DNA from: Geodermatophilus tzadiensis
Lineage (GTDB): Bacteria > Actinomycetota > Actinomycetes > Mycobacteriales > Geodermatophilaceae
Assembly: GCF_003002915.1 (NCBI RefSeq)
Contig: NZ_PVTG01000004.1
Location: 186,001 to 250,000, forward strand
Reading direction: 5' to 3'
DNA: 64,000 nucleotides
Each line of letters opens with the position of its first letter. The stretch's first letter is position 1. The notes under the pieces were generated by a model. That model saw nothing but the letters and a program-made list of their open reading frames with translations. It was not told the DNA's origin and searched no databases. Shown here one piece after another: positions 1 through 64,000 of this stretch. Position numbers and translations under genes: made by a program.

Positions 1-1380
1 CGCCTCCAGGTCCTCGAGCGTGTGCGCCGCACCGAGGCCGACGCCCGCGCGGCCGGCCGCGATCCGGGAGCCGGGCAGGCCCATGACCCGGGCCGCGGCC
101 AGTCCCGCGCGGCTGCCGACGACGTGCCGGACGCCCGCGCCGCGCAGCGCCCGGCGCATGCCGCGCAGGCCCAGGCCCTTGTCGGCCACGACGACGACCG
201 CGCCGGCCCGCCACACCGCGTACACGGTGGCGGTGAGGTCGGCCGAGGGCTCCACCAGCAGCGCGACGCGGTCACCGGGCCGCACCCCGGCGGCGGCCAG
301 GCCGGCGGCGAGGTCGCGCACCCGCCGGGCCAGTGCCGACCAGGACACCGCCGCGCCACCCACCTCGGCGACCGCCACCGCGTCGTCGGCCGCCCGCTCC
401 TCCAGCGCCGACCACAGCCGGCGGCCGCCGTCGCCCGCCGGGCGCGCGGGGGCGGGGGTGCGGTCGAGGTCGGCGACCCACTGGGCGACGGCCCGCGCGT
501 ACTGCGGGGCGTCCTCGGGGAGCAGGTGCGAGGCGCCCGCGTAGCGGTGCAGCTGCGCCTGGGGCAGCCGCTCGCGCAGGTCGGCGAGGTAGCGCTCGCC
601 GAAGACCGGGTCGCGCGGCCCCCACAGCAGCAGCGCGGGGACGTCGAGGCCGCGGATCGCCTCGGCGACGGCCTCCTGCGCCGCGCGGGAGGGGTGGCCG
701 GGTGAGAAGGGGATGTCGGCCACGAAGTCGCCCACCGACCGCCGGCGCGCCGCGGTCCGGTAGGGGGCGGCGAAGGCGCGGCGGACGTCGGCGGGCAGCG
801 GCGGGCGGGACAGCGCCGTCGTCGCCCGGACGAACACCGGCGTGCCGACGGTGACCGCCGCCCGCACGCCCGGCGCGTCCGCGGCACGGATGAGCAGCGG
901 GCCCCAGTCGCCCTCCGGCATGGCGACGGCGGTGTTGGCGAGGACGACGCCGCGCAGCTCCGCCCGGTGCGCCAGCGCCCAGCCCAGCGAGATCACGCCG
1001 CCCCAGTCGTGCCCGACGGTGACCACCGGGCCGGTGAGGCCGAGCGCGGCGGTGAGGTCGCCGAGGTCGGCGATGCGCTGCGCCAGCGGCCGCGGCCCGG
1101 CCAGCCGCTCGGAGAAGCCCATGCCGAGCTGGTCGGGGGCGACCACCCGCCAGCCGGGCGGGGCGGCGGCGACCAGCCGCCGCCACAGGTAGGACCAGGT
1201 GGGGTTGCCGTGGACGCACAGCAGCGTGCCGACCGGGTCGGGCACGCCGTTGTCGAGGACGTGCCAGGTGTGCTTGGCCCCGGTGGCGTCGGCGACGGTG
1301 ACCGTGCGCGACCACGCGGGGTCCAGGCCCGGCAGGTCCGGGAGGAGGCCGGGCTCGCCGGTGCTGTCGGGGGCCGTCAC
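1..1380 (-). CDS. oleBC: OleBC fusion: beta-lactone decarboxylase (OleB) joined to beta-lactone synthetase (OleC), 3' part cut by window edge
   Basis: The visible 460 codons begin with an alpha/beta-hydrolase domain of the haloalkane-dehalogenase type: an HGNPTW oxyanion segment near residues 57-62 and a GHDWGG nucleophile elbow with Asp125 near 123-128. After a Pro/Ala/Gly linker near residue 310 an AMP-binding domain starts and runs off the left edge. In the ole pathway OleC closes a beta-hydroxy acid to a beta-lactone at ATP cost, and OleB decarboxylates it to a cis-olefin; the fusion is the usual actinobacterial form. The GTG start overlaps the oleA stop by 4 bp (GTGA), so the two are probably translated together. 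The ATP-grasping motifs of OleC and any oleD lie outside the window. Confidence 0.85.
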   Translation of the reverse strand, partial: MTAPDSTGEPGLLPDLPGLDPAWSRTVTVADATGAKHTWHVLDNGVPDPVGTLLCVHGNPTWSYLWRRLVAAAPPGWRVVAPDQLGMGFSERLAGPRPLAQRIADLGDLTAALGLTGPVVTVGHDWGGVISLGWALAHRAELRGVVLANTAVAMPEGDWGPLLIRAADAPGVRAAVTVGTPVFVRATTALSRPPLPADVRRAFAAPYRTAARRRSVGDFVADIPFSPGHPSRAAQEAVAEAIRGLDVPALLLWGPRDPVFGERYLADLRERLPQAQLHRYAGASHLLPEDAPQYARAVAQWVADLDRTPAPARPAGDGGRRLWSALEERAADDAVAVAEVGGAAVSWSALARRVRDLAAGLAAAGVRPGDRVALLVEPSADLTATVYAVWRAGAVVVVADKGLGLRGMRRALRGAGVRHVVGSRAGLAAARVMGLPGSRIAAGRAGVGLGAAHTLEDLEA

Positions 1381-2417
1381 CAGGCGAGCTCGAGGCAGGA
1401 GACGTTGAGGCCCGAGCCGATGCCCATGAGCAGCACGCGGTCGCCGTCGGCGAGGGAGTCCTGCTGGCCGGCCAGGGTGTAGGGCACCGACGCCGGGCCC
1501 AGGTTGCCCCGGGTGGGGAACGTCGTGGGGACCAGCGCCGGGTCGATGGCGAACCGGTCGCACATCGCCTGGGTGTGCACCTTGGACACCTGGTGGACGA
1601 CGTAGCGGTCCATGCCCGCCGCCCAGTCGACCTCGCCGGCGGCCTCGGCCCACATGTCCTGCGACAGCTGCAGCCCGGCGTCGAGCAGGCCCTTGAGGTC
1701 GGTGCGCATGAGGTCGTTGTCGCCGGTGCACAGCTCGTGGTGCTCGGTGCCGGCGCGGCTGACCGAGGCGACCAGGCGGTGGCCCTCGGGGTGCCGGTCG
1801 GCCCGGCCGAGCACCATCGCGACCGCGCCGGAGCCCAGCGTCAGGGTGGCGAACTGGGCGATGACGTCCTTGGAGACGGTGCCCGGCCCGTTGAGCCGCT
1901 CGACGGTGCGCTCCTGGACGGGGCGGGCGTCCTCGCCGTTGACGACGAGGGCGTACTCCACCATGCCCGACTCGATCATCGCCGCCGCGAGCTCCATGCC
2001 GTTGACGAAACCGAGGCAGGCGTTGGTCACGTCGAAGTTCTGGCAGGAGCGGGGCAGGCCCAGCGCGTGGTGCACCGCGACCGCCGTCGAGGGCTCGAGG
2101 TAGCGGCGGCTGACCGAGGTGTTGACCATCAGGCCGATCGCGGCCGGGTCGACGCCGCTCTCGCTGACCGCCTTGGCGCCGGCCTCGGCGGCCCCGTCGA
2201 CGAAGGTGACGCCCTCGGCCCACCAGCGGCGCTCCCGGATGCCGGCGAGCCGCTCGAGCAGGCCCGGGCGCAGCCCCACGCGGCGGTAGGTGTCGGCCAG
2301 CGCCTCGTCGAACGCGTCGGAGGTGACCACCCGGCTGGCGTCGGCCGTCTGCACCGCCAGGACGGCGGTGTTGCCGAAGCGGTGCGTGGTGTTGCCGTTC
2401 GTGTACAGGCCGCTCAT
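1377..2417 (-). CDS. oleA: OleA, thiolase-fold enzyme condensing two fatty acyl-CoAs
   Basis: A 346-residue thiolase/KAS III-like protein. The catalytic Cys is in NACLGF (Cys134), the His in VVHQVS (His275) and the Asn in RGNLGP (Asn305). OleA carries out a non-decarboxylative head-to-head Claisen condensation of two acyl-CoAs to a beta-keto acid, the first step of long-chain olefin synthesis. The ATG at 2417 is chosen because it gives the family's usual N-terminus (MSGLYTNGN); an in-frame extension to 2498 adds only Arg/Pro-rich sequence. The immediately downstream oleBC fusion supports OleA over FabH. A fatty-acid-type KAS III is the alternative but would not explain the neighbour. Confidence 0.87.
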   Translation of the reverse strand: MSGLYTNGNTTHRFGNTAVLAVQTADASRVVTSDAFDEALADTYRRVGLRPGLLERLAGIRERRWWAEGVTFVDGAAEAGAKAVSESGVDPAAIGLMVNTSVSRRYLEPSTAVAVHHALGLPRSCQNFDVTNACLGFVNGMELAAAMIESGMVEYALVVNGEDARPVQERTVERLNGPGTVSKDVIAQFATLTLGSGAVAMVLGRADRHPEGHRLVASVSRAGTEHHELCTGDNDLMRTDLKGLLDAGLQLSQDMWAEAAGEVDWAAGMDRYVVHQVSKVHTQAMCDRFAIDPALVPTTFPTRGNLGPASVPYTLAGQQDSLADGDRVLLMGIGSGLNVSCLELAW

Positions 2418-2624
2418 CCCTGGATCCAGTCCTCGGAAGGGCCGACCCCAGCGCGCCGCCCTCGGTGCGGGGCCACTACCCGTGCACCCACGCCGCACAC
2501 GGCCGGAGCGCAGGTCCCGGCGCCGTCCCCTCGTGTCGCGGGGCCCGGACGCCCCGACGATGCACGTCCGCAGAGCCTATGCGGAGCCCGGCTGACCGAC
2601 GGGGGCGGCCACGGGTGAGGGACC

Positions 2625-3134
2625 TCAGACGAGCACCCGGCCGCCGTGCACCGGGTCGGCGGCCTCGGCGGCCAGCAGGATGCGCCGGGCCGGGCGGTAG
2701 CGGCCCTCCCGCAGGCTCCGGGCCTTGGCCGGGTCCACCCGGGCCAGCTCGGCGCTGACCGCGAGGTCGTGCTTGTTGTCGGCCAGCAGCACCAGCCGGC
2801 CCAGCGGGTGGGCGGCGCAGCGCCGGATCAGCCCGGAGATGTAGGGCTCGCCGGGGCGCGGCGTGACCGCGTCGACGGCCTCGACCACCACCTCCGGGAC
2901 GCCGAGGGCGCGCAGCCGGTCGAGGTCGTAGCGGCGGTCGGGGTCGGGGTGGTCGCGGGTGTCGGCGACGACGTCGCGCAGCGTCCCGGCCATCTCCGCG
3001 TACGGGCCGTACGGGCGCAGCGCCTCGGCGACCGGCCGCAGGTGCGCCAGGTAGTGGTCGCGGCCCTGCCGGTCGACCTGCCCCTCGTGCGCCCGCAGCG
3101 CGAGCAGGTGCGCGTCCGGAACGCTGAACCCCAC
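2625..3134 (-). CDS. Degenerate RelA/SpoT-type HD-fold protein, probably without hydrolase activity
   Basis: 169 residues (GTG start) resembling small (p)ppGpp hydrolases of the MESH1/SpoT HD fold: an N-terminal AHEGQ-x(2)-RQG motif, a YLAHL segment with a His, and a C-terminal LLADNKHDL that matches the family's LAD..N block. The central metal site, normally LLHDVVEDT, reads LRDVVADT here: the HD histidine is Arg and the ED glutamate is Ala. The fold is therefore likely kept but the Mn-dependent chemistry lost. It is the last gene of the sigma/anti-sigma/ABC operon, 20 bp after the permease. The start is not certain, since upstream in-frame codons exist. Confidence 0.55.
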   Translation of the reverse strand: MGFSVPDAHLLALRAHEGQVDRQGRDHYLAHLRPVAEALRPYGPYAEMAGTLRDVVADTRDHPDPDRRYDLDRLRALGVPEVVVEAVDAVTPRPGEPYISGLIRRCAAHPLGRLVLLADNKHDLAVSAELARVDPAKARSLREGRYRPARRILLAAEAADPVHGGRVLV

Positions 3135-3154
3135 GGCTGCGAGGTTACGGCGGC

Positions 3155-4008
3155 TCAGACGTCCCGGCGGGCGAAGACCGTCCCGGCGAGCCCCAGCACC
3201 AGGGCCACCCACAGCACCGACCAGGCGAGGTAGGCCGGCGTCAGCCCGGCCTCGCTGAGGAACGGGAAGCCCGCGAACTCCGCGCCGGCCGCCAGCACCG
3301 CCGACGGGTCCTGGAAGGCGTGCATGGCACCGCGCCACAGCCCGTCGGTGGGCAGCAGCATCCGCGACACGGTGCCCACCCGGGCCACGCCCTCGTTGCC
3401 CAGCGCCGCCCCGACGCCGCCGACCACGCCCGCGATCCAGGTGGCACCGAACAGCCCGACCGCCACCACGCCGGAGGCCATCGGCGAGACCGCCGTGGCC
3501 AGCAGCAGGCCGAGGGTGAGCAGCACCGCCGTCTGCGCGGCCAGCAGCGCCAGCCCGGTCACCGGCTGCGGCGGCCAGTAGTCGACGGTGACCCGGACGA
3601 CGAGGAACTGCGCCAGCCCCGCCAGCACGACGTAGCCGCTGCCGAAGGCGACCAGCCCCAGCCACTTGCCCACCAGCACGGCGCTGCGCCGCACCGGCCG
3701 GGCCAGCAGGACCAGCGCCTGCCCGGACTCGACCTCGCCGGCCAGCGTGGGCCCGGCGAGGAAGGCGGTGCCCAGCGCGGCGATCAGGCTCAGCCCGAAC
3801 ATCACCAGGTTGAGCAGCTGGGAGGCGACCAGCCGGACCTCGCCGCTGGTCAGCGCGCCGGCCTGCGACTCCAGGCCGGCCAGCTTGGCGAAGCCCCACG
3901 CGGACAGGGCCAGCAGCGCCAGCGTGAGCACCGCGAGCGCGCGCAGCACCTTGCGGCGGGCGGCCTCGCGGAGGGTGAGCCCGGCGACGGTGAGCACCGT
4001 GCGGGCGG

Positions 4009-4012
<4 letters not shown>
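3155..4012 (-). CDS. ABC transporter permease, ABC-2 type
   Basis: 285 residues with about six hydrophobic helices, an LTLREAARRKV amphipathic N-terminus and a GPTLAGEVESGQALVLLARPV loop characteristic of ABC-2 (NosY/CcmB-like) permeases. It is the membrane half of an exporter whose ATPase is the gene just upstream; the GTG start overlaps the ATPase stop by 4 bp. The substrate cannot be read from sequence. Because sigma and anti-sigma genes head the same operon, it may respond to envelope or antimicrobial stress, but this is inference. Confidence 0.8.
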
Positions 4013-4979
<967 letters not shown>

Positions 4980-4983
<4 letters not shown>

Positions 4984-6071
4984 CCGTCCAGGCCCCGCGC
5001 CACCGCGAGCACCTCGTCGGCGCCCAGCGAGCCGGCCACCGCGGTGACCACGCCGTCCTCGACCCAGACCACACCGGCGACCAGACCGTCGCGCGAGGTG
5101 AGCACGGTGGCCGGCGCCCCGTCGACGTCGGCGGGCTCGCTGGTGGCCAGGCCGGCGGGCACCGGCAGCGGCAGCGTCGTCGCGGTGCCCTCGAAGCCGC
5201 GCAGCTGGGCGGCGAGGTCTTCCGGGATGCCGGGCAGGGACAGCAGGTAGTCGCGGGCGGTGGCGAACGGGATGCCCGACGACTCGCCGGTCGGGGCGCC
5301 CGCGCGGGCCACCACCAGCGCCGGCGCACCGTTGGCGCTCGCCCACACCGCGGCCACCCCCGGGCCGGCGGTCAACCGGAACTGCCCGCCGTCGAGTCCG
5401 GGCGGCGGGGGCGGCAGCTGCTCGCCGGCCTCGGCGGCGGCCTGCGCCGCCCGCTCGGCGGAGAAGGTGAACACCGCGCTGACCCGGCCGCCGGCCTGGT
5501 ACGTCGGCTCGCCGGTGACGCCGCGCGGCAGCTCGGCCACCTGCGGCACGGCCAGGCCGGTGGCCGCCTCCGCGGCGGCGGCGTCGGGCACCTCGCGGAC
5601 GTCGGGCTCCTCGAGCACCTCCACCTCGCCGTAGGCGGTGAGGTCGGGCAGCGCCACCAGGTCGGCCTGGGTGACCGTCACCGGCGCGACCTGCTCGGTG
5701 CGGAAGACCTGCAGCCAGTCGCCGGCGGCGGCCACCCCGCCGCCGGCGAGGACGACGAACACGCCGAGGCCGGCGACCAGCGGCCGGCGCAGCGCCCACC
5801 GCCGGCGGGGGGCGGTCGCCGGGCGGGGACGGCCGGCGGCGACGGCGGCGGACAGCCGGTGCCAGGCGGCGTCGGTGCCGGGGCCGGCCGGGGTGTCGGT
5901 GCCCAGCGCGGCGGCCGCGGCCCTGGCGTCGCGCTGGGCGGCGGCCAGGCCGGACAGGCAGGCCGGGCAGCCCGCGACGTGCTCGCGGTCGGCGTCGGCG
6001 ACGCCGGCCGGCTCGTCGACGAGACGGCGCAGCGTGCCGTCGGAGGGGTGGCGCTCAGTGGTGCGGCGCAT
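4980..6071 (-). CDS. Anti-sigma factor with N-terminal zinc-finger-like motif and one membrane helix
   Basis: 363 residues. The first 60 contain an H-x3-C-x2-C zinc-binding anti-sigma motif (HVAGCPAC). A single transmembrane helix lies near residues 97-117 (LVAGLGVFVVLAGGG...), followed by an extracytoplasmic domain of about 240 residues with a proline run. The start overlaps the end of the ECF sigma gene by 17 bp, the normal arrangement for a sigma/anti-sigma pair. It should hold the sigma factor at the membrane until a signal outside the cell releases it. The outer domain matches no family I recognise. Confidence 0.75.
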
Positions 6072-6564
6072 GGCGGGTCAGCTCCTCACGAAGGGCGGAC
6101 TCGGCGCGGCGGACGGTGGTGCCGACGCTGCCGGGGGAGAGGTCGAGGGCGGCGGCGACCTCGGCGTAGCTGAGGCCGCTGTGCCGCAGGACGAGGGCGA
6201 CGGCCTGCCGGCGGGGCAGGCGGGCCAGCGCCGCGCGGACGCGGCGCCGCTCGTCGCGGGTGACGACGTCGTCGGCGACGTCGGGTGCGGTGGGGTCGGG
6301 CGCGCCGGCGGCCTCCTCGCGGGTGGCCCGCCGGCGGTCGGAGCGCAGGTGGTTGAGCGCGGTGTGCGCCGCGGCGACGGCCAGCCACCCCGGTGCCTCC
6401 CCGGCCGGCACCGACGAGCGCGCGAAGGAGAGGAACACCTCCTGGGCGACGTCCTCGGCGCGGTGCCGGTCACCGACGACGCGCGCGGCGACGGCGACCA
6501 CGCGGGGCCAGGCCGTGCGGAAGACCTGCTCGAGGTCGGCCCGGACGGCGTCGCCTCCCGCCAC
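6055..6564 (-). CDS. ECF-subfamily RNA polymerase sigma factor
   Basis: 169 residues from the GTG at 6564. Region 2 reads DLEQVFRTAWPRV...AEDVAQEVFLSFAR, and region 4 has LPRRQAVALVLRHSGLSYAEVAAALDLSPGSV, a complete helix-turn-helix. The GTG is preferred over an upstream ATG (6726) because the extra 54 residues are Arg/Ala/Gly-rich and unlike region 2, and GGAGGA lies about 13 bp before the GTG. A TGTGACA (TGTCACA on this strand) at 6719-6725 could be part of an autoregulated promoter, but no clear -10 was found. It heads the operon anti-sigma, ABC ATPase, permease, HD-like protein. Confidence 0.8.
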   Translation of the reverse strand: MAGGDAVRADLEQVFRTAWPRVVAVAARVVGDRHRAEDVAQEVFLSFARSSVPAGEAPGWLAVAAAHTALNHLRSDRRRATREEAAGAPDPTAPDVADDVVTRDERRRVRAALARLPRRQAVALVLRHSGLSYAEVAAALDLSPGSVGTTVRRAESALREELTRHAPHH

Positions 6565-6732
6565 GGTCCCGCCGTCCTCCCGTCGCGCCCGTCCGGCCGC
6601 CCGCCCGTCCGGCCCGCGCCGTCCCGCGCGGGACAGGACTGCCGGCGCGGCGGCCGCCGGTGCGCTCCCACCGTGCCCGATGATCCCCACGTCGACAGAG
6701 CACCGCCGCCGCGGCGGATGTGACACGGCAGG

Positions 6733-8043
6733 TCAGGCGGGGCCGATCGTCCGGTCGAGGTAGTCGTTGCGGAAGGCCCCGCGCGGGTCGTACCGGCGGA
6801 CGAGGTCGCGGAAGTCGGCCATCCGCGGGTAGAGCCGCTCGAGCTCGGCGGCGCCGGTGGTGAACAGCTTGCCCCAGTGCGGGCGGGCGCCGAGCGGCCG
6901 CAGCGCCGCCTCGATCTCGGGGAGCAGGGCGGTCACCGCCGGCTGGTCGGGCAGCCAGGTGAAGTGCAGGGCCAGCACGTCGCCGCCGTACGCGGGGCTC
7001 AGCCACAGCTCGTCGGCGGCGACGGTGCGGATCTCGCCGACCTGCAGCAGCGGCGAGATCCGCCCGGCCAGGGAGCGCAGCGCCTCGCAGGCCGCCCGCG
7101 CGTGCTCCCGGGGGACGAAGTACTCGCTCTGCAGCTCCTCGCCCCGGCTGGGGGTGAACTCGGCGCGGAAGTGCGGCAGCCGCTCGTGCCACTCCCCGGG
7201 CAGGTCGAGCTGGTCGGTGAGGTTCTCCACCGGGGCGTCGGGGAGCATGTGCGTCGGCTCGGTGGCGGCGCGCGCGCCGAAGAAGTCCTCCGGGGCGACC
7301 TCGAGCTCGTCGGTGCGCGACTTGACGTACACCGAGGTCACCCGGTGCCAGTCGGTGAACACGCTGACGCTGTAGGCGGCGGCCGTGACGGCGTCGAGGT
7401 CGGCGAACAGCCGCTCCCAGGTGAGCCCGAGGTAGGCGCTGGTGCGCACGCGGAAGGTGGGCTGCGTCCGCAGCACGACCCGCGTGACGACGCCGAGCGC
7501 GCCCAGGTGCACCACCGCGCCGGGCAGGTCGGCGTCGTCCGCGCCGAGGACCACCAGCTCGCCGTCGGACCGGACGAGCTCCAGCCCGGCGACCGACGTG
7601 CTCAGCGAGCCGTTGCGGTTGCCGGAGCCGTGGGTGCCGGTGGCGGTGGCCCCGGCGACGGTGATGTGCGGCAGCGAGGCCAGGTTGTGCAGCGCCCGCC
7701 CGCGGCCGGCCAGCTCGCGGACCAGCTCGCCGTAGCGCATCCCGGCCGGCACGCGGATGAGGCCCGCGGCGTCGTCGACCTCGACGGGCAGCGCGAGGTC
7801 GTCGAGCAGGACGTGGTCGGCGGTGGTGTCGGCGATGTCGTTGAAGCAGTGCCGCGAGCCCAGCGCCTTGACCCGCTCGCTGCGGGCGACGACGTCCTGC
7901 ACCTCGGCGACGGTCCTCGGCCGGTGCACCCGCGCGGCCCGGTAGGTGAGGTTGCCCGCCCAGGTGCGCAGCGGTGCGCCGACAGCGTGGTCCTGCGTGA
8001 CCGTGGCGGGCTCCTCGGGGTGCGGCTGCTGGGGTGCGGCCAC
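6733..8043 (-). CDS. FAD-dependent alditol/xylitol oxidase-like protein
   Basis: 436 residues from a GTG at 8043. It has a PCMH-type FAD-binding N-terminus with GSRHCFNDIAD, where His65 corresponds to the covalent flavin attachment site of Streptomyces AldO, then TGTHGSG, and a C-terminal D-arabinono-1,4-lactone-oxidase domain ending YDPRGAFRNDYL. Members oxidise polyols such as xylitol or sorbitol at C1 and release hydrogen peroxide in the cytoplasm. The exact substrate cannot be fixed from sequence. The UPF0303 gene lies 14 bp upstream in the same direction, so the two probably form an operon. Confidence 0.8.
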   Translation of the reverse strand: MAAPQQPHPEEPATVTQDHAVGAPLRTWAGNLTYRAARVHRPRTVAEVQDVVARSERVKALGSRHCFNDIADTTADHVLLDDLALPVEVDDAAGLIRVPAGMRYGELVRELAGRGRALHNLASLPHITVAGATATGTHGSGNRNGSLSTSVAGLELVRSDGELVVLGADDADLPGAVVHLGALGVVTRVVLRTQPTFRVRTSAYLGLTWERLFADLDAVTAAAYSVSVFTDWHRVTSVYVKSRTDELEVAPEDFFGARAATEPTHMLPDAPVENLTDQLDLPGEWHERLPHFRAEFTPSRGEELQSEYFVPREHARAACEALRSLAGRISPLLQVGEIRTVAADELWLSPAYGGDVLALHFTWLPDQPAVTALLPEIEAALRPLGARPHWGKLFTTGAAELERLYPRMADFRDLVRRYDPRGAFRNDYLDRTIGPA

Positions 8044-8057
8044 GCTACCCCCGGGGC

Positions 8058-8528
8058 TCAGCGGCCGAGGTGCGCCCGCAGGGCGGCGACGACCATGCGG
8101 TGGTCCTCGAGCTGGGGCAGCCCCGAGACGACCACGACGCCGACCGGGCCGACCGAGCGGACCACCACCGGGAACGCGCCGCCGTGCGCGGCGTAGCGCG
8201 CGGGGTCCAGGCCCGTCCCCGCCTCGAAGGTCGTGCCGCGCTCGGCCCAGGTCTGCCGGACGTGCAGCGAGCTGTGGCCGAAGCGCTCGACCACCCGGGT
8301 CTTGCGCTCGATCCACGAGGCGTTGTCCGGGGTGGCGCCGGTCAGCGCCGCGGAGAACAGCCGGTGGCCGGCGCGGCTGACCTCCACCGCGACCGGCGCC
8401 CCGGCGCGGCGCGCGGTGGCCACGAGGGCCGCGCCGACGTCCCAGGCGTCGTCGTTGGTGAAGGAGGTGAACTGCAGGGCGTCCTCCTCCGCGGCGAGCT
8501 CGGCCACGGACGGGAAGGGGGTGTCCAC
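8058..8528 (-). CDS. UPF0303 (HbpS/GlcG-like) family protein
   Basis: 156 residues with the family pattern: LQFTSFTNDDAW near the N-terminus, ...VAVEVSRAGHRLFSAAL..., WIERKTRVVERFGHSS and a hydrophobic GPVGVVVVSGLPQLEDH segment. The family folds like haem-binding HbpS/GlcG proteins and is usually cytosolic; its biochemical role is not established. The GTG at 8528 gives the usual length. It is followed at 14 bp by the alditol oxidase, so a link to peroxide or haem handling is possible, but this rests only on position. Confidence 0.65.
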   Translation of the reverse strand: MDTPFPSVAELAAEEDALQFTSFTNDDAWDVGAALVATARRAGAPVAVEVSRAGHRLFSAALTGATPDNASWIERKTRVVERFGHSSLHVRQTWAERGTTFEAGTGLDPARYAAHGGAFPVVVRSVGPVGVVVVSGLPQLEDHRMVVAALRAHLGR

Positions 8529-8688
8529 GGGGGCATCCTGGCCCACGCCACGACCCGGGGCGCCGACTGCCGCCACGCACGGTGGGGACGCGCTCGGCCC
8601 GGCCGCGCCGGCGCCGGTGGGCGCCTCCGCCCCGGCCGCCGGCCCGTAGCGTCCCGGCACCCGCCGGAGGAGGCGGGCGGGAGGTGCC

Positions 8689-9741
8689 GTGGCCGGGGAC
8701 GAGGGCATGCGGGCGGCCCGCTTCGAGCAGGTCGGGCGGCCGCTGGAGCTGCGGGAGGTCCCGGTGCCGCGTCCGGGGCCGGGCGAGGTGCTGGTGCGCG
8801 TGGCCGCGACCGGGTTGTGCGGGTCCGACGTGCACATCGCCGTGGAGGGCGTCACCCCCACGGCCCTCCCGATCACGCTCGGCCACGAGATCGCCGGCAC
8901 GGTGGCCAAGGTCGGCGAGGGGGTCGCCGGCTGGGCGCCCGGCGCACGGGTGTGCGTCTTCCCCGTGCTCTCCGACGGGACCTGCCGCACCTGTCTGCAG
9001 GGCCGCAGCGAGATCTGCCTCGACCGCCGGATCGTGGGCATCCACATCGACGGCGGGCTGGCCGAGTACGTCGTCGTGCCCGCCGTCACCCTCGCCGCCG
9101 TCCCGGACGCGATCCCCCTCGAGCAGGCCGCCATCTGCACCGACGCGGTCGTCACGCCGTTCCACGCGCTGGCCGACGTCGCCCGGCTGGCGCCCGGCGA
9201 GTCGGTCGCGGTCCTCGGCGTCGGCGGCCTGGGCCTGCACGCGGTGCAGGTCGCCCGCCTGGTCGGCGCCTCACCGGTGGTCGCCGTCGACACCCGTCCC
9301 GCCCAGCTCGAGCGGGCGCTGCGGGCCGGCGCGGACGTGGCGGTCGACGCGACGCGCGAGTCCGTGGTCGACGCGGTGCTGGCCGCGACGGGTGGCAACG
9401 GCATCGACGTGGCGGCGGAGTTCGTCGGCGCGCAGGTGACCATCGCGCAGGCCGTGGAGGCGCTGTGCGTCGGCGGTCGGGCGGTGGTCGCCGGCCTGGG
9501 CGCCGACCCGATCACGGTGCTCCCGCCGACGTCGTTCGTGCGCCGGCAGCTGCAGCTGCTGGGGTCCTACGGCGGGACCCGGACGACGCTGCGGCGGGTG
9601 CTCGACCTCGTGGGTACCGGGCGACTCGACCTGGGCGGCTCCATCACCCACCGGTTCGCGCTCGACGACGCCGACGAGGCGCTGCGGACGCTGCACCTGC
9701 GGTCCGGTGACCCGCAGCGGGTCGTCGTCCTGCAGGGGTGA
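8689..9741 (+). CDS. Zinc-dependent medium-chain alcohol/polyol dehydrogenase
   Basis: 350 residues. It has a GroES-like N-domain with catalytic-zinc residues in GLCGSD and GHE, and a Rossmann nucleotide site GVGGLG near the middle. The structural-zinc loop reads DGTCRTCLQGRSEIC: three of the usual four Cys are present, and the first position is Asp. The GTG at 8689 is preceded by GGGAGG at good spacing; an ATG at 8707 is the alternative. It is divergent from the oxidase pair at 6733-8528, so both units may act on sugars or polyols. Substrate is unknown; 2,3-butanediol or alcohol dehydrogenase annotations would be equally defensible. Confidence 0.8.
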   Translation: MAGDEGMRAARFEQVGRPLELREVPVPRPGPGEVLVRVAATGLCGSDVHIAVEGVTPTALPITLGHEIAGTVAKVGEGVAGWAPGARVCVFPVLSDGTCRTCLQGRSEICLDRRIVGIHIDGGLAEYVVVPAVTLAAVPDAIPLEQAAICTDAVVTPFHALADVARLAPGESVAVLGVGGLGLHAVQVARLVGASPVVAVDTRPAQLERALRAGADVAVDATRESVVDAVLAATGGNGIDVAAEFVGAQVTIAQAVEALCVGGRAVVAGLGADPITVLPPTSFVRRQLQLLGSYGGTRTTLRRVLDLVGTGRLDLGGSITHRFALDDADEALRTLHLRSGDPQRVVVLQG

Positions 9742-9743
9742 GC

Positions 9744-9788
9744 CCGCCCGCGGAGGGGAGCCGGAGCGCGGCCCACCTCCGCGGGCGG
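9744..9788. terminator. Bidirectional hairpin terminator between convergent genes
   Basis: A perfect 13-bp inverted repeat (CCGCCCGCGGAGG at 9744-9756 with its complement at 9776-9788, 19-nt loop) fills the 51-bp gap between the convergent dehydrogenase and the small protein gene at 9793. No T-run follows, as is common in high-GC actinobacteria. Confidence 0.65.
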
Positions 9789-9792
9789 CGGT

Positions 9793-10074
9793 TCAGACGC
9801 CGGCGGCCTGCTGTACCGGTCCGGCGACCATGACGGTCTCGTCCTGGACGCCGAAGCAGTCGTTGTGCGCGTACGGCCCGGCGAGCTGGTCCAGCGCCGT
9901 CTGCAGCGCCTCGACGCTGGGCGCGCGCCACAGGCAGACAGCCCGGTCGACGTCCTGCGACGTCCCGGTCGACAGCAGCTCGATCCCGGCGGGCATGGCC
10001 GCCGGGTCGACGCCGCGCATCATCTCCATCCAGCCGTCGGCGTCCCGAATCGTGTGGACGACTCCCACGTACAC
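9793..10074 (-). CDS. Small conserved-looking protein, possible dimeric alpha/beta barrel
   Basis: 93 residues from a GTG at 10074 preceded by GAGGAG at 6 bp. The pattern, a beta strand (VYVGVVHTI), a helix, a strand with CLWRAPS, a helix rich in Ala/Leu and a C-terminal strand (QDETVMVAG), suggests a ferredoxin-like alpha+beta fold such as small dimeric-barrel proteins. No catalytic motif is evident and I do not recognise the family. Upstream, at 10180-10195, lie two GTCAC repeats (on this strand) 11 bp apart, a spacing used by SARP activators, and two SARP genes are found 2.5 kb away. Confidence 0.5.
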   Translation of the reverse strand: MYVGVVHTIRDADGWMEMMRGVDPAAMPAGIELLSTGTSQDVDRAVCLWRAPSVEALQTALDQLAGPYAHNDCFGVQDETVMVAGPVQQAAGV

Positions 10075-10150
10075 GGTGACCTCCTCGGTGTGCGGTGCGG
10101 ACCTGCGGGACCAGGCTCCGCGTCGTCGTCCACCGGCGGCAGGGCCCAAG

Positions 10151-10175
10151 GGCTCGCCCGGCTCGCCCGGCTCGC
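10151..10175. repeat. 9-bp tandem repeat, about 2.8 copies
   Basis: GGCTCGCCC is repeated at 10151, 10160 and (7 of 9 bases) 10169, in the intergenic region 10075-10334. It may be chance slippage in high-GC sequence; it sits just before the GTGAC pair at 10180. Confidence 0.5.
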
Positions 10176-10179
10176 TGCG

Positions 10180-10195
10180 GTGACGGTCCCGTGAC
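10180..10195. promoter_or_regulatory. Paired GTGAC direct repeats, 11-bp spacing (candidate SARP site)
   Basis: GTGAC occurs at 10180-10184 and 10191-10195, exactly 11 bp apart, between the divergent small genes at 10074 (minus) and 10335 (plus). SARP-family activators are known to bind direct repeats with 11-bp periodicity. The same core and spacing recur at 12511 and 14288, both beside SARP genes. Function is inferred. Confidence 0.4.
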
Positions 10196-10334
10196 GGCGG
10201 GCCGGGAAACTGCTGCGATCACGACGGAGGTGCGGCGTGGGTGTGCACGGGATCAGCCGGTCGTGCCGGCGGCTGTCGCCCCGTCGGGTGGGGACACCGC
10301 GCACGGTCGCGCGTGAGGACGGGGTCCCGCCGTC

Positions 10335-10631
10335 ATGACGAGCCGCGGGCCACGGACCGTCCGCGGGGACGGGTGGCGGGGGCGACCCCGGTGGACGGTG
10401 ACCGTGGACGGGAACGGCAGCGCGGCCCTGGTCGTCCGGGTGTGGCTCGAGGACGGCGCCGACTCCTTCCGCGGCCGGCTCACCAGCATCGACACCTCGC
10501 CGGCGGCCGCGGGCGCCGGGGCGGCCACGGTGGCCCTCGTCTCCTCGCCGCGGGACGCCGTCGAAGCCGTCCGCGTCTGGCTGGCGGGGTTCCTGGGGGA
10601 CGCGGCGAGCACGATCGACGGCGACGAGTGA
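10335..10631 (+). CDS. Hypothetical protein, 98 residues
   Basis: An Arg-rich N-terminus is followed by a compact region (WTVTVDGNGSAALVVRVWLED... then ...SSPRDAVEAVRVWLAGFLG). The sequence has the codon bias of a real gene and a plausible small mixed alpha/beta domain, but no recognised family. An upstream GAGGAC is rather far (about 14 bp) from the ATG. It is divergent from the 93-residue gene and converges on the DyP peroxidase gene 43 bp away. Confidence is limited by size. Confidence 0.45.
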   Translation: MTSRGPRTVRGDGWRGRPRWTVTVDGNGSAALVVRVWLEDGADSFRGRLTSIDTSPAAAGAGAATVALVSSPRDAVEAVRVWLAGFLGDAASTIDGDE

Positions 10632-10674
10632 GGGGGCCGGCCGTCCCGGCGCCACGAGCCCTACCTCGTCCGGG

Positions 10675-11991
10675 TCACCGGCCGGCGAGGTGGGCGATCG
10701 CGGGGAGGCCGGGCACGAAGCAGTAGGCGCCGCCGCGCGTGGTGACCAGCCGGGGCAGGTCGGTCAGCGCGGTCCGCCCGCCGCCCGGGGTGGCGAGCGG
10801 CAGCGTCCCGCCGGCGCCGAGGAAGGGGTCCTGCGACCGGCCGAGGCCCGGTGCGAAGAGCCCGTCGGTGGCCCACTCGCGCATCACGAACTCGAACTGG
10901 TCGCGGAGGCTCACCCCGATGAACAGCCCGAGCAGGCCCCGCTCCTGCCCGTCCCGCGGGTGCGCGGGGTCGTACGGCGGGCCGTAGGTCAGCCCGCGCC
11001 GGACGATCCGGTGCCGGTGGCCGCCGCCCCCGGCGACGCGCGAGTCCCGCGGGTTCATCCGCCGCACGTGCGAGCCGATCGGGCACCGCTCGCCCCGCGG
11101 GTCGCCGGCGTAGCCGAAGTCGTTGAGGGCATCCGGGGGCAGCGGCGGGTCGGGCGAGCCGGTGTCGGGGGACAGCGCGAGGGGCACCCCGGTGCGCCAG
11201 CGTCCGCACAACCAGGCGGCGACGAGCTCCGGGTCGGCGCCGGTGCGCCGGGACTGCGTGGCGAGCAGTTCGGCGAAGGCGTCGACGTCCTGGGCGAGCA
11301 CCCGGAACGCGGCGAAGCTGCCGTTGCGCCCCAGGGCCTCGGGCTGCGGCACCGGGTAGGTGTGGCCGGGGAACTGGCTGGGGTGGCCGAGCAGGAACGC
11401 CCCCGCCGGTGCCACGGGCAGCCGGTCGGGCGGACCCGGCGGGGGCGCGCCGTCGACCGTGGGCTGGGAGATCCCGTCGACGTAGCCGAAGTGGTCGACC
11501 CGGCCGGCCAGCAGGGCGGCGTCGAGCCGGCAGAGCTCACGCACCCCGGGCGCCGTGCCCGCCAGCAGGCGGTCGGCGGCCCGGTCCACCGCCTCCGGGG
11601 TCCGGCCGAACAGGGAGACGACGAGGTGGAGCCCGGGGTCGCGGAACACCGGCAGCCACCGGGCGGGGGCGCTGGGGCCGACGTCGCCGACCCGCTCGGC
11701 GCGGGCCACGGCTCCTGCGGTGAACTCCCCGGGGAAGGTCGCCAGCGACTCCTCGGACACCCCGAGGGCCCGCAACCCGCCGGCGGTCACCGACAGGTTG
11801 AGGCAGCACTCCGGCTTCTCGGTCCAGGGCGCACCCGTGGTGACCTGCGGGCGGCCGGGGCTGCCGTCGACCAGCGAGCCGAGCAGCCGGCGGCCGGCGG
11901 AGGGCGAGTCCACCTGCAGCAGCAGGTGCCGCGCGTGCGGCATCGCGTAGCCGCGGAGCACGACGCCCTGGACGTCGGCGAGGTCGAGCAC
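10675..11991 (-). CDS. DyP-type haem peroxidase
   Basis: 438 residues. The distal-site GxxDG motif is present as FGYVDGISQP, a His lies before an RRG segment (HRHRIVRRG, probable proximal haem ligand region), and the C-terminal GLFIGVSLRDQFEFVMREW block is typical of larger DyP classes. These enzymes use peroxide to oxidise dyes, phenolics or lignin-like substrates. No signal peptide or Tat motif is seen, so it should be cytosolic. The GTG at 11991 lies 16 bp after the companion gene, which places both in one operon. The usual partner, encapsulin, is not in the window. Confidence 0.83.
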   Translation of the reverse strand: MLDLADVQGVVLRGYAMPHARHLLLQVDSPSAGRRLLGSLVDGSPGRPQVTTGAPWTEKPECCLNLSVTAGGLRALGVSEESLATFPGEFTAGAVARAERVGDVGPSAPARWLPVFRDPGLHLVVSLFGRTPEAVDRAADRLLAGTAPGVRELCRLDAALLAGRVDHFGYVDGISQPTVDGAPPPGPPDRLPVAPAGAFLLGHPSQFPGHTYPVPQPEALGRNGSFAAFRVLAQDVDAFAELLATQSRRTGADPELVAAWLCGRWRTGVPLALSPDTGSPDPPLPPDALNDFGYAGDPRGERCPIGSHVRRMNPRDSRVAGGGGHRHRIVRRGLTYGPPYDPAHPRDGQERGLLGLFIGVSLRDQFEFVMREWATDGLFAPGLGRSQDPFLGAGGTLPLATPGGGRTALTDLPRLVTTRGGAYCFVPGLPAIAHLAGR

Positions 11992-12007
11992 CTCGGTCCC
12001 CGGCGGC

Positions 12008-12457
12008 TCAGGCGCCGGCGGAGACGATGTCGAGCACCGTCCTCGCCGGGTAGGCGCTGTAGAACGGCGGCACGCACCCCAGGTCGTGGCGGCGTACGTA
12101 GTCGAGGAACTCCTGCCGGTGCTGCTGCACCGGCAGCGGTGGGCCGTCGGCCACGTGCTGGAGCAGGTCGGTGAAGACGTCCCCGACGTGGTCGACGAAG
12201 TCGTGGAGGTAGGCCTCGAAGTCGCCGTCGTAGGTCGTGATCACGGCGAGCCGCTGCTCGTCGAGGAGGACGAAGCGCGCGAAGTGCACGGTGCCGATCG
12301 TGTCGAGCGCCCGGACGACCGGGTTGCGCTCGCGGGGCAGTGCCTGCAGCGCCTCGACCTTCGCCTGCAGCGCCCGGCGGTCGTCGGCGGAGCGCACGGT
12401 CATCACCAGCGTCAGCGGGTGCTGCACCGGGTGGTCGGTGGTCCTCGTGGCGGTCAT
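12008..12457 (-). CDS. DyP-associated conserved protein
   Basis: 149 residues with a GTVHFARFVLLDEQ segment and YDGDFEAYLHDF, a pattern found in proteins encoded next to or fused to DyP-like peroxidases in actinobacteria (from memory). It begins with MTATRTTDHPVQHPL and has no signal peptide or membrane helix. It is the first gene of a two-gene operon with the peroxidase. Its biochemical role is not known to me; it may be a partner or fold-mate of the peroxidase ferredoxin-like domain. Confidence 0.55.
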   Translation of the reverse strand: MTATRTTDHPVQHPLTLVMTVRSADDRRALQAKVEALQALPRERNPVVRALDTIGTVHFARFVLLDEQRLAVITTYDGDFEAYLHDFVDHVGDVFTDLLQHVADGPPLPVQQHRQEFLDYVRRHDLGCVPPFYSAYPARTVLDIVSAGA

Positions 12458-12510
12458 CCCCGGGCTCCCTCGTGTCGTCCCCTCGTCCGCGCCGACCCTG
12501 CGCCAGGGCG

Positions 12511-12527
12511 CGTCACCGGGCCGTCAC
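12511..12527. promoter_or_regulatory. Paired CGTCAC direct repeats, 11-bp spacing (candidate SARP site)
   Basis: CGTCAC at 12511-12516 and again at 12522-12527, exactly 11 bp apart, in the divergent region between the DyP companion gene (minus) and the first SARP gene (plus). It lies 10 bp before the GTATCAGCGG element at 12537. SARP autoregulation or control of the DyP operon is a natural hypothesis. Confidence 0.45.
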
Positions 12528-12536
12528 GCCCCCGCT

Positions 12537-12546
12537 GTATCAGCGG
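12537..12546 (+). promoter_or_regulatory. GTATCAGCGG element upstream of SARP gene 1
   Basis: One of four copies of GTATCA(G/C)CGG in the 12.5-19.4 kb island (others at 15126, 15624 and 19415), plus a shorter fifth match at 17718. It ends 54 bp before the ATG at 12601. It could be a -10 region of an alternative-sigma promoter or an activator site. Confidence 0.45.
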
Positions 12547-12600
12547 CGGCCCGGCCCGCCTCTGCCCGTCGACGTCGCCGTCCCCGAGGGGAGACCGTTC

Positions 12601-13353
12601 ATGGACAGGGTCGCTCGCGCCGTCCCGGACGGCGGGCCGCGGATCACGCTGCTCGACGGGTTCGCCATGCGGACCGGCGGGCCCGCGGACGGGCCGGGGG
12701 AGGAGGAGCTGCCCCCGTCGGTGCAGCGGGTGGTGGCCCACCTGTGCCTGGCCGGATCACCGGCGCGCACGGCCGTGTCCGGTCGGCTGTGGCCCGACGT
12801 GCCCGAGGAGCGGGCCCGGGCCAGCCTGCGGTCGGCGCTGTGGCGGCTGCGCCGGTCGGCTCCGGGCCTGCTCGACGACTCCGGGAGCCGGCTCCGGCTC
12901 GCGCCCGGCGTCCGCACCGACGTGCGCGACCTGCAGGCCTGGGCCGGGCAGGTGGGCGACCCGGCCGCGGCGCCGCCGCGGCTGACGCTGCCCGCGCCGG
13001 CGCTCCTGGGCGACCTGCTCCCCGGCTGGTACGACGACTGGGTCCTGCTGGAGCGCGACCGGCTGCAGCAGGTGCGGCTGCACGCGCTGGAGACCGTGGC
13101 CGCCCGCCTCGGCGCGGTCGGGCGGTACGCCGAGGCGCTGCAGGCCGCGTACCTGGCCATCCGGGCCGAGCCGCTGCGGGAGAGCGCGCACCGCACCGTC
13201 GTGCGGGTGCACCTGGCCGAGGGCAACCTCGCCGAGGCGCTGCGCGCGCACGACGCGTTCGCCTGCCTGCTGCGCGCGGAGCTCGGCGTGGCCCCGACCG
13301 AGCGCATGACCGGCCTGGTCCGCGGCCTCCCGCGGCTGCGGCGGGTCTCGTGA
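12601..13353 (+). CDS. SARP/BTAD-family transcriptional regulator, copy 1
   Basis: 250 residues. An OmpR-like winged-helix N-half (ITLLDGFAMR..., AVSGRLWPDVPEERARASLRSALWRLRR) is followed by a bacterial transcriptional activation domain (LLPGWYDDWVLLERDRLQQVRLHALE... LRESAHRTVVRVHLAEGN). This is the small-SARP architecture without ATPase or TPR extensions; such proteins activate target promoters by binding direct repeats. The ATG at 12601 has GAGGGGAGA upstream. It is the tandem paralogue of the gene at 13475, with long identical stretches such as LLPGWYDDWVLLER. Confidence 0.82.
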   Translation: MDRVARAVPDGGPRITLLDGFAMRTGGPADGPGEEELPPSVQRVVAHLCLAGSPARTAVSGRLWPDVPEERARASLRSALWRLRRSAPGLLDDSGSRLRLAPGVRTDVRDLQAWAGQVGDPAAAPPRLTLPAPALLGDLLPGWYDDWVLLERDRLQQVRLHALETVAARLGAVGRYAEALQAAYLAIRAEPLRESAHRTVVRVHLAEGNLAEALRAHDAFACLLRAELGVAPTERMTGLVRGLPRLRRVS

Positions 13354-13474
13354 GCGGGCGGGGGGTCCCGACGGCGGTCCAGGGTCCAACGACCGTTGCC
13401 CTGCCCGCTGTGCATCGGGACGATGCCGTCGCGTTCCCATCCGCGAGCGCCCGGGAACGGCCGGGGGAGGGGCC

Positions 13475-14263
13475 ATGAGCACGTCCGTGCGGGTCTGCCT
13501 GCTCGACGGCTTCCGCGTCGCGGTGGACGGCGTGGACGCGGGCGGCCTGCCGCGCGGGGTCCAGCGCCTCATCGCCCACCTGGGCCTGTGCGGACGGCCG
13601 GCCCGCGGCCTGGTCGCCGGCCGGCTGTGGCCCGACGTCCCCCAGGCGCAGGCCCAGGCCAGCCTCCGGTCGGCCCTGTGGCGCGTGCAGCGGACCGTGC
13701 CCGGGCTGGTCGACGCGTCCGGGAGCGCGGTGGCGCTGGCCCGCGGCGTGCGGGTCGACGTCCGTGAGCTGCTCGAGGCGGTGCAGGCCGTGCTCGACCC
13801 GGCCACGCCCGTCGAGCACCTCGGCACGCCCACCGCCGCGCTCGCGGGCGAGCTCCTGCCGGGCTGGTACGACGACTGGGTGCTGCTGGAGCGGGAGCGG
13901 CTGCGCCAGCTGCGCCTGCACGCCCTGGAGGTGCTGGCCGACCGGCTGGGAGCGGTCGGGCGCCACGGCGAGGCGGTGCAGGCCGCCTACGCCGCCGCGC
14001 GGGACGAGCCGCTGCGCGAGAGCGCGCACCGGACGATCGTGCGGGTGCACCTCGCAGAGGGGAACCCGACCGAGGCGGTGCGGGCCTACGAGTCCTTCCG
14101 GGAGGTGCTCGCCCAGGAGCTCGGTGTCCCGCCGAGCCGCCAGATGCAGGACCTGGTGTCCCGGTGGCAGGTGCGCGGCGATCCCGGTCGCCGTGTCCCG
14201 GCCGGTGTCCCACGGCCCCGGTCCGCCCCGCCGACGCGCCGGCCGGCGTGCCCGGGGGTCTGA
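13475..14263 (+). CDS. SARP/BTAD-family transcriptional regulator, copy 2
   Basis: 262 residues with the same winged-helix plus BTAD layout as its upstream neighbour (VRVCLLDGFRV..., GRLWPDVPQAQAQASLRSALWRVQR..., LLPGWYDDWVLLERERL, LRESAHRTIVRVHLAEGN). It carries an added Pro/Arg-rich tail after residue 235. GGGGGAGGGG precedes the ATG. Tandem duplication is the simplest origin. The two regulators may form hetero-oligomers or have split targets; nothing in the sequence decides this. Its upstream region has a weaker GTGCATCGGGA at about 13411, related to the GTATCA element. Confidence 0.82.
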   Translation: MSTSVRVCLLDGFRVAVDGVDAGGLPRGVQRLIAHLGLCGRPARGLVAGRLWPDVPQAQAQASLRSALWRVQRTVPGLVDASGSAVALARGVRVDVRELLEAVQAVLDPATPVEHLGTPTAALAGELLPGWYDDWVLLERERLRQLRLHALEVLADRLGAVGRHGEAVQAAYAAARDEPLRESAHRTIVRVHLAEGNPTEAVRAYESFREVLAQELGVPPSRQMQDLVSRWQVRGDPGRRVPAGVPRPRSAPPTRRPACPGV

Positions 14264-14287
14264 TCGGCCGGACCGGGCCCCGGTCCG

Positions 14288-14314
14288 GTGACGCGCCCGT
14301 GACACCCCGGTGAC
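14288..14314. promoter_or_regulatory. Triple GTGAC direct repeat, 11-bp spacing (candidate SARP site)
   Basis: GTGAC at 14288, 14299 and 14310, each exactly 11 bp apart, in the 74-bp gap before the peptidoglycan-binding protein gene (ATG 14338) and just after the second SARP gene. This is the best example of the 11-bp-phased motif in the window. Confidence 0.5.
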
Positions 14315-14337
14315 GACCGCGGCGTGGGGTGGGGGCC

Positions 14338-15054
14338 ATGACCGACGTGCTGACGCAGACCGCCCCCGAGGAGACCGCCGAGCGACTGGTGCCGGGGCTC
14401 CGCGACGAGTCAGGAGGCGCCGGGCCGGAGGTGACCGCGCCCGCCCTGCTGCGCCGAGTCCGGGCCGGGCGCAACCCGGACTTCGACCGGCTGGTGTTCG
14501 ACCTCGACGGCCCGGTCCCCGGCGTGCGGGTGCAGTACGTGCCCGAGCTGCGCCACGAGGGCAGCGGCGAGCTCATCCCGCTGCGCGGCCGCGCCGTCGT
14601 CCAGGTCGACCTCGCCCCGGCGGCCGCACACACCGACGACGGGCGGCCCACCCGGACCGGCCCGCTGCCCGACCTCACGGGGTTCGCCGCCTTCCGCCAG
14701 GTGGCCGACGCCGGCGACGTCGAGGCCCAGCTCACCTGGGGGATCGGGGTGGCCGCGCGCACCGGGATCCGCGCGACCACCCTGACCGGCCCGACCCGGG
14801 TCGCCGTCGACGTGTGGCACGCCGAGCCGGGCACCGGGAACCAGCTGCTGCGGCGCGGCGACGTCGGGGCGGGCGTGGCCACCTGGCAGTGGCGGCTGGT
14901 GCAGGCCCTCGGCCGGCCGCTGGACGTCGACGAGCACTTCGGGCCGGCCACCGAGCAGGCCACCCGCGACTTCCAGCGGGCGCAGCACCTTCCCGCCGAC
15001 GGCGTGGTCGGGCCGCGCAGCCGGGCGGCCATGGCGGCGGTCCTCGGGCTCTGA
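14338..15054 (+). CDS. AMIN-like domain protein with C-terminal peptidoglycan-binding domain
   Basis: 238 residues. The middle (VRAGRNPDFDRLVFDLDGPVPG ... GIGVAARTGIRATTL ... RVAVDVWH) matches the actinobacterial AMIN-like beta-sandwich domain. The last 65 residues form a peptidoglycan-binding-1 domain (LRRGDVGAGVATWQWRL ... FGPATEQATRDFQ ... DGVVGPRSRAAM). No signal peptide is visible at the N-terminus (MTDVLTQTAPEE), which is odd for a wall-binding protein; it may stay in the cytoplasm or leave by an unknown route. RBS GGGTGGGGG precedes the ATG. A candidate SARP site lies directly upstream. Confidence 0.7.
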   Translation: MTDVLTQTAPEETAERLVPGLRDESGGAGPEVTAPALLRRVRAGRNPDFDRLVFDLDGPVPGVRVQYVPELRHEGSGELIPLRGRAVVQVDLAPAAAHTDDGRPTRTGPLPDLTGFAAFRQVADAGDVEAQLTWGIGVAARTGIRATTLTGPTRVAVDVWHAEPGTGNQLLRRGDVGAGVATWQWRLVQALGRPLDVDEHFGPATEQATRDFQRAQHLPADGVVGPRSRAAMAAVLGL

Positions 15055-15125
15055 GCGCGCGGCGGTCCCCACCACCACCGCGCCGCGCTGGGTGGCCTCG
15101 CCGGCACCCGCTGGTGGACCGCCCC

Positions 15126-15135
15126 GTATCAGCGG
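15126..15135 (+). promoter_or_regulatory. GTATCAGCGG element upstream of the 15216 gene
   Basis: Identical 10-mer to that at 12537, in the 161-bp gap before the GTG at 15216. A CCTCCGAG sequence follows about 24 bp downstream, as it also does at 15624. Confidence 0.45.
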
Positions 15136-15215
15136 GACCGGTTCCCACCTCCGAGGGGTGCACACCACCGCGGCCCGGGCGGCCGCGCACCCACCGAGAG
15201 GTCCTGGAGGCGGCC

Positions 15216-15611
15216 GTGAGCACCCACGAGAACGGGACGTCGCCGTACCGGCGCGCCCTCGAGGCGGCCCGCGCGCTGGGCCGCGCCGACGGCCGCCTCG
15301 CCGTCGACGTCGAGCCCGACGGGGAGCCCGTGCTGGGCCCGTGGTGCCACGGTCTCGACCCGGAGGGCCTGGCCCACCTGGTCTGGGAGGCGGACGGTGG
15401 GCCGGCACCCGCGGGCGTCGTGCTCAACGCGCCGCTGTGGTACGCGCAGGGCTTCCGTGAGGCCCTGGCCTGCGCCCGCGCCCAGCAGGCAGGTCGGCAC
15501 CTGACCGGCCGCCGTCCCGACCGGACCTGCCGGCCACCGGCCGGCCGGCCGTGCGCGCGGCTGTGCGGCGTGCTGCCCGCGCCCCGGCGGCCGCCCGACG
15601 ACTCCCGCTGA
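15216..15611 (+). CDS. Hypothetical protein with Pro/Arg/Cys-rich tail
   Basis: 131 residues from a GTG at 15216 with TGGAGG upstream. The first 95 residues form a plausible folded region (SPYRRALEAARALGRADGRLAVDVE ... GLDPEGLAHLVWEADGG ... LWYAQGFREALACARAQQ) and the rest is low-complexity Arg/Pro. I do not recognise the family. It is one of the genes preceded by the GTATCAGCGG element, which supports it being real. The next gene begins 78 bp downstream. Confidence 0.5.
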   Translation: MSTHENGTSPYRRALEAARALGRADGRLAVDVEPDGEPVLGPWCHGLDPEGLAHLVWEADGGPAPAGVVLNAPLWYAQGFREALACARAQQAGRHLTGRRPDRTCRPPAGRPCARLCGVLPAPRRPPDDSR

Positions 15612-15623
15612 CGTCACCACGGC

Positions 15624-15633
15624 GTATCACCGG
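15624..15633 (+). promoter_or_regulatory. GTATCACCGG element upstream of the IDO-cytochrome b5 fusion gene
   Basis: Variant copy of the element, 56 bp before the ATG at 15690. A GTCACC at 15613 lies 11 bp before it, so the GTCAC repeat spacing and the GTATCA element overlap here. Confidence 0.45.
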
Positions 15634-15689
15634 ACGCCGCGCGGCCCTCCGAGTGGGTGGAGTCCCCGTCCGCCCGCCGAGGAGCCGCG

Positions 15690-17699
15690 ATGCGCCTGAC
15701 CCGCACCCCTCCGGCGGCCCGGGCGCTCGCCGCCGCCCAGGAGACGAACGCCCGCCTGGGGCACGAGCACCTCGGGCCGCTGTCGGCGCACCGCGGGTTC
15801 CTGCCGACGCGCCCGCCGCTGCTGCGGCTGCCCGACACGCACGCCCCCTGGGACGAGGCGGCGGCCCGGCTGCCGGACCTGTTCCGCGACGTGGCCGTGC
15901 GCGAGGCGCTCGAGGAGCTGCCGGTGCTGCCGGCCGGTCCGGAGGTGCTGCCCGACGCCGCTCTGCAGCGGGCGGCCACGGTGCTCGGGTTGCTCGGCCA
16001 CGCGTACGTGCACAGCCGCGCGCCACAGCGGACGGACCTGCCCGCGGGCGTCGCCGCCCCGTGGGCGCAGGTGCGCCGCCGGCTCGGGCGGTCCGCGGAA
16101 CCGGTGCTGACCTACCCCGACCTCATCGTCCACAACTGGCGGTGGGCCGGCGGGGGCGACGCGGTCCCGCTGCTGTCGGACGACCTCCGGCTGCTGGTGC
16201 CCGTGGCCGGCAACGAGGAGGAGCGCGTCTTCTACCTCACCCAGGTCGAGATCCTGGCGCGCTGCGCGACCGTCGTCCCCGCGGCCGTCGCCGCCCAGCA
16301 GGCCGTGCTCGACGACGACGCCGAGGCGCTCACGGCCGCCCTCGCCAGGGTCACCGCGGCGCTGGAGACGGCGACCCGCCGCTCGCTGACGCTCATCGAC
16401 CCGCGCCCCGGTGCCCGGACCTCCGTCGACCCGGTCGTCTGGGCCAAGACGGTGGCCCCGCTCGCGGTGCCGTCGCGGGCCGGCGTCCTCGGCCCGAGCG
16501 GCACGGCGTCCCCGGTCTTCGGCCTGCTCGACGCGCTCCTCGGCCGCCGCGGGCACGCGAGCCAGCTGGGCCGGGAGATCCTGCTGCAGCGGCGCAGCTC
16601 CCCGCCGCACTGGCGCCGGTTCCTCGACGCCGTCGACGAGGTGCCGGTGCCGGCCTACGTCGCCGCCCGTCCCCGGCCGGACCTGGTCGCCGCCCTCGAC
16701 GCGGCCCGCGAGGCCTACGCGGGACCCGAGGGGTTCCTCGGCCGGCACCGGCGCACGGTGTCCGGCTACCTCGCCGTCGCCTTCCTGGTCGGCCGGGGCG
16801 TCACGATCGGCGGGTTCGCCGGGACCCCCGGCGAGCACACCTGGCACACCGTCGACGCGGCCCTCACCGCGTCCCGCACCGAGCGGCCGGCCCCACCGGA
16901 CGCCCGTCCTCCCCACGCCGGCGCACGTCACCGGGCGGGCGATCGGCGTTCGGTGGCCGACGTCGCCGAGCACAACGACGACGCGCACGGCTGGTGGGTC
17001 GCCGTCGACGGCCGGGTGCACGACGTCACCGGGTTCGTGGGGCGCCACCCCGGCGGGACGGCGGTGCTGCGCGCGCACGCCGGCCTCGACGCCACGGTGG
17101 CCTTCGGCCGCGCGCACCCCGACCGGCCGGCGGTGCGCCGGCTGCTCGCGGCCACCGACGCCGGGCTGCTGGTCCGGCCGGTGCTGACCCGCGCCCGCCC
17201 CCTGTACGAGGCGTGGGGAGCGGCGCTGTCCGGTCTGGTGCAGCTGCAGAACGCGTTCCGGCTGGACCGCTCGTTCGGGCTCGGCACCGAGCTGTGCCGG
17301 CCCGGCGGTGACCGGCCCACCGCACTGCAGGCCGACCGGGCCGCCGACACCGCGGCCCGCTTCGGTGACGAGTACCTGCCGCGGTTCGCCGCCGACGTCC
17401 TCGCGCCGCTGGCCGAGAGCGTGCTGCGGGAGCAGCGGGCGGCGCCGCGGAGGATCCGGGCCGTGCCGGGCCCGCCGCCGGGTGCGCCGCCGGCGCCGGC
17501 CCCGCTGCGGCAGCGGCTGGACCTGCTCGACCGGCGGATCGGTGCCACCAAGGAGCTGCTGGTCGCCGGTGCCCGGGCGTTCGACACGTGGGGCGACGCC
17601 GTCCTCTGCCAGGGCGAGCTGTGGCGCCTCGCCGCCGCCGCGGTCCCGGTCTGCGCGGCCGCGGCGACGGTCGCCGTCTCGGTGCCGCGGGCCGCCTGA
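15690..17699 (+). CDS. Indoleamine 2,3-dioxygenase-like haem protein fused to a cytochrome b5 domain
   Basis: 669 residues. Residues about 20-400 follow the indoleamine 2,3-dioxygenase fold pattern: GFLPTRPPLLRLP, an alpha-domain block (LTYPDLIVHNW), VFGLLDALLG followed by GHASQL, and GRHRRTVSGYL with His353 where human IDO1 has its proximal haem His346. Residues about 420-490 are a cytochrome b5 domain (GWWVAVDGRVHDVTGFVGRHPGG) with axial His453 in HPGG and His476, 23 residues apart. The last 170 residues are unassigned and end in a hydrophobic stretch. IDO enzymes open the indole ring of tryptophan, and cytochrome b5 can reduce IDO haem, so the fusion could supply its own electron donor. 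The Arg equivalent to human Arg231 is not evident by eye, so the substrate may differ (the pyrrolnitrin enzyme PrnB is a non-IDO member of this superfamily). Confidence 0.75.
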   Translation: MRLTRTPPAARALAAAQETNARLGHEHLGPLSAHRGFLPTRPPLLRLPDTHAPWDEAAARLPDLFRDVAVREALEELPVLPAGPEVLPDAALQRAATVLGLLGHAYVHSRAPQRTDLPAGVAAPWAQVRRRLGRSAEPVLTYPDLIVHNWRWAGGGDAVPLLSDDLRLLVPVAGNEEERVFYLTQVEILARCATVVPAAVAAQQAVLDDDAEALTAALARVTAALETATRRSLTLIDPRPGARTSVDPVVWAKTVAPLAVPSRAGVLGPSGTASPVFGLLDALLGRRGHASQLGREILLQRRSSPPHWRRFLDAVDEVPVPAYVAARPRPDLVAALDAAREAYAGPEGFLGRHRRTVSGYLAVAFLVGRGVTIGGFAGTPGEHTWHTVDAALTASRTERPAPPDARPPHAGARHRAGDRRSVADVAEHNDDAHGWWVAVDGRVHDVTGFVGRHPGGTAVLRAHAGLDATVAFGRAHPDRPAVRRLLAATDAGLLVRPVLTRARPLYEAWGAALSGLVQLQNAFRLDRSFGLGTELCRPGGDRPTALQADRAADTAARFGDEYLPRFAADVLAPLAESVLREQRAAPRRIRAVPGPPPGAPPAPAPLRQRLDLLDRRIGATKELLVAGARAFDTWGDAVLCQGELWRLAAAAVPVCAAAATVAVSVPRAA

Positions 17700-17717
17700 C
17701 GACCCGGGTCCGGGGCG

Positions 17718-17723
17718 GTATCA
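17718..17723 (+). promoter_or_regulatory. GTATCA element upstream of the 17829 gene
   Basis: GTATCA followed by GGCAGG rather than (G/C)CGG, 105 bp before the ATG. It is the weakest member of the set but sits in the same relative place. Confidence 0.3.
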
Positions 17724-17828
17724 GGCAGGCGGCCGCGTGCTCCGTCCTGACGAGGCCCCGGCAGGGATCGCGCGGCCTCCCCGGGCGGCCCCGCCCGGTC
17801 CTCCGATCCCGCTGACAGGAGGGACGTT

Positions 17829-18365
17829 ATGACGTACGGCGCACCGCCGTCGCAGGGGTGGCAGCAGCAGCCTCCACCGCCGGTCCAGGACCCCTCGGCC
17901 CCGGGCGCGGCGCGTCCGGGCGGCGGGGGCTTCTTCACCAGCCTCCCCGGGATCCTGACCGCGGTGGCCGGTCTCGTCACGGCGGTGACCGGCGCCGTCG
18001 GCATCTACGTCAGCCAGGGGGACGACGCGACCGTCCCCTCCGACCCCACCGTGAGCACTACCGACACGCCCGCACCGGTCCCCGAGGACACGGGCGAGGC
18101 CGACGTCGGCGACCTGCCGGCCGACTTCAGCGAGACCTCCCTCGACGACGACGCCACCACGCTGATCGACACCTGCGCGGCCGGGGACCTCGGCGCCTGC
18201 GCCACCCTGCTGGACACGCTCGCCGTCGAGTGCGCCGACGGCTACGGGATCAGCTGCGACGCCCTCTACTTCGTCTCCCCCGTGGGGTCGGCGTACGAGG
18301 ACTACGGCGCCACGTGCGGCGGTCGCTACGACTGGACCTACGCCGGCATCTGCAGCGAGCTGTGA
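17829..18365 (+). CDS. Membrane-anchored protein with Cys-rich extracytoplasmic domain
   Basis: 178 residues. A Gln/Pro-rich cytoplasmic N-terminus (residues 1-35) is followed by one transmembrane helix (about 40-62, GILTAVAGLVTAVTGAVGIYV), a Thr/Pro/Asp-rich spacer and an acidic C-terminal domain of about 65 residues with six Cys (DTCAAGDLGAC ... VECADGYGISC ... ATCGGRYDW...GIC). Cys pairing outside the membrane is likely. Actinobacteria have many such proteins of unknown function. The stop overlaps the next gene's ATG by one base, so the two are probably co-translated. Confidence 0.6.
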   Translation: MTYGAPPSQGWQQQPPPPVQDPSAPGAARPGGGGFFTSLPGILTAVAGLVTAVTGAVGIYVSQGDDATVPSDPTVSTTDTPAPVPEDTGEADVGDLPADFSETSLDDDATTLIDTCAAGDLGACATLLDTLAVECADGYGISCDALYFVSPVGSAYEDYGATCGGRYDWTYAGICSEL

Positions 18366-18643
18366 TGAGCGGCCCGCTCCCGCTGCCGCACCCGGGACGC
18401 CGCAGCCCGGCGTCCCGGGTCGGCCGGGCCGTCGACCGGCCGCTGTTCTGGTGGTCCGCCGCGGCGGTGTTCCTCGCCAACGCGGGGCTCTCGGTGGCCG
18501 AGGACCGTTGGGCCCTGGCCGTCCTGCACGCCCTCACCTGCCTGTGGGCCGTCGTCGCGGGCGTCACCGTGAGTCGGCCGGCCCCGGGTACCCCGGGGCT
18601 GGCCGACGACGGACGGGGGACCCCCGCCCGGCCGTCCCCGTAG
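18365..18643 (+). CDS. Small membrane protein with two predicted helices
   Basis: 92 residues. After a Pro/Arg-rich start there are two hydrophobic segments (PLFWWSAAAVFLANAGLSV and LAVLHALTCLWAVVAGVTV) joined by a short acidic loop, then a Pro/Gly/Asp tail. It directly overlaps the Cys-rich membrane protein gene (TGATG), suggesting the two products act together at the membrane. Family unknown to me. Confidence 0.55.
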   Translation: MSGPLPLPHPGRRSPASRVGRAVDRPLFWWSAAAVFLANAGLSVAEDRWALAVLHALTCLWAVVAGVTVSRPAPGTPGLADDGRGTPARPSP

Positions 18644-18647
18644 CCGC

Positions 18648-18692
18648 GGGTGCTCGCGTGCGGCGTCCTCGAGGCCCCGCACGCGAGCACCC
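18648..18692. terminator. Perfect 16-bp stem bidirectional terminator
   Basis: GGGTGCTCGCGTGCGG at 18648-18663 pairs exactly with 18677-18692 across a 13-nt loop, in the 71-bp gap between convergent genes ending at 18643 (plus) and 18715 (minus). Strong stem without a T-run. Confidence 0.75.
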
Positions 18693-18714
18693 CCGGCAGG
18701 ACCGCGACCGGCCG

Positions 18715-19356
18715 TCAGGCCACGGCCCCGGCCGGCACCGGTGCGCCGTCGGCGGTATCGACGACGAGGCGCATCGCGGTGACCTCGGGACCCAGGTAGG
18801 GCAGCTCGCTGCCCTCGAGCCAGTCCAGAGGGCTGATGTCGACGTCGGCGTCGAGGTCCTTACAGACGGCGAACGGCTGGACCACCGGCGCGCCCGGGTC
18901 GCGCAGCGAGATGATCAGGTGCCACGGGTAGGCCGGGTTGTGGAGCCGGAAGTCGATGAGCGAGAAGTTCGCCGGCTGCCGCCGGTGGACGTGGAACAGC
19001 GCGACGGGCTCGAGCCCGCAGGACTCCAGCCAGCGGTGCACCGCGAGCTGCTCGGCGGGGTCGGCGACGAAGCCCGCGTCCTCGTGGGCCCGGAAGTAGG
19101 ACCCCTGCGCCTCGAAGGCCGCCCGGGCCCACTCGGCGTTGCGGCAGTTGCGCGTCGGGTCGAAGAACACCACGTCGGTGGCGGTGAAGGGGAAGCGTGG
19201 CGCGTCCGGGTCGGCGACCAGCAGGCCGAAGGCCTTGAGCCCGGCGGCGTGCACGGTGGACACCGTCGTGACGAGCCGGTCGACCAGCGGCCGGGACAGG
19301 TGCAGCTCCGGACGGCCGGTGGGCTCGGGGACGGCGGCGGGGGACGAGGTCGGCAC
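18715..19356 (-). CDS. JAMM/MPN+ (Mov34-PAD1) family metalloprotease-like protein
   Basis: 213 residues. The zinc motif HxH-x7-S-x2-D is complete: HVHRRQPANFSLID, in a segment that begins LEPVALFHVH. A Glu that could complete the site precedes it in the RAHEDAGF region. Prokaryotic JAMM proteins cleave isopeptide or C-terminal bonds of ubiquitin-like or sulfur-carrier proteins (for example Mec+/CysO) but no such partner gene is visible nearby. The product is cytosolic. The GTG at 19356 lies 58 bp after a GTATCAGCGG element, linking it to the island's other genes. Target protein unknown. Confidence 0.7.
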   Translation of the reverse strand: MPTSSPAAVPEPTGRPELHLSRPLVDRLVTTVSTVHAAGLKAFGLLVADPDAPRFPFTATDVVFFDPTRNCRNAEWARAAFEAQGSYFRAHEDAGFVADPAEQLAVHRWLESCGLEPVALFHVHRRQPANFSLIDFRLHNPAYPWHLIISLRDPGAPVVQPFAVCKDLDADVDISPLDWLEGSELPYLGPEVTAMRLVVDTADGAPVPAGAVA

Positions 19357-19414
19357 GGGGGCTCCAGCAGGGCGCGAAGGGGATCCGGACGCCTACCGGA
19401 GGCGCCCGGAGCGC

Positions 19415-19424
19415 CCGCTGATAC
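19415..19424 (-). promoter_or_regulatory. GTATCAGCGG element upstream of the JAMM gene
   Basis: On the minus strand, GTATCAGCGG spans 19424 to 19415, 58 bp before the GTG at 19356. Its orientation relative to the gene matches the plus-strand copies at 12537, 15126 and 15624. Confidence 0.45.
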
Positions 19425-19546
19425 CGACCGGGCGGTGCCGGGCGAGGGTCCGCCGTCATCCGGATCCTCCTCGGCCAGGCCTGCGGTGCCCCCGGTGCCG
19501 CGCCGTGCCAGGGTGGCAGCCGGGCCGTCGTCCGGAGGGGGACCAG

Positions 19547-20566
19547 GTGCAGATCGACCGGGGTGCGGCGCTCGACGGACCCGTGGACGTCCGGTCGGAC
19601 GCGGCGGCGGCCGAACGGGACGGCTACGACGGCTTCTGGCTGAGCGAGGTCGCGCACGACCCGTTCGTCGGCCTCGCCGTCGCGGCCGTGGCGACCGAGC
19701 GGGTGCAGCTGGGCACCGCGATCGCGGTCGCGTTCGCCCGCAACCCGATGACGACGGCCGCGGCCGCCGACGACCTGCAGGCCCTCTCGGGCGGCCGGCT
19801 GGTGCTCGGCCTCGGCACCCAGGTCAAGGCGCACGTCACCCGGCGGTTCTCCATGCCGTGGTCGCACCCGGCGGCGCGGATGCGCGAGTACGTGCTCGCG
19901 CTGCGCGCCGTCTGGGACACCTGGCACACCGGCGCCCCGCTGGCCTTCCGCGGCGAGTTCTACACCCACACGCTGATGACGCCGGTGTTCACGCCGCAGC
20001 CGCACGGGTTCGGCCCGCCGCCGGTGCTGCTGGCCGGCGTGGGGCCGACGATGACCGAGGTGGCCGGCGAGGTGGCCGACGGGTTCCTCCCGCACGGCTT
20101 CACCACCGAGCGGTACCTGCGCGAGGTCACGCTGCCCGCCCTGGAGCGCGGCCGGTCGCGGACCGGCCGGACCCTCGAGGGCTTCGTCGTCAAGGGCTCC
20201 CCGATGGTCGCGGCCGGGCGCACGGAGGAGGAGCGGGAGCAGGCGAAGGCCGGCGTCCGCTCCCAGCTCGCCTTCTACGGCTCGACACCGGCCTACCGCC
20301 CGGTGCTGGAGCTGCACGGCTGGGGTGAGCTCGGCGACCGGCTGCACGCGCTCTCGCTGCGGGGCCGCTGGGAGGAGATGGGCCCGCTGCTCGACGACGA
20401 GGTGCTCGAGACCTTCGCCGTCGTCGGCACCCCGGAGGAGGCCGGCCGCGAGGTCGCCCGCCGCTACGGCGACCTCTTCGACCGGCTGTCCCTCTACACG
20501 CCCCACGGCGCCGACCCCGAGGTGACGGCTCGCGTCGTCGCGTCGGTGCGGGAGGCGGCCGGCTGA
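19547..20566 (+). CDS. LLM-class F420-dependent oxidoreductase
   Basis: 339 residues with the TIM-barrel luciferase-like pattern: ERDGYDGFWLSEVAHDPF, LGTAIAVAFARNPM, DDLQALSGGRLVLGLGTQ, and a DGFLPHGF segment near the C-terminal half. The GTG at 19547 is preceded by GGAGGGG and gives the family length; longer frames upstream are Arg-rich. Such enzymes use F420 or FMN for hydride transfer or monooxygenation, often on xenobiotic or secondary-metabolite substrates. No substrate can be assigned. It is transcribed with the aldolase and dehydrogenase that follow, though gaps of 92 and 181 bp argue for separate promoters. Confidence 0.78.
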   Translation: MQIDRGAALDGPVDVRSDAAAAERDGYDGFWLSEVAHDPFVGLAVAAVATERVQLGTAIAVAFARNPMTTAAAADDLQALSGGRLVLGLGTQVKAHVTRRFSMPWSHPAARMREYVLALRAVWDTWHTGAPLAFRGEFYTHTLMTPVFTPQPHGFGPPPVLLAGVGPTMTEVAGEVADGFLPHGFTTERYLREVTLPALERGRSRTGRTLEGFVVKGSPMVAAGRTEEEREQAKAGVRSQLAFYGSTPAYRPVLELHGWGELGDRLHALSLRGRWEEMGPLLDDEVLETFAVVGTPEEAGREVARRYGDLFDRLSLYTPHGADPEVTARVVASVREAAG

Positions 20567-20658
20567 CCGGGCGCGGTCGCGCGCTGCCGGGTCGCCGCGC
20601 AGGATCGTCGCGGGCCGGTGCACGGCGCCCGCTCGGGCCGGCCGGGAGGGAGTCGGGG

Positions 20659-21384
20659 ATGGCGACCAGCGAGGCCGACCTGCGGCGGCGGTGGGCCGGG
20701 GGAGAGCCCTGCCACGGCCTGTGGAGCCTGCTGCCCGGCGCGGTGACCGGCGAGGTGCTCGCCCGCTCCGGCGCCGACTACGTCGTGGTCGACCTGCAGC
20801 ACGGTGCCGCGGCCGAGGCCGACCTGCCCGGCGTCGCGGCGGCGGTCACGGCGGCCGGCTCGGTGCCGCTGGTGCGCACGCGCAGCCCCGCCTTCTCCGA
20901 CGTCGGCCGCCCGCTGGACCTGGGCGCCCGCGGCGTGATCGTGCCCAACGTGCGCGACGCCGCCCACGCCCGGGAGGTCGTCGCCGCGTGCCGGTACGCG
21001 CCCACCGGCGGGCGCTCGATCGGCCGGCTCTCCGGAGGCGCCGACCGGCCGCTCGTGGTCGTGATGGTGGAGGCCGCGAGCGCGCTGGACGACCTCGACG
21101 CGGTGCTCGCCGTCGAGGGGCTCGACGGGGTGTACGTCGGCCCCGGCGACCTGTCCCTGTCGCTGGGGCTGACCGGGGAGGACCGGCGGGCGGAGCTGCG
21201 CGGCGTGCTGTCGTCGATCGTCGCCCGCGCGGTCGCCGCCGGGGTGCCGGTGGGCGTGCACGCCTACTCCGGCGAGGAGGCCGCCGGCTGGGCGGCCGAG
21301 GGCGCCACGATCGTCACGGTCGCCGTCGACGTCACCTCGCTGGGGGAGGCGGCGGCGTTCCACCTCGGGGCCGCCCGCGGCTGA
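20659..21384 (+). CDS. HpcH/HpaI-family aldolase
   Basis: 241 residues with the class II pyruvate aldolase signature: SGADYVVVDLQHG, PLVRTRSP, GARGVIVPNVRDAAHAREVV, RSIGR, a metal-binding Glu in VVMVEAASALDD and GLDGVYVGPGDLSLSLG. Family members split 4-hydroxy-2-oxo acids (for example 4-hydroxy-2-oxoheptanedioate or 2-dehydro-3-deoxyglucarate) into pyruvate and an aldehyde. The particular substrate is open. It lies between an LLM oxidoreductase and a phosphoglycerate dehydrogenase homologue, not in a homoprotocatechuate cluster. Confidence 0.82.
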   Translation: MATSEADLRRRWAGGEPCHGLWSLLPGAVTGEVLARSGADYVVVDLQHGAAAEADLPGVAAAVTAAGSVPLVRTRSPAFSDVGRPLDLGARGVIVPNVRDAAHAREVVAACRYAPTGGRSIGRLSGGADRPLVVVMVEAASALDDLDAVLAVEGLDGVYVGPGDLSLSLGLTGEDRRAELRGVLSSIVARAVAAGVPVGVHAYSGEEAAGWAAEGATIVTVAVDVTSLGEAAAFHLGAARG

Positions 21385-21565
21385 CCTCGTCCGTCCGCGC
21401 GCACGGGCCCGGTCCCGGCGTCCAGACGACGACCCGGAGCCCCCGACGACAGCGACACGACGGACCGGGCACCCGGCCACCGACGGCGATGGTCGATCAT
21501 CGGAGGCCAGCACGGCCGGCGCGCAGGACCCCTCCCCGGCCGCCCCGCTCGCGAGGAGGACGTCG

Positions 21566-22780
21566 TTGGACAGGCCCAGAGCCCTGCTGCTGGAGAACAT
21601 CGACCCGGTGGCGGCCGAGCTGCTCGGGGCGGCCGGCTACGAGACCGAGTCGGTGCGCGGAGCGCTGGACGAGGACGACCTCGTGGCCGCACTCGACGGC
21701 GTCGAGGTGCTCGGCATCCGGTCGAAGACCCAGGTGACCGCCGACGTGCTGCGCCGGCGACCCGGCCTGGCGGCGGTGGGCGCCTTCTGCATCGGCACGA
21801 ACCAGATCGACCTGCGCGCGGCCGCCGAGGCCGGCGTCGCGGTGTTCAACGCGCCGTACTCCAACACCCGCAGCGTGGTGGAGATGGCGATCGCGGAGAT
21901 CATCATCCTGGCCCGGCGGCTGGTCGACCGGGACCGCGCGCTGCACGCCGGGACGTGGGACAAGTCGGCGGCCGGCAGCCACGAGATCCGCGGGCGGACG
22001 CTGGGCATCGTCGGCTACGGCAACATCGGCAGCCAGCTGTCGGTGCTCGCCGAGGCCCTCGGCATGCGGGTGCTGTTCTACGACCTCGAGGACAAGCTCG
22101 CGCTGGGCAACGCGCAGCGCTGCGACAGCCTCGAGGAGCTGCTCGAGCGGGCCGAAACCGTCACGCTGCACGTCGACGGGCGGGCCGGCAACGCCGGCCT
22201 GTTCGGCGCCGAGCAGTTCTCCCGGATGCGGCGGCGCAGCCTGTTCCTCAACCTCTCCCGCGGGTTCGTCGTCGACCACGAGGCGCTGCGCGACCACGTC
22301 CTGAGCGGGCACGTCGCCGGCGCCGCCGTCGACGTCTTCCCCGACGAGCCGCGCGAGCAGGGCGACGCCTTCACCTCCGTGCTGCGCGGGCTGCCCAACG
22401 TCATCCTCACGCCGCACGTCGGCGGGTCGACCCAGGAGGCGCAGCACGACATCGGGCGCTTCGTCGCCGGCAAGCTCGCCGACTACGCCGGCGCCGGGAC
22501 GACGACGCTGAGCGTCAACCTGCCCACCGTGGCGCTGCACGGGTCGTCGGCCGCCCGCTTCGCGCTGTTGCACCGCAACGTGCCCGGCGTGCTCGCGCGC
22601 GTCGACGCCCTCGTCGGCGAGCACGGGCTCAACGTCGACGGCCAGGTGCTGGCCACCCGCGGCGAGCTGGGCTACGCGGTCACCGACGTCAGCGCGGCGT
22701 TGCCCGCGGACCTGCTCGACGCGCTCCGGGCGCTGCCGGAGACCGTCCGGCTGACCACCGTCGGGACACGTACCGGCTGA
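21566..22780 (+). CDS. serA: D-3-phosphoglycerate dehydrogenase, ACT-containing type
   Basis: 404 residues from a TTG at 21566 with a strong GAGGAGGA ribosome site. Substrate domain: GIRSKTQVT, GAFCIGTNQID. Rossmann domain: GIVGYGNIGSQLS. Active-site LSRGFVVD and a C-terminal LTPHVGGST with catalytic His, then an ACT domain (LLHRNVPGVLARVDALVGEHGLNVDGQVL). Length and layout match E. coli-type SerA, which oxidises 3-phosphoglycerate in serine synthesis and is inhibited by serine through the ACT domain. A role on another 2-hydroxy acid is possible if the chromosome has another serA. Confidence 0.82.
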   Translation: MDRPRALLLENIDPVAAELLGAAGYETESVRGALDEDDLVAALDGVEVLGIRSKTQVTADVLRRRPGLAAVGAFCIGTNQIDLRAAAEAGVAVFNAPYSNTRSVVEMAIAEIIILARRLVDRDRALHAGTWDKSAAGSHEIRGRTLGIVGYGNIGSQLSVLAEALGMRVLFYDLEDKLALGNAQRCDSLEELLERAETVTLHVDGRAGNAGLFGAEQFSRMRRRSLFLNLSRGFVVDHEALRDHVLSGHVAGAAVDVFPDEPREQGDAFTSVLRGLPNVILTPHVGGSTQEAQHDIGRFVAGKLADYAGAGTTTLSVNLPTVALHGSSAARFALLHRNVPGVLARVDALVGEHGLNVDGQVLATRGELGYAVTDVSAALPADLLDALRALPETVRLTTVGTRTG

Positions 22781-22874
22781 CCGGACGCCGCCCCCCGGCT
22801 CGCACGAACGGGACCGTCGCGGCCGGCCTCGGAGCCGTATCGTCCACGGCACACCTGCGACAGGGAGGGTGGAC

Positions 22875-24680
22875 GTGCCCGATCCCGTCCCCGCGCGGAG
22901 CGCGACCTTCGCCGCCCCGCGGATCGAGTCCGAGCGGCTGCCCGACGGCCGCCTGCTGCTGCGCTCGACCGAGCCCCTGGCCGAGCACCCCGTCAGCGTG
23001 GTGCACGAGTTCCGGCGGCACGCCGAGGAGCACCCGGAACGGCTGCTGGCCGCCGAGCGCGGTGCCGACGGCGAGTGGGCCCGCCTCTCCTGGGGCGAGG
23101 CCCGGGCGCAGGCCGACCGGCTCGCGCAGGGCCTGCTCGACCGGGGCCTGGCCGACCGTCCGGTGCTGGTGCTGTCGGGCAACAGCCGGCTGCACCTGGT
23201 CGTCGCGCTGGCGGCGATGACGGTGGGCGCGCCGGTGGTGCCCACCAGCGTCGCCTACTCGCTGCAGAGCGCCGACCACGCGAAGCTGCGCGCGATGGCC
23301 GACCTGGTGGAGCCGGGGCTGGTGGTGGCCGAGGACGCCTCCTTCGCGGCGGCGGTGGCGGCGGTCGCCGGCGGCCGGCCGGTGCTGAGCCGGGACGGCG
23401 ACGTGTCCGGCTCGGTGTCGGTCGCGGAGTTCGGCGCCGACCCGACGGACGAGGTGGACCGGCGCTGTGCGGCGCTGCGCCGCGAGGACGTCGCCAAGAT
23501 CCTCTTCACCTCGGGGTCCACCGGCAGCCCGAAGGGCGTGCTCAACACCCACGGCATGCTGATGGCCAACCAGCAGCAGATGCGCCAGGTGTGGCCGTTC
23601 CTGGCCGAGGAGCCGCCGGTGCTGCTCGACTGGCTGCCGTGGAGCCACACCTTCGGCGGCAACCACGACCTGCACATGGTCCTGGCCAACGGCGGCACGC
23701 TGTGGATCGACGACGGCCGCCCCGCCCCGGCGCTGGTCGGCCGCACGGTGCGCAACCTGGCCGACGCGCGCCCCACCCTCTACCTCAACGTGCCCGCCGG
23801 CTACGCCGCGCTGCTGCCGCACCTCGAGCGCGACCCGGCCGCGGCGCGCGCCTTCCTCGGCCGGCTGCGGCTGGGCTTCTTCGCCGCCGCCGCGCTGCCC
23901 CAGCAGCTGTGGGACCGTCTCGAGAAGCTGGCCGCCGACCACGGCGCCACGATGACGATGACCACCTCCTGGGGGTTGACCGAGACCGCGCCGGCGGCGA
24001 CGAGCGCGCACTTCGCGATCACCCGCAGCGACGTCCTCGGCGTCCCGTTGCCCGGGGTGGAGCTGGCGCTGGTGCCGGTGGGGGAGAAGACCGAGGTCCG
24101 GGTCACCGGGCCCAACGTGACGCCGGGCTACCACCGCCGTCCCGACCTCACCGCCGCCGCCTTCGACGAGCACGGGTTCTTCCGCACCGGCGACGCCGTC
24201 GCGCTCGCCGACCCCGACGACCCGGCGGCCGGCCTGGTCTTCCGCGGCCGGATCGCCGAGGACTTCAAGCTGTCCACCGGGACCTTCGTCAGCGTCGGCA
24301 CGCTGCGGCCGCAGCTGCTGTCGGCGTCCGACGGGCTGCTCACCGACGCGGTGGTGTGCGGCGCCGACGGCGACTGCGTGACCGCGATGGTCTGGCTGCA
24401 CCCCGAGCACGCCACCCGGGTGGACGCCGACGGCGTGCCGGAGGACTCGCTCCGGGCCGAGCTGGCGGCGACCCTGCGGCGGCTGGCCGCCCGCGGCGGC
24501 GGCTCGTCGCAGTGCGTCGAGCGGCTGCTGGTACTGACCGAGCCGGCCCGGCTCGACGCCGGCGAGATCACCGACAAGGGCTACGTCAACCAGGCCGCCG
24601 TCCGTGACCGCCGGGCCGGCCTCGTCGCGCTGCTGTCGGCCGACCCGCTGCCGCCGCAGGTCGTCGTCCGGGAGGGCTGA
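22875..24680 (+). CDS. fcs: Feruloyl-CoA synthetase-like acyl-CoA ligase
   Basis: 601 residues. AMP-binding core motifs: FTSGSTGSPKGVLNTH (P-loop), DWLPWSHTFGGNHD, TSWGLTETAP and FRTGDAV. The WSHTFGGNHD block and a truncated, reordered C-terminus (EDFKLSTGTFVSVG) are typical of feruloyl-CoA/cinnamate-type ligases. It would activate a phenylpropenoic or similar aromatic acid with ATP and CoA. GTG 22875 is preferred over 22869 from its spacing to AGGGAGG. No enoyl-CoA hydratase/aldolase (Ech) or vanillin dehydrogenase sits next to it, so the natural substrate is less certain. Its 3' end is only 7 bp from the convergent LLM gene. Confidence 0.75.
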   Translation: MPDPVPARSATFAAPRIESERLPDGRLLLRSTEPLAEHPVSVVHEFRRHAEEHPERLLAAERGADGEWARLSWGEARAQADRLAQGLLDRGLADRPVLVLSGNSRLHLVVALAAMTVGAPVVPTSVAYSLQSADHAKLRAMADLVEPGLVVAEDASFAAAVAAVAGGRPVLSRDGDVSGSVSVAEFGADPTDEVDRRCAALRREDVAKILFTSGSTGSPKGVLNTHGMLMANQQQMRQVWPFLAEEPPVLLDWLPWSHTFGGNHDLHMVLANGGTLWIDDGRPAPALVGRTVRNLADARPTLYLNVPAGYAALLPHLERDPAAARAFLGRLRLGFFAAAALPQQLWDRLEKLAADHGATMTMTTSWGLTETAPAATSAHFAITRSDVLGVPLPGVELALVPVGEKTEVRVTGPNVTPGYHRRPDLTAAAFDEHGFFRTGDAVALADPDDPAAGLVFRGRIAEDFKLSTGTFVSVGTLRPQLLSASDGLLTDAVVCGADGDCVTAMVWLHPEHATRVDADGVPEDSLRAELAATLRRLAARGGGSSQCVERLLVLTEPARLDAGEITDKGYVNQAAVRDRRAGLVALLSADPLPPQVVVREG

Positions 24681-24687
24681 CCGCCGG

Positions 24688-25605
24688 TCAGCCCGCGGTG
24701 GCCAGCCGGGGGAGCACGGCCTCGGTGAACAGACCGACGCCCTCCCGCCGGCGGTCACCGGCGCCGACCGGCGAGAACACCAGCGTGTCCGCGCCCGCGT
24801 CGGCGAACTCGCCCGCCCGGGCCGCCACCCGGTCGGGGTCGCCGTGCAGCAGGTAGCGGTCGGCGAGGGCGCTGAAGTCCTGTTGGTAGACCCCGCTCAC
24901 CCACTCGACGACCTCGCGGCGTGACCGGTCGGCGTCGGGGTCCACGCCGCCCCAGCAGAAGACCGCGCCCCGGACGGCGGAGGGGTCGCGGCCGGCCCGC
25001 TCGGCGGCCTCGCGCACCTCGGCGAGGCTGCGGGCCAGCTGCTCGGGTGTGTACATGTAGGGCATCCACACGTCGGCGAACCGGCCCGCCCGCCGGATCG
25101 CCGGTGCCCTGCGGCCGCCGAGCCACAGCGGCGGGCCGCCGGGCTGGACCGGGCCGGGGGAGAGCTCCAGGCCCTCGACCCGGGCGTGCCGGCCGGCGTG
25201 GTCCACCGGGCCGCCGGCCCACAGCCGACGCAGCAGCTCCAGCGCCTCGTCGGTGCGCGGCCCCCGCTCGGCGACGTCGACGCCGGCCGCGACGAACTCC
25301 GGCGGGTACTCGCCGCCCACGCCGACGCCCATGTCGAAGCGGCCGCCGGAGACCTGGTCGAGCGTCGTCGCCAGCTTCGCGGCGAGCGCGGCGGGGTAGA
25401 GCGGCAGCACGGTCAGCGAGCTGAGCAGCCGGATGCGGCTGGTGGCCCCGGCGGCCGCGGCGAGCGCGACGAAGGCGTTCGGGTGCGGGCTGTGGAAGAA
25501 CAGGTGCTCGCCGGTGGCGATCCCGTCGTAGCCCGCCTCCTCGGCCGCGCGCGCCTCCGCGGCCACCGCCTGCTGCTGGGCGCTCAGCGTCAGGACCACG
25601 CGCAC
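24688..25605 (-). CDS. LLM-class F420-dependent oxidoreductase at the end of the box operon
   Basis: 305 residues with the luciferase-like pattern: EEAGYDGIATGEHLFFHSPHPNAF, RIRLLSSLTVLPLYPAALAAK, LDQVSGGRFDMGVGVGGEY, and WLGGRRAPAIRRAGRFADVW. The GTG is 37 bp after the ferredoxin stop, so it is probably co-transcribed with boxC-boxB-ligase-reductase-ferredoxin. The known box pathway has no LLM step; it may process an intermediate, detoxify an aldehyde, or be a bystander. It cannot be assigned a substrate. Confidence 0.78.
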   Translation of the reverse strand: MRVVLTLSAQQQAVAAEARAAEEAGYDGIATGEHLFFHSPHPNAFVALAAAAGATSRIRLLSSLTVLPLYPAALAAKLATTLDQVSGGRFDMGVGVGGEYPPEFVAAGVDVAERGPRTDEALELLRRLWAGGPVDHAGRHARVEGLELSPGPVQPGGPPLWLGGRRAPAIRRAGRFADVWMPYMYTPEQLARSLAEVREAAERAGRDPSAVRGAVFCWGGVDPDADRSRREVVEWVSGVYQQDFSALADRYLLHGDPDRVAARAGEFADAGADTLVFSPVGAGDRRREGVGLFTEAVLPRLATAG

Positions 25606-25642
25606 GGCTGCCCCTCCCTGCGGGTCCGGCCGGCCGGCGGGG

Positions 25643-25975
25643 TCACGAGCCCTCGGCGACCAGCTCGGTGTCCACGCCGATCCTGCCCACCTTGGACGCG
25701 CCCCCGGGGCTGCCGAGCGGGGCGTCGCGGCCGGGCAGCACCTCGACGAAGAACCGCCGGTTGTCGGCGATGTGCGGCTCGTTCTCCTCGGTGACCCGGC
25801 GGTCCTGGGCGATGGCCTCCACCGGGCAGACCGGCTCGCAGGCGCCGCAGTCGATGCACTCCTTGGGGTTGATGTAGAGCTTGCGGTCCCCCTCGTAGAT
25901 GCAGTCGACCGGGCACTCCTCGACGCAGGACATGTCCGTGGTGTCGATGCACTCGGCGCCGATGACGTAGGGCAC
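25643..25975 (-). CDS. 7Fe ferredoxin (3Fe-4S + 4Fe-4S)
   Basis: 110 residues. Cys spacing matches Azotobacter-type 7Fe ferredoxin: Cys9, Cys17 and Cys50 for the 3Fe-4S cluster, and Cys21, Cys40, Cys43 and Cys46 for the 4Fe-4S cluster, with a spare Cys25. A C-terminal extension of about 55 residues contains FFVEVLPGRDAPLGSPGG. It lies 26 bp after a TrxR-like ferredoxin reductase in the box operon, so it probably carries electrons from NADPH via that reductase to the BoxB oxygenase. GTG start at 25975. Confidence 0.85.
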   Translation of the reverse strand: MPYVIGAECIDTTDMSCVEECPVDCIYEGDRKLYINPKECIDCGACEPVCPVEAIAQDRRVTEENEPHIADNRRFFVEVLPGRDAPLGSPGGASKVGRIGVDTELVAEGS

Positions 25976-26001
25976 GGGGCTCCTCCTGGGGTCGGGGTGG
26001 G

Positions 26002-27069
26002 TCAGGCGGGCGCGGCCGCGCCGACGCCGGCGGGGTCGTCGCTGCTGTGCCCGGGGAACAGCGGCTGGTCGGGGTCGAGGTAGGTGGCCGCGTTGTTCAC
26101 CGCGGTGGCGGCTTCCCCGAACCCGACGGCGATCAACCGCACCTTGCCGGTGTACTCGGTGATGTCCCCGGCCGAGTAGACCCCGGGCACGTTCGTGCGC
26201 ATGGCGGTGTCCACCAGGATCTTGCGGTCGATGAGGTCGACGCCCCAGCGCTCCAGCGGGCCGATGTCGGCGGTGAAGCCGAGCGCGGCGATGACCGCCT
26301 GGGCGGGGTAGGGGGTGACCGTGCCGTCCTTGGCCCGGACGTGCACGGTGTGCAGCCGGTCGTCGCCCTCGAGCTCGCTGACCTGGGCGTCGGTCACGAC
26401 CACCGTCCGGCCGCGCTCCACGTCCGCGACGCTGGCGGCGTGCGCGCGGAACTGCCGGCGCCGGTGCACCAGGGTGACCGAGGCGGCGACGTCCTCCAGG
26501 GCCAGCGCCCAGTCGACCGCGGAGTCCCCGCCGCCGACGATGACGACGTCCTGGCCGGCGTGCGCGGCGAGCTCCCGGACCACGTAGGTCAGCCCGCGGC
26601 CCTCCCACCGGTCGCCGCCGGGCAGCGGGCGCGGGGTGAAGGTGCCGATCCCGCCGGTGACGACGACGGCGCCGCAGTGCACCCGCGTGCCCCGGTCGGT
26701 GGTGACGACGAGCCGGTCGCCGGCCCGGGGGCGCTCGCCGGCCTCGTTGGTGAGCGTCTCGGCCCGCTCGCCGAGGACGTACACCGGGTCGAACCGGGCG
26801 GCCTGCTGCACGAGGTTGGCCACCAGGTCGCGGCCCCTGATCCCGGGGAAGCCGGCGACGTCGTAGATGAGCTTCTCCGGGTAGAGGGCCATCACCTGGC
26901 CGCCCGGCTCGGGGAGGCTGTCGACGACCGCGGTGCGCAGACCCCGGAACCCGGCGTAGTAGGCGGCGTAGAGCCCGGCAGGGCCGGCGCCGACGACGAG
27001 CAGGTCGACGTGCACCTCCCGGCCTGCCGCCGGGGCGCTGTCCGGGGCCAGGACGTCGGTCGCGGTCAC
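26002..27069 (-). CDS. TrxR-like ferredoxin-NADP reductase (YumC type)
   Basis: 355 residues. FAD site LVVGAGPAGLYAAYYAGFRG, an EPGGQVMALYPEK segment, and NADPH site IVGGGDSAVDWALAL with HRRRQFRAH; the C-terminal GDITEYTGKVRLIAVGFGEAATAVNNA is typical. The redox CxxC of thioredoxin reductases is absent, as in YumC-type ferredoxin reductases. The GTG start overlaps the ligase stop by 4 bp. With the downstream ferredoxin it forms a complete electron chain that could stand in for BoxA, which is missing from the operon. Confidence 0.83.
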   Translation of the reverse strand: MTATDVLAPDSAPAAGREVHVDLLVVGAGPAGLYAAYYAGFRGLRTAVVDSLPEPGGQVMALYPEKLIYDVAGFPGIRGRDLVANLVQQAARFDPVYVLGERAETLTNEAGERPRAGDRLVVTTDRGTRVHCGAVVVTGGIGTFTPRPLPGGDRWEGRGLTYVVRELAAHAGQDVVIVGGGDSAVDWALALEDVAASVTLVHRRRQFRAHAASVADVERGRTVVVTDAQVSELEGDDRLHTVHVRAKDGTVTPYPAQAVIAALGFTADIGPLERWGVDLIDRKILVDTAMRTNVPGVYSAGDITEYTGKVRLIAVGFGEAATAVNNAATYLDPDQPLFPGHSSDDPAGVGAAAPA

Positions 27070-28751
27070 GCGGGGCCCCCGGTGATCGGCGTGAGGTCGG
27101 GCTTGGCCGCGCCGCCGAGGCGCTCGATGGCGAGCTCGCGGATGCGGAAGCGCTGCAGCTTCCCGGTGGCGGTGGTGGGCAGCTCGTCGAACACGACGAT
27201 GTGGCGCGGGCGCTTGAAGGCGGCCAGGCCGTCGCGGCACCAGGCCACCAGGTCGTCGGCGCCGGCGGCGGCGCCGGGGGTGAGGACGACGCAGGCGACC
27301 GGCTTGTCCAGCCCGGTCTCGTCGGGCACCGAGACGACGACGACCTGTGCGACGTCGGCGTGGGCGCGCAGCCGCTCCTCCACCTCGGTCGGCGAGACCC
27401 AGATCCCGCCGGCCTTGATGATGTCGTCGGTGCGGCCCAGCGAGCTGTAGTACCCGTCGGCGCTGCGCACGTAGGTGTCGCCGGTGCGCACCCACTCGCC
27501 CTGGAACACCCGGCGGGTCACGGCGGTGCGCGACCAGTAGCCGGTGGCCGCCGAGGAGCCCCGCACCCACAGGTTGCCCGGGGTGCCGTCGGGCACGGGC
27601 TGCCCGTCGTCGTCGAGGATCCGCGCGTCGTAGCCGGCGACCAGCTCGCCGGTGGAGCCGGGCCGGGTGCGGCCGGGGCGGCCGCTGATGAAGATGTGCA
27701 GCATCTCGGTGGAGCCGATGCCGTCGAGCATCTCGACGCCGAAGGTGCCGGTGAACCGCTCGAACAGCGCGGCGGGGAACGCCTCGCCGGCCGAGACGCA
27801 GGCGCGCACGGAGGCGAAGGCGTCGCGGGGCAGGCCGGCGGCGAGCAGCGCGGCGTAGTAGGTGGGGCCGGCGAAGAACAGCGTCGGGCGCTGCTCGCGG
27901 AGCACCCGCAGCGTGCCGTCCGGGCCGGGCCGGGAGCGGTCGAGCACCGTGCTCGCGCCCACCGAGAACGGGAACGTCAGCGTGTTGCCCAGGCCGTAGG
28001 CGAAGAAGAACTTGGCGACGGAGAACGTGACGTCGTCCGGGCCGATCGCCAGCACGTCGCGCGCGTAGGTCTCGGCGGTGTCCCGCAGCGAGCCGTGCCG
28101 GTGCATCGCGCCCTTGGGCGTGCCGGTCGTGCCGGAGGTGTAGAGCCAGAACGCGGGGGAGTCGGCCACGGTCGGGTAGGGCTCGGCGACCTGCTCGGCG
28201 AACTCCGCGCCGGCGGCGGTGAACTCCGCCCAGGTCCGCACGCGCACCCCGGGGACCTCGGGCAGCGCCTCGGAGGTGAGCACGACGACGTCGGTGAGGT
28301 CGCGGCTGCCGGCGACGGCGCTGCCGAGCGCGGCGAACTCCGCGCTGAGCACGACCGCGCGGGCGCGGCTGTCGGTGGCCAGCACCGCGATGTCCTTGGG
28401 CTTGAGCATCGTGCTCACCGGCACCGGCACCGCGCCGATGCGCAGCCCGGCGAGGAACACGGTGAGCAGCTCGGGGCAGTCGCCCATGCACAGCAGCAGC
28501 CGCTCCTCCGGGCGTACGCCGGCGGCGACGAGGGCCGCGGCGACAGCGCGGACGGCCTCGTCGAGCTCGGCGTAGGTCAGCGTGCGGACGCTGCCGTCGA
28601 GGTCGATCGCGGTGATCGCGCGGCGGTCGGGGGTCGCCCGCGCGTTGCGGGTGACCAGCCACTCGGCCGCGTTGAACGGCTCACCGGTCGGGGCCGGCGC
28701 CTCGGGCAGCAGCGGGGTGGGGGAGGAGGGGGCGGTGTCGAGGGTGGCCAC
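27066..28751 (-). CDS. Benzoate-CoA ligase
   Basis: 561 residues. Core motifs YTSGTTGTPKGAMHRHGS, FFFAYGLGNTLTFPF, GIGSTEMLHIFISGRPG, VRTGDTY and a C-terminal PTTATGKLQRFRIRE with the catalytic Lys. The GIGSTEMLHIF block is characteristic of benzoate/aminobenzoate-CoA ligases. It should make benzoyl-CoA, the substrate of BoxB. It lies 131 bp after boxB with a strong hairpin in the gap, and overlaps the reductase gene. A hydroxybenzoate ligase is the main alternative, but the operon favours benzoate. Confidence 0.86.
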   Translation of the reverse strand: MATLDTAPSSPTPLLPEAPAPTGEPFNAAEWLVTRNARATPDRRAITAIDLDGSVRTLTYAELDEAVRAVAAALVAAGVRPEERLLLCMGDCPELLTVFLAGLRIGAVPVPVSTMLKPKDIAVLATDSRARAVVLSAEFAALGSAVAGSRDLTDVVVLTSEALPEVPGVRVRTWAEFTAAGAEFAEQVAEPYPTVADSPAFWLYTSGTTGTPKGAMHRHGSLRDTAETYARDVLAIGPDDVTFSVAKFFFAYGLGNTLTFPFSVGASTVLDRSRPGPDGTLRVLREQRPTLFFAGPTYYAALLAAGLPRDAFASVRACVSAGEAFPAALFERFTGTFGVEMLDGIGSTEMLHIFISGRPGRTRPGSTGELVAGYDARILDDDGQPVPDGTPGNLWVRGSSAATGYWSRTAVTRRVFQGEWVRTGDTYVRSADGYYSSLGRTDDIIKAGGIWVSPTEVEERLRAHADVAQVVVVSVPDETGLDKPVACVVLTPGAAAGADDLVAWCRDGLAAFKRPRHIVVFDELPTTATGKLQRFRIRELAIERLGGAAKPDLTPITGGPA

Positions 28752-28834
28752 GGTGCGCGCCCTTTCGATGCCGGGGGACCGAGCCGGGGGACCGCTCGGG
28801 GGAGGAGGAGGCGGCCGGGGCCCGGCCGGGTGCG

Positions 28835-28866
28835 GCGGCGGCCGGGCCCGGGGGCCCGGCCGCCGC
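28835..28866 (-). terminator. GC hairpin between boxB and the ligase gene
   Basis: GGCGGCCGGGCCC at 28837-28849 is followed after two bases by its exact complement at 28852-28864; two more flanking pairs extend the stem. In RNA the loop must open to about 4 nt, leaving roughly a 14-bp stem. It lies inside the operon, so partial termination or 3' protection of boxC-boxB mRNA is more likely than a full stop. Confidence 0.5.
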
Positions 28867-28882
28867 GACGTGCGCCGGTCGC

Positions 28883-30364
<1,482 letters not shown>

Positions 30365-30366
30365 GG

Positions 30367-32097
<1,731 letters not shown>

Positions 32098-32153
32098 GGT
32101 GCCTCCAGGGGGTGCGGGCGCGACGGCCCCGGGGGGCCCGTCCGCACCATGGT

Positions 32154-32165
32154 GACGTGCTACAC
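32154..32165 (-). promoter_or_regulatory. Shared 12-mer upstream of the box operon (also at liv)
   Basis: GTGTAGCACGTC (minus strand) lies 57 bp before the boxC start. The identical 12-mer is found at 40629-40640 just before the liv operon, in the same orientation. A common operator in the two leaders is inferred. Confidence 0.5.
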
Positions 32166-32168
32166 GAC

Positions 32169-32178
32169 CTTGCGCAAG
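32169..32178. promoter_or_regulatory. CTTGCGCAAG palindrome in the box/GNAT divergent region
   Basis: A perfect 10-bp inverted repeat 4 bp from the shared 12-mer. A second inverted repeat, TGTGG-N6-CCACA, lies at 32199-32214. Both fall between the divergent boxC (32097) and acetyltransferase (32235) starts and are candidate repressor sites. Confidence 0.4.
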
Positions 32179-32234
32179 TGGGGACTTAGTTGTAGACATG
32201 TGGCGCAGGCCACACGACATCCCCGGAGGTCCCG

Positions 32235-32876
32235 ATGCCCGCTGCCGACACCCTGCGCTGGGTCCACGAGGACGACCCGCGGTGGGACGCCGACCGCGAG
32301 CGGGTGTTCGCCACCGTGCCGGAGGGGGTGTTCCGCACCGAGGCGCGCCGGCCGGGGGAGCGGTTGTCGAGCGACTGGTGGCGGGTGGAGCGCGAGGGCA
32401 CCGTCGTCGGCTACGGCTGGCTGGACGACGTGTGGGGCGACGCCGAGGTGCTGCTCGCCGTCGAGGCGGGCGCGCGCGGCTCCGGCGTCGGGGTGTTCGC
32501 GCTGCACCGGCTCGAGGAGGAGGCGGCCGCGCGGGGGCTGAACTACGTGCTCAACGTGGTCCGCGAGACCCACCCCGAGCGCGCGCAGGTGACCGCCTGG
32601 TTCGAGCACCACGGGTTCGTGGCCGGGGAGGACGGGCGGCTGCGCAAGCGGGTCGGCGACCGGGTGCGCGACATCGGCCAGCACCAGGACGGCCGTCCGG
32701 GCACCGGTGAGCCGACCCCGCCGTCCGACGGGCGGCAGGCGCGCTACCTCGCCGAGCGCGAGCGGGCCGCCGGCCGGCCGCGCCCGGAGACCGAGCCGGC
32801 CGCGGTGGGCGCCGACCGTGGTCCGGGGGAGGAGGAGAGCGGCGGCTACGTCGACCCGGAGCAGCACCGGTACTGA
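32235..32876 (+). CDS. GNAT-family N-acetyltransferase with disordered tail
   Basis: 213 residues. The first 140 form a GNAT fold: a VVGYGWLDDVWGDAEVLLAVE strand, the acetyl-CoA loop ARGSGVGVFALHRLEEEA, and a C-terminal AWFEHHGFVAGEDGRLRK. The last 70 residues are Arg/Glu/Pro/Gly-rich and probably unstructured. It is divergent from boxC and shares its 137-bp regulatory region, but that alone does not tie it to benzoate. Substrate is unknown. Confidence 0.72.
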   Translation: MPAADTLRWVHEDDPRWDADRERVFATVPEGVFRTEARRPGERLSSDWWRVEREGTVVGYGWLDDVWGDAEVLLAVEAGARGSGVGVFALHRLEEEAAARGLNYVLNVVRETHPERAQVTAWFEHHGFVAGEDGRLRKRVGDRVRDIGQHQDGRPGTGEPTPPSDGRQARYLAERERAAGRPRPETEPAAVGADRGPGEEESGGYVDPEQHRY

Positions 32877-32943
32877 GGGCGCCCGCTGGACCCTGTCGGG
32901 GACCTGCTTCGCCGTTGACCTGCACGTTCGTCGTCCACAGGGC

Positions 32944-32972
32944 TTGCTCGACCGGTCCTTCGAACGTATGAT
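32944..32972 (+). promoter_or_regulatory. Housekeeping-type promoter of the HNH gene
   Basis: TTGCTC (-35, 32944-32949), 17-bp spacer, TATGAT (-10, 32967-32972). The GTG at 32980 lies 7 bp after the -10, where transcription should begin, so the mRNA would be leaderless. Confidence 0.6.
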
Positions 32973-32975
32973 CGA
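32960..32975. promoter_or_regulatory. LexA/SOS-box-like operator overlapping the HNH promoter
   Basis: TCGAAC-GTAT-GATCGA differs from the actinobacterial SOS consensus TCGAAC-N4-GTTCGA at one base and covers the -10 element. LexA sites before 13E12-family genes are known in mycobacteria. Confidence 0.65.
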
Positions 32976-32979
32976 GGAC

Positions 32980-34974
32980 GTGGCGGACGGGTCGGCGGGA
33001 CAGGTGCTCGACGCACCCCGTGCTGCCCCGACGGTCGGCTGGGCGTTGGGTCCGCTGGGGGCGGCGCAGGCCGCCGACCGGGAGATCGCCCGCCAGACGG
33101 CGCTGAGGGCGCGGGCGGTTGCCGCCTTCGCCGCCACCCGCCCGGCGACGACCGACCGCGCGCAGGGTGAGCGGGGGGCGATGTCGGCGCAGCGGTGGGC
33201 GGCGCGGGCGGAGGTGCTGCGGCCGGTGAGTGAGTGGGCGACTCAGGAGCTGGCGGTCGCGCTCGACCTCACCACCCAGGCTGCGGAGGCGGAGCTGGTG
33301 CGGTCGCTGACGCTGGTGCAGCGGCTGCCGGCGGTGCTCGACGCACTCGAGGCCGGCGCGCTGCACGCCGGGCACCTGTGGTGCCTGCTTGAGCACGTCG
33401 CCCCGATCCCCGACGACGTCCTGCGCGCCCGGGTGCAGGCCGAGGTGCTGGCCTGGCTGGCCGCCCGCTCCCGGGTGACCACGGCGGCGCAGCTGGGTGA
33501 GCGGGTGCGCCGGACGGTGGCCCGGCTGCACGCCCCCGACGCGGCGCGGGACCTGACGCGGGCGCTGCGAGAGCGCGGGGTGAGCGTGCGCCCGGAACGG
33601 ACGGCGGGGATGTCGGCGGTGACGGTGGTGTGCAGCACCCCGGAGGCGCAGGCGCTGGTGCGGGCGCTGGCCGCCTACGTCGATGCTCTGGACGCCGACC
33701 CTGCCGACACCCGGACGCGGGGGCAGAAGACCGTCGACTGCCTGCTGGACCTGGTGCTGCGCCCCGGAGAGTCCAGCCTGCCGCCGGTGCAGGTGCTGCT
33801 CACCGTCGTCGCCTCGGTGCAGACGCTGCTCGGCGGGGACACCCCCGGGGAGGTGGACGGTCAGGTGGTGCCGGCGGAGATGGCCCGCCAACTCGCCCGC
33901 GCCTTCGCCGGCCTCGCTCCGGCCAGCCCCGACGCCACCGATGCCGCCGGTCAGGCCGACAGCATCGAGCCGGCCGCCACGGGTGAGCCGGAGGACGCAT
34001 ACGGCGGTCCGGTGGAACGGGCAGCGGAGAGCCTGAACGCCGAGGACTTCGACCGGTGGCTCGACGATCTCGTTCGCGACGCCTTCGGCGACGACCCACC
34101 ACCGGACCCATCACCTCTCGAGCCCGATCCGCACAGCCCTGTGTCAGACGTCGGATGGGACACCGGCCCGGACGACCTCCACGACCCGCAGCGCCCGCGC
34201 ACCCCGGCTGACGGTGACCTCCCCGGTGGAGAGCCCCCTGCTGGTGGGCAGGGCTGGTGGGCGGCGGCCGACCGGGCGGTGGACGACGCCGGCGATCCGT
34301 TGCTGGTCCTCGAGCGCGCGCTCGGTCACGCCCACCGCATGGTGCGCACCGCGCAGACCGCCGACGCCGCCGACGAGACCGCCTGGCGGACCGGCCCGGC
34401 CGGCCACATCACCGCCGCTCGCGACGCGTTGAGCGCGCTGGCCGCCGCCGGCGAGGCCCAGCGCGCCGAGCTGGCCGCGTTGCTGGCCGCGACCGCCGGC
34501 GGCGGACTGGCCGACCGGCCCCGCCTGGCACTCACCGACGCCGTCACCGGCGCCCTGCGGACCCTCACCGACCTGCCCGCGCTGCGCCGCGCCGGCACCT
34601 GCGGCCAACCCGCCTGCACCCGCACCCCGGACGCCTGCGACCACGACCTCGCCGGCCGCCCCGGCCTCGGTGCCCCCGGCCCCACCGACGGCTACCGGCC
34701 CACCGCGGGCCTCGACCGCTGGGTCCGCGCCCGCGACCGGTGCTGCCGCTTCCCCGGCTGCCGCCGCCGCATCCCCAGAGCAGGCGAACTGGACCACGTC
34801 CGCCCCTGGCCCGATGGGAAGACATCGGCGGCGAACCTGGCCGGCTTCTGCACCACCCACCACCGCGGCAAGCACCAGGCACCGGGCTGGACCCACACCC
34901 TGCGCCCCGACGGCACGCTGACCGTCACCACCCCCACAGGGCTGACCGCCGTCACCGAACCCCCGCCCTACTGA
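32980..34974 (+). CDS. DUF222 (13E12 repeat family) HNH endonuclease-domain protein
   Basis: 664 residues from the GTG at 32980, chosen because an ATG at 32968 lies inside the -10/SOS box. The N-terminal DUF222 region runs to about 300 (MSAQRWAARAEVLRPVSEWATQELAVAL ... LEAGALHAGHLWCLLEHV). An acidic Pro/Asp-rich linker of about 120 residues follows. The C-terminus has a CRFPGCRRRIP zinc-type knuckle and the HNH motif LDHVRPWPDGKTSAANLAGFC-x2-HH. Members are numerous in actinobacteria, are often DNA-damage inducible, and have no settled function. The SOS-like site fits that pattern. No flanking repeats or attachment sites were seen, so mobility is not supported here. Confidence 0.85.
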   Translation: MADGSAGQVLDAPRAAPTVGWALGPLGAAQAADREIARQTALRARAVAAFAATRPATTDRAQGERGAMSAQRWAARAEVLRPVSEWATQELAVALDLTTQAAEAELVRSLTLVQRLPAVLDALEAGALHAGHLWCLLEHVAPIPDDVLRARVQAEVLAWLAARSRVTTAAQLGERVRRTVARLHAPDAARDLTRALRERGVSVRPERTAGMSAVTVVCSTPEAQALVRALAAYVDALDADPADTRTRGQKTVDCLLDLVLRPGESSLPPVQVLLTVVASVQTLLGGDTPGEVDGQVVPAEMARQLARAFAGLAPASPDATDAAGQADSIEPAATGEPEDAYGGPVERAAESLNAEDFDRWLDDLVRDAFGDDPPPDPSPLEPDPHSPVSDVGWDTGPDDLHDPQRPRTPADGDLPGGEPPAGGQGWWAAADRAVDDAGDPLLVLERALGHAHRMVRTAQTADAADETAWRTGPAGHITAARDALSALAAAGEAQRAELAALLAATAGGGLADRPRLALTDAVTGALRTLTDLPALRRAGTCGQPACTRTPDACDHDLAGRPGLGAPGPTDGYRPTAGLDRWVRARDRCCRFPGCRRRIPRAGELDHVRPWPDGKTSAANLAGFCTTHHRGKHQAPGWTHTLRPDGTLTVTTPTGLTAVTEPPPY

Positions 34975-34995
34975 CCCAGGCGGGGAGCGGCCGCG

Positions 34996-35910
34996 CTACT
35001 CGACCGCGATCGGACGGCGTCGGGGCACGACCACCAGCGCGACCCCCAGGGCGGTCAGCGCGATCCCGGCGAGCGACACCGCCGACGGGACCGTGCCGAA
35101 CAGCAGCCACGCCTCCAGCGCCACCGCCGGCGGCACCAGGTACAGCAGGCTGGACACCTCGGCCGCCGTCCCGCGCCGCAGCAGCACGAGCAGCAGCAGG
35201 ACCGCCCCCAGCGACAGGGCGAGCACCAGCCACACCATCGCCAGCACGAAGTCGCCGGTCCAGCGGATCGTCATCCGCTCGGTCGCCAGCGCGCCGGCCA
35301 GCAGGACCGCCGCCGCCGCGGCGTACTGCACCGCCGTCCCCCACAGCAGCGGGATCCCGCCGCCGAACCGCTTCTGGTGGACGGTGCCGGCCGTTCCTGC
35401 CGCCAGCGCCACCAGGCACGCGGCCACCCCCGCCACCGACAGCGAGGTGGCGCCGGCCGCCGCGGTCAGCCCCGGCCAGACGACGACGGCGACGCCGGCC
35501 ACCCCCAGCGCCAGTCCGAGCCACTGCCGCGCGGTCGCCCGCTCGCCGAGCACCGGGCCGGCCAGCACCACGGTCAGCACCGGCTGCAGGCTCACCACCA
35601 CCGCCGACACCGGCGAGGGCACGCCCAGCGAGATGGCCACGAACACCCCGCCGAGGTAGCCCGCGTGCAGCAGCAGGCCCACGACCGCGGCGTGCCCGTA
35701 CTGCGCCGGCCGGGAGAGGACGGCGGCGCGCGCGACCACCGCGATCAGCGCCAGCAGGACCGCCGCGATGACCATCCGCAGCCCCAGGAAGGTCAGCGGC
35801 TCGGCGTAGGGCAGCCCGTACTGCGCGCCGACGAAGCCGGTGCTCCACAGCAGCACGAACAGCGCCGGGGCGCCCAGCCGCTGCAGCCGCGACCGTGCCG
35901 GTGCCGTCAC
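34996..35910 (-). CDS. EamA/DMT-superfamily transporter
   Basis: 304 residues with about ten hydrophobic helices arranged as two EamA repeats (ALFVLLWSTGFVGAQYGLPYAEPLTFLGLRM in the first; ALEAWLLFGTVPSAVSLAGIALTALGVALVV at the end). Such proteins export or import small metabolites. GTG at 35910, only 7 bp from the stop of the livF-like gene, so it may be the last gene of the liv operon and export an intermediate or byproduct. Substrate unknown. Confidence 0.8.
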   Translation of the reverse strand: MTAPARSRLQRLGAPALFVLLWSTGFVGAQYGLPYAEPLTFLGLRMVIAAVLLALIAVVARAAVLSRPAQYGHAAVVGLLLHAGYLGGVFVAISLGVPSPVSAVVVSLQPVLTVVLAGPVLGERATARQWLGLALGVAGVAVVVWPGLTAAAGATSLSVAGVAACLVALAAGTAGTVHQKRFGGGIPLLWGTAVQYAAAAAVLLAGALATERMTIRWTGDFVLAMVWLVLALSLGAVLLLLVLLRRGTAAEVSSLLYLVPPAVALEAWLLFGTVPSAVSLAGIALTALGVALVVVPRRRPIAVE

Positions 35911-35917
35911 CGGGACG

Positions 35918-36619
35918 TCAGGCCACGCCGAGGAGCCGGTGCGCCACCGTGCTGTCGCTGCGGAACTCCGGCGTCGGGCAGCGGTGCACGATCCGGCCCT
36001 TCTGCATGACGGCGATCTCGTCGGCCACCGCGAAGGCCAGGTGCAGGTCCTGCTCGACCACCAGCAGGGTGACCCCCTCCGCCTTCATGCCCACCACGAC
36101 CTGCCCGATCGCGTCGACCACGGCGGGGGCCAGCCCGTCGGACGGCTCGTCCATCAGCACCAGTCGCGGGTTGGTCAGCAGCGCCCGCGCGATGGCCAGC
36201 ATCTGCTGCTCCCCGCCGGAGAGCTGCCCCGCCCCGTGCTTGAGCCGCTCACCCAGCCTCGGCAGCAGCTCCAGCACCCGCCCGGTGTCCCAGGGACCGC
36301 GGCCGCGGCCGCGCCGGGCGGCCAGGTCCAGGTGCTCGGTCACCGTGAGCGGTGCCCACACCCGCCGTCCCTGGGGGACGACGGCCACCCCGGCGCGGGC
36401 GACCACGTCGGGCCGCCGGCCGGCCAGGTCGCGGCCGTCGAGCCGCACGGTGCCGGCCGAGGGGCGCACCAGCCCCATGAGCGTGTTCACCAGCGTCGTC
36501 TTGCCCACGCCGTTGCGGCCGAGCAGCCCGAGCACCCGGCCGTCGGCGAGGTCGAGGTCGACCCCCTGCAGCACGGTGCTGTGCCGGTAGCCGGACTGCA
36601 GTCCGCGGACCTCGAGCAC
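35918..36619 (-). CDS. livF: Branched-chain amino acid-type ABC importer ATPase (LivF)
   Basis: 233 residues. Walker A GRNGVGKTT, signature LSGGEQQMLAIARAL, Walker B LVLMDEPSDGLAP, switch VEQD. The SGYR-x(3)-VLQGVDL start and AVVPQGRRVWAPLTVTEHL are typical of LivF rather than LivG. It is one of the two ATPases driving the importer; with LivG, LivM, LivH and the lipoprotein it completes the set. In a cluster of aromatic-acid genes the cargo is likely an aromatic carboxylate. Confidence 0.88.
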   Translation of the reverse strand: MLEVRGLQSGYRHSTVLQGVDLDLADGRVLGLLGRNGVGKTTLVNTLMGLVRPSAGTVRLDGRDLAGRRPDVVARAGVAVVPQGRRVWAPLTVTEHLDLAARRGRGRGPWDTGRVLELLPRLGERLKHGAGQLSGGEQQMLAIARALLTNPRLVLMDEPSDGLAPAVVDAIGQVVVGMKAEGVTLLVVEQDLHLAFAVADEIAVMQKGRIVHRCPTPEFRSDSTVAHRLLGVA

Positions 36620-37411
36620 TCAGCCCACCCCCAGGGCGGCCGGTCCGGCCGTGTCGGTGAACAGCGACTCCCGGCCGGTGCCGAGGTAGGCCTCCTGGAC
36701 GGCGTCGCTGGCGCGCACCTGCTCGGGCGTGCCGGTCAGCAGCACGCGCCCCAGGTGCAGCACCGTCACCGACCGCGCCAGGGCGAAGACGACGTCCAGG
36801 TCGTGCTCGACGATCACCACGGTGACCGTCTCCGGCAGCGCCCGGACCAGCTCGACCAGCCGTGCGCTCTCCGCCGGGGACATGCCCGCCGCCGGCTCGT
36901 CGAGCAGCAGCAGCCGCGGCTCGCAGGCCAGCGCCACGGCCACCTCCAGCTGCCGGCGCTCGCCGTGGGAGAGGTCGGCGACCGGGCTGCCGCGCCGGTG
37001 GTCGAGACCGACGTCGGCCAGCAGCCCGTCCACCCGCTCGCGGGCGGCCGCCTGCCGCCGCGGCACCAGCGACGCGCGCGACCCGTGCCGCCGCTGCGCG
37101 GCCAGCAGCACGTTCTGCTCCACGGTCTGCGTGGTGAACAGGCTCGAGTGCTGCAGCGTCTGGCTGATCCCCAGCCGCGCCCGCACGTGCTCGGGCAGGC
37201 CGGTGACGTCGGTGCCGCCGAGGGTCACCGTGCCGGCCGACACCGGCATGCTGCCGGTGACCAGCTTGAACAGGGTGCTCTTGCCGGCGCCGTTGGGCCC
37301 GATCAGCGCGTGGCGGGCGCCGGTGGGGACGTCGAGGGTGACGTCGTCGACGGCCTTGAGTGCACCGAAGTGCCGGCTGACCCCCGACAGGGACAGCAGG
37401 GGAGCGGTCAC
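36620..37411 (-). CDS. livG: Branched-chain amino acid-type ABC importer ATPase (LivG)
   Basis: 263 residues. Starts LSLSGVSRHFGALKAVDDVTLDV, Walker A GPNGAGKST, signature LSHGERRQLEVAVAL, Walker B LLLLDEPAAGMSP, switch VEHD. The LSHGE signature, in place of LSGGE, is standard for LivG. Its GTG overlaps the livM stop (GTGA), and its own stop adjoins livF. It is expected on the cytoplasmic face of the LivH/LivM pore. Confidence 0.88.
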   Translation of the reverse strand: MTAPLLSLSGVSRHFGALKAVDDVTLDVPTGARHALIGPNGAGKSTLFKLVTGSMPVSAGTVTLGGTDVTGLPEHVRARLGISQTLQHSSLFTTQTVEQNVLLAAQRRHGSRASLVPRRQAAARERVDGLLADVGLDHRRGSPVADLSHGERRQLEVAVALACEPRLLLLDEPAAGMSPAESARLVELVRALPETVTVVIVEHDLDVVFALARSVTVLHLGRVLLTGTPEQVRASDAVQEAYLGTGRESLFTDTAGPAALGVG

Positions 37412-38445
37412 GGTGTCCTCCGGGTGGCGGCGCGGCGGCGCTGCACCGCGGCGGAGATGCCGGCCAGACCGGCGAAGCCGCGCGGCAGCAGGTAGACGGC
37501 GAGCACGAAGACGATGCCCAGCACCAGCGGGCCGTGGCCCTCCAGGGTCGGGCCCAGCGCGTCGCGCACCAGCACGACGACGGCCGCGCCGAGCACCGGC
37601 CCCCACAGCGACCCCGCCCCGCCGAGGATCACCGCGAGCAGCGCCAGCGCGCCGGTGGTGAACCCCGCCTCGGACGGCGTCACCAGCCGCACCTGGAGCG
37701 CGAACAGTCCGCCGGCGACCCCGGCGAGGGCGCCGGCGATGACGAAGGCCACGTACTTGTAGCGGAACGGCGAGTACCCGAGCGAGCGCATCCGCGGCTC
37801 GTTGTCGCGGATGCCGCGCAGCACCCCGCCGACGGGGGACCGCGACACCAGCCACAGCGCCGCGAACCCGAGCACGAACACGGCCAGGACGAACCAGTAC
37901 ACGTAGCCGGCCAGCGTCAGCGCGGTGCCGCCGACCCGCACGGCCGGGATGCCGTAGAGGCCGTTGGACCCGCCGGTCACCGAGTCCAGCGTGGTGGTCA
38001 GCTGGAACACGATCTCGCCGACGGCCAGGGTCAGCATGAGGAAGAAGACCCCGCTGCTGCGCACCGCCAGCCACCCGGTGGCCGCGGCCGCGACGGCCCC
38101 GGCCAGCGCGGCCACCAGCACCAGCACGACGCCCTCGCTGGTCACGTCGATCGCCACGATCCCGGCGGTGTAGGCGCCGACGCCGAAGTAGGCGGCGTGC
38201 CCCAGCGAGGGCAGCCCGGTGACCCCGACCAGCAGGTCGAGGCTGACGGCGAACAGCGCGAACACCAGGATGCGGCCGAGCACCGTGGTCGCGAAGGGGG
38301 CGAGCACGAACGGCGCCGCGGCCAGCAGCACGAGGACGACGACGGCCGGGACCGCCCGCAGCAGCGTCGCGTGCCGCCGTCCTCCGCCGGGCCGGCCGCC
38401 GGTCGCGCCGGTGTCGGCGACGATCGACTCCACGGCGGCGCTCAC
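37408..38445 (-). CDS. livM: Branched-chain amino acid-type ABC importer permease (LivM)
   Basis: 345 residues with about ten membrane helices. Family blocks: DLLVGVTGLPSLGHAAYFGVGAYTAGI, SSGVFFLMLTLAVGEIV, GIRDNEPRMRSLGY and FALQVRLVTPSEAGF. An Ala/Gly/Arg-rich N-terminal tail of about 25 residues precedes the first helix. GTG overlaps the livH stop by 4 bp. Pairs with LivH to form the channel. Confidence 0.88.
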   Translation of the reverse strand: MSAAVESIVADTGATGGRPGGGRRHATLLRAVPAVVVLVLLAAAPFVLAPFATTVLGRILVFALFAVSLDLLVGVTGLPSLGHAAYFGVGAYTAGIVAIDVTSEGVVLVLVAALAGAVAAAATGWLAVRSSGVFFLMLTLAVGEIVFQLTTTLDSVTGGSNGLYGIPAVRVGGTALTLAGYVYWFVLAVFVLGFAALWLVSRSPVGGVLRGIRDNEPRMRSLGYSPFRYKYVAFVIAGALAGVAGGLFALQVRLVTPSEAGFTTGALALLAVILGGAGSLWGPVLGAAVVVLVRDALGPTLEGHGPLVLGIVFVLAVYLLPRGFAGLAGISAAVQRRRAATRRTP

Positions 38446-39332
38446 GTCCCGGCCAGCTTCCTCGGGCCGAACAGCCCGCGCGGCCGCAGCACCAGGACCA
38501 GCGCCAGGGTGCCGAAGAGGATGAACGAGGCGACGTCGGGCAGCACCGCGCGGCCCAGCGACTCGACCTGCCCGATGACCAGCGCGCCGATGAACGCCCC
38601 CTTGACCGAGCCCAGGCCGCCGATGACCACGACCACCAGGGCGAGGATGAGGATGGTGTCGTCCAGCCCGGGCCGGGCGCCGTAGACCGGGGCGCCGAGC
38701 ACCCCGGCCACGGTCGCCAGCATCGACCCGATGCCGAGGACGGCCACCTTGACCTTGCGGTTGTCGATGCCCATGGCCGAGACCATCTCCCGGTCGGCGA
38801 CGCTGGCCCGCACCAGCGCGCCGACCGACGTCCGCTCCACCACGACGTAGACGACGACGGCCAGCACCAGCCCGACGCCGATCAGCGCCAGCCGGTAGGC
38901 CGGGTAGGAGCGGCCCAGGAACGACACGCTCTCGGCCAGCCCGGGCGGCGCCCCGACCGACAGGGCGTCGTTGCCGTAGACGATCGAGAGCACCTCGGCC
39001 ACCACGAGCGACACCCCGAGGGTGAGCAGCGCCTGGTCGAGGATCGGCCGCCGGGCCAGTGGTTCGGTCATCACCGACAGCACCCCGCCGGCGAGCAGCC
39101 CGACCAGCGCGGCGATGCCGAGGGCGGCCAGGAACCCGCCCCAGGTCGCGCCGTCGGACAGCAGGCTCCAGGCCAGGTACGCGCCCACCAGGAACAGCGC
39201 CCCGTGCGCCAGGTTCAGCACGTCCATCATCCCGAAGACGATCGACAGGCCGACGGCCAGGATGAACAGCAGCGACCCGATGGCGAAGCCGTTGAGGATG
39301 CTGACGAGGTTGCTGTCGAACCACTCGATCAC
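38442..39332 (-). CDS. livH: Branched-chain amino acid-type ABC importer permease (LivH)
   Basis: 296 residues, about eight membrane helices. Begins NLVSILNGFAIGSLLFILAVGLSIVFGMMDVLNLAHG, the classic LivH start, and ends with GQVESLGRAVLPDVASFILFGTLALVLVLRPRGLFG. GTG start 40 bp after the binding-protein stop. Forms the membrane pore with LivM. Confidence 0.88.
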   Translation of the reverse strand: MIEWFDSNLVSILNGFAIGSLLFILAVGLSIVFGMMDVLNLAHGALFLVGAYLAWSLLSDGATWGGFLAALGIAALVGLLAGGVLSVMTEPLARRPILDQALLTLGVSLVVAEVLSIVYGNDALSVGAPPGLAESVSFLGRSYPAYRLALIGVGLVLAVVVYVVVERTSVGALVRASVADREMVSAMGIDNRKVKVAVLGIGSMLATVAGVLGAPVYGARPGLDDTILILALVVVVIGGLGSVKGAFIGALVIGQVESLGRAVLPDVASFILFGTLALVLVLRPRGLFGPRKLAGT

Positions 39333-39372
39333 CGGTCGGGGCCTCCTCCCGCGTCCCGGGCGGGCACGCCGG

Positions 39373-40608
39373 TCAGCTGCCCGGCTGGGCGAAGGAGCCG
39401 AGGTCGGTGACGACGCTGTTGACCAGTGTCCCGCCCTCGTCGGTGACCTCGCGCAGGTAGATGCTCTGCTCGGGCGTCTGGCCGTTGAAGCTCCACGGGC
39501 CGCGCGGGCTGTCCTCGATCTCGCCCAGGCCGTCGAGCGCCTCCGACAGCTGGTCGCCGCTGAGCCCCTCCGCCTCGGCGAGGGCGTCGGCGAGCACGTT
39601 GGCGGTGTCGTAGGTGGTCATGCCGAACACCGTCGGCGGCTCGTCGTAGGCCGCCTCGTACGCCTCGACGAACTCGGTGTTGGCCTCGTTGTCGATCTCG
39701 GTGGAGTAGTGCAGCGTCGTCTGCACGCCCACGGCCGACTGGCCCTGCGCCTCGAGCACGCTGCCCTCGGTGAGGAAGCCCGAGCCGTAGAGCGGCACGG
39801 TGTCCTTGAGGCCGAAGGCGTCGTACTGCTGCACGAAGCTGACCGCCTCGGCGCCGGAGTAGAAGACGAAGGTCGCGGCGGCGCCGGACTCGCGGATCCC
39901 CGACAGGAACGGCTGGTAGTCCTGCGTCGTGCCGAAGGGGGTGAGCGCCTGGCCGGCGACCGTGCCGCCCCCGGCCTCGAACGCCTCGGTGAACCCGGCC
40001 ACGACCTCCTGGCCGGCGGCGTAGTCGGGCGCCATCACGTAGACCGGGCCGACGCCCTCCTCGGCCAGGTGCTGCCCCATGGCCGAGGCCACCTGGGCGT
40101 TGGTGAACGACGTCCGCCACACGTAGGGGGAGCTCGCGTCGCCGGTGATCGCCCCCGCGCCGGCGTTGGCCACGATGAGCAGCTTCTGCGCCTCGGTGAA
40201 CTGCTCGGCGGCGCCCAGGGCGGTCGCGGAGTTGACGATGCCGACGACGACGTCGACCTGCTCCTCCTGCAGCAGCCGCTGGATGGCCGGCACCCCGGTG
40301 TCGGGGCCCTCGCCCTCGTCGGCGACGACGGTCTCGACCTCGTAGTCGCCCATCCGCCCGTCGTTCTGCTCCAGCCACAGGTCCCAGCCCTGCTGCATGT
40401 CCTCCCCGAGCGGGGTGTAGACACCCGCCTGGGGGATGACCAGGCCGACGCGGATGGTGCCGCCGCCCTCGCCGCCGCCACCCTCGCCGCCACCACCGCC
40501 GGAGTCGCCGCCCAGGCTGCCGCCGCCGCACGCGGTGGTCAGCGACAGCAGCGCCACCGCGCCGAGGGGTCCCAGCAGTCGTCCGCGGGAGGGGCCGTGC
40601 AGCGCCAT
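39373..40608 (-). CDS. Substrate-binding lipoprotein of the liv-type importer
   Basis: 411 residues. The signal peptide has a lipobox ending LTTAC with Cys27, followed by a Gly/Ser/Glu linker that tethers the protein outside the membrane. The mature part starts TIRVGLVIPQAGVYTPLGEDMQQGW, a type-1 periplasmic-binding (LivK/AmiC) fold, and the ligand is captured between two lobes. Sequence alone does not distinguish amino acids from aromatic acids; relatives near aromatic genes often bind benzoate-like ligands. First gene of the liv operon. Confidence 0.85.
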   Translation of the reverse strand: MALHGPSRGRLLGPLGAVALLSLTTACGGGSLGGDSGGGGGEGGGGEGGGTIRVGLVIPQAGVYTPLGEDMQQGWDLWLEQNDGRMGDYEVETVVADEGEGPDTGVPAIQRLLQEEQVDVVVGIVNSATALGAAEQFTEAQKLLIVANAGAGAITGDASSPYVWRTSFTNAQVASAMGQHLAEEGVGPVYVMAPDYAAGQEVVAGFTEAFEAGGGTVAGQALTPFGTTQDYQPFLSGIRESGAAATFVFYSGAEAVSFVQQYDAFGLKDTVPLYGSGFLTEGSVLEAQGQSAVGVQTTLHYSTEIDNEANTEFVEAYEAAYDEPPTVFGMTTYDTANVLADALAEAEGLSGDQLSEALDGLGEIEDSPRGPWSFNGQTPEQSIYLREVTDEGGTLVNSVVTDLGSFAQPGS

Positions 40609-40628
40609 GGGGGTCTCCGGAGAGTCAG

Positions 40629-40640
40629 GACGTGCTACAC
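40629..40640 (-). promoter_or_regulatory. Shared 12-mer in the liv leader (also at box)
   Basis: GTGTAGCACGTC on the minus strand, 20 bp before the lipoprotein gene start and identical to 32154-32165 before boxC. Confidence 0.5.
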
Positions 40641-40662
40641 TGCACGTCGGTCAGCGCACGAT

Positions 40663-40690
40663 GCTGTAGTACCACGGCCGAGTGTGTCAA
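40663..40690 (-). promoter_or_regulatory. Candidate promoter of the liv operon
   Basis: Minus strand: TTGACA (-35, 40690-40685), 16-bp spacer, TACAGC (-10, 40668-40663). The -35 is a perfect consensus, rare in this G+C-rich window. Transcription would start near 40656, leaving the shared 12-mer inside the leader. Confidence 0.5.
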
Positions 40691-40776
40691 GCCTCACTGT
40701 GCAGTTCCGGCGCCTCGTGGCCGAGTCGTGACCCCGGTCGGGTGGTGGCGGAGATCCGGACCCGGGCGGTGTCACC

Positions 40777-41631
40777 ATGGTGGGTGTGGAGGTCGTCGAG
40801 GGGCCGTTCGTCACGCGGCGCCAGGAACTCGGCGCGGCGAGCGCGCGCAGCCTGCTGCTCACGGTCCTGGGCGAGTTCGTGCTGCCCGGCGCCCGTCCGG
40901 TGTGGACGGCCACCCTCATCGACCTGCTCGCCGACCTCGACGTCGCCGAGAAGGCGGCCCGCCAGGCGATCATGCGCACCGCCGACAGCGGGTGGATCGC
41001 CGGCAGCCGGGTCGGCCGGGAGACCTGCTGGACGCTCACCGAGGCGGGCACCCGGCTGCTGCGCGAGGGCACCGACCGCATCTACGGCGCCGCCGCCGAG
41101 GGGCGGTCCTGGGACGGCCGGTGGCTGGTGCTCACCGTCGGCATCCCGGAGAACGCCCGCTCGCTGCGCCAGCAGCTGCGCACCCGGCTGGGCTGGGCCG
41201 GGCTCGGCTCGGTCAACGGCACCACCTGGGTGACCCCGCGGGTCGACCGCGAGCAGGAGGCGCGGCGCGTCCTGGAGGACCTGGGCCTGCTGGCGGGCAG
41301 CTGGTCGTTCCTCGCGGAGGCCGGCGTGGTCGGCGACGAGCGGTCGCTGACCCGCAGCGCCTGGGACCTCGACGCGATCGAGGCCCGCTACGAGGACTTC
41401 CTCGACATGGTGCGGCGGCGCCGGCCGCGCACCGACCGGCAGGCCCTCGTCGCCCAGGTCCGCCTCGTGCAGGAGTGGCGCCGCTTCCCGCTGCTCGACC
41501 CCGGCCTGCCGCGCGAGCTGCTGCCGCCGCGGTGGAGCGGCAACCGGGCGGCCGAGGCCTTCCGCGAGCGGCACGCCGCCTGGGCGCCGCGGGCCCAGGC
41601 GGCGTGGGCGGAGCTCAGCCGCGACCGCTGA
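40777..41631 (+). CDS. PaaX-family transcriptional regulator (copy 1)
   Basis: 284 residues. Winged-helix N-domain (TATLIDLLADLDVAEKAARQAIMRTADSGWIAGSRVGR), then the PaaX central block WDGRWLVLTVGIPE-x(4)-LRQQLRTRLGWAGLGSVNGTTWVTPR and the C-terminal FRDPDLP-like segment (WRRFPLLDPGLPRELLPPRWSG). PaaX repressors sense aryl-CoA thioesters such as phenylacetyl-CoA. It is divergent from the liv operon and may control it. Its 3' end overlaps the convergent DUF6158 gene by 17 bp. Confidence 0.83.
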   Translation: MVGVEVVEGPFVTRRQELGAASARSLLLTVLGEFVLPGARPVWTATLIDLLADLDVAEKAARQAIMRTADSGWIAGSRVGRETCWTLTEAGTRLLREGTDRIYGAAAEGRSWDGRWLVLTVGIPENARSLRQQLRTRLGWAGLGSVNGTTWVTPRVDREQEARRVLEDLGLLAGSWSFLAEAGVVGDERSLTRSAWDLDAIEARYEDFLDMVRRRRPRTDRQALVAQVRLVQEWRRFPLLDPGLPRELLPPRWSGNRAAEAFRERHAAWAPRAQAAWAELSRDR

Positions 41632-42178
41632 GCGCACCGGCGCGCCCGGCCAGCCACGCCCGGCCGGCCTCGGTGAGCACCCGGCTGTCCTTGTCGGCCT
41701 GCAGCAGCGGCGGGTCCTGCCGGTAGAGCCGGGCCACCAGGTGGTTGTCGGGGGCGAGCTGGCGGGCGATCTGGTGCGCCTCGAGCTTGTGCAGCCGACC
41801 GCCGGGCGCCTCGGCGAAGCGCTGCAGCAGCGCCACCTGCGCCTCCTCCGGGTCGCGGTGCGTGCCGGCGGCCGCGGCCGGCGCCGGCTCCTCGTCGAGG
41901 AGCGCGGTGACCGCGCGGGAGAAGGTCTGCACCAGGTCGCGGATCCGGTCGTCGCGGGACGGGGTGGCCGCGTCGCCGCCCGAGCCCTGCCACGTGCGCT
42001 GCGGGTGCCGGCGCAGGTACTCCTGCTCCAGCTCGAGCATCCGCTCGGTGTGGGTGCGGAACTGCTCGGCGGTGCCGTGCAGGAACACCCAGTGCCGCAT
42101 GGCGTGCGCGTGCACGCCCTGGCGCTCGAGCTCCTCGTCGGACAGGTCGCGGGCCGGGACGCCCGGTCGCTCGGTCAT
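41615..42178 (-). CDS. DUF6158-family protein
   Basis: 187 residues with LSDEELERQGVHAHAMRHWVFLHGTAEQF, HTERMLELEQEYLRRHPQRTWQG and a variable C-terminus. The N-terminal 80 residues are well conserved in actinobacteria as I recall them (DUF6158); function is unknown. Two helices with His and Glu residues might bind a metal, but no motif is definite. It lies 55 bp downstream of the fused monooxygenase/reductase in the same direction, so may be the last gene of that operon. Confidence 0.6.
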   Translation of the reverse strand: MTERPGVPARDLSDEELERQGVHAHAMRHWVFLHGTAEQFRTHTERMLELEQEYLRRHPQRTWQGSGGDAATPSRDDRIRDLVQTFSRAVTALLDEEPAPAAAAGTHRDPEEAQVALLQRFAEAPGGRLHKLEAHQIARQLAPDNHLVARLYRQDPPLLQADKDSRVLTEAGRAWLAGRAGALSGRG

Positions 42179-42233
42179 GTCTGCTCCCTCGGTCGGTCGG
42201 GCAGCCCAATCTCCGTGGCCCCGGTTGCACCCG

Positions 42234-44603
42234 TCAAGGCCGGTCGGGGCCCGGGCGCCAGCGGGCGTGCCGGGTGCCGCCGACCCCCTCCCGCACCAGC
42301 TGCAGCCGCGGGCGCGGCCCGTCGGTCCGCCCGGTCTGCGGCCGGCGGCTCCCCGCCCGGAAGGGGGCCGGCCACTCCGCGCCGGGGCCGCTGTAGCCCT
42401 GCTCGGCGGCGGCGTGCAGCGTCCACTGCGGGTCGTAGAGGTGCGGGCGGCCCAGCGCGCACAGGTCGGCGCGGCCGGCCAGCAGGATCGAGTTGACGTC
42501 GTCCCAGCTCGACAGCGCGCCGACGGCGATGACCGCGACGCCGAGCTCGCGGCCGACCTCGTTGCGGATCCGGTCGGCGTAGGGGGTCTGGTAGCTGCGG
42601 CCGAACGCCGGCCGCTCGTCCTTGACCACCTGGCCGGTGGAGACGTCGATGCCGTCGGCGCCGTGCTCGGCGAAGGCCCGGGCCACGCGGACGGCGTCGT
42701 CGACGTCGGTGCCGCCCTCGTACCAGTCGGTCGCCGAGATGCGGACGGTGACCGGCCGGTCGGCCGGCCATGCGGCGCGGACGGCGTCGAAGACCTCCAG
42801 AGGGTAGCGCAGCCGGTTCTCCAGCGTCCCGCCGTAGCGGTCGGTGCGGTGGTTAGACAGCGGCGAGATGAAGGAGGACAGCAGGTAGCCGTGCGCGCAG
42901 TGCAGCTCGAGGACGTCGAAGCCGGCGCGGGCGGCCGAGCGGGTGCTCGCCACGAACTGCTCGCGGATCTCCACCAGGTCGGCCTCGGTGAGCTCGCGGG
43001 GGACGGCGTTGGCGGGGGAGTAGGGGACCGGGGAGGGGCCGACCACCTCCCAGCCGCCCTCCGGCAGCGGCTCGTCGATGCCCTCCCACATCAGCCGGGT
43101 GGAGCCCTTGCGGCCGGAGTGGCCGAGCTGGACGCCGATCCGCGCGTCGGTGGTGCCGTGCACGAAGTCGACGACGCGCGCCCAGACGGCCTCCTGCTCC
43201 GGCGTGTACAGCCCCGAGCAGCCCGGGGTGATCCGGCCCTCGGGGGAGACGCAGACCATCTCGGTCATCACCAGCCCCGCCCCGCCCAGGGCCTTGCTGC
43301 CCAGGTGCACCAGGTGGAAGTCGGTGGGCAGCCCGTCGACGGCGGAGTACATGTCCATCGCCGAGACGACGACGCGGTTGCGCAGCTCCAGCCCGCCGAG
43401 GCGGAAGGAGTGGAACATCGGCGGCCGCGGCTCGGCCGGCTCCGGCTGGCTGCGCGCGAACCACGCGTCGACCCCGGCGACGAACTCCGGGTCGCGCAGC
43501 CGCAGGTTGTCGTGGGTGACCCGGCGGCTGCGGGTGACGATGTTGAAGGCGAACTGCTCCGGCGGCTGGTCGACGTAGTGGGCGATGTCCTCGAACCACT
43601 CGAGGCTGGCCCTGGCCGCCCGCTGGGTGGACAGCACCACCGGCCGGCGCTCCTGCTCGTAGGCGGTGAGCGCGGCGTCGAGGTCGGGCTGCTCGTGCAG
43701 GCAGGCGGCCAGGGCCAGGGCGTCCTCCATCGCGAGCTTGGTGCCCGAGCCGATGGAGAAGTGCGCGGTGTGCGCGGCGTCGCCGATGAGCACCAGGTTG
43801 CCGTGCCGCCACGTCTCGTTGGACAGCGAGCGGAAGTTCAGCCACTTCGAGTTGTTCGCCACCACGCGGTGCCCGCCGAGCACGCCGGCGAACAGCTGCT
43901 CGACCAGCTCGATCGACTTGGTGTCGCTCTCGCCGGGCGGCAGGTCCAGCGCCGCGACGTCGCCGAAGGCGCGCTGCCAGACGTCCTCGTGCATCTCCAC
44001 GATGAACGTGCTGCCGGTGCGGTCGTAGGGGTAGCCGTGGATCTGCATGACGCCGTGCGGCGTCTCCTCCACGTAGAACTCGAACGCCTCGAACACCAGG
44101 TCGGTGCCCAGCCACATGTACTTGCAGCGGCGGGTCTCCACGGTGGGCCGGAAGACGTCGGCGTACCGGGTGCGGATGGCGGAGTTGGCGCCGTCGCCGG
44201 CGAGGACCAGGTCGTTCCCGGCGCGCAGCTGCTCGACGTCGGGTGCCTCGGCCCGGAAGTGCACCGTCACACCCAGGTCGGCGCAGCGGCGCTGCAGGAT
44301 GCCCAGCAGCTCCTTGCGGCTCATCGCGGCGAAGCCGTGCCCGCCGGAGGTGGTCACCCGGCCGCGGTGGTGGACGTCGATGTCGTCCCAGCGGGCGAAG
44401 TGCCGCTCCATCTCCCGGTAGACCGCCGGGTCGGCGTGCTCGATGCCGCCGAGGGTCTCGTCGGAGAAGACCACGCCGAAGCCGAAGGTGTCGTCCGGGG
44501 CGTTGCGCTCCCAGACGGTGATCTCGTGGGTCGGGTCGAGCTGCTTGGCGAGGGCGGCGAAGTACAGCCCGCCCGGCCCGCCGCCGACCACCGCGGTCCG
44601 CAT
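42234..44603 (-). CDS. 2-Aminobenzoyl-CoA monooxygenase/reductase-type fusion (FAD hydroxylase + OYE domain)
   Basis: 789 residues from ATG 44603 (an in-frame GTG at 44612 overlaps the ligase stop and is an alternative). Residues 1-390 are a flavin hydroxylase: VVGGGPGGLYFAALA, FGFGVVFSDETL, GDAAHTAHFSIGSGTKLAMEDA. Residues 395-790 are an old-yellow-enzyme TIM barrel: LELRNRVVVSAMDMYSA, GVQLGHSGRKGS, LHCAHGYLLSSFISPLSNHRTD, RADLCALGRPHL. The same two-domain layout is known for 2-aminobenzoyl-CoA monooxygenase/reductase, which hydroxylates and then reduces the ring. The adjacent ligase and ring-opening genes support this over a plain salicylyl-CoA hydroxylase. Confidence 0.82.
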   Translation of the reverse strand: MRTAVVGGGPGGLYFAALAKQLDPTHEITVWERNAPDDTFGFGVVFSDETLGGIEHADPAVYREMERHFARWDDIDVHHRGRVTTSGGHGFAAMSRKELLGILQRRCADLGVTVHFRAEAPDVEQLRAGNDLVLAGDGANSAIRTRYADVFRPTVETRRCKYMWLGTDLVFEAFEFYVEETPHGVMQIHGYPYDRTGSTFIVEMHEDVWQRAFGDVAALDLPPGESDTKSIELVEQLFAGVLGGHRVVANNSKWLNFRSLSNETWRHGNLVLIGDAAHTAHFSIGSGTKLAMEDALALAACLHEQPDLDAALTAYEQERRPVVLSTQRAARASLEWFEDIAHYVDQPPEQFAFNIVTRSRRVTHDNLRLRDPEFVAGVDAWFARSQPEPAEPRPPMFHSFRLGGLELRNRVVVSAMDMYSAVDGLPTDFHLVHLGSKALGGAGLVMTEMVCVSPEGRITPGCSGLYTPEQEAVWARVVDFVHGTTDARIGVQLGHSGRKGSTRLMWEGIDEPLPEGGWEVVGPSPVPYSPANAVPRELTEADLVEIREQFVASTRSAARAGFDVLELHCAHGYLLSSFISPLSNHRTDRYGGTLENRLRYPLEVFDAVRAAWPADRPVTVRISATDWYEGGTDVDDAVRVARAFAEHGADGIDVSTGQVVKDERPAFGRSYQTPYADRIRNEVGRELGVAVIAVGALSSWDDVNSILLAGRADLCALGRPHLYDPQWTLHAAAEQGYSGPGAEWPAPFRAGSRRPQTGRTDGPRPRLQLVREGVGGTRHARWRPGPDRP

Positions 44604-44608
44604 GCCGC

Positions 44609-46219
44609 TCACCGGAGCCGGTACCGCTGCAGCTTGCCGGTGCTGGTGCGCGGCAGCTCGGTCCGGAACTCGATCGCCCGGGGGCTCTTGTAGGGCGCGA
44701 TCACCTGTCTGCACCACTCCTGCAGCTCCTCGGCGGGCACCTCGCGGGTGCGGTCGGGGTTGAGCACGACGAACGCCTTGACGATGGTGCCGCGGTCGGG
44801 GTCGGGGGCGCCGACCACCGCGCACTCGACCACCTCGGGGTGGCCGAGCAGCGCCTGCTCCACCTCCGGCCCGGCGATGTTGTAGCCGGCGGAGACGATC
44901 ATGTCGTCGGTGCGGGCGCGGTAGGTGAAGTAGCCGTCGGCGTCGCGGACGTAGGTGTCGCCGGTGTAGTTCCAGCCGTGCCGCACGTACACCTCCTGGC
45001 GGTCCCCGCCGAGGTAGCGGCACCCGGTGGGCCCGCGGACGGCGAGGTGACCCTCGGTCCCGTCGGGCAGCTCGGTCCCGTCGTCGTCCAGCACGGCGGC
45101 GGTGTAGCCGGGGACGGCGCGGCCGGTGGTCCCCGGGCGGATGTCGTCGTCGGCGGCGGAGATGAACACGTGCAGCATCTCGGTGGCGCCGATGCCGTCG
45201 ATCACCTTCACCCCGGTGGCGTCGTGCACGGCGTGCCAGACGGCGGCGGGCAGCGTCTCCCCGGCCGAGACCGCGCGGCGCAGCCCGGCGAGCGCGGGCG
45301 CGCGGCCGGCGGCGAGGATCGCCTTGTAGGCGGTGGGCGCGGTCGACAGCACGGTCACCCCGTGCTCGGCGACGGCGTCGGCCAGCTGGTCGGGCGAGGC
45401 GCGCTCGAGCAGCAGCACGCTGGCGCCGGCCCGCAGCGGGAAGACGACCAGGGCGCCGAGGCCGTAGGTGAACGCGATCGGCGGCGACCCGCAGAACACG
45501 TCGTCGGGCTCGGGGCGGACCACGTGCGCCGAGAAGGTGTCGGCGATGGCCAGCACGTCGCGGTGGAAGTGCATGGTGGCCTTGGGCCGGCCGGTGGTGC
45601 CGGAGGTGAAGGCCAGCAGCGCGGTGTCGTCGGCGGCCGTGGGCACGTCGGCGAAGACGTCCGGGCAGGCGGCGGCGCGGGTGGCGAGGTCGCCGGGCCC
45701 GTCCCCGCCGTAGGGGACGACGGTCAGCCCGGGGACGGCGGCCCGCTCGAGGTCCTCGGTCAGCCGGGCGTCGCAGAGGGCCAGGGTCGGCCGGCACATC
45801 TCGCCGATGGTGGCCAGCTCGCCGGCGCGCAGCATCGGCATGGTCGTCACCGCGACGCCACCGGCCTTGAGGACGGCGAACCAGCAGGCCACCAGCCAGG
45901 GCGAGTTGAAGCCGCGCAGCAGCACCCGGTTGCCCGGCACCAGGCCCAGCTCGCCGGTCAGCGCGCCGGCGATCCGGTTGGCCCGCGCGCGCAGCTCGCC
46001 GTAGCTCCACACCCCGCCGTCGGGCGTCCGCAGGCAGGGCCGGTCGGCGCCCAGCCGGTCGATGGTGCCGTCGAGCAGCTCGGTCGCGCAGTTGAGCCGG
46101 TCGGGGTAGGCCAGCTCGCCCAGGTCCAGCACCGGCCAGGTGTCCGGCGGGGGCAGGTGGTCCCGGCAGAAGGTGTCCACGTGGGCGGAGGGGGTCAGCG
46201 ACGGCGCGCTCAGCGTCAT
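44609..46219 (-). CDS. 2-Aminobenzoate-CoA ligase-like aryl-CoA ligase
   Basis: 536 residues. FTSGTTGRPKATMHFH (P-loop), FTYGLGALVVFPL, GIGATEMLHVFISA, NYTGDTY, and C-terminal PRTSTGKLQRYRLR with the catalytic Lys. The GIGATEMLHVF block is that of benzoate/2-aminobenzoate ligases. First gene of an operon whose next member is a 2-aminobenzoyl-CoA-type monooxygenase/reductase, which makes 2-aminobenzoate the best guess. A consensus-like promoter and an inverted repeat lie upstream. Not the same gene as the box-operon ligase; the two share the family motif but differ in length and ends. Confidence 0.82.
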   Translation of the reverse strand: MTLSAPSLTPSAHVDTFCRDHLPPPDTWPVLDLGELAYPDRLNCATELLDGTIDRLGADRPCLRTPDGGVWSYGELRARANRIAGALTGELGLVPGNRVLLRGFNSPWLVACWFAVLKAGGVAVTTMPMLRAGELATIGEMCRPTLALCDARLTEDLERAAVPGLTVVPYGGDGPGDLATRAAACPDVFADVPTAADDTALLAFTSGTTGRPKATMHFHRDVLAIADTFSAHVVRPEPDDVFCGSPPIAFTYGLGALVVFPLRAGASVLLLERASPDQLADAVAEHGVTVLSTAPTAYKAILAAGRAPALAGLRRAVSAGETLPAAVWHAVHDATGVKVIDGIGATEMLHVFISAADDDIRPGTTGRAVPGYTAAVLDDDGTELPDGTEGHLAVRGPTGCRYLGGDRQEVYVRHGWNYTGDTYVRDADGYFTYRARTDDMIVSAGYNIAGPEVEQALLGHPEVVECAVVGAPDPDRGTIVKAFVVLNPDRTREVPAEELQEWCRQVIAPYKSPRAIEFRTELPRTSTGKLQRYRLR

Positions 46220-46273
46220 GGGGATCTGCCTCCCGGGGGTCGCCGGGTCCGGCCGGGCCGCACCCTGCGCCTC

Positions 46274-46301
46274 AGTATGGCGTCGCTCTGACGGGAGTCA
46301 A
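46274..46301 (-). promoter_or_regulatory. Promoter of the 2-aminobenzoate-type ligase operon
   Basis: Minus strand: TTGACT (46301-46296), 16-bp spacer, CATACT (46279-46274). The palindrome TGAC-N4-GTCA at 46289-46300 overlaps the -35, where a repressor would block polymerase. Confidence 0.55.
46289..46300. promoter_or_regulatory. TGAC-N4-GTCA palindrome (candidate PaaX-type operator)
   Basis: TGACGGGAGTCA between the ligase operon (minus) and the PaaX gene at 46341 (plus). The same half-sites and 4-bp gap recur at 48372-48383, between the next two divergent units of the proposed pathway. Confidence 0.5.
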
Positions 46302-46340
46302 GGTCGCGGCATACCGGTCCCGGGTCCGTATCGTGTCGCC

Positions 46341-47177
46341 GTGACCGCCGCCGTCCCCGCCGACGTGGCCGCCGCGGCGGCGCCGCAGCCGCGGCAGCTG
46401 GTGGTGACCCTCTACGGCCTCTACGCCCGGGAGCACGGCGGCTGGCTCTCGGTGGCGGCGCTGGTGCGGCTGATGGCGGCCCTCGGTGTCGACGAGCCCG
46501 CCGTCCGCTCGACGGTGTCGCGGCTCAAGCGGCGCGGGTGGCTCGAGGCCCGCCGGGAGGGGGACGTCGCCGGCTACGCGCTCACCAACGCCGCCCGCGA
46601 GGTGCTGGCCGAGGGCGACGCCCGGATCTTCGGCCGCCGCCGGGCCGGGACCGACGACGGCTGGCTGCTGGTGGTGTTCTCCGTGCCGGAGTCCGAGCGG
46701 GAGCGGCGGCACCGGCTGCGCTCGGAGCTGACCCGGCTGGGTTTCGGCACGGTGGCGCCCGGGGTGTGGATCGCCCCGGCGCACCTGGCCGGGGAGGCCG
46801 AGGAGGTGCTGCGCCGCCGGGACCTCGACGGCTACGTGGAGCTGTTCACCCGGGCGCGGGTGCCCGGCGGCGCCGCGCGCGAGTCGGTGGCCCGCTGGTG
46901 GGACCTCGACGCGCTGCACGAGCGCTACGCCGTCTTCCTCGACCGGCACGCCGGCGTGGCGGCCGGCCGCGGGCGCCCGGACCCGGCGCGCGCGTTCGCC
47001 GACTACGTCCGGCTGCTCACCGACTGGCGGGCGCTGCCGTACGCCGACCCGGGGCTGCCGCTGGACCTGCTGCCCGCCGACTGGAACGGCGTGCGCGCCG
47101 CGGACCTCTTCGCCCGGCTGCGCGAGCGGCTGGCCGGCCCCGCCGCCGAGCAGGCGGCCCGGCTCGTCGCCGGCTGA
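46341..47177 (+). CDS. PaaX-family transcriptional regulator (copy 2)
   Basis: 278 residues. Winged helix: SVAALVRLMAALGVDEPAVRSTVSRLKRRGWLEARREG; PaaX core: DDGWLLVVFSVPESERERRHRLRSELTRLGFGTVAPGVWIAP; C-terminal ADPGLPLDLLPADWNG. Divergent from the aryl-CoA ligase operon and so its probable regulator, with an aryl-CoA as likely effector. A TATCGT at 46329-46334 lies 6 bp before the GTG, compatible with a leaderless transcript. Longer in-frame starts upstream read through the intergenic region and are rejected. Confidence 0.82.
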   Translation: MTAAVPADVAAAAAPQPRQLVVTLYGLYAREHGGWLSVAALVRLMAALGVDEPAVRSTVSRLKRRGWLEARREGDVAGYALTNAAREVLAEGDARIFGRRRAGTDDGWLLVVFSVPESERERRHRLRSELTRLGFGTVAPGVWIAPAHLAGEAEEVLRRRDLDGYVELFTRARVPGGAARESVARWWDLDALHERYAVFLDRHAGVAAGRGRPDPARAFADYVRLLTDWRALPYADPGLPLDLLPADWNGVRAADLFARLRERLAGPAAEQAARLVAG

Positions 47178-47188
47178 CGACCCGCGGG

Positions 47189-47593
47189 TCAGGCGGGCAG
47201 GACGGCGGTGCCCTGGACCTCGACCAGCGCCTCGTCGTCCCACAGCCGGGCCACGCCGATGCCGGCCATCGCCGGGTAGTCGGCACCCACCAGGCGGCGC
47301 CACACCCGGCCGATGTCGCGGGCCTGCGCGCGGTAGTCGGCCAGGTCGACGGCGTAGACGGTGAGCGAGGCGAGGTCGCCCGGCTGCCCGCCGGCCGCCC
47401 GCAGCGCGGTCAGCAGGTTGCCCAGCGCCCGTTCGAACTGCGCGACGACGCCGTCCCCGACGATCCGGCCGTCGGCGTCCATCGCGGTCTGCCCGGCGAG
47501 GAACACCACGCGTCCCGGACCGGCCACGACGGCGTGCGCGAAGCCCGACGGCCGGGCCAGCTCCGGCGGGTCCACCCGCTCGAGTCCGCTCAC
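47189..47593 (-). CDS. RidA-family enamine/imine deaminase-like protein
   Basis: 134 residues of the YjgF/YER057c/UK114 fold: FAHAVVAGPGRVVFLAGQTAMDADGRIVG, VVAQFERALGNLLTALRAAGGQPGDLASLTVY, and a C-terminal IGVARLWDDEALVEVQGTAVLPA. Archetypal RidA has an Arg near residue 105; here the corresponding IGVARLW segment supplies an Arg. RidA hydrolyses reactive enamines/imines to keto compounds plus ammonia. In this cluster it could take off the amino group from a ring-reduced 2-aminobenzoyl-CoA product. GTG overlaps the SDR stop (GTGA). Confidence 0.78.
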   Translation of the reverse strand: MSGLERVDPPELARPSGFAHAVVAGPGRVVFLAGQTAMDADGRIVGDGVVAQFERALGNLLTALRAAGGQPGDLASLTVYAVDLADYRAQARDIGRVWRRLVGADYPAMAGIGVARLWDDEALVEVQGTAVLPA

Positions 47594-48348
47594 GACTGCA
47601 CCGACCCCCCGTCCACGTTGATCCCCTGCCCGGTCACCGCGGCGCTGGCCACGCAGAGCAGCACGGCGTCGGCGACCTCCTCCGGGTCGACCAGCCGGCC
47701 GATCGGCTGGCGCCGGGCCAGCGCCTCCCGGGCCTGCTCGGCGGTGCGCCCGGTCGTCTCGCTGATGGTGGCGACCGTGCGGTCGGTCATCGGGGTGTCG
47801 ACGTAGCCGGGGCAGACCGCGTTGACCGTGACCCCGCGGCCGGCCACCTCGGCGGCCGCGGACCGCACCAGCCCGAGCAGGCCGTGCTTGCTGGCGGTGT
47901 AGGCGGCGACGTAGGGGTCGCCGCGCTTGGCGGCCACGGACGCCACCGCCACCACGCGGCCCCACCCGGCGTCGACCATGCCCGGCAGCGCCCGGCGCAG
48001 CAGCCGGAAGGGCGCGGTCAGGTTGAGCTCGAGCATCCGGGCCCAGTCCTCGTCGGAGGTGCGGGCCAGCGGCGCGGCCACCCCGGCGCCCGCGTTGAGC
48101 ACCAGCACCTCCACCGGGCCGTCCCACTCCCGCTCCACCCGGCCGACGACGTCGTCCGCGGCGCCCGGCGCGGTCAGGTCGGCCGGGACGACGAGCGAGG
48201 GGCCGGGCAGCCCGCCGGCGACCGCCTGGAGCTCGTCGCCGCTGCGTGCAGTGAGCGCCACGGCGTGCCCCTCCGCGGCCAGCCGGCGGGCGACGGCGGC
48301 ACCGATCCCGCGCCCCGCGCCGGTGACCAGGCAGCGGCGGGCGGGCAC
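47590..48348 (-). CDS. Short-chain dehydrogenase/reductase
   Basis: 252 residues from a GTG at 48348. NAD(P) site TGAGRGIGAAVARRLAAEG, NAG motif LVLNAGAGVAAPL, catalytic Ser in VVAVASVAAKRG, YxxxK in YTASKHG, and C-terminal GQGINVDGGSVQS. In the proposed pathway it could oxidise or reduce a hydroxyl/keto group on the alicyclic CoA thioester. The GTG lies 6 bp beyond a possible TTGACG-18-CAAGCT promoter, so it may be leaderless; ATG 48387 is an alternative. Confidence 0.8.
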   Translation of the reverse strand: MPARRCLVTGAGRGIGAAVARRLAAEGHAVALTARSGDELQAVAGGLPGPSLVVPADLTAPGAADDVVGRVEREWDGPVEVLVLNAGAGVAAPLARTSDEDWARMLELNLTAPFRLLRRALPGMVDAGWGRVVAVASVAAKRGDPYVAAYTASKHGLLGLVRSAAAEVAGRGVTVNAVCPGYVDTPMTDRTVATISETTGRTAEQAREALARRQPIGRLVDPEEVADAVLLCVASAAVTGQGINVDGGSVQS

Positions 48349-48371
48349 GGCCGGAGCTTGCCACCGCCGCG

Positions 48372-48383
48372 TGACGACCGTCA
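48372..48383. promoter_or_regulatory. TGAC-N4-GTCA palindrome, second copy
   Basis: TGACGACCGTCA in the 80-bp region between the SDR/RidA unit (minus) and the BadI-like gene (plus); overlaps a possible minus-strand -35 (TTGACG, 48384-48379). Confidence 0.5.
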
Positions 48384-48428
48384 ACATGACGACATACCCC
48401 ACCGGACGCGACGAAGGGTCCCGAGCAG

Positions 48429-49226
48429 ATGAAGCCCGAGGAGTTCACCGACATCCGCTACGAGGTGGAGGAGGACGACCACGCGGTCATCACCATCGAC
48501 CGGCAGGAGCGGATGAACAGCTTCCGCGGGCGCACGGTGGACGAGCTGATCTCGGCGTTCAAGCACGCCTGGGCCGACCACCGGGTGGGCTCGGTGATCC
48601 TCACCGCGGCCGGCGAGCGCGCCTTCTGCACCGGGGGCGACGTCAAGGAGCGCGCCGAGACCGGCGGCTACGGCGAGACGGAGTGGGGCACGTTCGAGAT
48701 CGAGCGGCTGCACCGGATCATCCGCGACATCCCCAAGCCGGTCATCGCCGCGGTCAACGGCATCGCCATCGGCGGCGGCCACGTGCTGCACGTGCTGTGC
48801 GACCTCACCGTCGCCTGCGAGGAGGCCACCTTCGCCCAGGCCGGCCCGCGGGTGGGCTCCTTCGACGCGGGCTTCGGCTCGGCGTACCTGGCCCGGGTGG
48901 TGGGGGAGAAGCGGGCCCGCCAGATCTGGTTCCTGCTCGACCGCTACGACGCCGCGACCGCCGAGCGCTGGGGGCTGGTCAACGCGGTGGTCCCGCGCGA
49001 GCAGCTGCTCGACACCGCCCGCGGGTGGGCGCGCACGATCGGCTCCTACTCGCCCACGGCGCTGCGCTTCCTCAAGCACTCCTTCAACGCCGACTCCGAC
49101 CACCTCTCGGGCATCTCCCACCTGGCCTTCGACGGGCTGGCCCAGTTCGCGGTCAGCGAGGAGGGCATGGAGGGCGCGCAGGCGTTCGCCGAGAAGCGGC
49201 CGCCGGACTTCCGCCGCTTCCGCTGA
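48429..49226 (+). CDS. BadI-like 2-ketocyclohexanecarboxyl-CoA hydrolase (crotonase family)
   Basis: 265 residues. Crotonase oxyanion-hole segments AFCTGGDVKE and NGIAIGGGHVLHVLCDLTVA, then GPRVGSFDAGFGSAYLARVVGEKRARQIWFL and a C-terminal AFAEKRPPDFRRFR. The whole pattern closely resembles Rhodopseudomonas BadI, and also MenB, which shares the fold and the DxxGxGSAYL region. BadI opens a 2-ketocyclohexane carboxyl-CoA ring. In this operon that would split the alicyclic product after deamination. MenB is less likely because no menaquinone genes are near. Confidence 0.75.
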   Translation: MKPEEFTDIRYEVEEDDHAVITIDRQERMNSFRGRTVDELISAFKHAWADHRVGSVILTAAGERAFCTGGDVKERAETGGYGETEWGTFEIERLHRIIRDIPKPVIAAVNGIAIGGGHVLHVLCDLTVACEEATFAQAGPRVGSFDAGFGSAYLARVVGEKRARQIWFLLDRYDAATAERWGLVNAVVPREQLLDTARGWARTIGSYSPTALRFLKHSFNADSDHLSGISHLAFDGLAQFAVSEEGMEGAQAFAEKRPPDFRRFR

Positions 49227-49249
49227 GCGGCGCTCGGCCGCCGACGGGC

Positions 49250-49284
49250 TACACCCGGCCTTGACCGGAGGCGCCGGGGTGTAG
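49250..49284 (+). promoter_or_regulatory. CTACACC...GGTGTAG inverted repeat with promoter-like elements
   Basis: CTACACCCGG at 49250 and CCGGGGTGTAG at 49274-49284 face each other around TTGACC (49261-49266); TAGAAC (49282-49287) could be a -10 with a short 15-bp spacer. It is 10 bp from the GTG at 49297. The core GTGTAG is also in the box/liv 12-mer. Confidence 0.4.
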
Positions 49285-49296
49285 AACATCGCAGGC

Positions 49297-50157
49297 GTGC
49301 TCGACGGACACGTCCTGGTGGACGCGCACGTGCACGTGCCCACGCTGACCTCGCTGGCGCCGGCGTGGGTCGACTGGGCGCGGCAGTTCGGCCGGCCCGG
49401 GGTGCTGGAGGAGGTCTGGCGCGCCGACGGCACGCCCGACCCGGAGGTGCTCGACCGGCTGTTCGCCGAGGAGGGCGTCGACGTCGCCCTGCTGTTCTGC
49501 GAGTACAGCCCCAAGGCCACCGGCTACCAGCTCTTCGACGACCTGCTGCCGCTGGTCGAGGCCAACCCGCGGCGGTTCCGGCCGGTGGCCAACGTCAACC
49601 CGCACCTGCACTTCCCGATCGCCCGGGAGCTCGAGCGCCAGCTCGACCTGGGCGCGGCAGCGCTGAAGATCCACCCGGTGCACGGCGGCTTCCGCGCCGA
49701 CGACGCGGCGATGTACCCGGCCTACGCGGTGCTCGTCGAGCGCGGCGTCCCGCTGGTGGTGCACTGCGGCACGAGCAGCTTCCCGGGGTCGACCAACGCC
49801 TACGCCGACCCGCAGCTGCTCGACGCCGTCCTGCGCGACTTCCCCGACCTGCACGTGGTGCTCGCCCACGGCGGCCGCGGCTGGTGGTACGACGCCGCGG
49901 CCTTCCTCGCGGTGTCGCGGCCGAACGTCTGGATCGAGCTGTCCGGGCTGCCGCCCAAGCGGCTGCCGGAGTACTACGCCCGCTTCGACCTCGGCCGGCT
50001 CGCCCGCAAGTGGATCTACGGCACCGACTGGCCCGGGGTGCCCGGGCAGGCCGCCAACGCCCGCGCCGTCGCCTCCCTCGGCCTGCCCGACGACGTCGTC
50101 CCGCTCGTGCTCGGCGGCAACGCGCTGCGGGTGTACTCCGGGCTCGACCCGGCCTGA
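49297..50157 (+). CDS. Amidohydrolase-2 family protein (ACMSD-like)
   Basis: 286 residues. HxH metal motif near the N-terminus (VDAHVHVPT), a metal-bridging Lys/His region (ALKIHPVHGGF), VVHCGTSSFPG, VLAHGGRGWWYDA and the late Asp in IYGTDWPG. Related enzymes decarboxylate or hydrolyse aromatic and alicyclic acids (ACMSD, resorcylate decarboxylase). It follows the BadI-like gene by 70 bp and may act late in that pathway or on a different carboxylate. Product and substrate unknown. Confidence 0.75.
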   Translation: MLDGHVLVDAHVHVPTLTSLAPAWVDWARQFGRPGVLEEVWRADGTPDPEVLDRLFAEEGVDVALLFCEYSPKATGYQLFDDLLPLVEANPRRFRPVANVNPHLHFPIARELERQLDLGAAALKIHPVHGGFRADDAAMYPAYAVLVERGVPLVVHCGTSSFPGSTNAYADPQLLDAVLRDFPDLHVVLAHGGRGWWYDAAAFLAVSRPNVWIELSGLPPKRLPEYYARFDLGRLARKWIYGTDWPGVPGQAANARAVASLGLPDDVVPLVLGGNALRVYSGLDPA

Positions 50158-50170
50158 CCCGCCTGACCGG

Positions 50171-50887
50171 TCAGAGCCAGGGCGGCAGCTCCGGGACGGC
50201 GCCCGACGGCGACCGCACCTCGGCTCCCGGCCGGCCGGTGAGCCAGGCGGCGAGGGCGGGCAGCGGGCCGCGCACCTCGGGAGGCTCGCCCCGCCCGGAC
50301 ACCGTCCAGGTCTGCCCGCCGTCGTCGGCGACGAGGCGCAGCGCGGGCTGGTCGCCGGTCGAGCGCCGGGCGACGACGTCGTCGACCAGCGCGCGGAGGA
50401 AGTCCCGGGGCAGGGCGGCGACGCCGACCGCCGGGTCGAGGTCGACCGCGTGCACCATCACCTCCCGCGCGCGCAGCCACGGGATCTCGCTCGCCGGGAC
50501 GGTGCGGCCCTGGGCGGTGCGCACGGGCCGCGACCACTGCTCGCCGGTCAGCGCGTCGAGGGCGGCGGCGAGCCGGTCGGCGGACTCCCGCACCCACCGC
50601 CGCAGCTCCTCCGCCGGCCGCTGCGCGCCCGCCCGGATGTCGCGGTCGCGCTGCTCCGGCGAGGCGTACATCGGCGTCTCCTCGCCGGTGGCGGCCCAGT
50701 GCGCGAGGTTGAGCAGCGCCTCGGCGTTGGCGGCCACGTGCGACACCAGGTGCCGGCCGGTCCAGCCCGGCAGCGCGGTGGGGCCGGACAGGGCGTCGTC
50801 CCCGGTGCGGTCGAGGACACCGAGCAGGAGGTCGGTGCCCTCCGCCACCCAGCGCCGGGCGGCGGGGAGGTCGCGGCCGGCCGTCAT
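50171..50887 (-). CDS. Mycothiol-type maleylpyruvate isomerase
   Basis: 238 residues of the MDMPI/DinB-like four-helix family: LPGWTGRHLVSHVAANAEALLNLAHWA with His and Glu metal ligands, LRAREVMVHAVDLD with the third His, and a C-terminal WTVSGRGEPPEVRGPLPALAAWLTGR domain. In corynebacteria such an enzyme isomerises maleylpyruvate to fumarylpyruvate using mycothiol. Here it overlaps the FAH gene (ATGA) and ends the gentisate operon, which strongly supports this role. Confidence 0.82.
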   Translation of the reverse strand: MTAGRDLPAARRWVAEGTDLLLGVLDRTGDDALSGPTALPGWTGRHLVSHVAANAEALLNLAHWAATGEETPMYASPEQRDRDIRAGAQRPAEELRRWVRESADRLAAALDALTGEQWSRPVRTAQGRTVPASEIPWLRAREVMVHAVDLDPAVGVAALPRDFLRALVDDVVARRSTGDQPALRLVADDGGQTWTVSGRGEPPEVRGPLPALAAWLTGRPGAEVRSPSGAVPELPPWL

Positions 50888-51726
50888 GCCACCGGGTCGG
50901 CGACGACGCGGTTCTCGCACCGGCCCAGGCCGCCGATCTCCGTGGTCAGCGTCTGGCCCACCTGCAGGTAGCGGGGCGGCGTGCGGGCGTGGCCGACGCC
51001 GCCCGGCGTGCCGGTGGCGATGACGTCGCCCGGCCGCAGCGTCGCCGGCGTCGAGACGTACTCGACGAGGGCCACCGGGTCGAACAGCAGGTCGCCGGTG
51101 CTGTCCTCCTGCACCGTCTCGCCGTCGACCCGCGTGCTGATCGGCAGCACCGGGCGGACGCCGCCGGGCAGCTCGTCAGGCGTGACCAGGTGGGGGCCCA
51201 GCGGGGTGGTGGCCTCCCAGGTCTTGCCCTGCAGCCACTCCCGGGTGCGGAACTGCCAGTCGCGGCAGGTCACGTCGTTGAGCACCGCGAAGCCGGCGAT
51301 CGCCCGCTCGGCGTCGGCGCCGCGGGCGCGCCGGACGGGGGCGCCGATGACCACGGCGAGCTCGCCCTCCCAGTCGAGGGCGTCGGTCTCCGGCGGCCGG
51401 ACGACGTCGTCGGTGGCCCCGACGAGGGCGTCGGCGTACTTGGCGAACAGCGTCGGGTGCTCGGGCAGGTCGCGGCCCATCTCGAGGATGTGGTTCCGGT
51501 AGTTGAGGCCGACGCACACCACCTTGCCGGGGCGGGGGACGACCGGCGCGAACGCCGCGCCGCGGAGGTGCGTGGCGGGCTCGCTCGCCGCCGCGGCGCG
51601 CTCCGCCCAGCCGGGGTCGGCGAGGAGCTCGCCGAGGTCGGCGGCGCCCAGGTCGAGGAGCTGGTCGTCCTTCACCCGGACGGCGCGGGTGGTGCCCTCG
51701 AGGGTGCGGACGGTCGCCAGCCTCAC
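50884..51726 (-). CDS. Fumarylpyruvate hydrolase (FAH family)
   Basis: 280 residues. FAH motifs: VGLNYRNHILEMG, WEGELAVVIG, NDVTCRDWQFRT and GDVIATGTPGGVGHAR; Glu and Asp residues of the metal site fall in the second and third. It would split fumarylpyruvate into fumarate and pyruvate, the last step of gentisate breakdown. Stops and starts overlap with both neighbours (ATGA and GTGA). Acylpyruvase or 2-oxohept-3-ene-dioate enzymes share the fold, but the context favours fumarylpyruvate. Confidence 0.84.
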   Translation of the reverse strand: MRLATVRTLEGTTRAVRVKDDQLLDLGAADLGELLADPGWAERAAAASEPATHLRGAAFAPVVPRPGKVVCVGLNYRNHILEMGRDLPEHPTLFAKYADALVGATDDVVRPPETDALDWEGELAVVIGAPVRRARGADAERAIAGFAVLNDVTCRDWQFRTREWLQGKTWEATTPLGPHLVTPDELPGGVRPVLPISTRVDGETVQEDSTGDLLFDPVALVEYVSTPATLRPGDVIATGTPGGVGHARTPPRYLQVGQTLTTEIGGLGRCENRVVADPVA

Positions 51727-52862
51727 CCGGACACCTCGACCCGGTCGAGGTGCAGGGCCTCGAGGACGGGGGTGTCGCTGAACCGGAAGAGGTCGAGCGC
51801 GCCGGAGTCGGAGTCCGACGTGCCGGCCTCGGAGCGCACCGACAGCGGCTGCCAGGAGGGGACGACGAACAGGTCGCCGCGCCCCACCCGCCAGGAGGCG
51901 TCGCCGACGGTGACCGTGCCGCTGCCGTCGAACACCTGGAACACCGAGGACCCGGCCTCGCGGCGCGGCGCGGTCTCCGTCCCCCGCCGCACGCGGTGCA
52001 CCTCCGCGCGGATGGTCGGCAGCACGTCGCCGCCGGTGGTCGGGTTGGTGTAGCGGACGGCCGCGTGACCGGGCTCCACCACGCCGGTGTGCCCCTCGGC
52101 CTCGAGTTCCAGCTGGTCGGCCAGCGCGGCGTCGGTGTCGGCCCAGCGGTAGTTGAGCAGCGGGGTCCCCGGGGTGGCGCCGGGCGCGGACACCGGGCGC
52201 AGGCCGGGGTGGCCCCACAGCCGCTCGGAGCGGGAGCGCTCCGGCGTGGTCCGCTCCTGCTCGCTGACGGTCTCGCGGCCGAACTCGAAGAACTGCGACT
52301 CGGCGGTGTACTGGAACGGGATGTCCAGGCCGTCGATCCAGGCCATCGGGCGGTCGGCGGCGTTGTGGTGGGCGTGCCAGTTCCAGCCGGCCTGCGGCAG
52401 GAAGTCGCCGCGCCGCATCGGCACCGGGTCGCGGCCGACCACGGTCCACACGCCCTCGCCCTCCACGACGAACCGGAAGGCGTGCTGGGTGTGCCGGTGC
52501 TCGGGGGCGTCCTCGCCGGGCATCAGGTACTGGATCGCCGCCCACAGCGTCGGGGTGGCGTACGGCTTGCCGCCCAGCGCCGGGTTGGCCAGCGCGATCG
52601 CCCGCCGCTCCCCGCCCCGGCCGACCGGGACGAGGTGCCCCGCCCGGTCGGCGAGCTCGAGCAGGTGCTGCCAGCGCCACACGTGCGGCACCGCCCGCGA
52701 GCGGGGGTGCACCGGCATGAGGTCGCCGATCTCGGTCCACAGCGGGACCAGCAGCTCGCGCTCGAACCCGCGGTAGAGCTGCTCGAGCTCCGGTGTCGGG
52801 GTGGGCTGGCCGGGGGCGTCGACGGCGGTGAGCGAGACCGGGGAGCTCAGCTGCTGGGTCAT
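51723..52862 (-). CDS. Gentisate 1,2-dioxygenase
   Basis: 379 residues, two cupin domains. The first holds the Fe(II) ligands in PEHRHTQHAFRFVVEGEGVW and a later HAHHN; the second (SSVFQVFDGSGTVTVG, GDLFVVPSWQPLSVRSEAG) is the usual catalytically silent half. ALANPALGGKPYATPTLWAAIQYLMPGE is characteristic. It opens gentisate with O2 to maleylpyruvate. ATG overlaps the AMP-ligase stop. The SdgD protein of Streptomyces WA46 is the closest published equivalent known to me. Confidence 0.88.
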   Translation of the reverse strand: MTQQLSSPVSLTAVDAPGQPTPTPELEQLYRGFERELLVPLWTEIGDLMPVHPRSRAVPHVWRWQHLLELADRAGHLVPVGRGGERRAIALANPALGGKPYATPTLWAAIQYLMPGEDAPEHRHTQHAFRFVVEGEGVWTVVGRDPVPMRRGDFLPQAGWNWHAHHNAADRPMAWIDGLDIPFQYTAESQFFEFGRETVSEQERTTPERSRSERLWGHPGLRPVSAPGATPGTPLLNYRWADTDAALADQLELEAEGHTGVVEPGHAAVRYTNPTTGGDVLPTIRAEVHRVRRGTETAPRREAGSSVFQVFDGSGTVTVGDASWRVGRGDLFVVPSWQPLSVRSEAGTSDSDSGALDLFRFSDTPVLEALHLDRVEVSG

Positions 52863-54550
52863 GACGGGGCGTCCTCTCGTGCGGCGAGGCGCCGGGCGAC
52901 GTCGTCCCGGAGCGCCTTCTTGTCGATCTTCCCGACCGTGGTGGTGCGCAGCTCCTCGACGACCTCGAGGCGCTCGGGCCACGTGTACGTCGCCACGCCG
53001 GCGGTCGCCAGGGCCGCCCGGACGTCGTCCAGGGTGAGGGTGGTGCCGGGCCGGAGCACGGCGTAGAGGCAGACCCGCTCGCCGAGCACCGGGTCGGGCA
53101 TCGCGACGGCGGCGACGTGGGCGACCTGCGGCAGCAGCCGGTAGGCGAGGTTCTCGACCTCCTCGGCGCTGATCTTCTCGCCGCCGCGGTTGATCATGTC
53201 CTTGTCGCGGCCCTCGACGACCAGGTTGCCGTCGGGACGCCGGCGCACCACGTCGCCGCTGCGGTACCAGCCGTCGGCGGTGAAGGCGCGGGCGTTCTGC
53301 TCGGGGGCCCGGTAGTAGCCGCGCGGCGTGTAGGGACCGCGGGTGAGCAGGGCGCCCGGCGTGCCGTCGGGGACGTCCCGGTCGAGCTCGTCGACCACGC
53401 GGACCTCGTCACCCTCGCTCAGCGGCCGGCCCTGGGTGGTGCAGACGACGTCGTCGGGGTCGTCGAGACGGGTGTAGTTGAGCAGCCCCTCGGCCATCCC
53501 GAAGACCTGCTGCAGGGTGCAGCCGAGCACCGGGCGGACGGTGCGGGCCACCTCGTCGGCGAGCCGGGCGCCGCCGACCTGCAGCAGCCGCAGCGAGCGG
53601 ACCGGGCCGGCGCCGTGCTCGGCCGCGTGGGCCAGCCACCGCTGCGCCACCGCCGGCACCGCCGCGGTCACGGTGACGCCCTCGGCGGCGATCGTGGCGA
53701 AGGCGCGCTCGGGCTCGGGGGAGGCCAGCACGACCACCCGCCCGCCGGCGAGCAGGGTGCCGAGGATCCCGGGGCAGGCCAGCGGGAAGTTGTGCGACGC
53801 GGGCAGGCTCACCAGGTAGACGGTGTCCGGGCCCAGGCCGCACAGCCGCGCGCTGGCCCGCGCGTTGTAGGCGTAGTCGTCGTGGGTCCGGGCGATGAGC
53901 TTGGGCAGGCCGGTCGTGCCGCCGGAGAGCAGGAAGACGGCGACCGACCGGCTGGGCGGCTGGTCGGCGTCCCACCGCGCGCGGACCGCGGCGGGGTCCT
54001 CGGGCTCGGCGCACAGGGCGGTCAGGTCCACCTGGCCGGGGCGGCGCGCGTCGCCGACGACCAGCACCTGCCCGAGGGTGTCCGACCCCGCGCGCAGCTG
54101 GTCGGCCATCGCCGCGTGGTCGAACCCGCGCAGGGTGCCCGGCACGGCGAGGGCGGCGGCCCCGCTGTGCCCGACGAGGTGGGAGAGCTCGTGCTGCCGG
54201 TGCGCCGGCAGCGCCATGACCGGCACGACGCCGGCCCGCAGGCACGCCAGGGTGAGGACGACGAACTGCCAGCAGTTGGGCAGCTGCACGACGACCCGGT
54301 CGCCCCGGACCAGGCCCAGCTCGTCGACGAGCCGGCCGGCCAGCGCGTCGGCCCGCGCGGCCAGCGACCGGTGGGTCAGCCGGACGTCGCCGTCGACGAG
54401 GGCCACGGCGTCGGGGTGCGCGTCGGCCGCGGCGAGCAGCTCCGCGCCCAGCGCGACCCCGCGCCACCAGCCCCTCTCCGTGTAGGCGCGGGCGAGGTCG
54501 TCGGGCCAGGGGACGGTGCCCTCGGCGATCGGCGGGACGGCGCGGGTCAC
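52859..54550 (-). CDS. Aryl-AMP ligase, salicylyl-AMP / dihydroxybenzoyl-AMP type (SdgA-like)
   Basis: 563 residues resembling EntE/DhbE: YTERGWWRGVALGAEL start, FLLSGGTTGLPKLIARTHDDYAYNAR P-loop, SLPASHNFPLACPGILG, FGMAEGLLNYTRLDDP, GRDKDMINRGGEKISAEEVE and TTVGKIDKKALR with the catalytic Lys. These adenylate salicylate or 2,3-dihydroxybenzoate. No siderophore genes are present, but gentisate genes are, so salicylate activation for degradation (as SdgA in Streptomyces WA46) fits. GTG overlaps the neighbouring stop. Confidence 0.83.
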   Translation of the reverse strand: MTRAVPPIAEGTVPWPDDLARAYTERGWWRGVALGAELLAAADAHPDAVALVDGDVRLTHRSLAARADALAGRLVDELGLVRGDRVVVQLPNCWQFVVLTLACLRAGVVPVMALPAHRQHELSHLVGHSGAAALAVPGTLRGFDHAAMADQLRAGSDTLGQVLVVGDARRPGQVDLTALCAEPEDPAAVRARWDADQPPSRSVAVFLLSGGTTGLPKLIARTHDDYAYNARASARLCGLGPDTVYLVSLPASHNFPLACPGILGTLLAGGRVVVLASPEPERAFATIAAEGVTVTAAVPAVAQRWLAHAAEHGAGPVRSLRLLQVGGARLADEVARTVRPVLGCTLQQVFGMAEGLLNYTRLDDPDDVVCTTQGRPLSEGDEVRVVDELDRDVPDGTPGALLTRGPYTPRGYYRAPEQNARAFTADGWYRSGDVVRRRPDGNLVVEGRDKDMINRGGEKISAEEVENLAYRLLPQVAHVAAVAMPDPVLGERVCLYAVLRPGTTLTLDDVRAALATAGVATYTWPERLEVVEELRTTTVGKIDKKALRDDVARRLAAREDAPS

Positions 54551-56595
54551 GGGGCGGCCTCCTTCGTCGTCAGGGTGAGGACGGCGTCGAGGGCGAGCAG
54601 CCCGTCGGCGGTGACGCGCAGCGGGTTGACCTCGACGCCGTCGATCCCGGGGGAGGCGACGAGCAGGTCGCCGAGAGCTGCGAGCACCGCGCCGAGGGCC
54701 GCGCGGTCGGCGACCGGGCCGCCGCGGAAGCCGTCGAGCAGGGCCCGGCCGGCCAGGCCGTCGGCGAGGGCGGCGGCCTCCTGGGCGCCCACCGGCGCCG
54801 GGGTGACGGCGACGTCGGCCAGCGCCTCGGCCACGACGCCGCCGAGGCCGACCAGCACCACCGGCCCGAAGACCGGGTCGCGCGACGCCCCCGCGACGAG
54901 GTCGACCCCGGGCGGCGCCATCGACTCGACGAGGAACCGGGCGGCGCCGACCGCCTCCAGCGCGTCGAGCGCCGCGTCGAGGTCGGCGGCGTCCCGGACG
55001 CCGAGGTGCACCCCGCCGACGTCGGACTTGTGGGTCACCGCGGCGTCGAGCAGCTTGACCGCGAGCGGCCCGGGCAGCTCGGCCAGCGCCCGGTGCGCCT
55101 CCGCGCGGTCGGCGCAGGCCCGGCGGGGCGGGGTGGCGATGCCGAGCCGACCGAGCAGGGTCTTGGCCTCGTCCTCGTCGAGGTCGCGGCTCGGGACGGG
55201 GACCTGTCGGGGAGGGGGCGCGGTGCCGCGGGCCGCCCTCCGGGCCTGCGCCCGGGCGTCGTCCACCAGCGCGGTGACCGCGACGGTCAGCGCCGTGGGG
55301 CCGTCGAGGGCGGGCACGCCGAGCCCGCGCAGCGCCTGCCGCTGCGGCCCGACCTGCTCGGGCGGCCCGCCCAGGCCCACCACGGCCGGCGCCCCGGCGA
55401 GCTGCGCCACGGCCGCCGGCAGGTCGAGCACGTCGGGCTCGGCGAGGGCGTAGACGCTGACCAGGTCGACCGCGGGGTCGGCCGCGACGGTGGCCAGGAC
55501 CCGGCCGAAGACCGGGTCGGGCCGGCCGGTGTCCACGGGGTTGGCCTGGTACGTCAGCGGCGGCAGCAGCCCCGACAGCGCGGCCCGCGTCCCGCCGGTC
55601 AGCGGGGGCACCGGGACGCCCCGGCCGCGGAGCCCGTCGACGTGCAGGAGTCCCGGTCCGGCCTGGGCGGTGACCACGCCCACGCCGGGGTCCGCGCACG
55701 CCGGCAGCCGGAGGGCCGAGAGCGCGGTCACCGCGTCGACGAGCTGCCGCTCGTCGTCGACCAGGACGGCGCCGGCGGCCCGCAGCGCCGCGCGGGTGGT
55801 CCGCCACGAGGTGGCCAGCGCGCCGGTGTGCGAGCGCGCGAAGTCGGCGACGTCGGTGCGGCCGACGACGAGGGCGACGACCGGGACGCGGGCGGTCGCC
55901 GCGCGCACGGCGGCCACCAGGGCCGGCCCGTCGGTCACCGACTCGACGTGCAGCGCCACCGCCCGGGTGCCGTCGTCGGCGGCCAGGTGGGCCAGCACGT
56001 CGGCGGCGGTGACGCCGGCCGCGTTGCCCAGGCCCACGGCGAGGGAGACACCGACCCCGGCCGCGGCCAGCAGGAAGGTCAGCGCGTGGTTGACCCCGCC
56101 GCTGGCGGCGACGACCGCGACCGGTCCGGCCGGCACGGCGGCCACGCCGGGGACGAAGGAGGCGGTCAGCCCGCGCGCGGGGACGAGGAAGCCCGAGGTG
56201 TTGGGACCGAGCAGGGCCACACCGGCGTCGCGGGCGGCGGCCACCAGCGCGTCCTGGTGGTCGCCGCCCTCGCCGCCGGCCTCGGCGTAGCCGCCGGAGC
56301 AGACCAGCGCCGCCCGCACGCCGGCGCGGGCCGCGTCGGCCAGCGCGCGGGCGGACACGGCCGCGGGCACGCACAGGACCGCGAGGTCGATCGGGTCGGG
56401 GGAGGCCGCGGCGGCCTCGGCCACGGTGGCGAACCGCCCGGCCGCCGGGTCGGCGTCGCGGGCGTTGACCCCGACCACCGTCCCGGGGAAGCGGCCCAGC
56501 GAGCGGGCCATGACCGCGCCCAGCTTGCCCGGGTCGCGGGAGGCGCCGACGACGGCGACCCCGCGGGGCGCGAACAGGGGCCGCAGGTCGCTCAC
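54547..56595 (-). CDS. ADP-forming acyl-CoA synthetase-like protein in the salicylate operon
   Basis: 682 residues: CoA-binding Rossmann domain (RGVAVVGASRDPGKLGAVM, residues 10-130), two succinyl-CoA-ligase-like domains with GPNTSGF and an ARSHTGALATS loop whose His256 matches the phospho-His site, and a C-terminal ATP-grasp (AVKLLDAAVTHKSDVGGVHLGV ... DGVEVNPLRV). Such enzymes make acyl-CoA from acid plus ATP with ADP and phosphate. Its place between an aryl-AMP ligase and the salicylyl-CoA hydroxylase suggests it forms the CoA thioester or transfers the acyl group; this has not been shown. Overlaps both neighbours by 4 bp. Confidence 0.8.
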   Translation of the reverse strand: MSDLRPLFAPRGVAVVGASRDPGKLGAVMARSLGRFPGTVVGVNARDADPAAGRFATVAEAAAASPDPIDLAVLCVPAAVSARALADAARAGVRAALVCSGGYAEAGGEGGDHQDALVAAARDAGVALLGPNTSGFLVPARGLTASFVPGVAAVPAGPVAVVAASGGVNHALTFLLAAAGVGVSLAVGLGNAAGVTAADVLAHLAADDGTRAVALHVESVTDGPALVAAVRAATARVPVVALVVGRTDVADFARSHTGALATSWRTTRAALRAAGAVLVDDERQLVDAVTALSALRLPACADPGVGVVTAQAGPGLLHVDGLRGRGVPVPPLTGGTRAALSGLLPPLTYQANPVDTGRPDPVFGRVLATVAADPAVDLVSVYALAEPDVLDLPAAVAQLAGAPAVVGLGGPPEQVGPQRQALRGLGVPALDGPTALTVAVTALVDDARAQARRAARGTAPPPRQVPVPSRDLDEDEAKTLLGRLGIATPPRRACADRAEAHRALAELPGPLAVKLLDAAVTHKSDVGGVHLGVRDAADLDAALDALEAVGAARFLVESMAPPGVDLVAGASRDPVFGPVVLVGLGGVVAEALADVAVTPAPVGAQEAAALADGLAGRALLDGFRGGPVADRAALGAVLAALGDLLVASPGIDGVEVNPLRVTADGLLALDAVLTLTTKEAAP

Positions 56596-58184
56596 GCGGT
56601 CGCCTCCCCGGCCGGGGCGGCCACCAGGTCGGCGCGGCCGGAGAGCACCGCGGTGACGGCGACGTCGTCGGCGAGCGCGGGGTCGGCGTCCTCGACCAGC
56701 AGGGCCGGCGTCCCGTGCTCCAGCCGGGCCGCCTCGCAGAGCAGGCGGCGGGTCAGCGGGGTGCCGCCGGAGACGGCGACCAGCGCGGTGCCGTCCGCGG
56801 CGGCCTTCGCCACGGCGTCGAGGGCCGGCGGGAGCGCGTCCTCGGTGCCGGGGGCGGTCACCGCCAGGCCCCAGGAGCCGCCGGCGTCGGCCGGTCCGGT
56901 CCGCAGCGGCAGGTCACCGCCGGGCAGCTGCACCCCGCCGTGGCCGAGGACGACGCGCCGGCCGGGCAGCTGCCGGCCGGCGATCTCGATCGGGCTGTCC
57001 AGCGGCTCGGCGCCGTGGACCTCGCGCCAGCGCCGGTGCACCGACGCCACGAACGACGCGTCGCGGCGCTGCAGCTTGGCGTCGGTCAGGCTGCGGGTGA
57101 GGAAGTGGTAGGCGAACTGCCACGGCGGCAGTGTGTCGTGCGAGCGGCCGAAGGTCTCCCACCACGACAGGCTCGGCCGGGCCGACCCCTGGATCTTGGC
57201 GACCTGCGGCTGCCGGACGGCCTCGTAGGCCGCCAGCGCCGCGTCGACGTCGTCCCCGTGCTCGTCGAGCGCCGCGACGAGGGCGACGGCGTCCTCCATC
57301 GCCATCTTCGTGCCGGACCCGACGGAGAAGTGCGCGGTGTGCGCCGAGTCCCCGAGCAGCGCGATGGCGGTGCCGCCGACGCGGTGCCGCCAGCGCCGCG
57401 CCCGCCGGGTGCGGAAGTTGCCCCACCGCGAGTTGTTGACCAGCAGCGGGTGCCCGTCGATCTGCTCGGCGAACAGCCGCTGCAGGTAGTCGCGGGTCTT
57501 CTCGTCGCTGGCTCCCGGCGGTTGGGTGACGTCGAACTCGTCGAGCCCGGCCGCCCGCCAGGACGCCTCGTCGGTCTCCACGATGAACGTGGAGACGCCG
57601 GTGCCGATGGGGTAGCCGTGGACGGCGAAGACCCCGTGCTCGCCGCGCTCGTGGACGAAGGTCAGCCCCTCGAACGGGTACGTGGTGCCCAGCCAGACGA
57701 ACTTCGCGGTCGCGGTCTCCTCGCTGGGCCCGAAGACGTCGGGGAACAGTCCGCGCAGCCGGGAGTGGGCGCCGTCGGCGGCGACGACGAGGTCGTAGCC
57801 GGCGGCCAGCAGAGTCTCGGGGTCGACCTCCGTGGCGAAGCGGACGTCGACCCCCGCCTCGGCGGCGTGCTCCTGCATGAGGCGCAGCAGGGTCCGGCGC
57901 TCGACGGCGGCCATCCCGTTGCCGCCGCACCGGAAGCGCTCGCCGTGCAGCCGCACCTCGATGGGGTCCCAGTGCACGCCGTGCTCGGTGAGCGCCGTGC
58001 GCAGCACCGGGTCGGCGGCGTGGATCTGCTCGAGCGTGGCGTCGGAGAAGACGACACCGAAGCCGAAGGTGTCCTCGGCGCGGTTGCGCTCGAAGACGGT
58101 CACCTCGCGGGTGAGCTTCCCGGTCCGGGCCAGGGTGGCGGCGAACAGTCCTCCCGGACCGCCGCCCACGACCGCGATGCGCAT
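56592..58184 (-). CDS. Salicylyl-CoA 5-hydroxylase-like flavoprotein with shrunken C-terminal domain
   Basis: 530 residues. Residues 1-390 parallel the hydroxylase half of the 42234 protein: VVGGGPGGLFAATLA, FGFGVVFSDATL, GMAAVERRTLLRLM, FVWLGTTYPFEGLTF, GDSAHTAHFSVGSGTKMAMEDA. The last 135 residues are short and Ala-rich; IEIAGRQLPGRRVVL and VLSGRADLVAAP recall the beginning and end of the partner's OYE barrel, as if most of it had been lost. It should hydroxylate salicylyl-CoA at C5 to gentisyl-CoA. First gene of the operon, ATG 58184. Confidence 0.78.
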   Translation of the reverse strand: MRIAVVGGGPGGLFAATLARTGKLTREVTVFERNRAEDTFGFGVVFSDATLEQIHAADPVLRTALTEHGVHWDPIEVRLHGERFRCGGNGMAAVERRTLLRLMQEHAAEAGVDVRFATEVDPETLLAAGYDLVVAADGAHSRLRGLFPDVFGPSEETATAKFVWLGTTYPFEGLTFVHERGEHGVFAVHGYPIGTGVSTFIVETDEASWRAAGLDEFDVTQPPGASDEKTRDYLQRLFAEQIDGHPLLVNNSRWGNFRTRRARRWRHRVGGTAIALLGDSAHTAHFSVGSGTKMAMEDAVALVAALDEHGDDVDAALAAYEAVRQPQVAKIQGSARPSLSWWETFGRSHDTLPPWQFAYHFLTRSLTDAKLQRRDASFVASVHRRWREVHGAEPLDSPIEIAGRQLPGRRVVLGHGGVQLPGGDLPLRTGPADAGGSWGLAVTAPGTEDALPPALDAVAKAAADGTALVAVSGGTPLTRRLLCEAARLEHGTPALLVEDADPALADDVAVTAVLSGRADLVAAPAGEATA

Positions 58185-58205
58185 GCGGGGCTCCCGGTGC
58201 TCTCG

Positions 58206-58244
58206 TGTGTCACCCTGGCGTCGGCTGACGTCGAGGATGACACA
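58206..58244. promoter_or_regulatory. TGTGTCA-N25-TGACACA inverted repeat before the salicylate operon
   Basis: Perfect 7-bp half-sites at 58206-58212 and 58238-58244, 32 bp centre to centre (three helix turns), between the hydroxylase start (58184, minus) and the PaaX gene (58303, plus). Probable operator of that regulator. Confidence 0.5.
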
Positions 58245-58302
58245 ATCGATGGGGGCAGGCCAGGGTCGCCCAGCAGCGGACGGGAGAGGGGCCGGGAGAG
58301 GG

Positions 58303-59106
58303 ATGAGGCCGCGATCGATCGTCTTCGACCTGTTCGGTGACTCCCTGCGCTACCACGGCGGCGAGGCCCCCACCCGGGCGCTGGTCGACCTGCTGGGGGT
58401 CTTCGACGTCGGCGAGCCGACCGCGCGCGTCGTCCTGGCCCGCATGCGCACGGAGGGCTGGTTCACGACGCGGCGCGAAGGGCGGCAGGCCGTCTACGCG
58501 CTGACCGACCGGACCTGGCGCGTGCTCGACGAGGGGCGCACCCGGATCTTCGAGCGGGCCGGGGAGCCCTGGGACGGCCAGTGGCGGATGGTGATCTACG
58601 CGGTCCCCGAGCAGGACCGGGCGGAGCGGGAGCGGCTGCGCCGGACGCTGTCCTGGCTGGGCTTCGGGCCGCTGGCGACGGCGACCTGGATCAGCCCGCA
58701 CGAGCGCCTCGCGGAGGTGGAGCGCGCGCTGCCCGACACGTCGGCCCGGCTGGACCTGCTGACCTGCCGCTCGCGCGACCGGGCGACCGACCGGGACATG
58801 GTGGGGCGCTGCTGGGACCTCGGGGAGCTCGGCCGCGACTACCGGGACCTGGTCGCCCGGCTGTCGGCGATGCCCCCCGCGGCGGAGCTCGCGACCCTGC
58901 CCGGCCCCGACGCCCTGCGGCTGCGCACCGAGCTCGTCTCCGGCTACCGGCACTTCCCCTTCCGCGACCCCGACCTGCCCGCCGAGCTGCTGCCGGAGGA
59001 CTGGCCCGGTCGTCGCGCGCACGAGCTCTTCGTCGCCGCGCACGAGGCGCTCGCCGAGCCCGCCGACGCCTTCGTGACCGCCGTGCTGGACCGCCACGGG
59101 TCCTGA
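58303..59106 (+). CDS. PaaX-family transcriptional regulator (copy 3)
   Basis: 267 residues. IVFDLFGDSLRYHGGEAPTRALVDLLGVFDVGEPTARVVLARMRTEGWF is the PaaX winged helix, followed by WDGQWRMVIYAVPEQDRAERERLRRTLSWLGFGPLATATWISPH and a C-terminal YRHFPFRDPDLPAELLPEDWPG. Strong GGGAGAGGG before the ATG. Divergent from the salicylate-gentisate operon and probably its repressor, with a salicylyl- or gentisyl-CoA effector (inferred from family). Confidence 0.84.
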   Translation: MRPRSIVFDLFGDSLRYHGGEAPTRALVDLLGVFDVGEPTARVVLARMRTEGWFTTRREGRQAVYALTDRTWRVLDEGRTRIFERAGEPWDGQWRMVIYAVPEQDRAERERLRRTLSWLGFGPLATATWISPHERLAEVERALPDTSARLDLLTCRSRDRATDRDMVGRCWDLGELGRDYRDLVARLSAMPPAAELATLPGPDALRLRTELVSGYRHFPFRDPDLPAELLPEDWPGRRAHELFVAAHEALAEPADAFVTAVLDRHGS

Positions 59107-59137
59107 CGGCGGGTCCGCGGCCCTACGCTCCGGCGGC

Positions 59138-59542
59138 GTGTCGCACCGGTGGACGCTCGCGACGGTCTCCTCGGTCCAGCTCGCCGCCCAGGCCGTCGGT
59201 CACGTCGTCGCGCTGCGGCGGCGCCGGTACTACGACGTCCCGTTCCTGACGGGCAGCCCGGAGCACCTGGTGCGGGACTGGCTGTGGTTCGGCACGGCCT
59301 ACAGCGCGCCGCCCTACCTGCTCGGGCCGCAGCTCTGGGCCACCGCCCGGCTCCTGCGCGCGGACGACGACCGCGCCCGCCGGGTGCTCCGCCGGCTGGG
59401 CACCGGGCTGGCGGTGGGCTACCTGAGCGAGCGGTGCAGCCGTGTCCGGGTCCGCGCCGGCGGGTTCGACCCCGTGGAGACGCCGGTCGTGGTGGCGGGG
59501 TGGGGTGGCGCGCTGGCGCTCGCCGTCCTCGCGCGCCGCTGA
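59138..59542 (+). CDS. Hypothetical membrane-associated protein
   Basis: 134 residues with hydrophobic segments at the start (LATVSSVQLAAQAVGHVVAL) and end (PVVVAGWGGALALAVLARR) and an aromatic middle (RDWLWFGTAYSAPPYLLGPQLW). Probably two to three membrane helices. No family recognised. GTG start; converges on the TetR gene 13 bp away. Confidence 0.5.
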   Translation: MSHRWTLATVSSVQLAAQAVGHVVALRRRRYYDVPFLTGSPEHLVRDWLWFGTAYSAPPYLLGPQLWATARLLRADDDRARRVLRRLGTGLAVGYLSERCSRVRVRAGGFDPVETPVVVAGWGGALALAVLARR

Positions 59543-59555
59543 CGCGGGACACGGG

Positions 59556-60179
59556 TCATGTCCACGTCGTGGCGGCGAGGCGGTGCCGCAGTCCGGTGAG
59601 CAGGGCGGCCAGTCCGATCTCGAAGGCCTCGTCGGCCCGGCGCGGTCCGCCCGGGGCCGCGCGCAGCGCCTCGTCCAGGGCGGGGAGCTCGCCGTCGCCG
59701 TCCCGCCACACGGCCTCCGGGGCCGCGAGGTCCAGCGCCGCGCCCAGCGCGTAGCTGTCGAGCACGCTGATCCAGAGCAGCACCTCGCGGGCCGGGACGC
59801 CGGCCTCCCGCAGGAGGGTCGCGACCCGGTCGTAGCCGCGCAGCACCGGGCCGCCGGTCATCGTGTTCTCGGTCAGCAGCGGGATCAGCCGGGGGTGGCG
59901 GGCGAGCGCGTCGCGGTAGGAGCGCATCCAGTCGGCCAGCTGTCCGTCCCAGTCGGTCCCGTCCAGCGGGGGGAGGCGCATGCCGGCCAGCACGACCCGC
60001 TCGCGCAGCGCCTCAATGACCGCCCCGCGGCCGCTCAGGTGGTGGTAGACGGCCGACGCGCTGGTGCCCAGGCGCGCGGCCAGGTCGGCCATCGTCAGCC
60101 GGCCGGTCTCGTCCACGCAGGCCAGGGACGCGTCGACGATCGTGTCGACGTCGAGCAGCCGCCTGCGGCGCTGGACCAC
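59556..60179 (-). CDS. TetR-family repressor, divergent from the APC permease
   Basis: 207 residues. N-terminal helix-turn-helix: LLDVDTIVDASLACVDETGRLTMADLAARLGTSASAVYHHLSGRGAVIEALRE; a TetR_C-like effector domain follows. GTG at 60179. An operator-like TGAA-N5-TTCA dyad at 60260-60283 lies 81 bp upstream, near the permease start, so the repressor probably controls itself and the permease/amidohydrolase pair. Confidence 0.82.
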   Translation of the reverse strand: MVQRRRRLLDVDTIVDASLACVDETGRLTMADLAARLGTSASAVYHHLSGRGAVIEALRERVVLAGMRLPPLDGTDWDGQLADWMRSYRDALARHPRLIPLLTENTMTGGPVLRGYDRVATLLREAGVPAREVLLWISVLDSYALGAALDLAAPEAVWRDGDGELPALDEALRAAPGGPRRADEAFEIGLAALLTGLRHRLAATTWT

Positions 60180-60259
60180 GTCCGGCCTCCCTTCTCCTCG
60201 GCTCCCGAGCCTGGCACGGGCGGGGGGCTTGACCGCTGTGGCCCGCCTTCTCCATGCTG

Positions 60260-60283
60260 CTAAGTGAACGCCATTCAGTTTAG
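60260..60283. promoter_or_regulatory. TetR-type operator
   Basis: CTAAGTGAACGCCATTCAGTTTAG: TGAA at 60265-60268 and TTCA at 60274-60277 with 5 bp between, flanked by CTAA/TTAG ends. AT-rich patch in G+C-rich DNA between divergent TetR and permease genes; also covers a possible upstream GTG, which argues for the GTG at 60312 as start. Confidence 0.65.
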
Positions 60284-60311
60284 CGTCCCGAGGCCCCGAG
60301 AGGACCCCGCC

Positions 60312-61856
60312 GTGACCACCTCATCCCCTCCCGCCGGCCGCCCCGCGGCCGACGCCGGGCAGCTCAAGCGCGGTGTCCTGGGCACCGGGAGCCTCGTGTT
60401 CATGGTCGTCGCCGCGGCGGCGCCCCTGACCGTCATGGCCGGTGTCGCCCCGCTGGCGATCCTGGTCGGCGGCGTCGGCGCCCCGGTCGGCTACCTGGCC
60501 GCCGGCCTCGTGCTCACCGTGTTCGCGGTCGCCTTCACGCGGATGACCCGCTTCGTGGGCAGCGCCGGCGCCTTCTACGCCTACATCGCCCAGGCCCTCG
60601 GCCGGGGCTGGGGGCTGGCCGCCGCGCTCCTGGCGCTGGTGTCGTACAACGCCCTGCAGATCGGCGTCTACGGCCTGTTCGCCGCGCAGGCGCAGGAGAC
60701 CCTGGCCGACGTCTTCGGCGTCACCGTGCCGTGGCCGGTCGTCGCGGTCGCGTCCGTGGGGCTGGTCCTGGTGCTCGCCTGGCTGGGCATCGACGTCGGC
60801 GCGAAGGTGCTCGGCGTCCTGCTGGTCCTGGAGACCGGGATCCTGCTGCTGATGGCGGTCGGCGTCCTCGCCGAGGGCGGGGCCTCCGGGCTGGACGCCG
60901 TGTCCTTCACCCCGGGCGCCGTCTTCGGCCCGGGCATGGGCGGGGTGCTGGCGTTCTGCTTCGCCGCGTTCATGGGCTTCGAGTCCACGGTGCTCTACCG
61001 CAAGGAGGCCCGGGACCCCGAGCGCACGATCCCCCGGGCGACCTACGCCGCGGTGGCCTTCATGGCGCTGTTCTACTGCTTCATCGTCTGGGCGGTGATC
61101 CAGGCGTTCGGCAGCGACGCCGCCGTCGCCGCGGCCGGGGACGACATCGCCGGCACGTTCTTCACCGTCATCGAGACCTACGTGGGGCCGTGGGCCAGCA
61201 CGCTGATGCACCTGCTGGTCATCACCAGCGTCTACGCCTCGCAGATCGCCTTCCACAACGCCATCACCCGCTACACCCATGCGCTGTCCCGGGAGGGCGT
61301 CCTCCCCGCCTGGGTCGGCCGCGTGCACCCGCGCTTCGGCTCGCCGTACCGCGCGAGCATCGTCCAGAGCGTCCTGGCCGTCGCCGTGATCGCCGCCTTC
61401 GCCCTCGCCGCGGCCGACCCCTACACCCACCTCCTGCTGTGGGTGAACACCCCCGGCGTCGTGGGCGTGCTGGTGCTGCAGACGCTGACCGCCCTGGCCG
61501 CCGTCGTCTACTTCACCCGGCGCAACCCCGCGGCGAGCACCCGGACCGCCCTCGCCGCCGCGGTCGCCTCCACCGTGCTCCTCGCCGTCGCGACCTACGT
61601 CCTGGTGACCAACATCGAGCTGCTCACCGCCGCGTCGGCCGGCGTCAACGCCGCGCTGGTCGGCATCGTGCCGGCGACGCTCCTGGTCGGGGCCGTCCTC
61701 GCGGTCTGGCTGCGCCGCCGGCGGCCGGCCACGTACGCGGGCATCGGCGAGGGCGGCGGCGACGGGCCGGACGACGGGCCGCCGGACGCGCCCGACCCGT
61801 CCGGGCCCCCCGCCCGCCCGGCCTCCGCCCGCACCGCCGAGGGGAGCCGCGCGTGA
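60312..61856 (+). CDS. APC-superfamily amino acid/amine permease
   Basis: 514 residues with about twelve membrane helices. LKRGVLGTGSLVFMVVAAAAPLTVMAG opening, GSAGAFYAYIAQALGRGWGLAAALLALVSYNALQIGVYG, FAAFMGFESTVLYRKEARDPERTIPRATY, and a Pro/Asp/Gly-rich cytoplasmic tail. The GTG at 60312 is preceded by GAGAGGA. It imports an amino acid, amine or amide. Its stop overlaps the GTG of the amidohydrolase, so the two probably serve uptake and hydrolysis of the same compound. Confidence 0.84.
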   Translation: MTTSSPPAGRPAADAGQLKRGVLGTGSLVFMVVAAAAPLTVMAGVAPLAILVGGVGAPVGYLAAGLVLTVFAVAFTRMTRFVGSAGAFYAYIAQALGRGWGLAAALLALVSYNALQIGVYGLFAAQAQETLADVFGVTVPWPVVAVASVGLVLVLAWLGIDVGAKVLGVLLVLETGILLLMAVGVLAEGGASGLDAVSFTPGAVFGPGMGGVLAFCFAAFMGFESTVLYRKEARDPERTIPRATYAAVAFMALFYCFIVWAVIQAFGSDAAVAAAGDDIAGTFFTVIETYVGPWASTLMHLLVITSVYASQIAFHNAITRYTHALSREGVLPAWVGRVHPRFGSPYRASIVQSVLAVAVIAAFALAAADPYTHLLLWVNTPGVVGVLVLQTLTALAAVVYFTRRNPAASTRTALAAAVASTVLLAVATYVLVTNIELLTAASAGVNAALVGIVPATLLVGAVLAVWLRRRRPATYAGIGEGGGDGPDDGPPDAPDPSGPPARPASARTAEGSRA

Positions 61857-63469
61857 ACGCCGACCTCGTGCTCTGCGCCGACACCGTGCACACGCTGACC
61901 GCAGGGCGCCCGGTGCAGGCCGTCGCGGTCGCCGGCGGCACCGTCGTGGCCACCGGCACCCGCGGCGACGTGCGCGACTGGCGCGGGCCGCGCACCGAGG
62001 TCGTGGACCTCGGCGCCGCCGCGCTGACCCCCGGGCTGACCGACGGCCACCTGCACCCGGTCATGGGCCTGCAGCTCACCGCCGACGTCGACCTCTCCAC
62101 GGCCCGCTCCCTCGAGGAGGTGCACGAGCGGCTGGCCGCGGCCGCCGACGGGCGGCCCCGCGACGCCTGGGTGCGGGCCTGGGGCCTGGACCCGAACCTC
62201 TTCGGCGGCCGGCCGGTCACCAACGCCCCCGTCGAGGCGGCCGTGGGCGGCCGCCCGGCCTTCGTCCGGCTCTTCGACGCGCACTCGGCCCTCGCCACCG
62301 ACCGTGCACTGGCGATCGCCGGCGTCGACGGCCCGCGGCAGTTCGCGCAGCGCTCCAGCGTGGTGTGCGACGACGGCGGCCGCCCCACCGGGCTGCTGCT
62401 GGAGTTCCCCGCGATGGACCTGGTGCAGGACCACGTCCCGCTCGACCCGGTCCCGCTCCGGGGCGCCCAGTTGCGCGCCCTGCTCGGCGAGATGGCGGCC
62501 ACCGGCCTCACCGGCGGCCACGTGATGGACCTGCTCGGCGACAGCCAGGCCGTGGTCGCCGCCGCCGAGGACCTCGGCGACCTCCCGCTGCGGCTGCGCT
62601 TCGCGCCGTGGTGTGTGCCCGGGGTGGACCCCGACGGGATGGCCGAGCTGGTGGACCTGCAGACCCGCCGCGGCCGGCGCTGGTCGGTCGGCGGGGTCAA
62701 GTTCATGGTCGACGGCACGGTCGACAACGGGACGGCCTGGCTGGAGCAGCCCGACGCGCTGGGGGAGTCCACGGAGAGCTTCTGGCCCGACCCGGCCGAC
62801 TACACCGCCGCGGTCCGGGCGCTGGCCGCGCTGGGGATCCCCACGGCGACCCACGCGATCGGCGACGCCGCGGTGCGGCACGTCCTCGACGCGCTCGCCG
62901 GGCTGCCCCGCCCGCCGGCCGGGCCGCACCGGGTGGAGCACATCGAGACGCTGCCGACGGAGCTGGTGGGCCGGTTCGTCCGGCAGGGGGTCGTGGCCAG
63001 CATGCAGCCGACGCACTGCACGCACTTCACCCGCGCCGACCACACCGACAACTGGTCGGCCCGGCTCGGCCGGGAGCGGGCCGACCGGGCCTGGCGCTGC
63101 CGCGACCTGCGCGACGCCGGCGTGCCGCTGGTCCTCGGCTCGGACTGGCCGGTGGCGCCGTTCGACCCCCGCCGGGTGCTCGCCGACGCGCAGCTGCGCC
63201 GGCCCGCGGGCGAGCCGGACGTCGCACCGGTGCAGCCGCACCAGGGCCTCACGCCGCTCATGGCGCTGCAGGGCTACACGTCCGCGGCCGCCTGGGCCGC
63301 CGGGGAGGCCGGGGTCGCGGGCCGGGTCGAGGTGGGGGCGCGCGCCGACCTGACCGCCTTCGCCGTCGACCCGCTCGTCGCCGACCCCGACGAGCTGGCC
63401 GACGCGCCGGTCGTGGCGACCGTCGTGGACGGCGCCGTCGTGCACCGCAGCGCGCTGGTCGACGGTTAG
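61853..63469 (+). CDS. YtcJ-like amidohydrolase
   Basis: 538 residues of the amidohydrolase-3 family: ADTVHTLTAGRPVQAVAVAGGTVVATG start, LTPGLTDGHLHP metal site, GVKFMVDGTVDNGTAWL, HAIGDAAV, HRVEHIETL, LVLGSDWPVAPFDPRRVL. Two His in the first motif and later His/Asp residues form the metal centre. Enzymes of this type hydrolyse amides such as N-substituted formamides. The 4-bp overlap with the permease gene suggests it acts on the imported compound. Confidence 0.82.
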   Translation: MNADLVLCADTVHTLTAGRPVQAVAVAGGTVVATGTRGDVRDWRGPRTEVVDLGAAALTPGLTDGHLHPVMGLQLTADVDLSTARSLEEVHERLAAAADGRPRDAWVRAWGLDPNLFGGRPVTNAPVEAAVGGRPAFVRLFDAHSALATDRALAIAGVDGPRQFAQRSSVVCDDGGRPTGLLLEFPAMDLVQDHVPLDPVPLRGAQLRALLGEMAATGLTGGHVMDLLGDSQAVVAAAEDLGDLPLRLRFAPWCVPGVDPDGMAELVDLQTRRGRRWSVGGVKFMVDGTVDNGTAWLEQPDALGESTESFWPDPADYTAAVRALAALGIPTATHAIGDAAVRHVLDALAGLPRPPAGPHRVEHIETLPTELVGRFVRQGVVASMQPTHCTHFTRADHTDNWSARLGRERADRAWRCRDLRDAGVPLVLGSDWPVAPFDPRRVLADAQLRRPAGEPDVAPVQPHQGLTPLMALQGYTSAAAWAAGEAGVAGRVEVGARADLTAFAVDPLVADPDELADAPVVATVVDGAVVHRSALVDG

Positions 63470-64000
63470 GAGCCGGCGCCGCCCGGGGTCAGCCGGGCGG
63501 CGAGGTCGCGGGCCGCGGCCACCGCGCAGCGGCGGAACAGCTCGTCGTCCCCGGTGCACAGCCAGTTGACCGACAGGCCGAACAGCAGGCCCAGCGCCGA
63601 CTCGGCCAGCACCTCGACGTCGCCGGACCAGGTGCCGCCGTGCGCCTCGGCCACCCGGCGCAGCAGGTCGCGGACGTCGCCGCGGTACTGCTCGGTGGAC
63701 TCGCGCGCGGCGGCCCGCAGGTCGTCGTCCCGGCCGCCCATCATGGTCAGCTCCTGCAGCACGATCTCGGCCCCCGGGTCGGCGACGACGGTGTCGACGT
63801 AGCCGACCAGGGCGCGGGTCAGCACCTCCTCCGGGGTGCCGCCGGCCTCGACCGCGCGCCGCAGCAGCGCCGTCGACCGCGCGCGGTCGTCCTGGAAGAC
63901 CGCGCGCACCAGCTCGGTCTTCGAGCCGAAGGCGTAGTGCACCGCCCCGAGCGGGACACCGGCCTCCCGGGCCACCGCGCGGGTGGTGAGCGCCCACGCC
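63466..64000 (-). CDS. TetR-family regulator, 5' end cut by window edge
   Basis: Readable to the right edge; the helix-turn-helix is still visible (TTRAVAREAGVPLGAVHYAFGSKTELVRAVF) but the first helix and start codon are outside. The remaining region (ALVGYVDTVVADPGAEIVLQELTMMGG ... ESALGLLFGLSVNWLCTGD) is a TetR ligand domain. The TAA at 63466-63468 overlaps the amidohydrolase stop on the opposite strand. Target unknown. Confidence 0.78.
   Translation of the reverse strand, partial: AWALTTRAVAREAGVPLGAVHYAFGSKTELVRAVFQDDRARSTALLRRAVEAGGTPEEVLTRALVGYVDTVVADPGAEIVLQELTMMGGRDDDLRAAARESTEQYRGDVRDLLRRVAEAHGGTWSGDVEVLAESALGLLFGLSVNWLCTGDDELFRRCAVAAARDLAARLTPGGAGS

Follow-up and report, generated by a model that had tools for sequence, protein, structure and literature searches.

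An IDO-fold haem domain fused to cytochrome b5 in Geodermatophilus tzadiensis, and its reductase-bearing relatives

In the classical view, IDO and TDO catalyse redox-neutral dioxygenation and have to be reactivated only occasionally, and the cellular route of IDO reduction is still under debate. Knowledge of bacterial IDO genes dates back to ocean metagenomes (PMC1821046). In a passage of PMC13142367 that cites Maghzal 2008, Vottero 2006 and Pearson 2010, P450 reductase, with or without cytochrome b5, is described as supporting human IDO1 activity in vitro, and monooxygenase activity is also known for the human enzyme (PMC12921851). Two heme-dependent aromatic oxygenases, MarE and PrnB, carry a His-ligated haem of the IDO/TDO type and act on altered substrates. 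An electron donor pushes MarE, which is TDO-like, toward monooxygenation, and the GTGGS loop affects the outcome (PMC12312684). Cytochrome b5, with an HPGG or HxGG motif and two axial histidines, serves as a covalent one-electron carrier in flavocytochrome b2, sulfite oxidase and Ncb5or. Finally, self-sufficient P450s of the P450 BM3 type and flavohaemoglobin combine a haem domain and an NAD(P)H/FAD reductase within a single polypeptide.

The protein considered here is encoded in a 64,000-nucleotide stretch of Geodermatophilus tzadiensis DNA, referred to below as the window. It shares its fold, proximal histidine, helix layout and length (about 390 aa) with IDO1, IDO2 and the canonical bacterial IDOs (PF01231), but differs from them in bearing a fused b5 domain and a C-terminal helical domain (CT), to which most of its relatives add an FAD/NAD(P)H reductase module (FNR). 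MarE and PrnB, in contrast, are stand-alone domains that lack a built-in b5 or reductase. Among b5-fused enzymes, the family is distinguished by an IDO-fold haem oxygenase as catalytic partner and by a reductase of the CysJ/CPR type (FAD_binding_1) rather than the b5-reductase type. The resemblance to P450 BM3 and flavohaemoglobin is one of working principle, since the haem domain is His-ligated and IDO-folded, with no homology to P450 or globin; compared with P450 BM3, one-electron shuttling falls to b5 instead of an FMN domain. According to an initial reading of the DNA, hereafter the first-pass annotation, a bacterial IDO-b5 fusion is not known to have been described, and a search of the open-access literature likewise found neither an IDO-b5 nor an IDO-reductase-b5 protein described. 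The family is apparently undescribed, although its constituent domains and folds are already known. It places two questions in one protein, namely whether b5 reduces the IDO haem and whether a steady supply of electrons turns the IDO fold into a monooxygenase, and, as a self-sufficient oxygenase whose haem is His-ligated, it would also provide a new chassis.

Domain layout, folds and haem ligands

The gene occupies positions 15690..17699 of the forward strand, on which all of its features lie. Its frame is complete, running from an ATG at 15690 to a stop codon at 17697-17699 and encoding 669 aa; starting instead at an in-frame GTG (15657) would lengthen the protein by 11 residues. Residues 1-399 (15690..16886) form the IDO-fold domain, residues 400-418 (16887..16943) a linker, residues 419-497 (16944..17180) a cytochrome b5 domain with HPGG at 453-456, and residues 498-669 (17181..17696) the CT. 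Pfam-A assigns residues 32-229 to IDO (PF01231; 121.7 bits, cut-off 26, E 4e-35) and residues 422-479 to Cyt-b5 (PF00173; 57.8 bits, cut-off 23.7, E 1.2e-15). A phmmer comparison with the PDB matches residues 12-344 to IDO2/IDO1 (E about 1e-15) and residues 420-483 to cytochrome b5 (E about 1e-9). No NCBIfam model matches the protein, and the CT lacks a Pfam family. Profiles built from the family match the window protein at 4e-198 (IDO), 4e-40 (b5) and 8e-59 (CT), values to be read in light of the window protein being among the few sequences that built them.

Structural comparison, set beforehand as the check on the IDO layout proposed for the N-terminal region, returned the two-domain helical IDO fold. 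Modelled with AlphaFold (mean pLDDT 81), the window protein superposes on human IDO1 in Foldseek with a TM-score of 0.82 by target and an rmsd of 3.7 over about 390 columns, and its top 50 matches are all human IDO1. Searched against the PDB, a profile of the IDO domains of 46 relatives hits IDO2/IDO1 at E about 4e-34, and one built from the b5 domains of 42 relatives hits solved b5 structures at E about 1e-24. The b5 part of the window model has low confidence (pLDDT 33-55) because few rows of the alignment, only five, covered it. The b5 fold was consequently examined on a relative from Ktedonospora (L048), whose b5-CT model reaches pLDDT 95; within it, residues 1-84 form a cytochrome b5 that matches 1lr6 with a Z of 15.8 and an rmsd of 0.9. 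The CT is helical in both models, and in fold searches the match lists from Foldseek and VIA-align were taken up by the b5 part.

The haem ligands named in the first-pass annotation are borne out by conservation. Because MAFFT misplaced b5 in full-length alignments of long with short forms and of b5-CT fragments with the window protein, each domain was aligned separately. His353 (codon 16746..16748) is invariant in all 46 aligned IDO domains of the family, and its H-x6-Y/F spacing is shared with the HLEISVSYV motif of the canonical IDO encoded at locus L073. These two features make it the predicted equivalent of the proximal ligand His346 of IDO1, with the qualification that MAFFT alignment with canonical IDOs slides the proximal histidine by 7 residues. 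Among the b5 domains, the first axial ligand, His453 (17046..17048), is a histidine in 42/42, and the second, His476 (17115..17117), in 40/40 rows with a letter at that column, the other two being gaps.

The wider IDO-FNR-b5-CT family

The first-pass annotation described a natural two-part fusion of IDO to b5. Both domains are indeed fused, but comparison with relatives places the protein differently. Three genomes, two from the same order and one from the same taxonomic family, have their IDO and b5 domains in a single open frame with about 400 codons between them, and the intervening segment is an FAD_binding_1 plus NAD_binding_1 reductase. The linker of the window protein marks the place where most relatives carry this module of about 410 aa. 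The closest named relative of the module is the sulfite reductase flavoprotein CysJ (E 5e-35 to 7e-42), whose FMN domain it lacks. Most long forms retain the FAD and NAD(P)H motifs, R-x-Y-S (56/61), GxGxxPF (57/61) and C-G (56/61). The long form of Herbidospora daliensis, for instance, occupies an open frame of 1,242 codons.

When the IDO-domain alignment was used to scan 84,980 species genomes, it yielded 66 loci distributed over Actinomycetota, Chloroflexota, Bacteroidota, Cyanobacteriota, Bdellovibrionota, Myxococcota, Pseudomonadota and Poribacteria. The profile matched four of 396 genomes in a sample of phyla, and on plasmids it matched only haloarchaeal IDOs, at 25-29% identity. The homologue search suggested for the IDO-b5-CT architecture recovered it in only five of 70 proteins (four from Geodermatophilus and one from Aquimarina), whereas 61, from at least seven phyla, carry the reductase between IDO and b5 in a single frame. 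Of these 61 long forms, 34 carry an FHA domain at the N-terminus, five have a long N-terminal extension, which is gamma-glutamyl-cyclotransferase (GGCT)/AIG2-like where scanned (L023 and L083), and 22 show neither feature. The IDO domain stands alone or truncated in the remaining four proteins. For one of them, from a Saprospiraceae MAG, the IDO gene is followed immediately by a distinct b5-CT gene, and the locus has no reductase. The two genes of this MAG overlap (L068 8947-10999), and a frameshift in the MAG is possible. One copy, from a gammaproteobacterium, includes a fused saccharopine-dehydrogenase-like enzyme.

The IDO, b5 and CT domains of the window protein are homologous to those of the long forms and stand in identical order, with 37-49% identity over the IDO domain. 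Judged by this homology, the window protein is a reductase-less form of the larger IDO-FNR-b5-CT architecture, and the family is of more interest than the single fusion first flagged. The IDO-domain tree contains two changes of reductase state: a reductase-less Bacteroidota case falls within a group of relatives that have the reductase (support 90, base drawn open), and Geodermatophilus sits on a long stem whose position is unresolved. Reductase loss in Geodermatophilus is likely on this comparative evidence. The CT accompanies b5 throughout the family and is found with it even in the split arrangement of the Saprospiraceae MAG. The earlier suggestion that the C-terminal 170 residues hint at a different substrate is therefore dropped, since a domain that travels with b5 gives no evidence about substrate.

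Substrate pocket, electron supply and proposed mechanism

The proposal we favour, at a probability of about one half, is that the window protein would act as a reductant-driven IDO-type oxygenase whose iron is kept reduced by the b5 domain of the same chain and whose substrate is not L-tryptophan. The substrate part of this proposal draws on the pocket. At the column of IDO1 Arg231, MAFFT places Ala or Gly in 46/46 family members and phmmer places Pro, so that neither alignment gives a conserved Arg. The absence of an Arg231-like residue had been noticed for the window protein; it holds there, and the family as a whole shares it. In 45/46, Phe stands where the GTGGT loop has Thr379, giving a family motif of G-F-x-G, and the distal loop, past the Arg231 region, has about 13 residues fewer than in IDO. 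Sequence comparison thus shows that the residues by which IDO holds L-tryptophan are missing from the family. The canonical IDOs encoded beside family members L055 and L073 retain the Arg and a GTSGT loop, and relative to them the family forms a separate deep clade. Because the equivalents of Arg231 and Thr379 are missing and the window genome encodes a separate TDO, L-tryptophan dioxygenation by the window protein appears unlikely.

The idea of b5 as a covalent reductant, put forward in the first-pass annotation, is strengthened by the relatives that add an NAD(P)H/FAD module, and for the window protein itself we infer electron transfer from b5 to the IDO haem from domain order. In the long forms, electrons would pass from NAD(P)H to FAD, then to the b5 haem and on to the IDO haem. 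The b5 domain would keep the IDO iron reduced and would probably feed electrons during turnover. FAD_binding_1 reductases (PF00667) are absent from the window protein, its three full-length congeners and the window genome; b5 reduction in trans is for this reason proposed in Geodermatophilus, presumably by an unlinked flavoreductase such as one of the FAD_binding_6 type, and the window genome encodes several FAD_binding_6/NAD_binding_1 candidates. The reduced IDO haem would then bind O2 and oxygenate a substrate other than L-tryptophan. With electrons supplied stoichiometrically by a built-in route, monooxygenation is no less likely than classical dioxygenation; in light of the published findings on human IDO and MarE, the built-in reductase and the altered loop together make it plausible.

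A true tryptophan dioxygenase, or one acting on a close indole, in which b5 serves only to re-reduce auto-oxidised haem as proposed for mammalian IDO1, would fit the IDO fold and the description of b5 in the cited passage of PMC13142367 as a known IDO1 reductant. It would also fit two gene contexts. In Chitinophaga solisilvae (L035 12240-17311) the IDO-FNR-b5 gene lies directly upstream of trpE, followed by trpD, trpC and a PALP gene that is likely trpB. In Kitasatospora and the cyanobacterium Limnofasciculus, it precedes a canonical IDO gene, which is followed by genes for a saccharopine-dehydrogenase-like protein, a label that is our own reading of what it looks like, and an Amidohydro_3 protein; this order looks like a small shared pathway. 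The corresponding segments are L055 12336-16298 and L073 3476-7552. Yet essentially all family members lack the Arg and carry Phe for Thr379, the genome already has its TDO, the adjoining canonical IDO would duplicate the same step, and a full reductase exceeds the need of rare reactivation. We regard this dioxygenase role as improbable.

Persistence in Geodermatophilus and gene neighbourhoods

Full-length orthologues occur in G. telluris, G. amargosae and G. saharensis (89, 74 and 75% identity), so that the full gene is present in 4/26 Geodermatophilus species. GC3 of the Geodermatophilus copies is 0.94-0.99. Two further genomes retain remnants: G003 keeps only b5-CT (contig C17, 105410-106162, L017), with an in-frame deletion of the IDO domain and HPAE in place of HPGG, and G023 has IDO fragments only (contig C1, 5121773-5122002, L018). 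These remnants, the missing reductase and the patchy occurrence within the genus would suit a decaying leftover of a self-sufficient enzyme that no longer works as an oxygenase, as would the weaker constraint on b5 and CT (dN/dS 0.3-0.9) than on the IDO part (pairwise 0.25-0.41). Against such decay, the four full-length copies remain free of stops at 11-26% protein divergence and keep all haem ligands, and dN/dS over the IDO part is well below 1. Pairwise values are 0.35-0.41 overall and about 0.6-1.2 in the linker. A reductase-less form, fused or split, also exists in two Bacteroidota, so IDO and b5-CT can persist without a reductase. By these measures the gene is real, well beyond what chance would give, and under purifying selection, yet dispensable in the genus; the short form may be in the process of being lost, but that it has already ceased to function as an oxygenase we consider unlikely.

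The neighbourhoods of the wider family were clustered with a codon-position filter, since antisense ORFs in high-GC genomes swamped the raw ORFs. They vary by lineage and do not agree on one pathway, but several offer concrete leads to new metabolism, including bacillithiol genes, the trp operon, and the canonical IDO with its amidohydrolase. Bacillithiol-type gene clusters accompany the family gene in two Chloroflexi, an actinomycete MAG and a genome of the same taxonomic family as the window (G027). They were observed at L022 6770-7546 and 12626-18268 and also at L026, L027 and L014. At L022, BshA scores 311.6 against an NCBIfam cut-off of 273.7 and BshB1 281.6 against 182.5, and a second PIG-L protein (PIG-L/NPCBM/cNMP-binding, 1015 aa) is present. 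A conserved protein of about 390 aa in these clusters matches nothing in the libraries searched and, judged by eye, may be a divergent BshC. In Bacteroidota, a gene for a DsbA-like CGWC protein precedes the family gene. Because of the bacillithiol genes, the GGCT fusion, the DsbA-like neighbour and the trp operon, we tentatively suggest, with distinctly less confidence than for the window protein itself, that the family could be a widespread self-sufficient IDO-fold group, the His-ligated equivalent of self-sufficient P450s, performing NAD(P)H-driven monooxygenation in low-molecular-weight-thiol or tryptophan-derived metabolism, of which Geodermatophilus would hold a minimal form that borrows its reductase in trans.

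Other neighbours have a regulatory character. A gene with two CBS domains, REC-fused in some Chloroflexi, lies immediately upstream across much of the family, such CBS or REC-CBS genes being seen in Chloroflexi, Streptosporangiales, Micromonosporales and gammaproteobacteria, and histidine-kinase and PAS/GAF-like genes are close by at some loci. These genes and the FHA domain of 34 of the 70 proteins would suit a redox, O2 or NO sensor in which the haem domain senses and FHA, CBS or REC partners signal, but such a role is doubtful, given that a complete FAD/NAD(P)H reductase implies electron turnover, that the GGCT and saccharopine-dehydrogenase-like fusions and the trp and bacillithiol neighbours point to metabolism, and that the window form lacks FHA, CBS and REC partners.

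Within the window locus, CBS, FHA, REC and reductase parts are all absent. Two adjacent BTAD/SARP-type regulators (12340-14263, forward strand) precede the gene, as they do in congeners, and a gene for an AMIN/peptidoglycan-binding protein also lies upstream. Directly before the gene is a small ORF with a GTG start (15216..15611, forward strand, 131 aa); pairwise alignments with ORFs at L020 and L021 show that an ORF of about 100-130 aa is kept at this place in G. amargosae and G. saharensis, and it is a possible operon partner. On the reverse strand, the window encodes a JAB-like (Prok-JAB) protein at 18715-19356, just at the Pfam cut-off, and a Dyp-type peroxidase-like protein at 10675-11991 (DyP_N just over its cut-off, TIGR01413 under its own), a second haem enzyme nearby.
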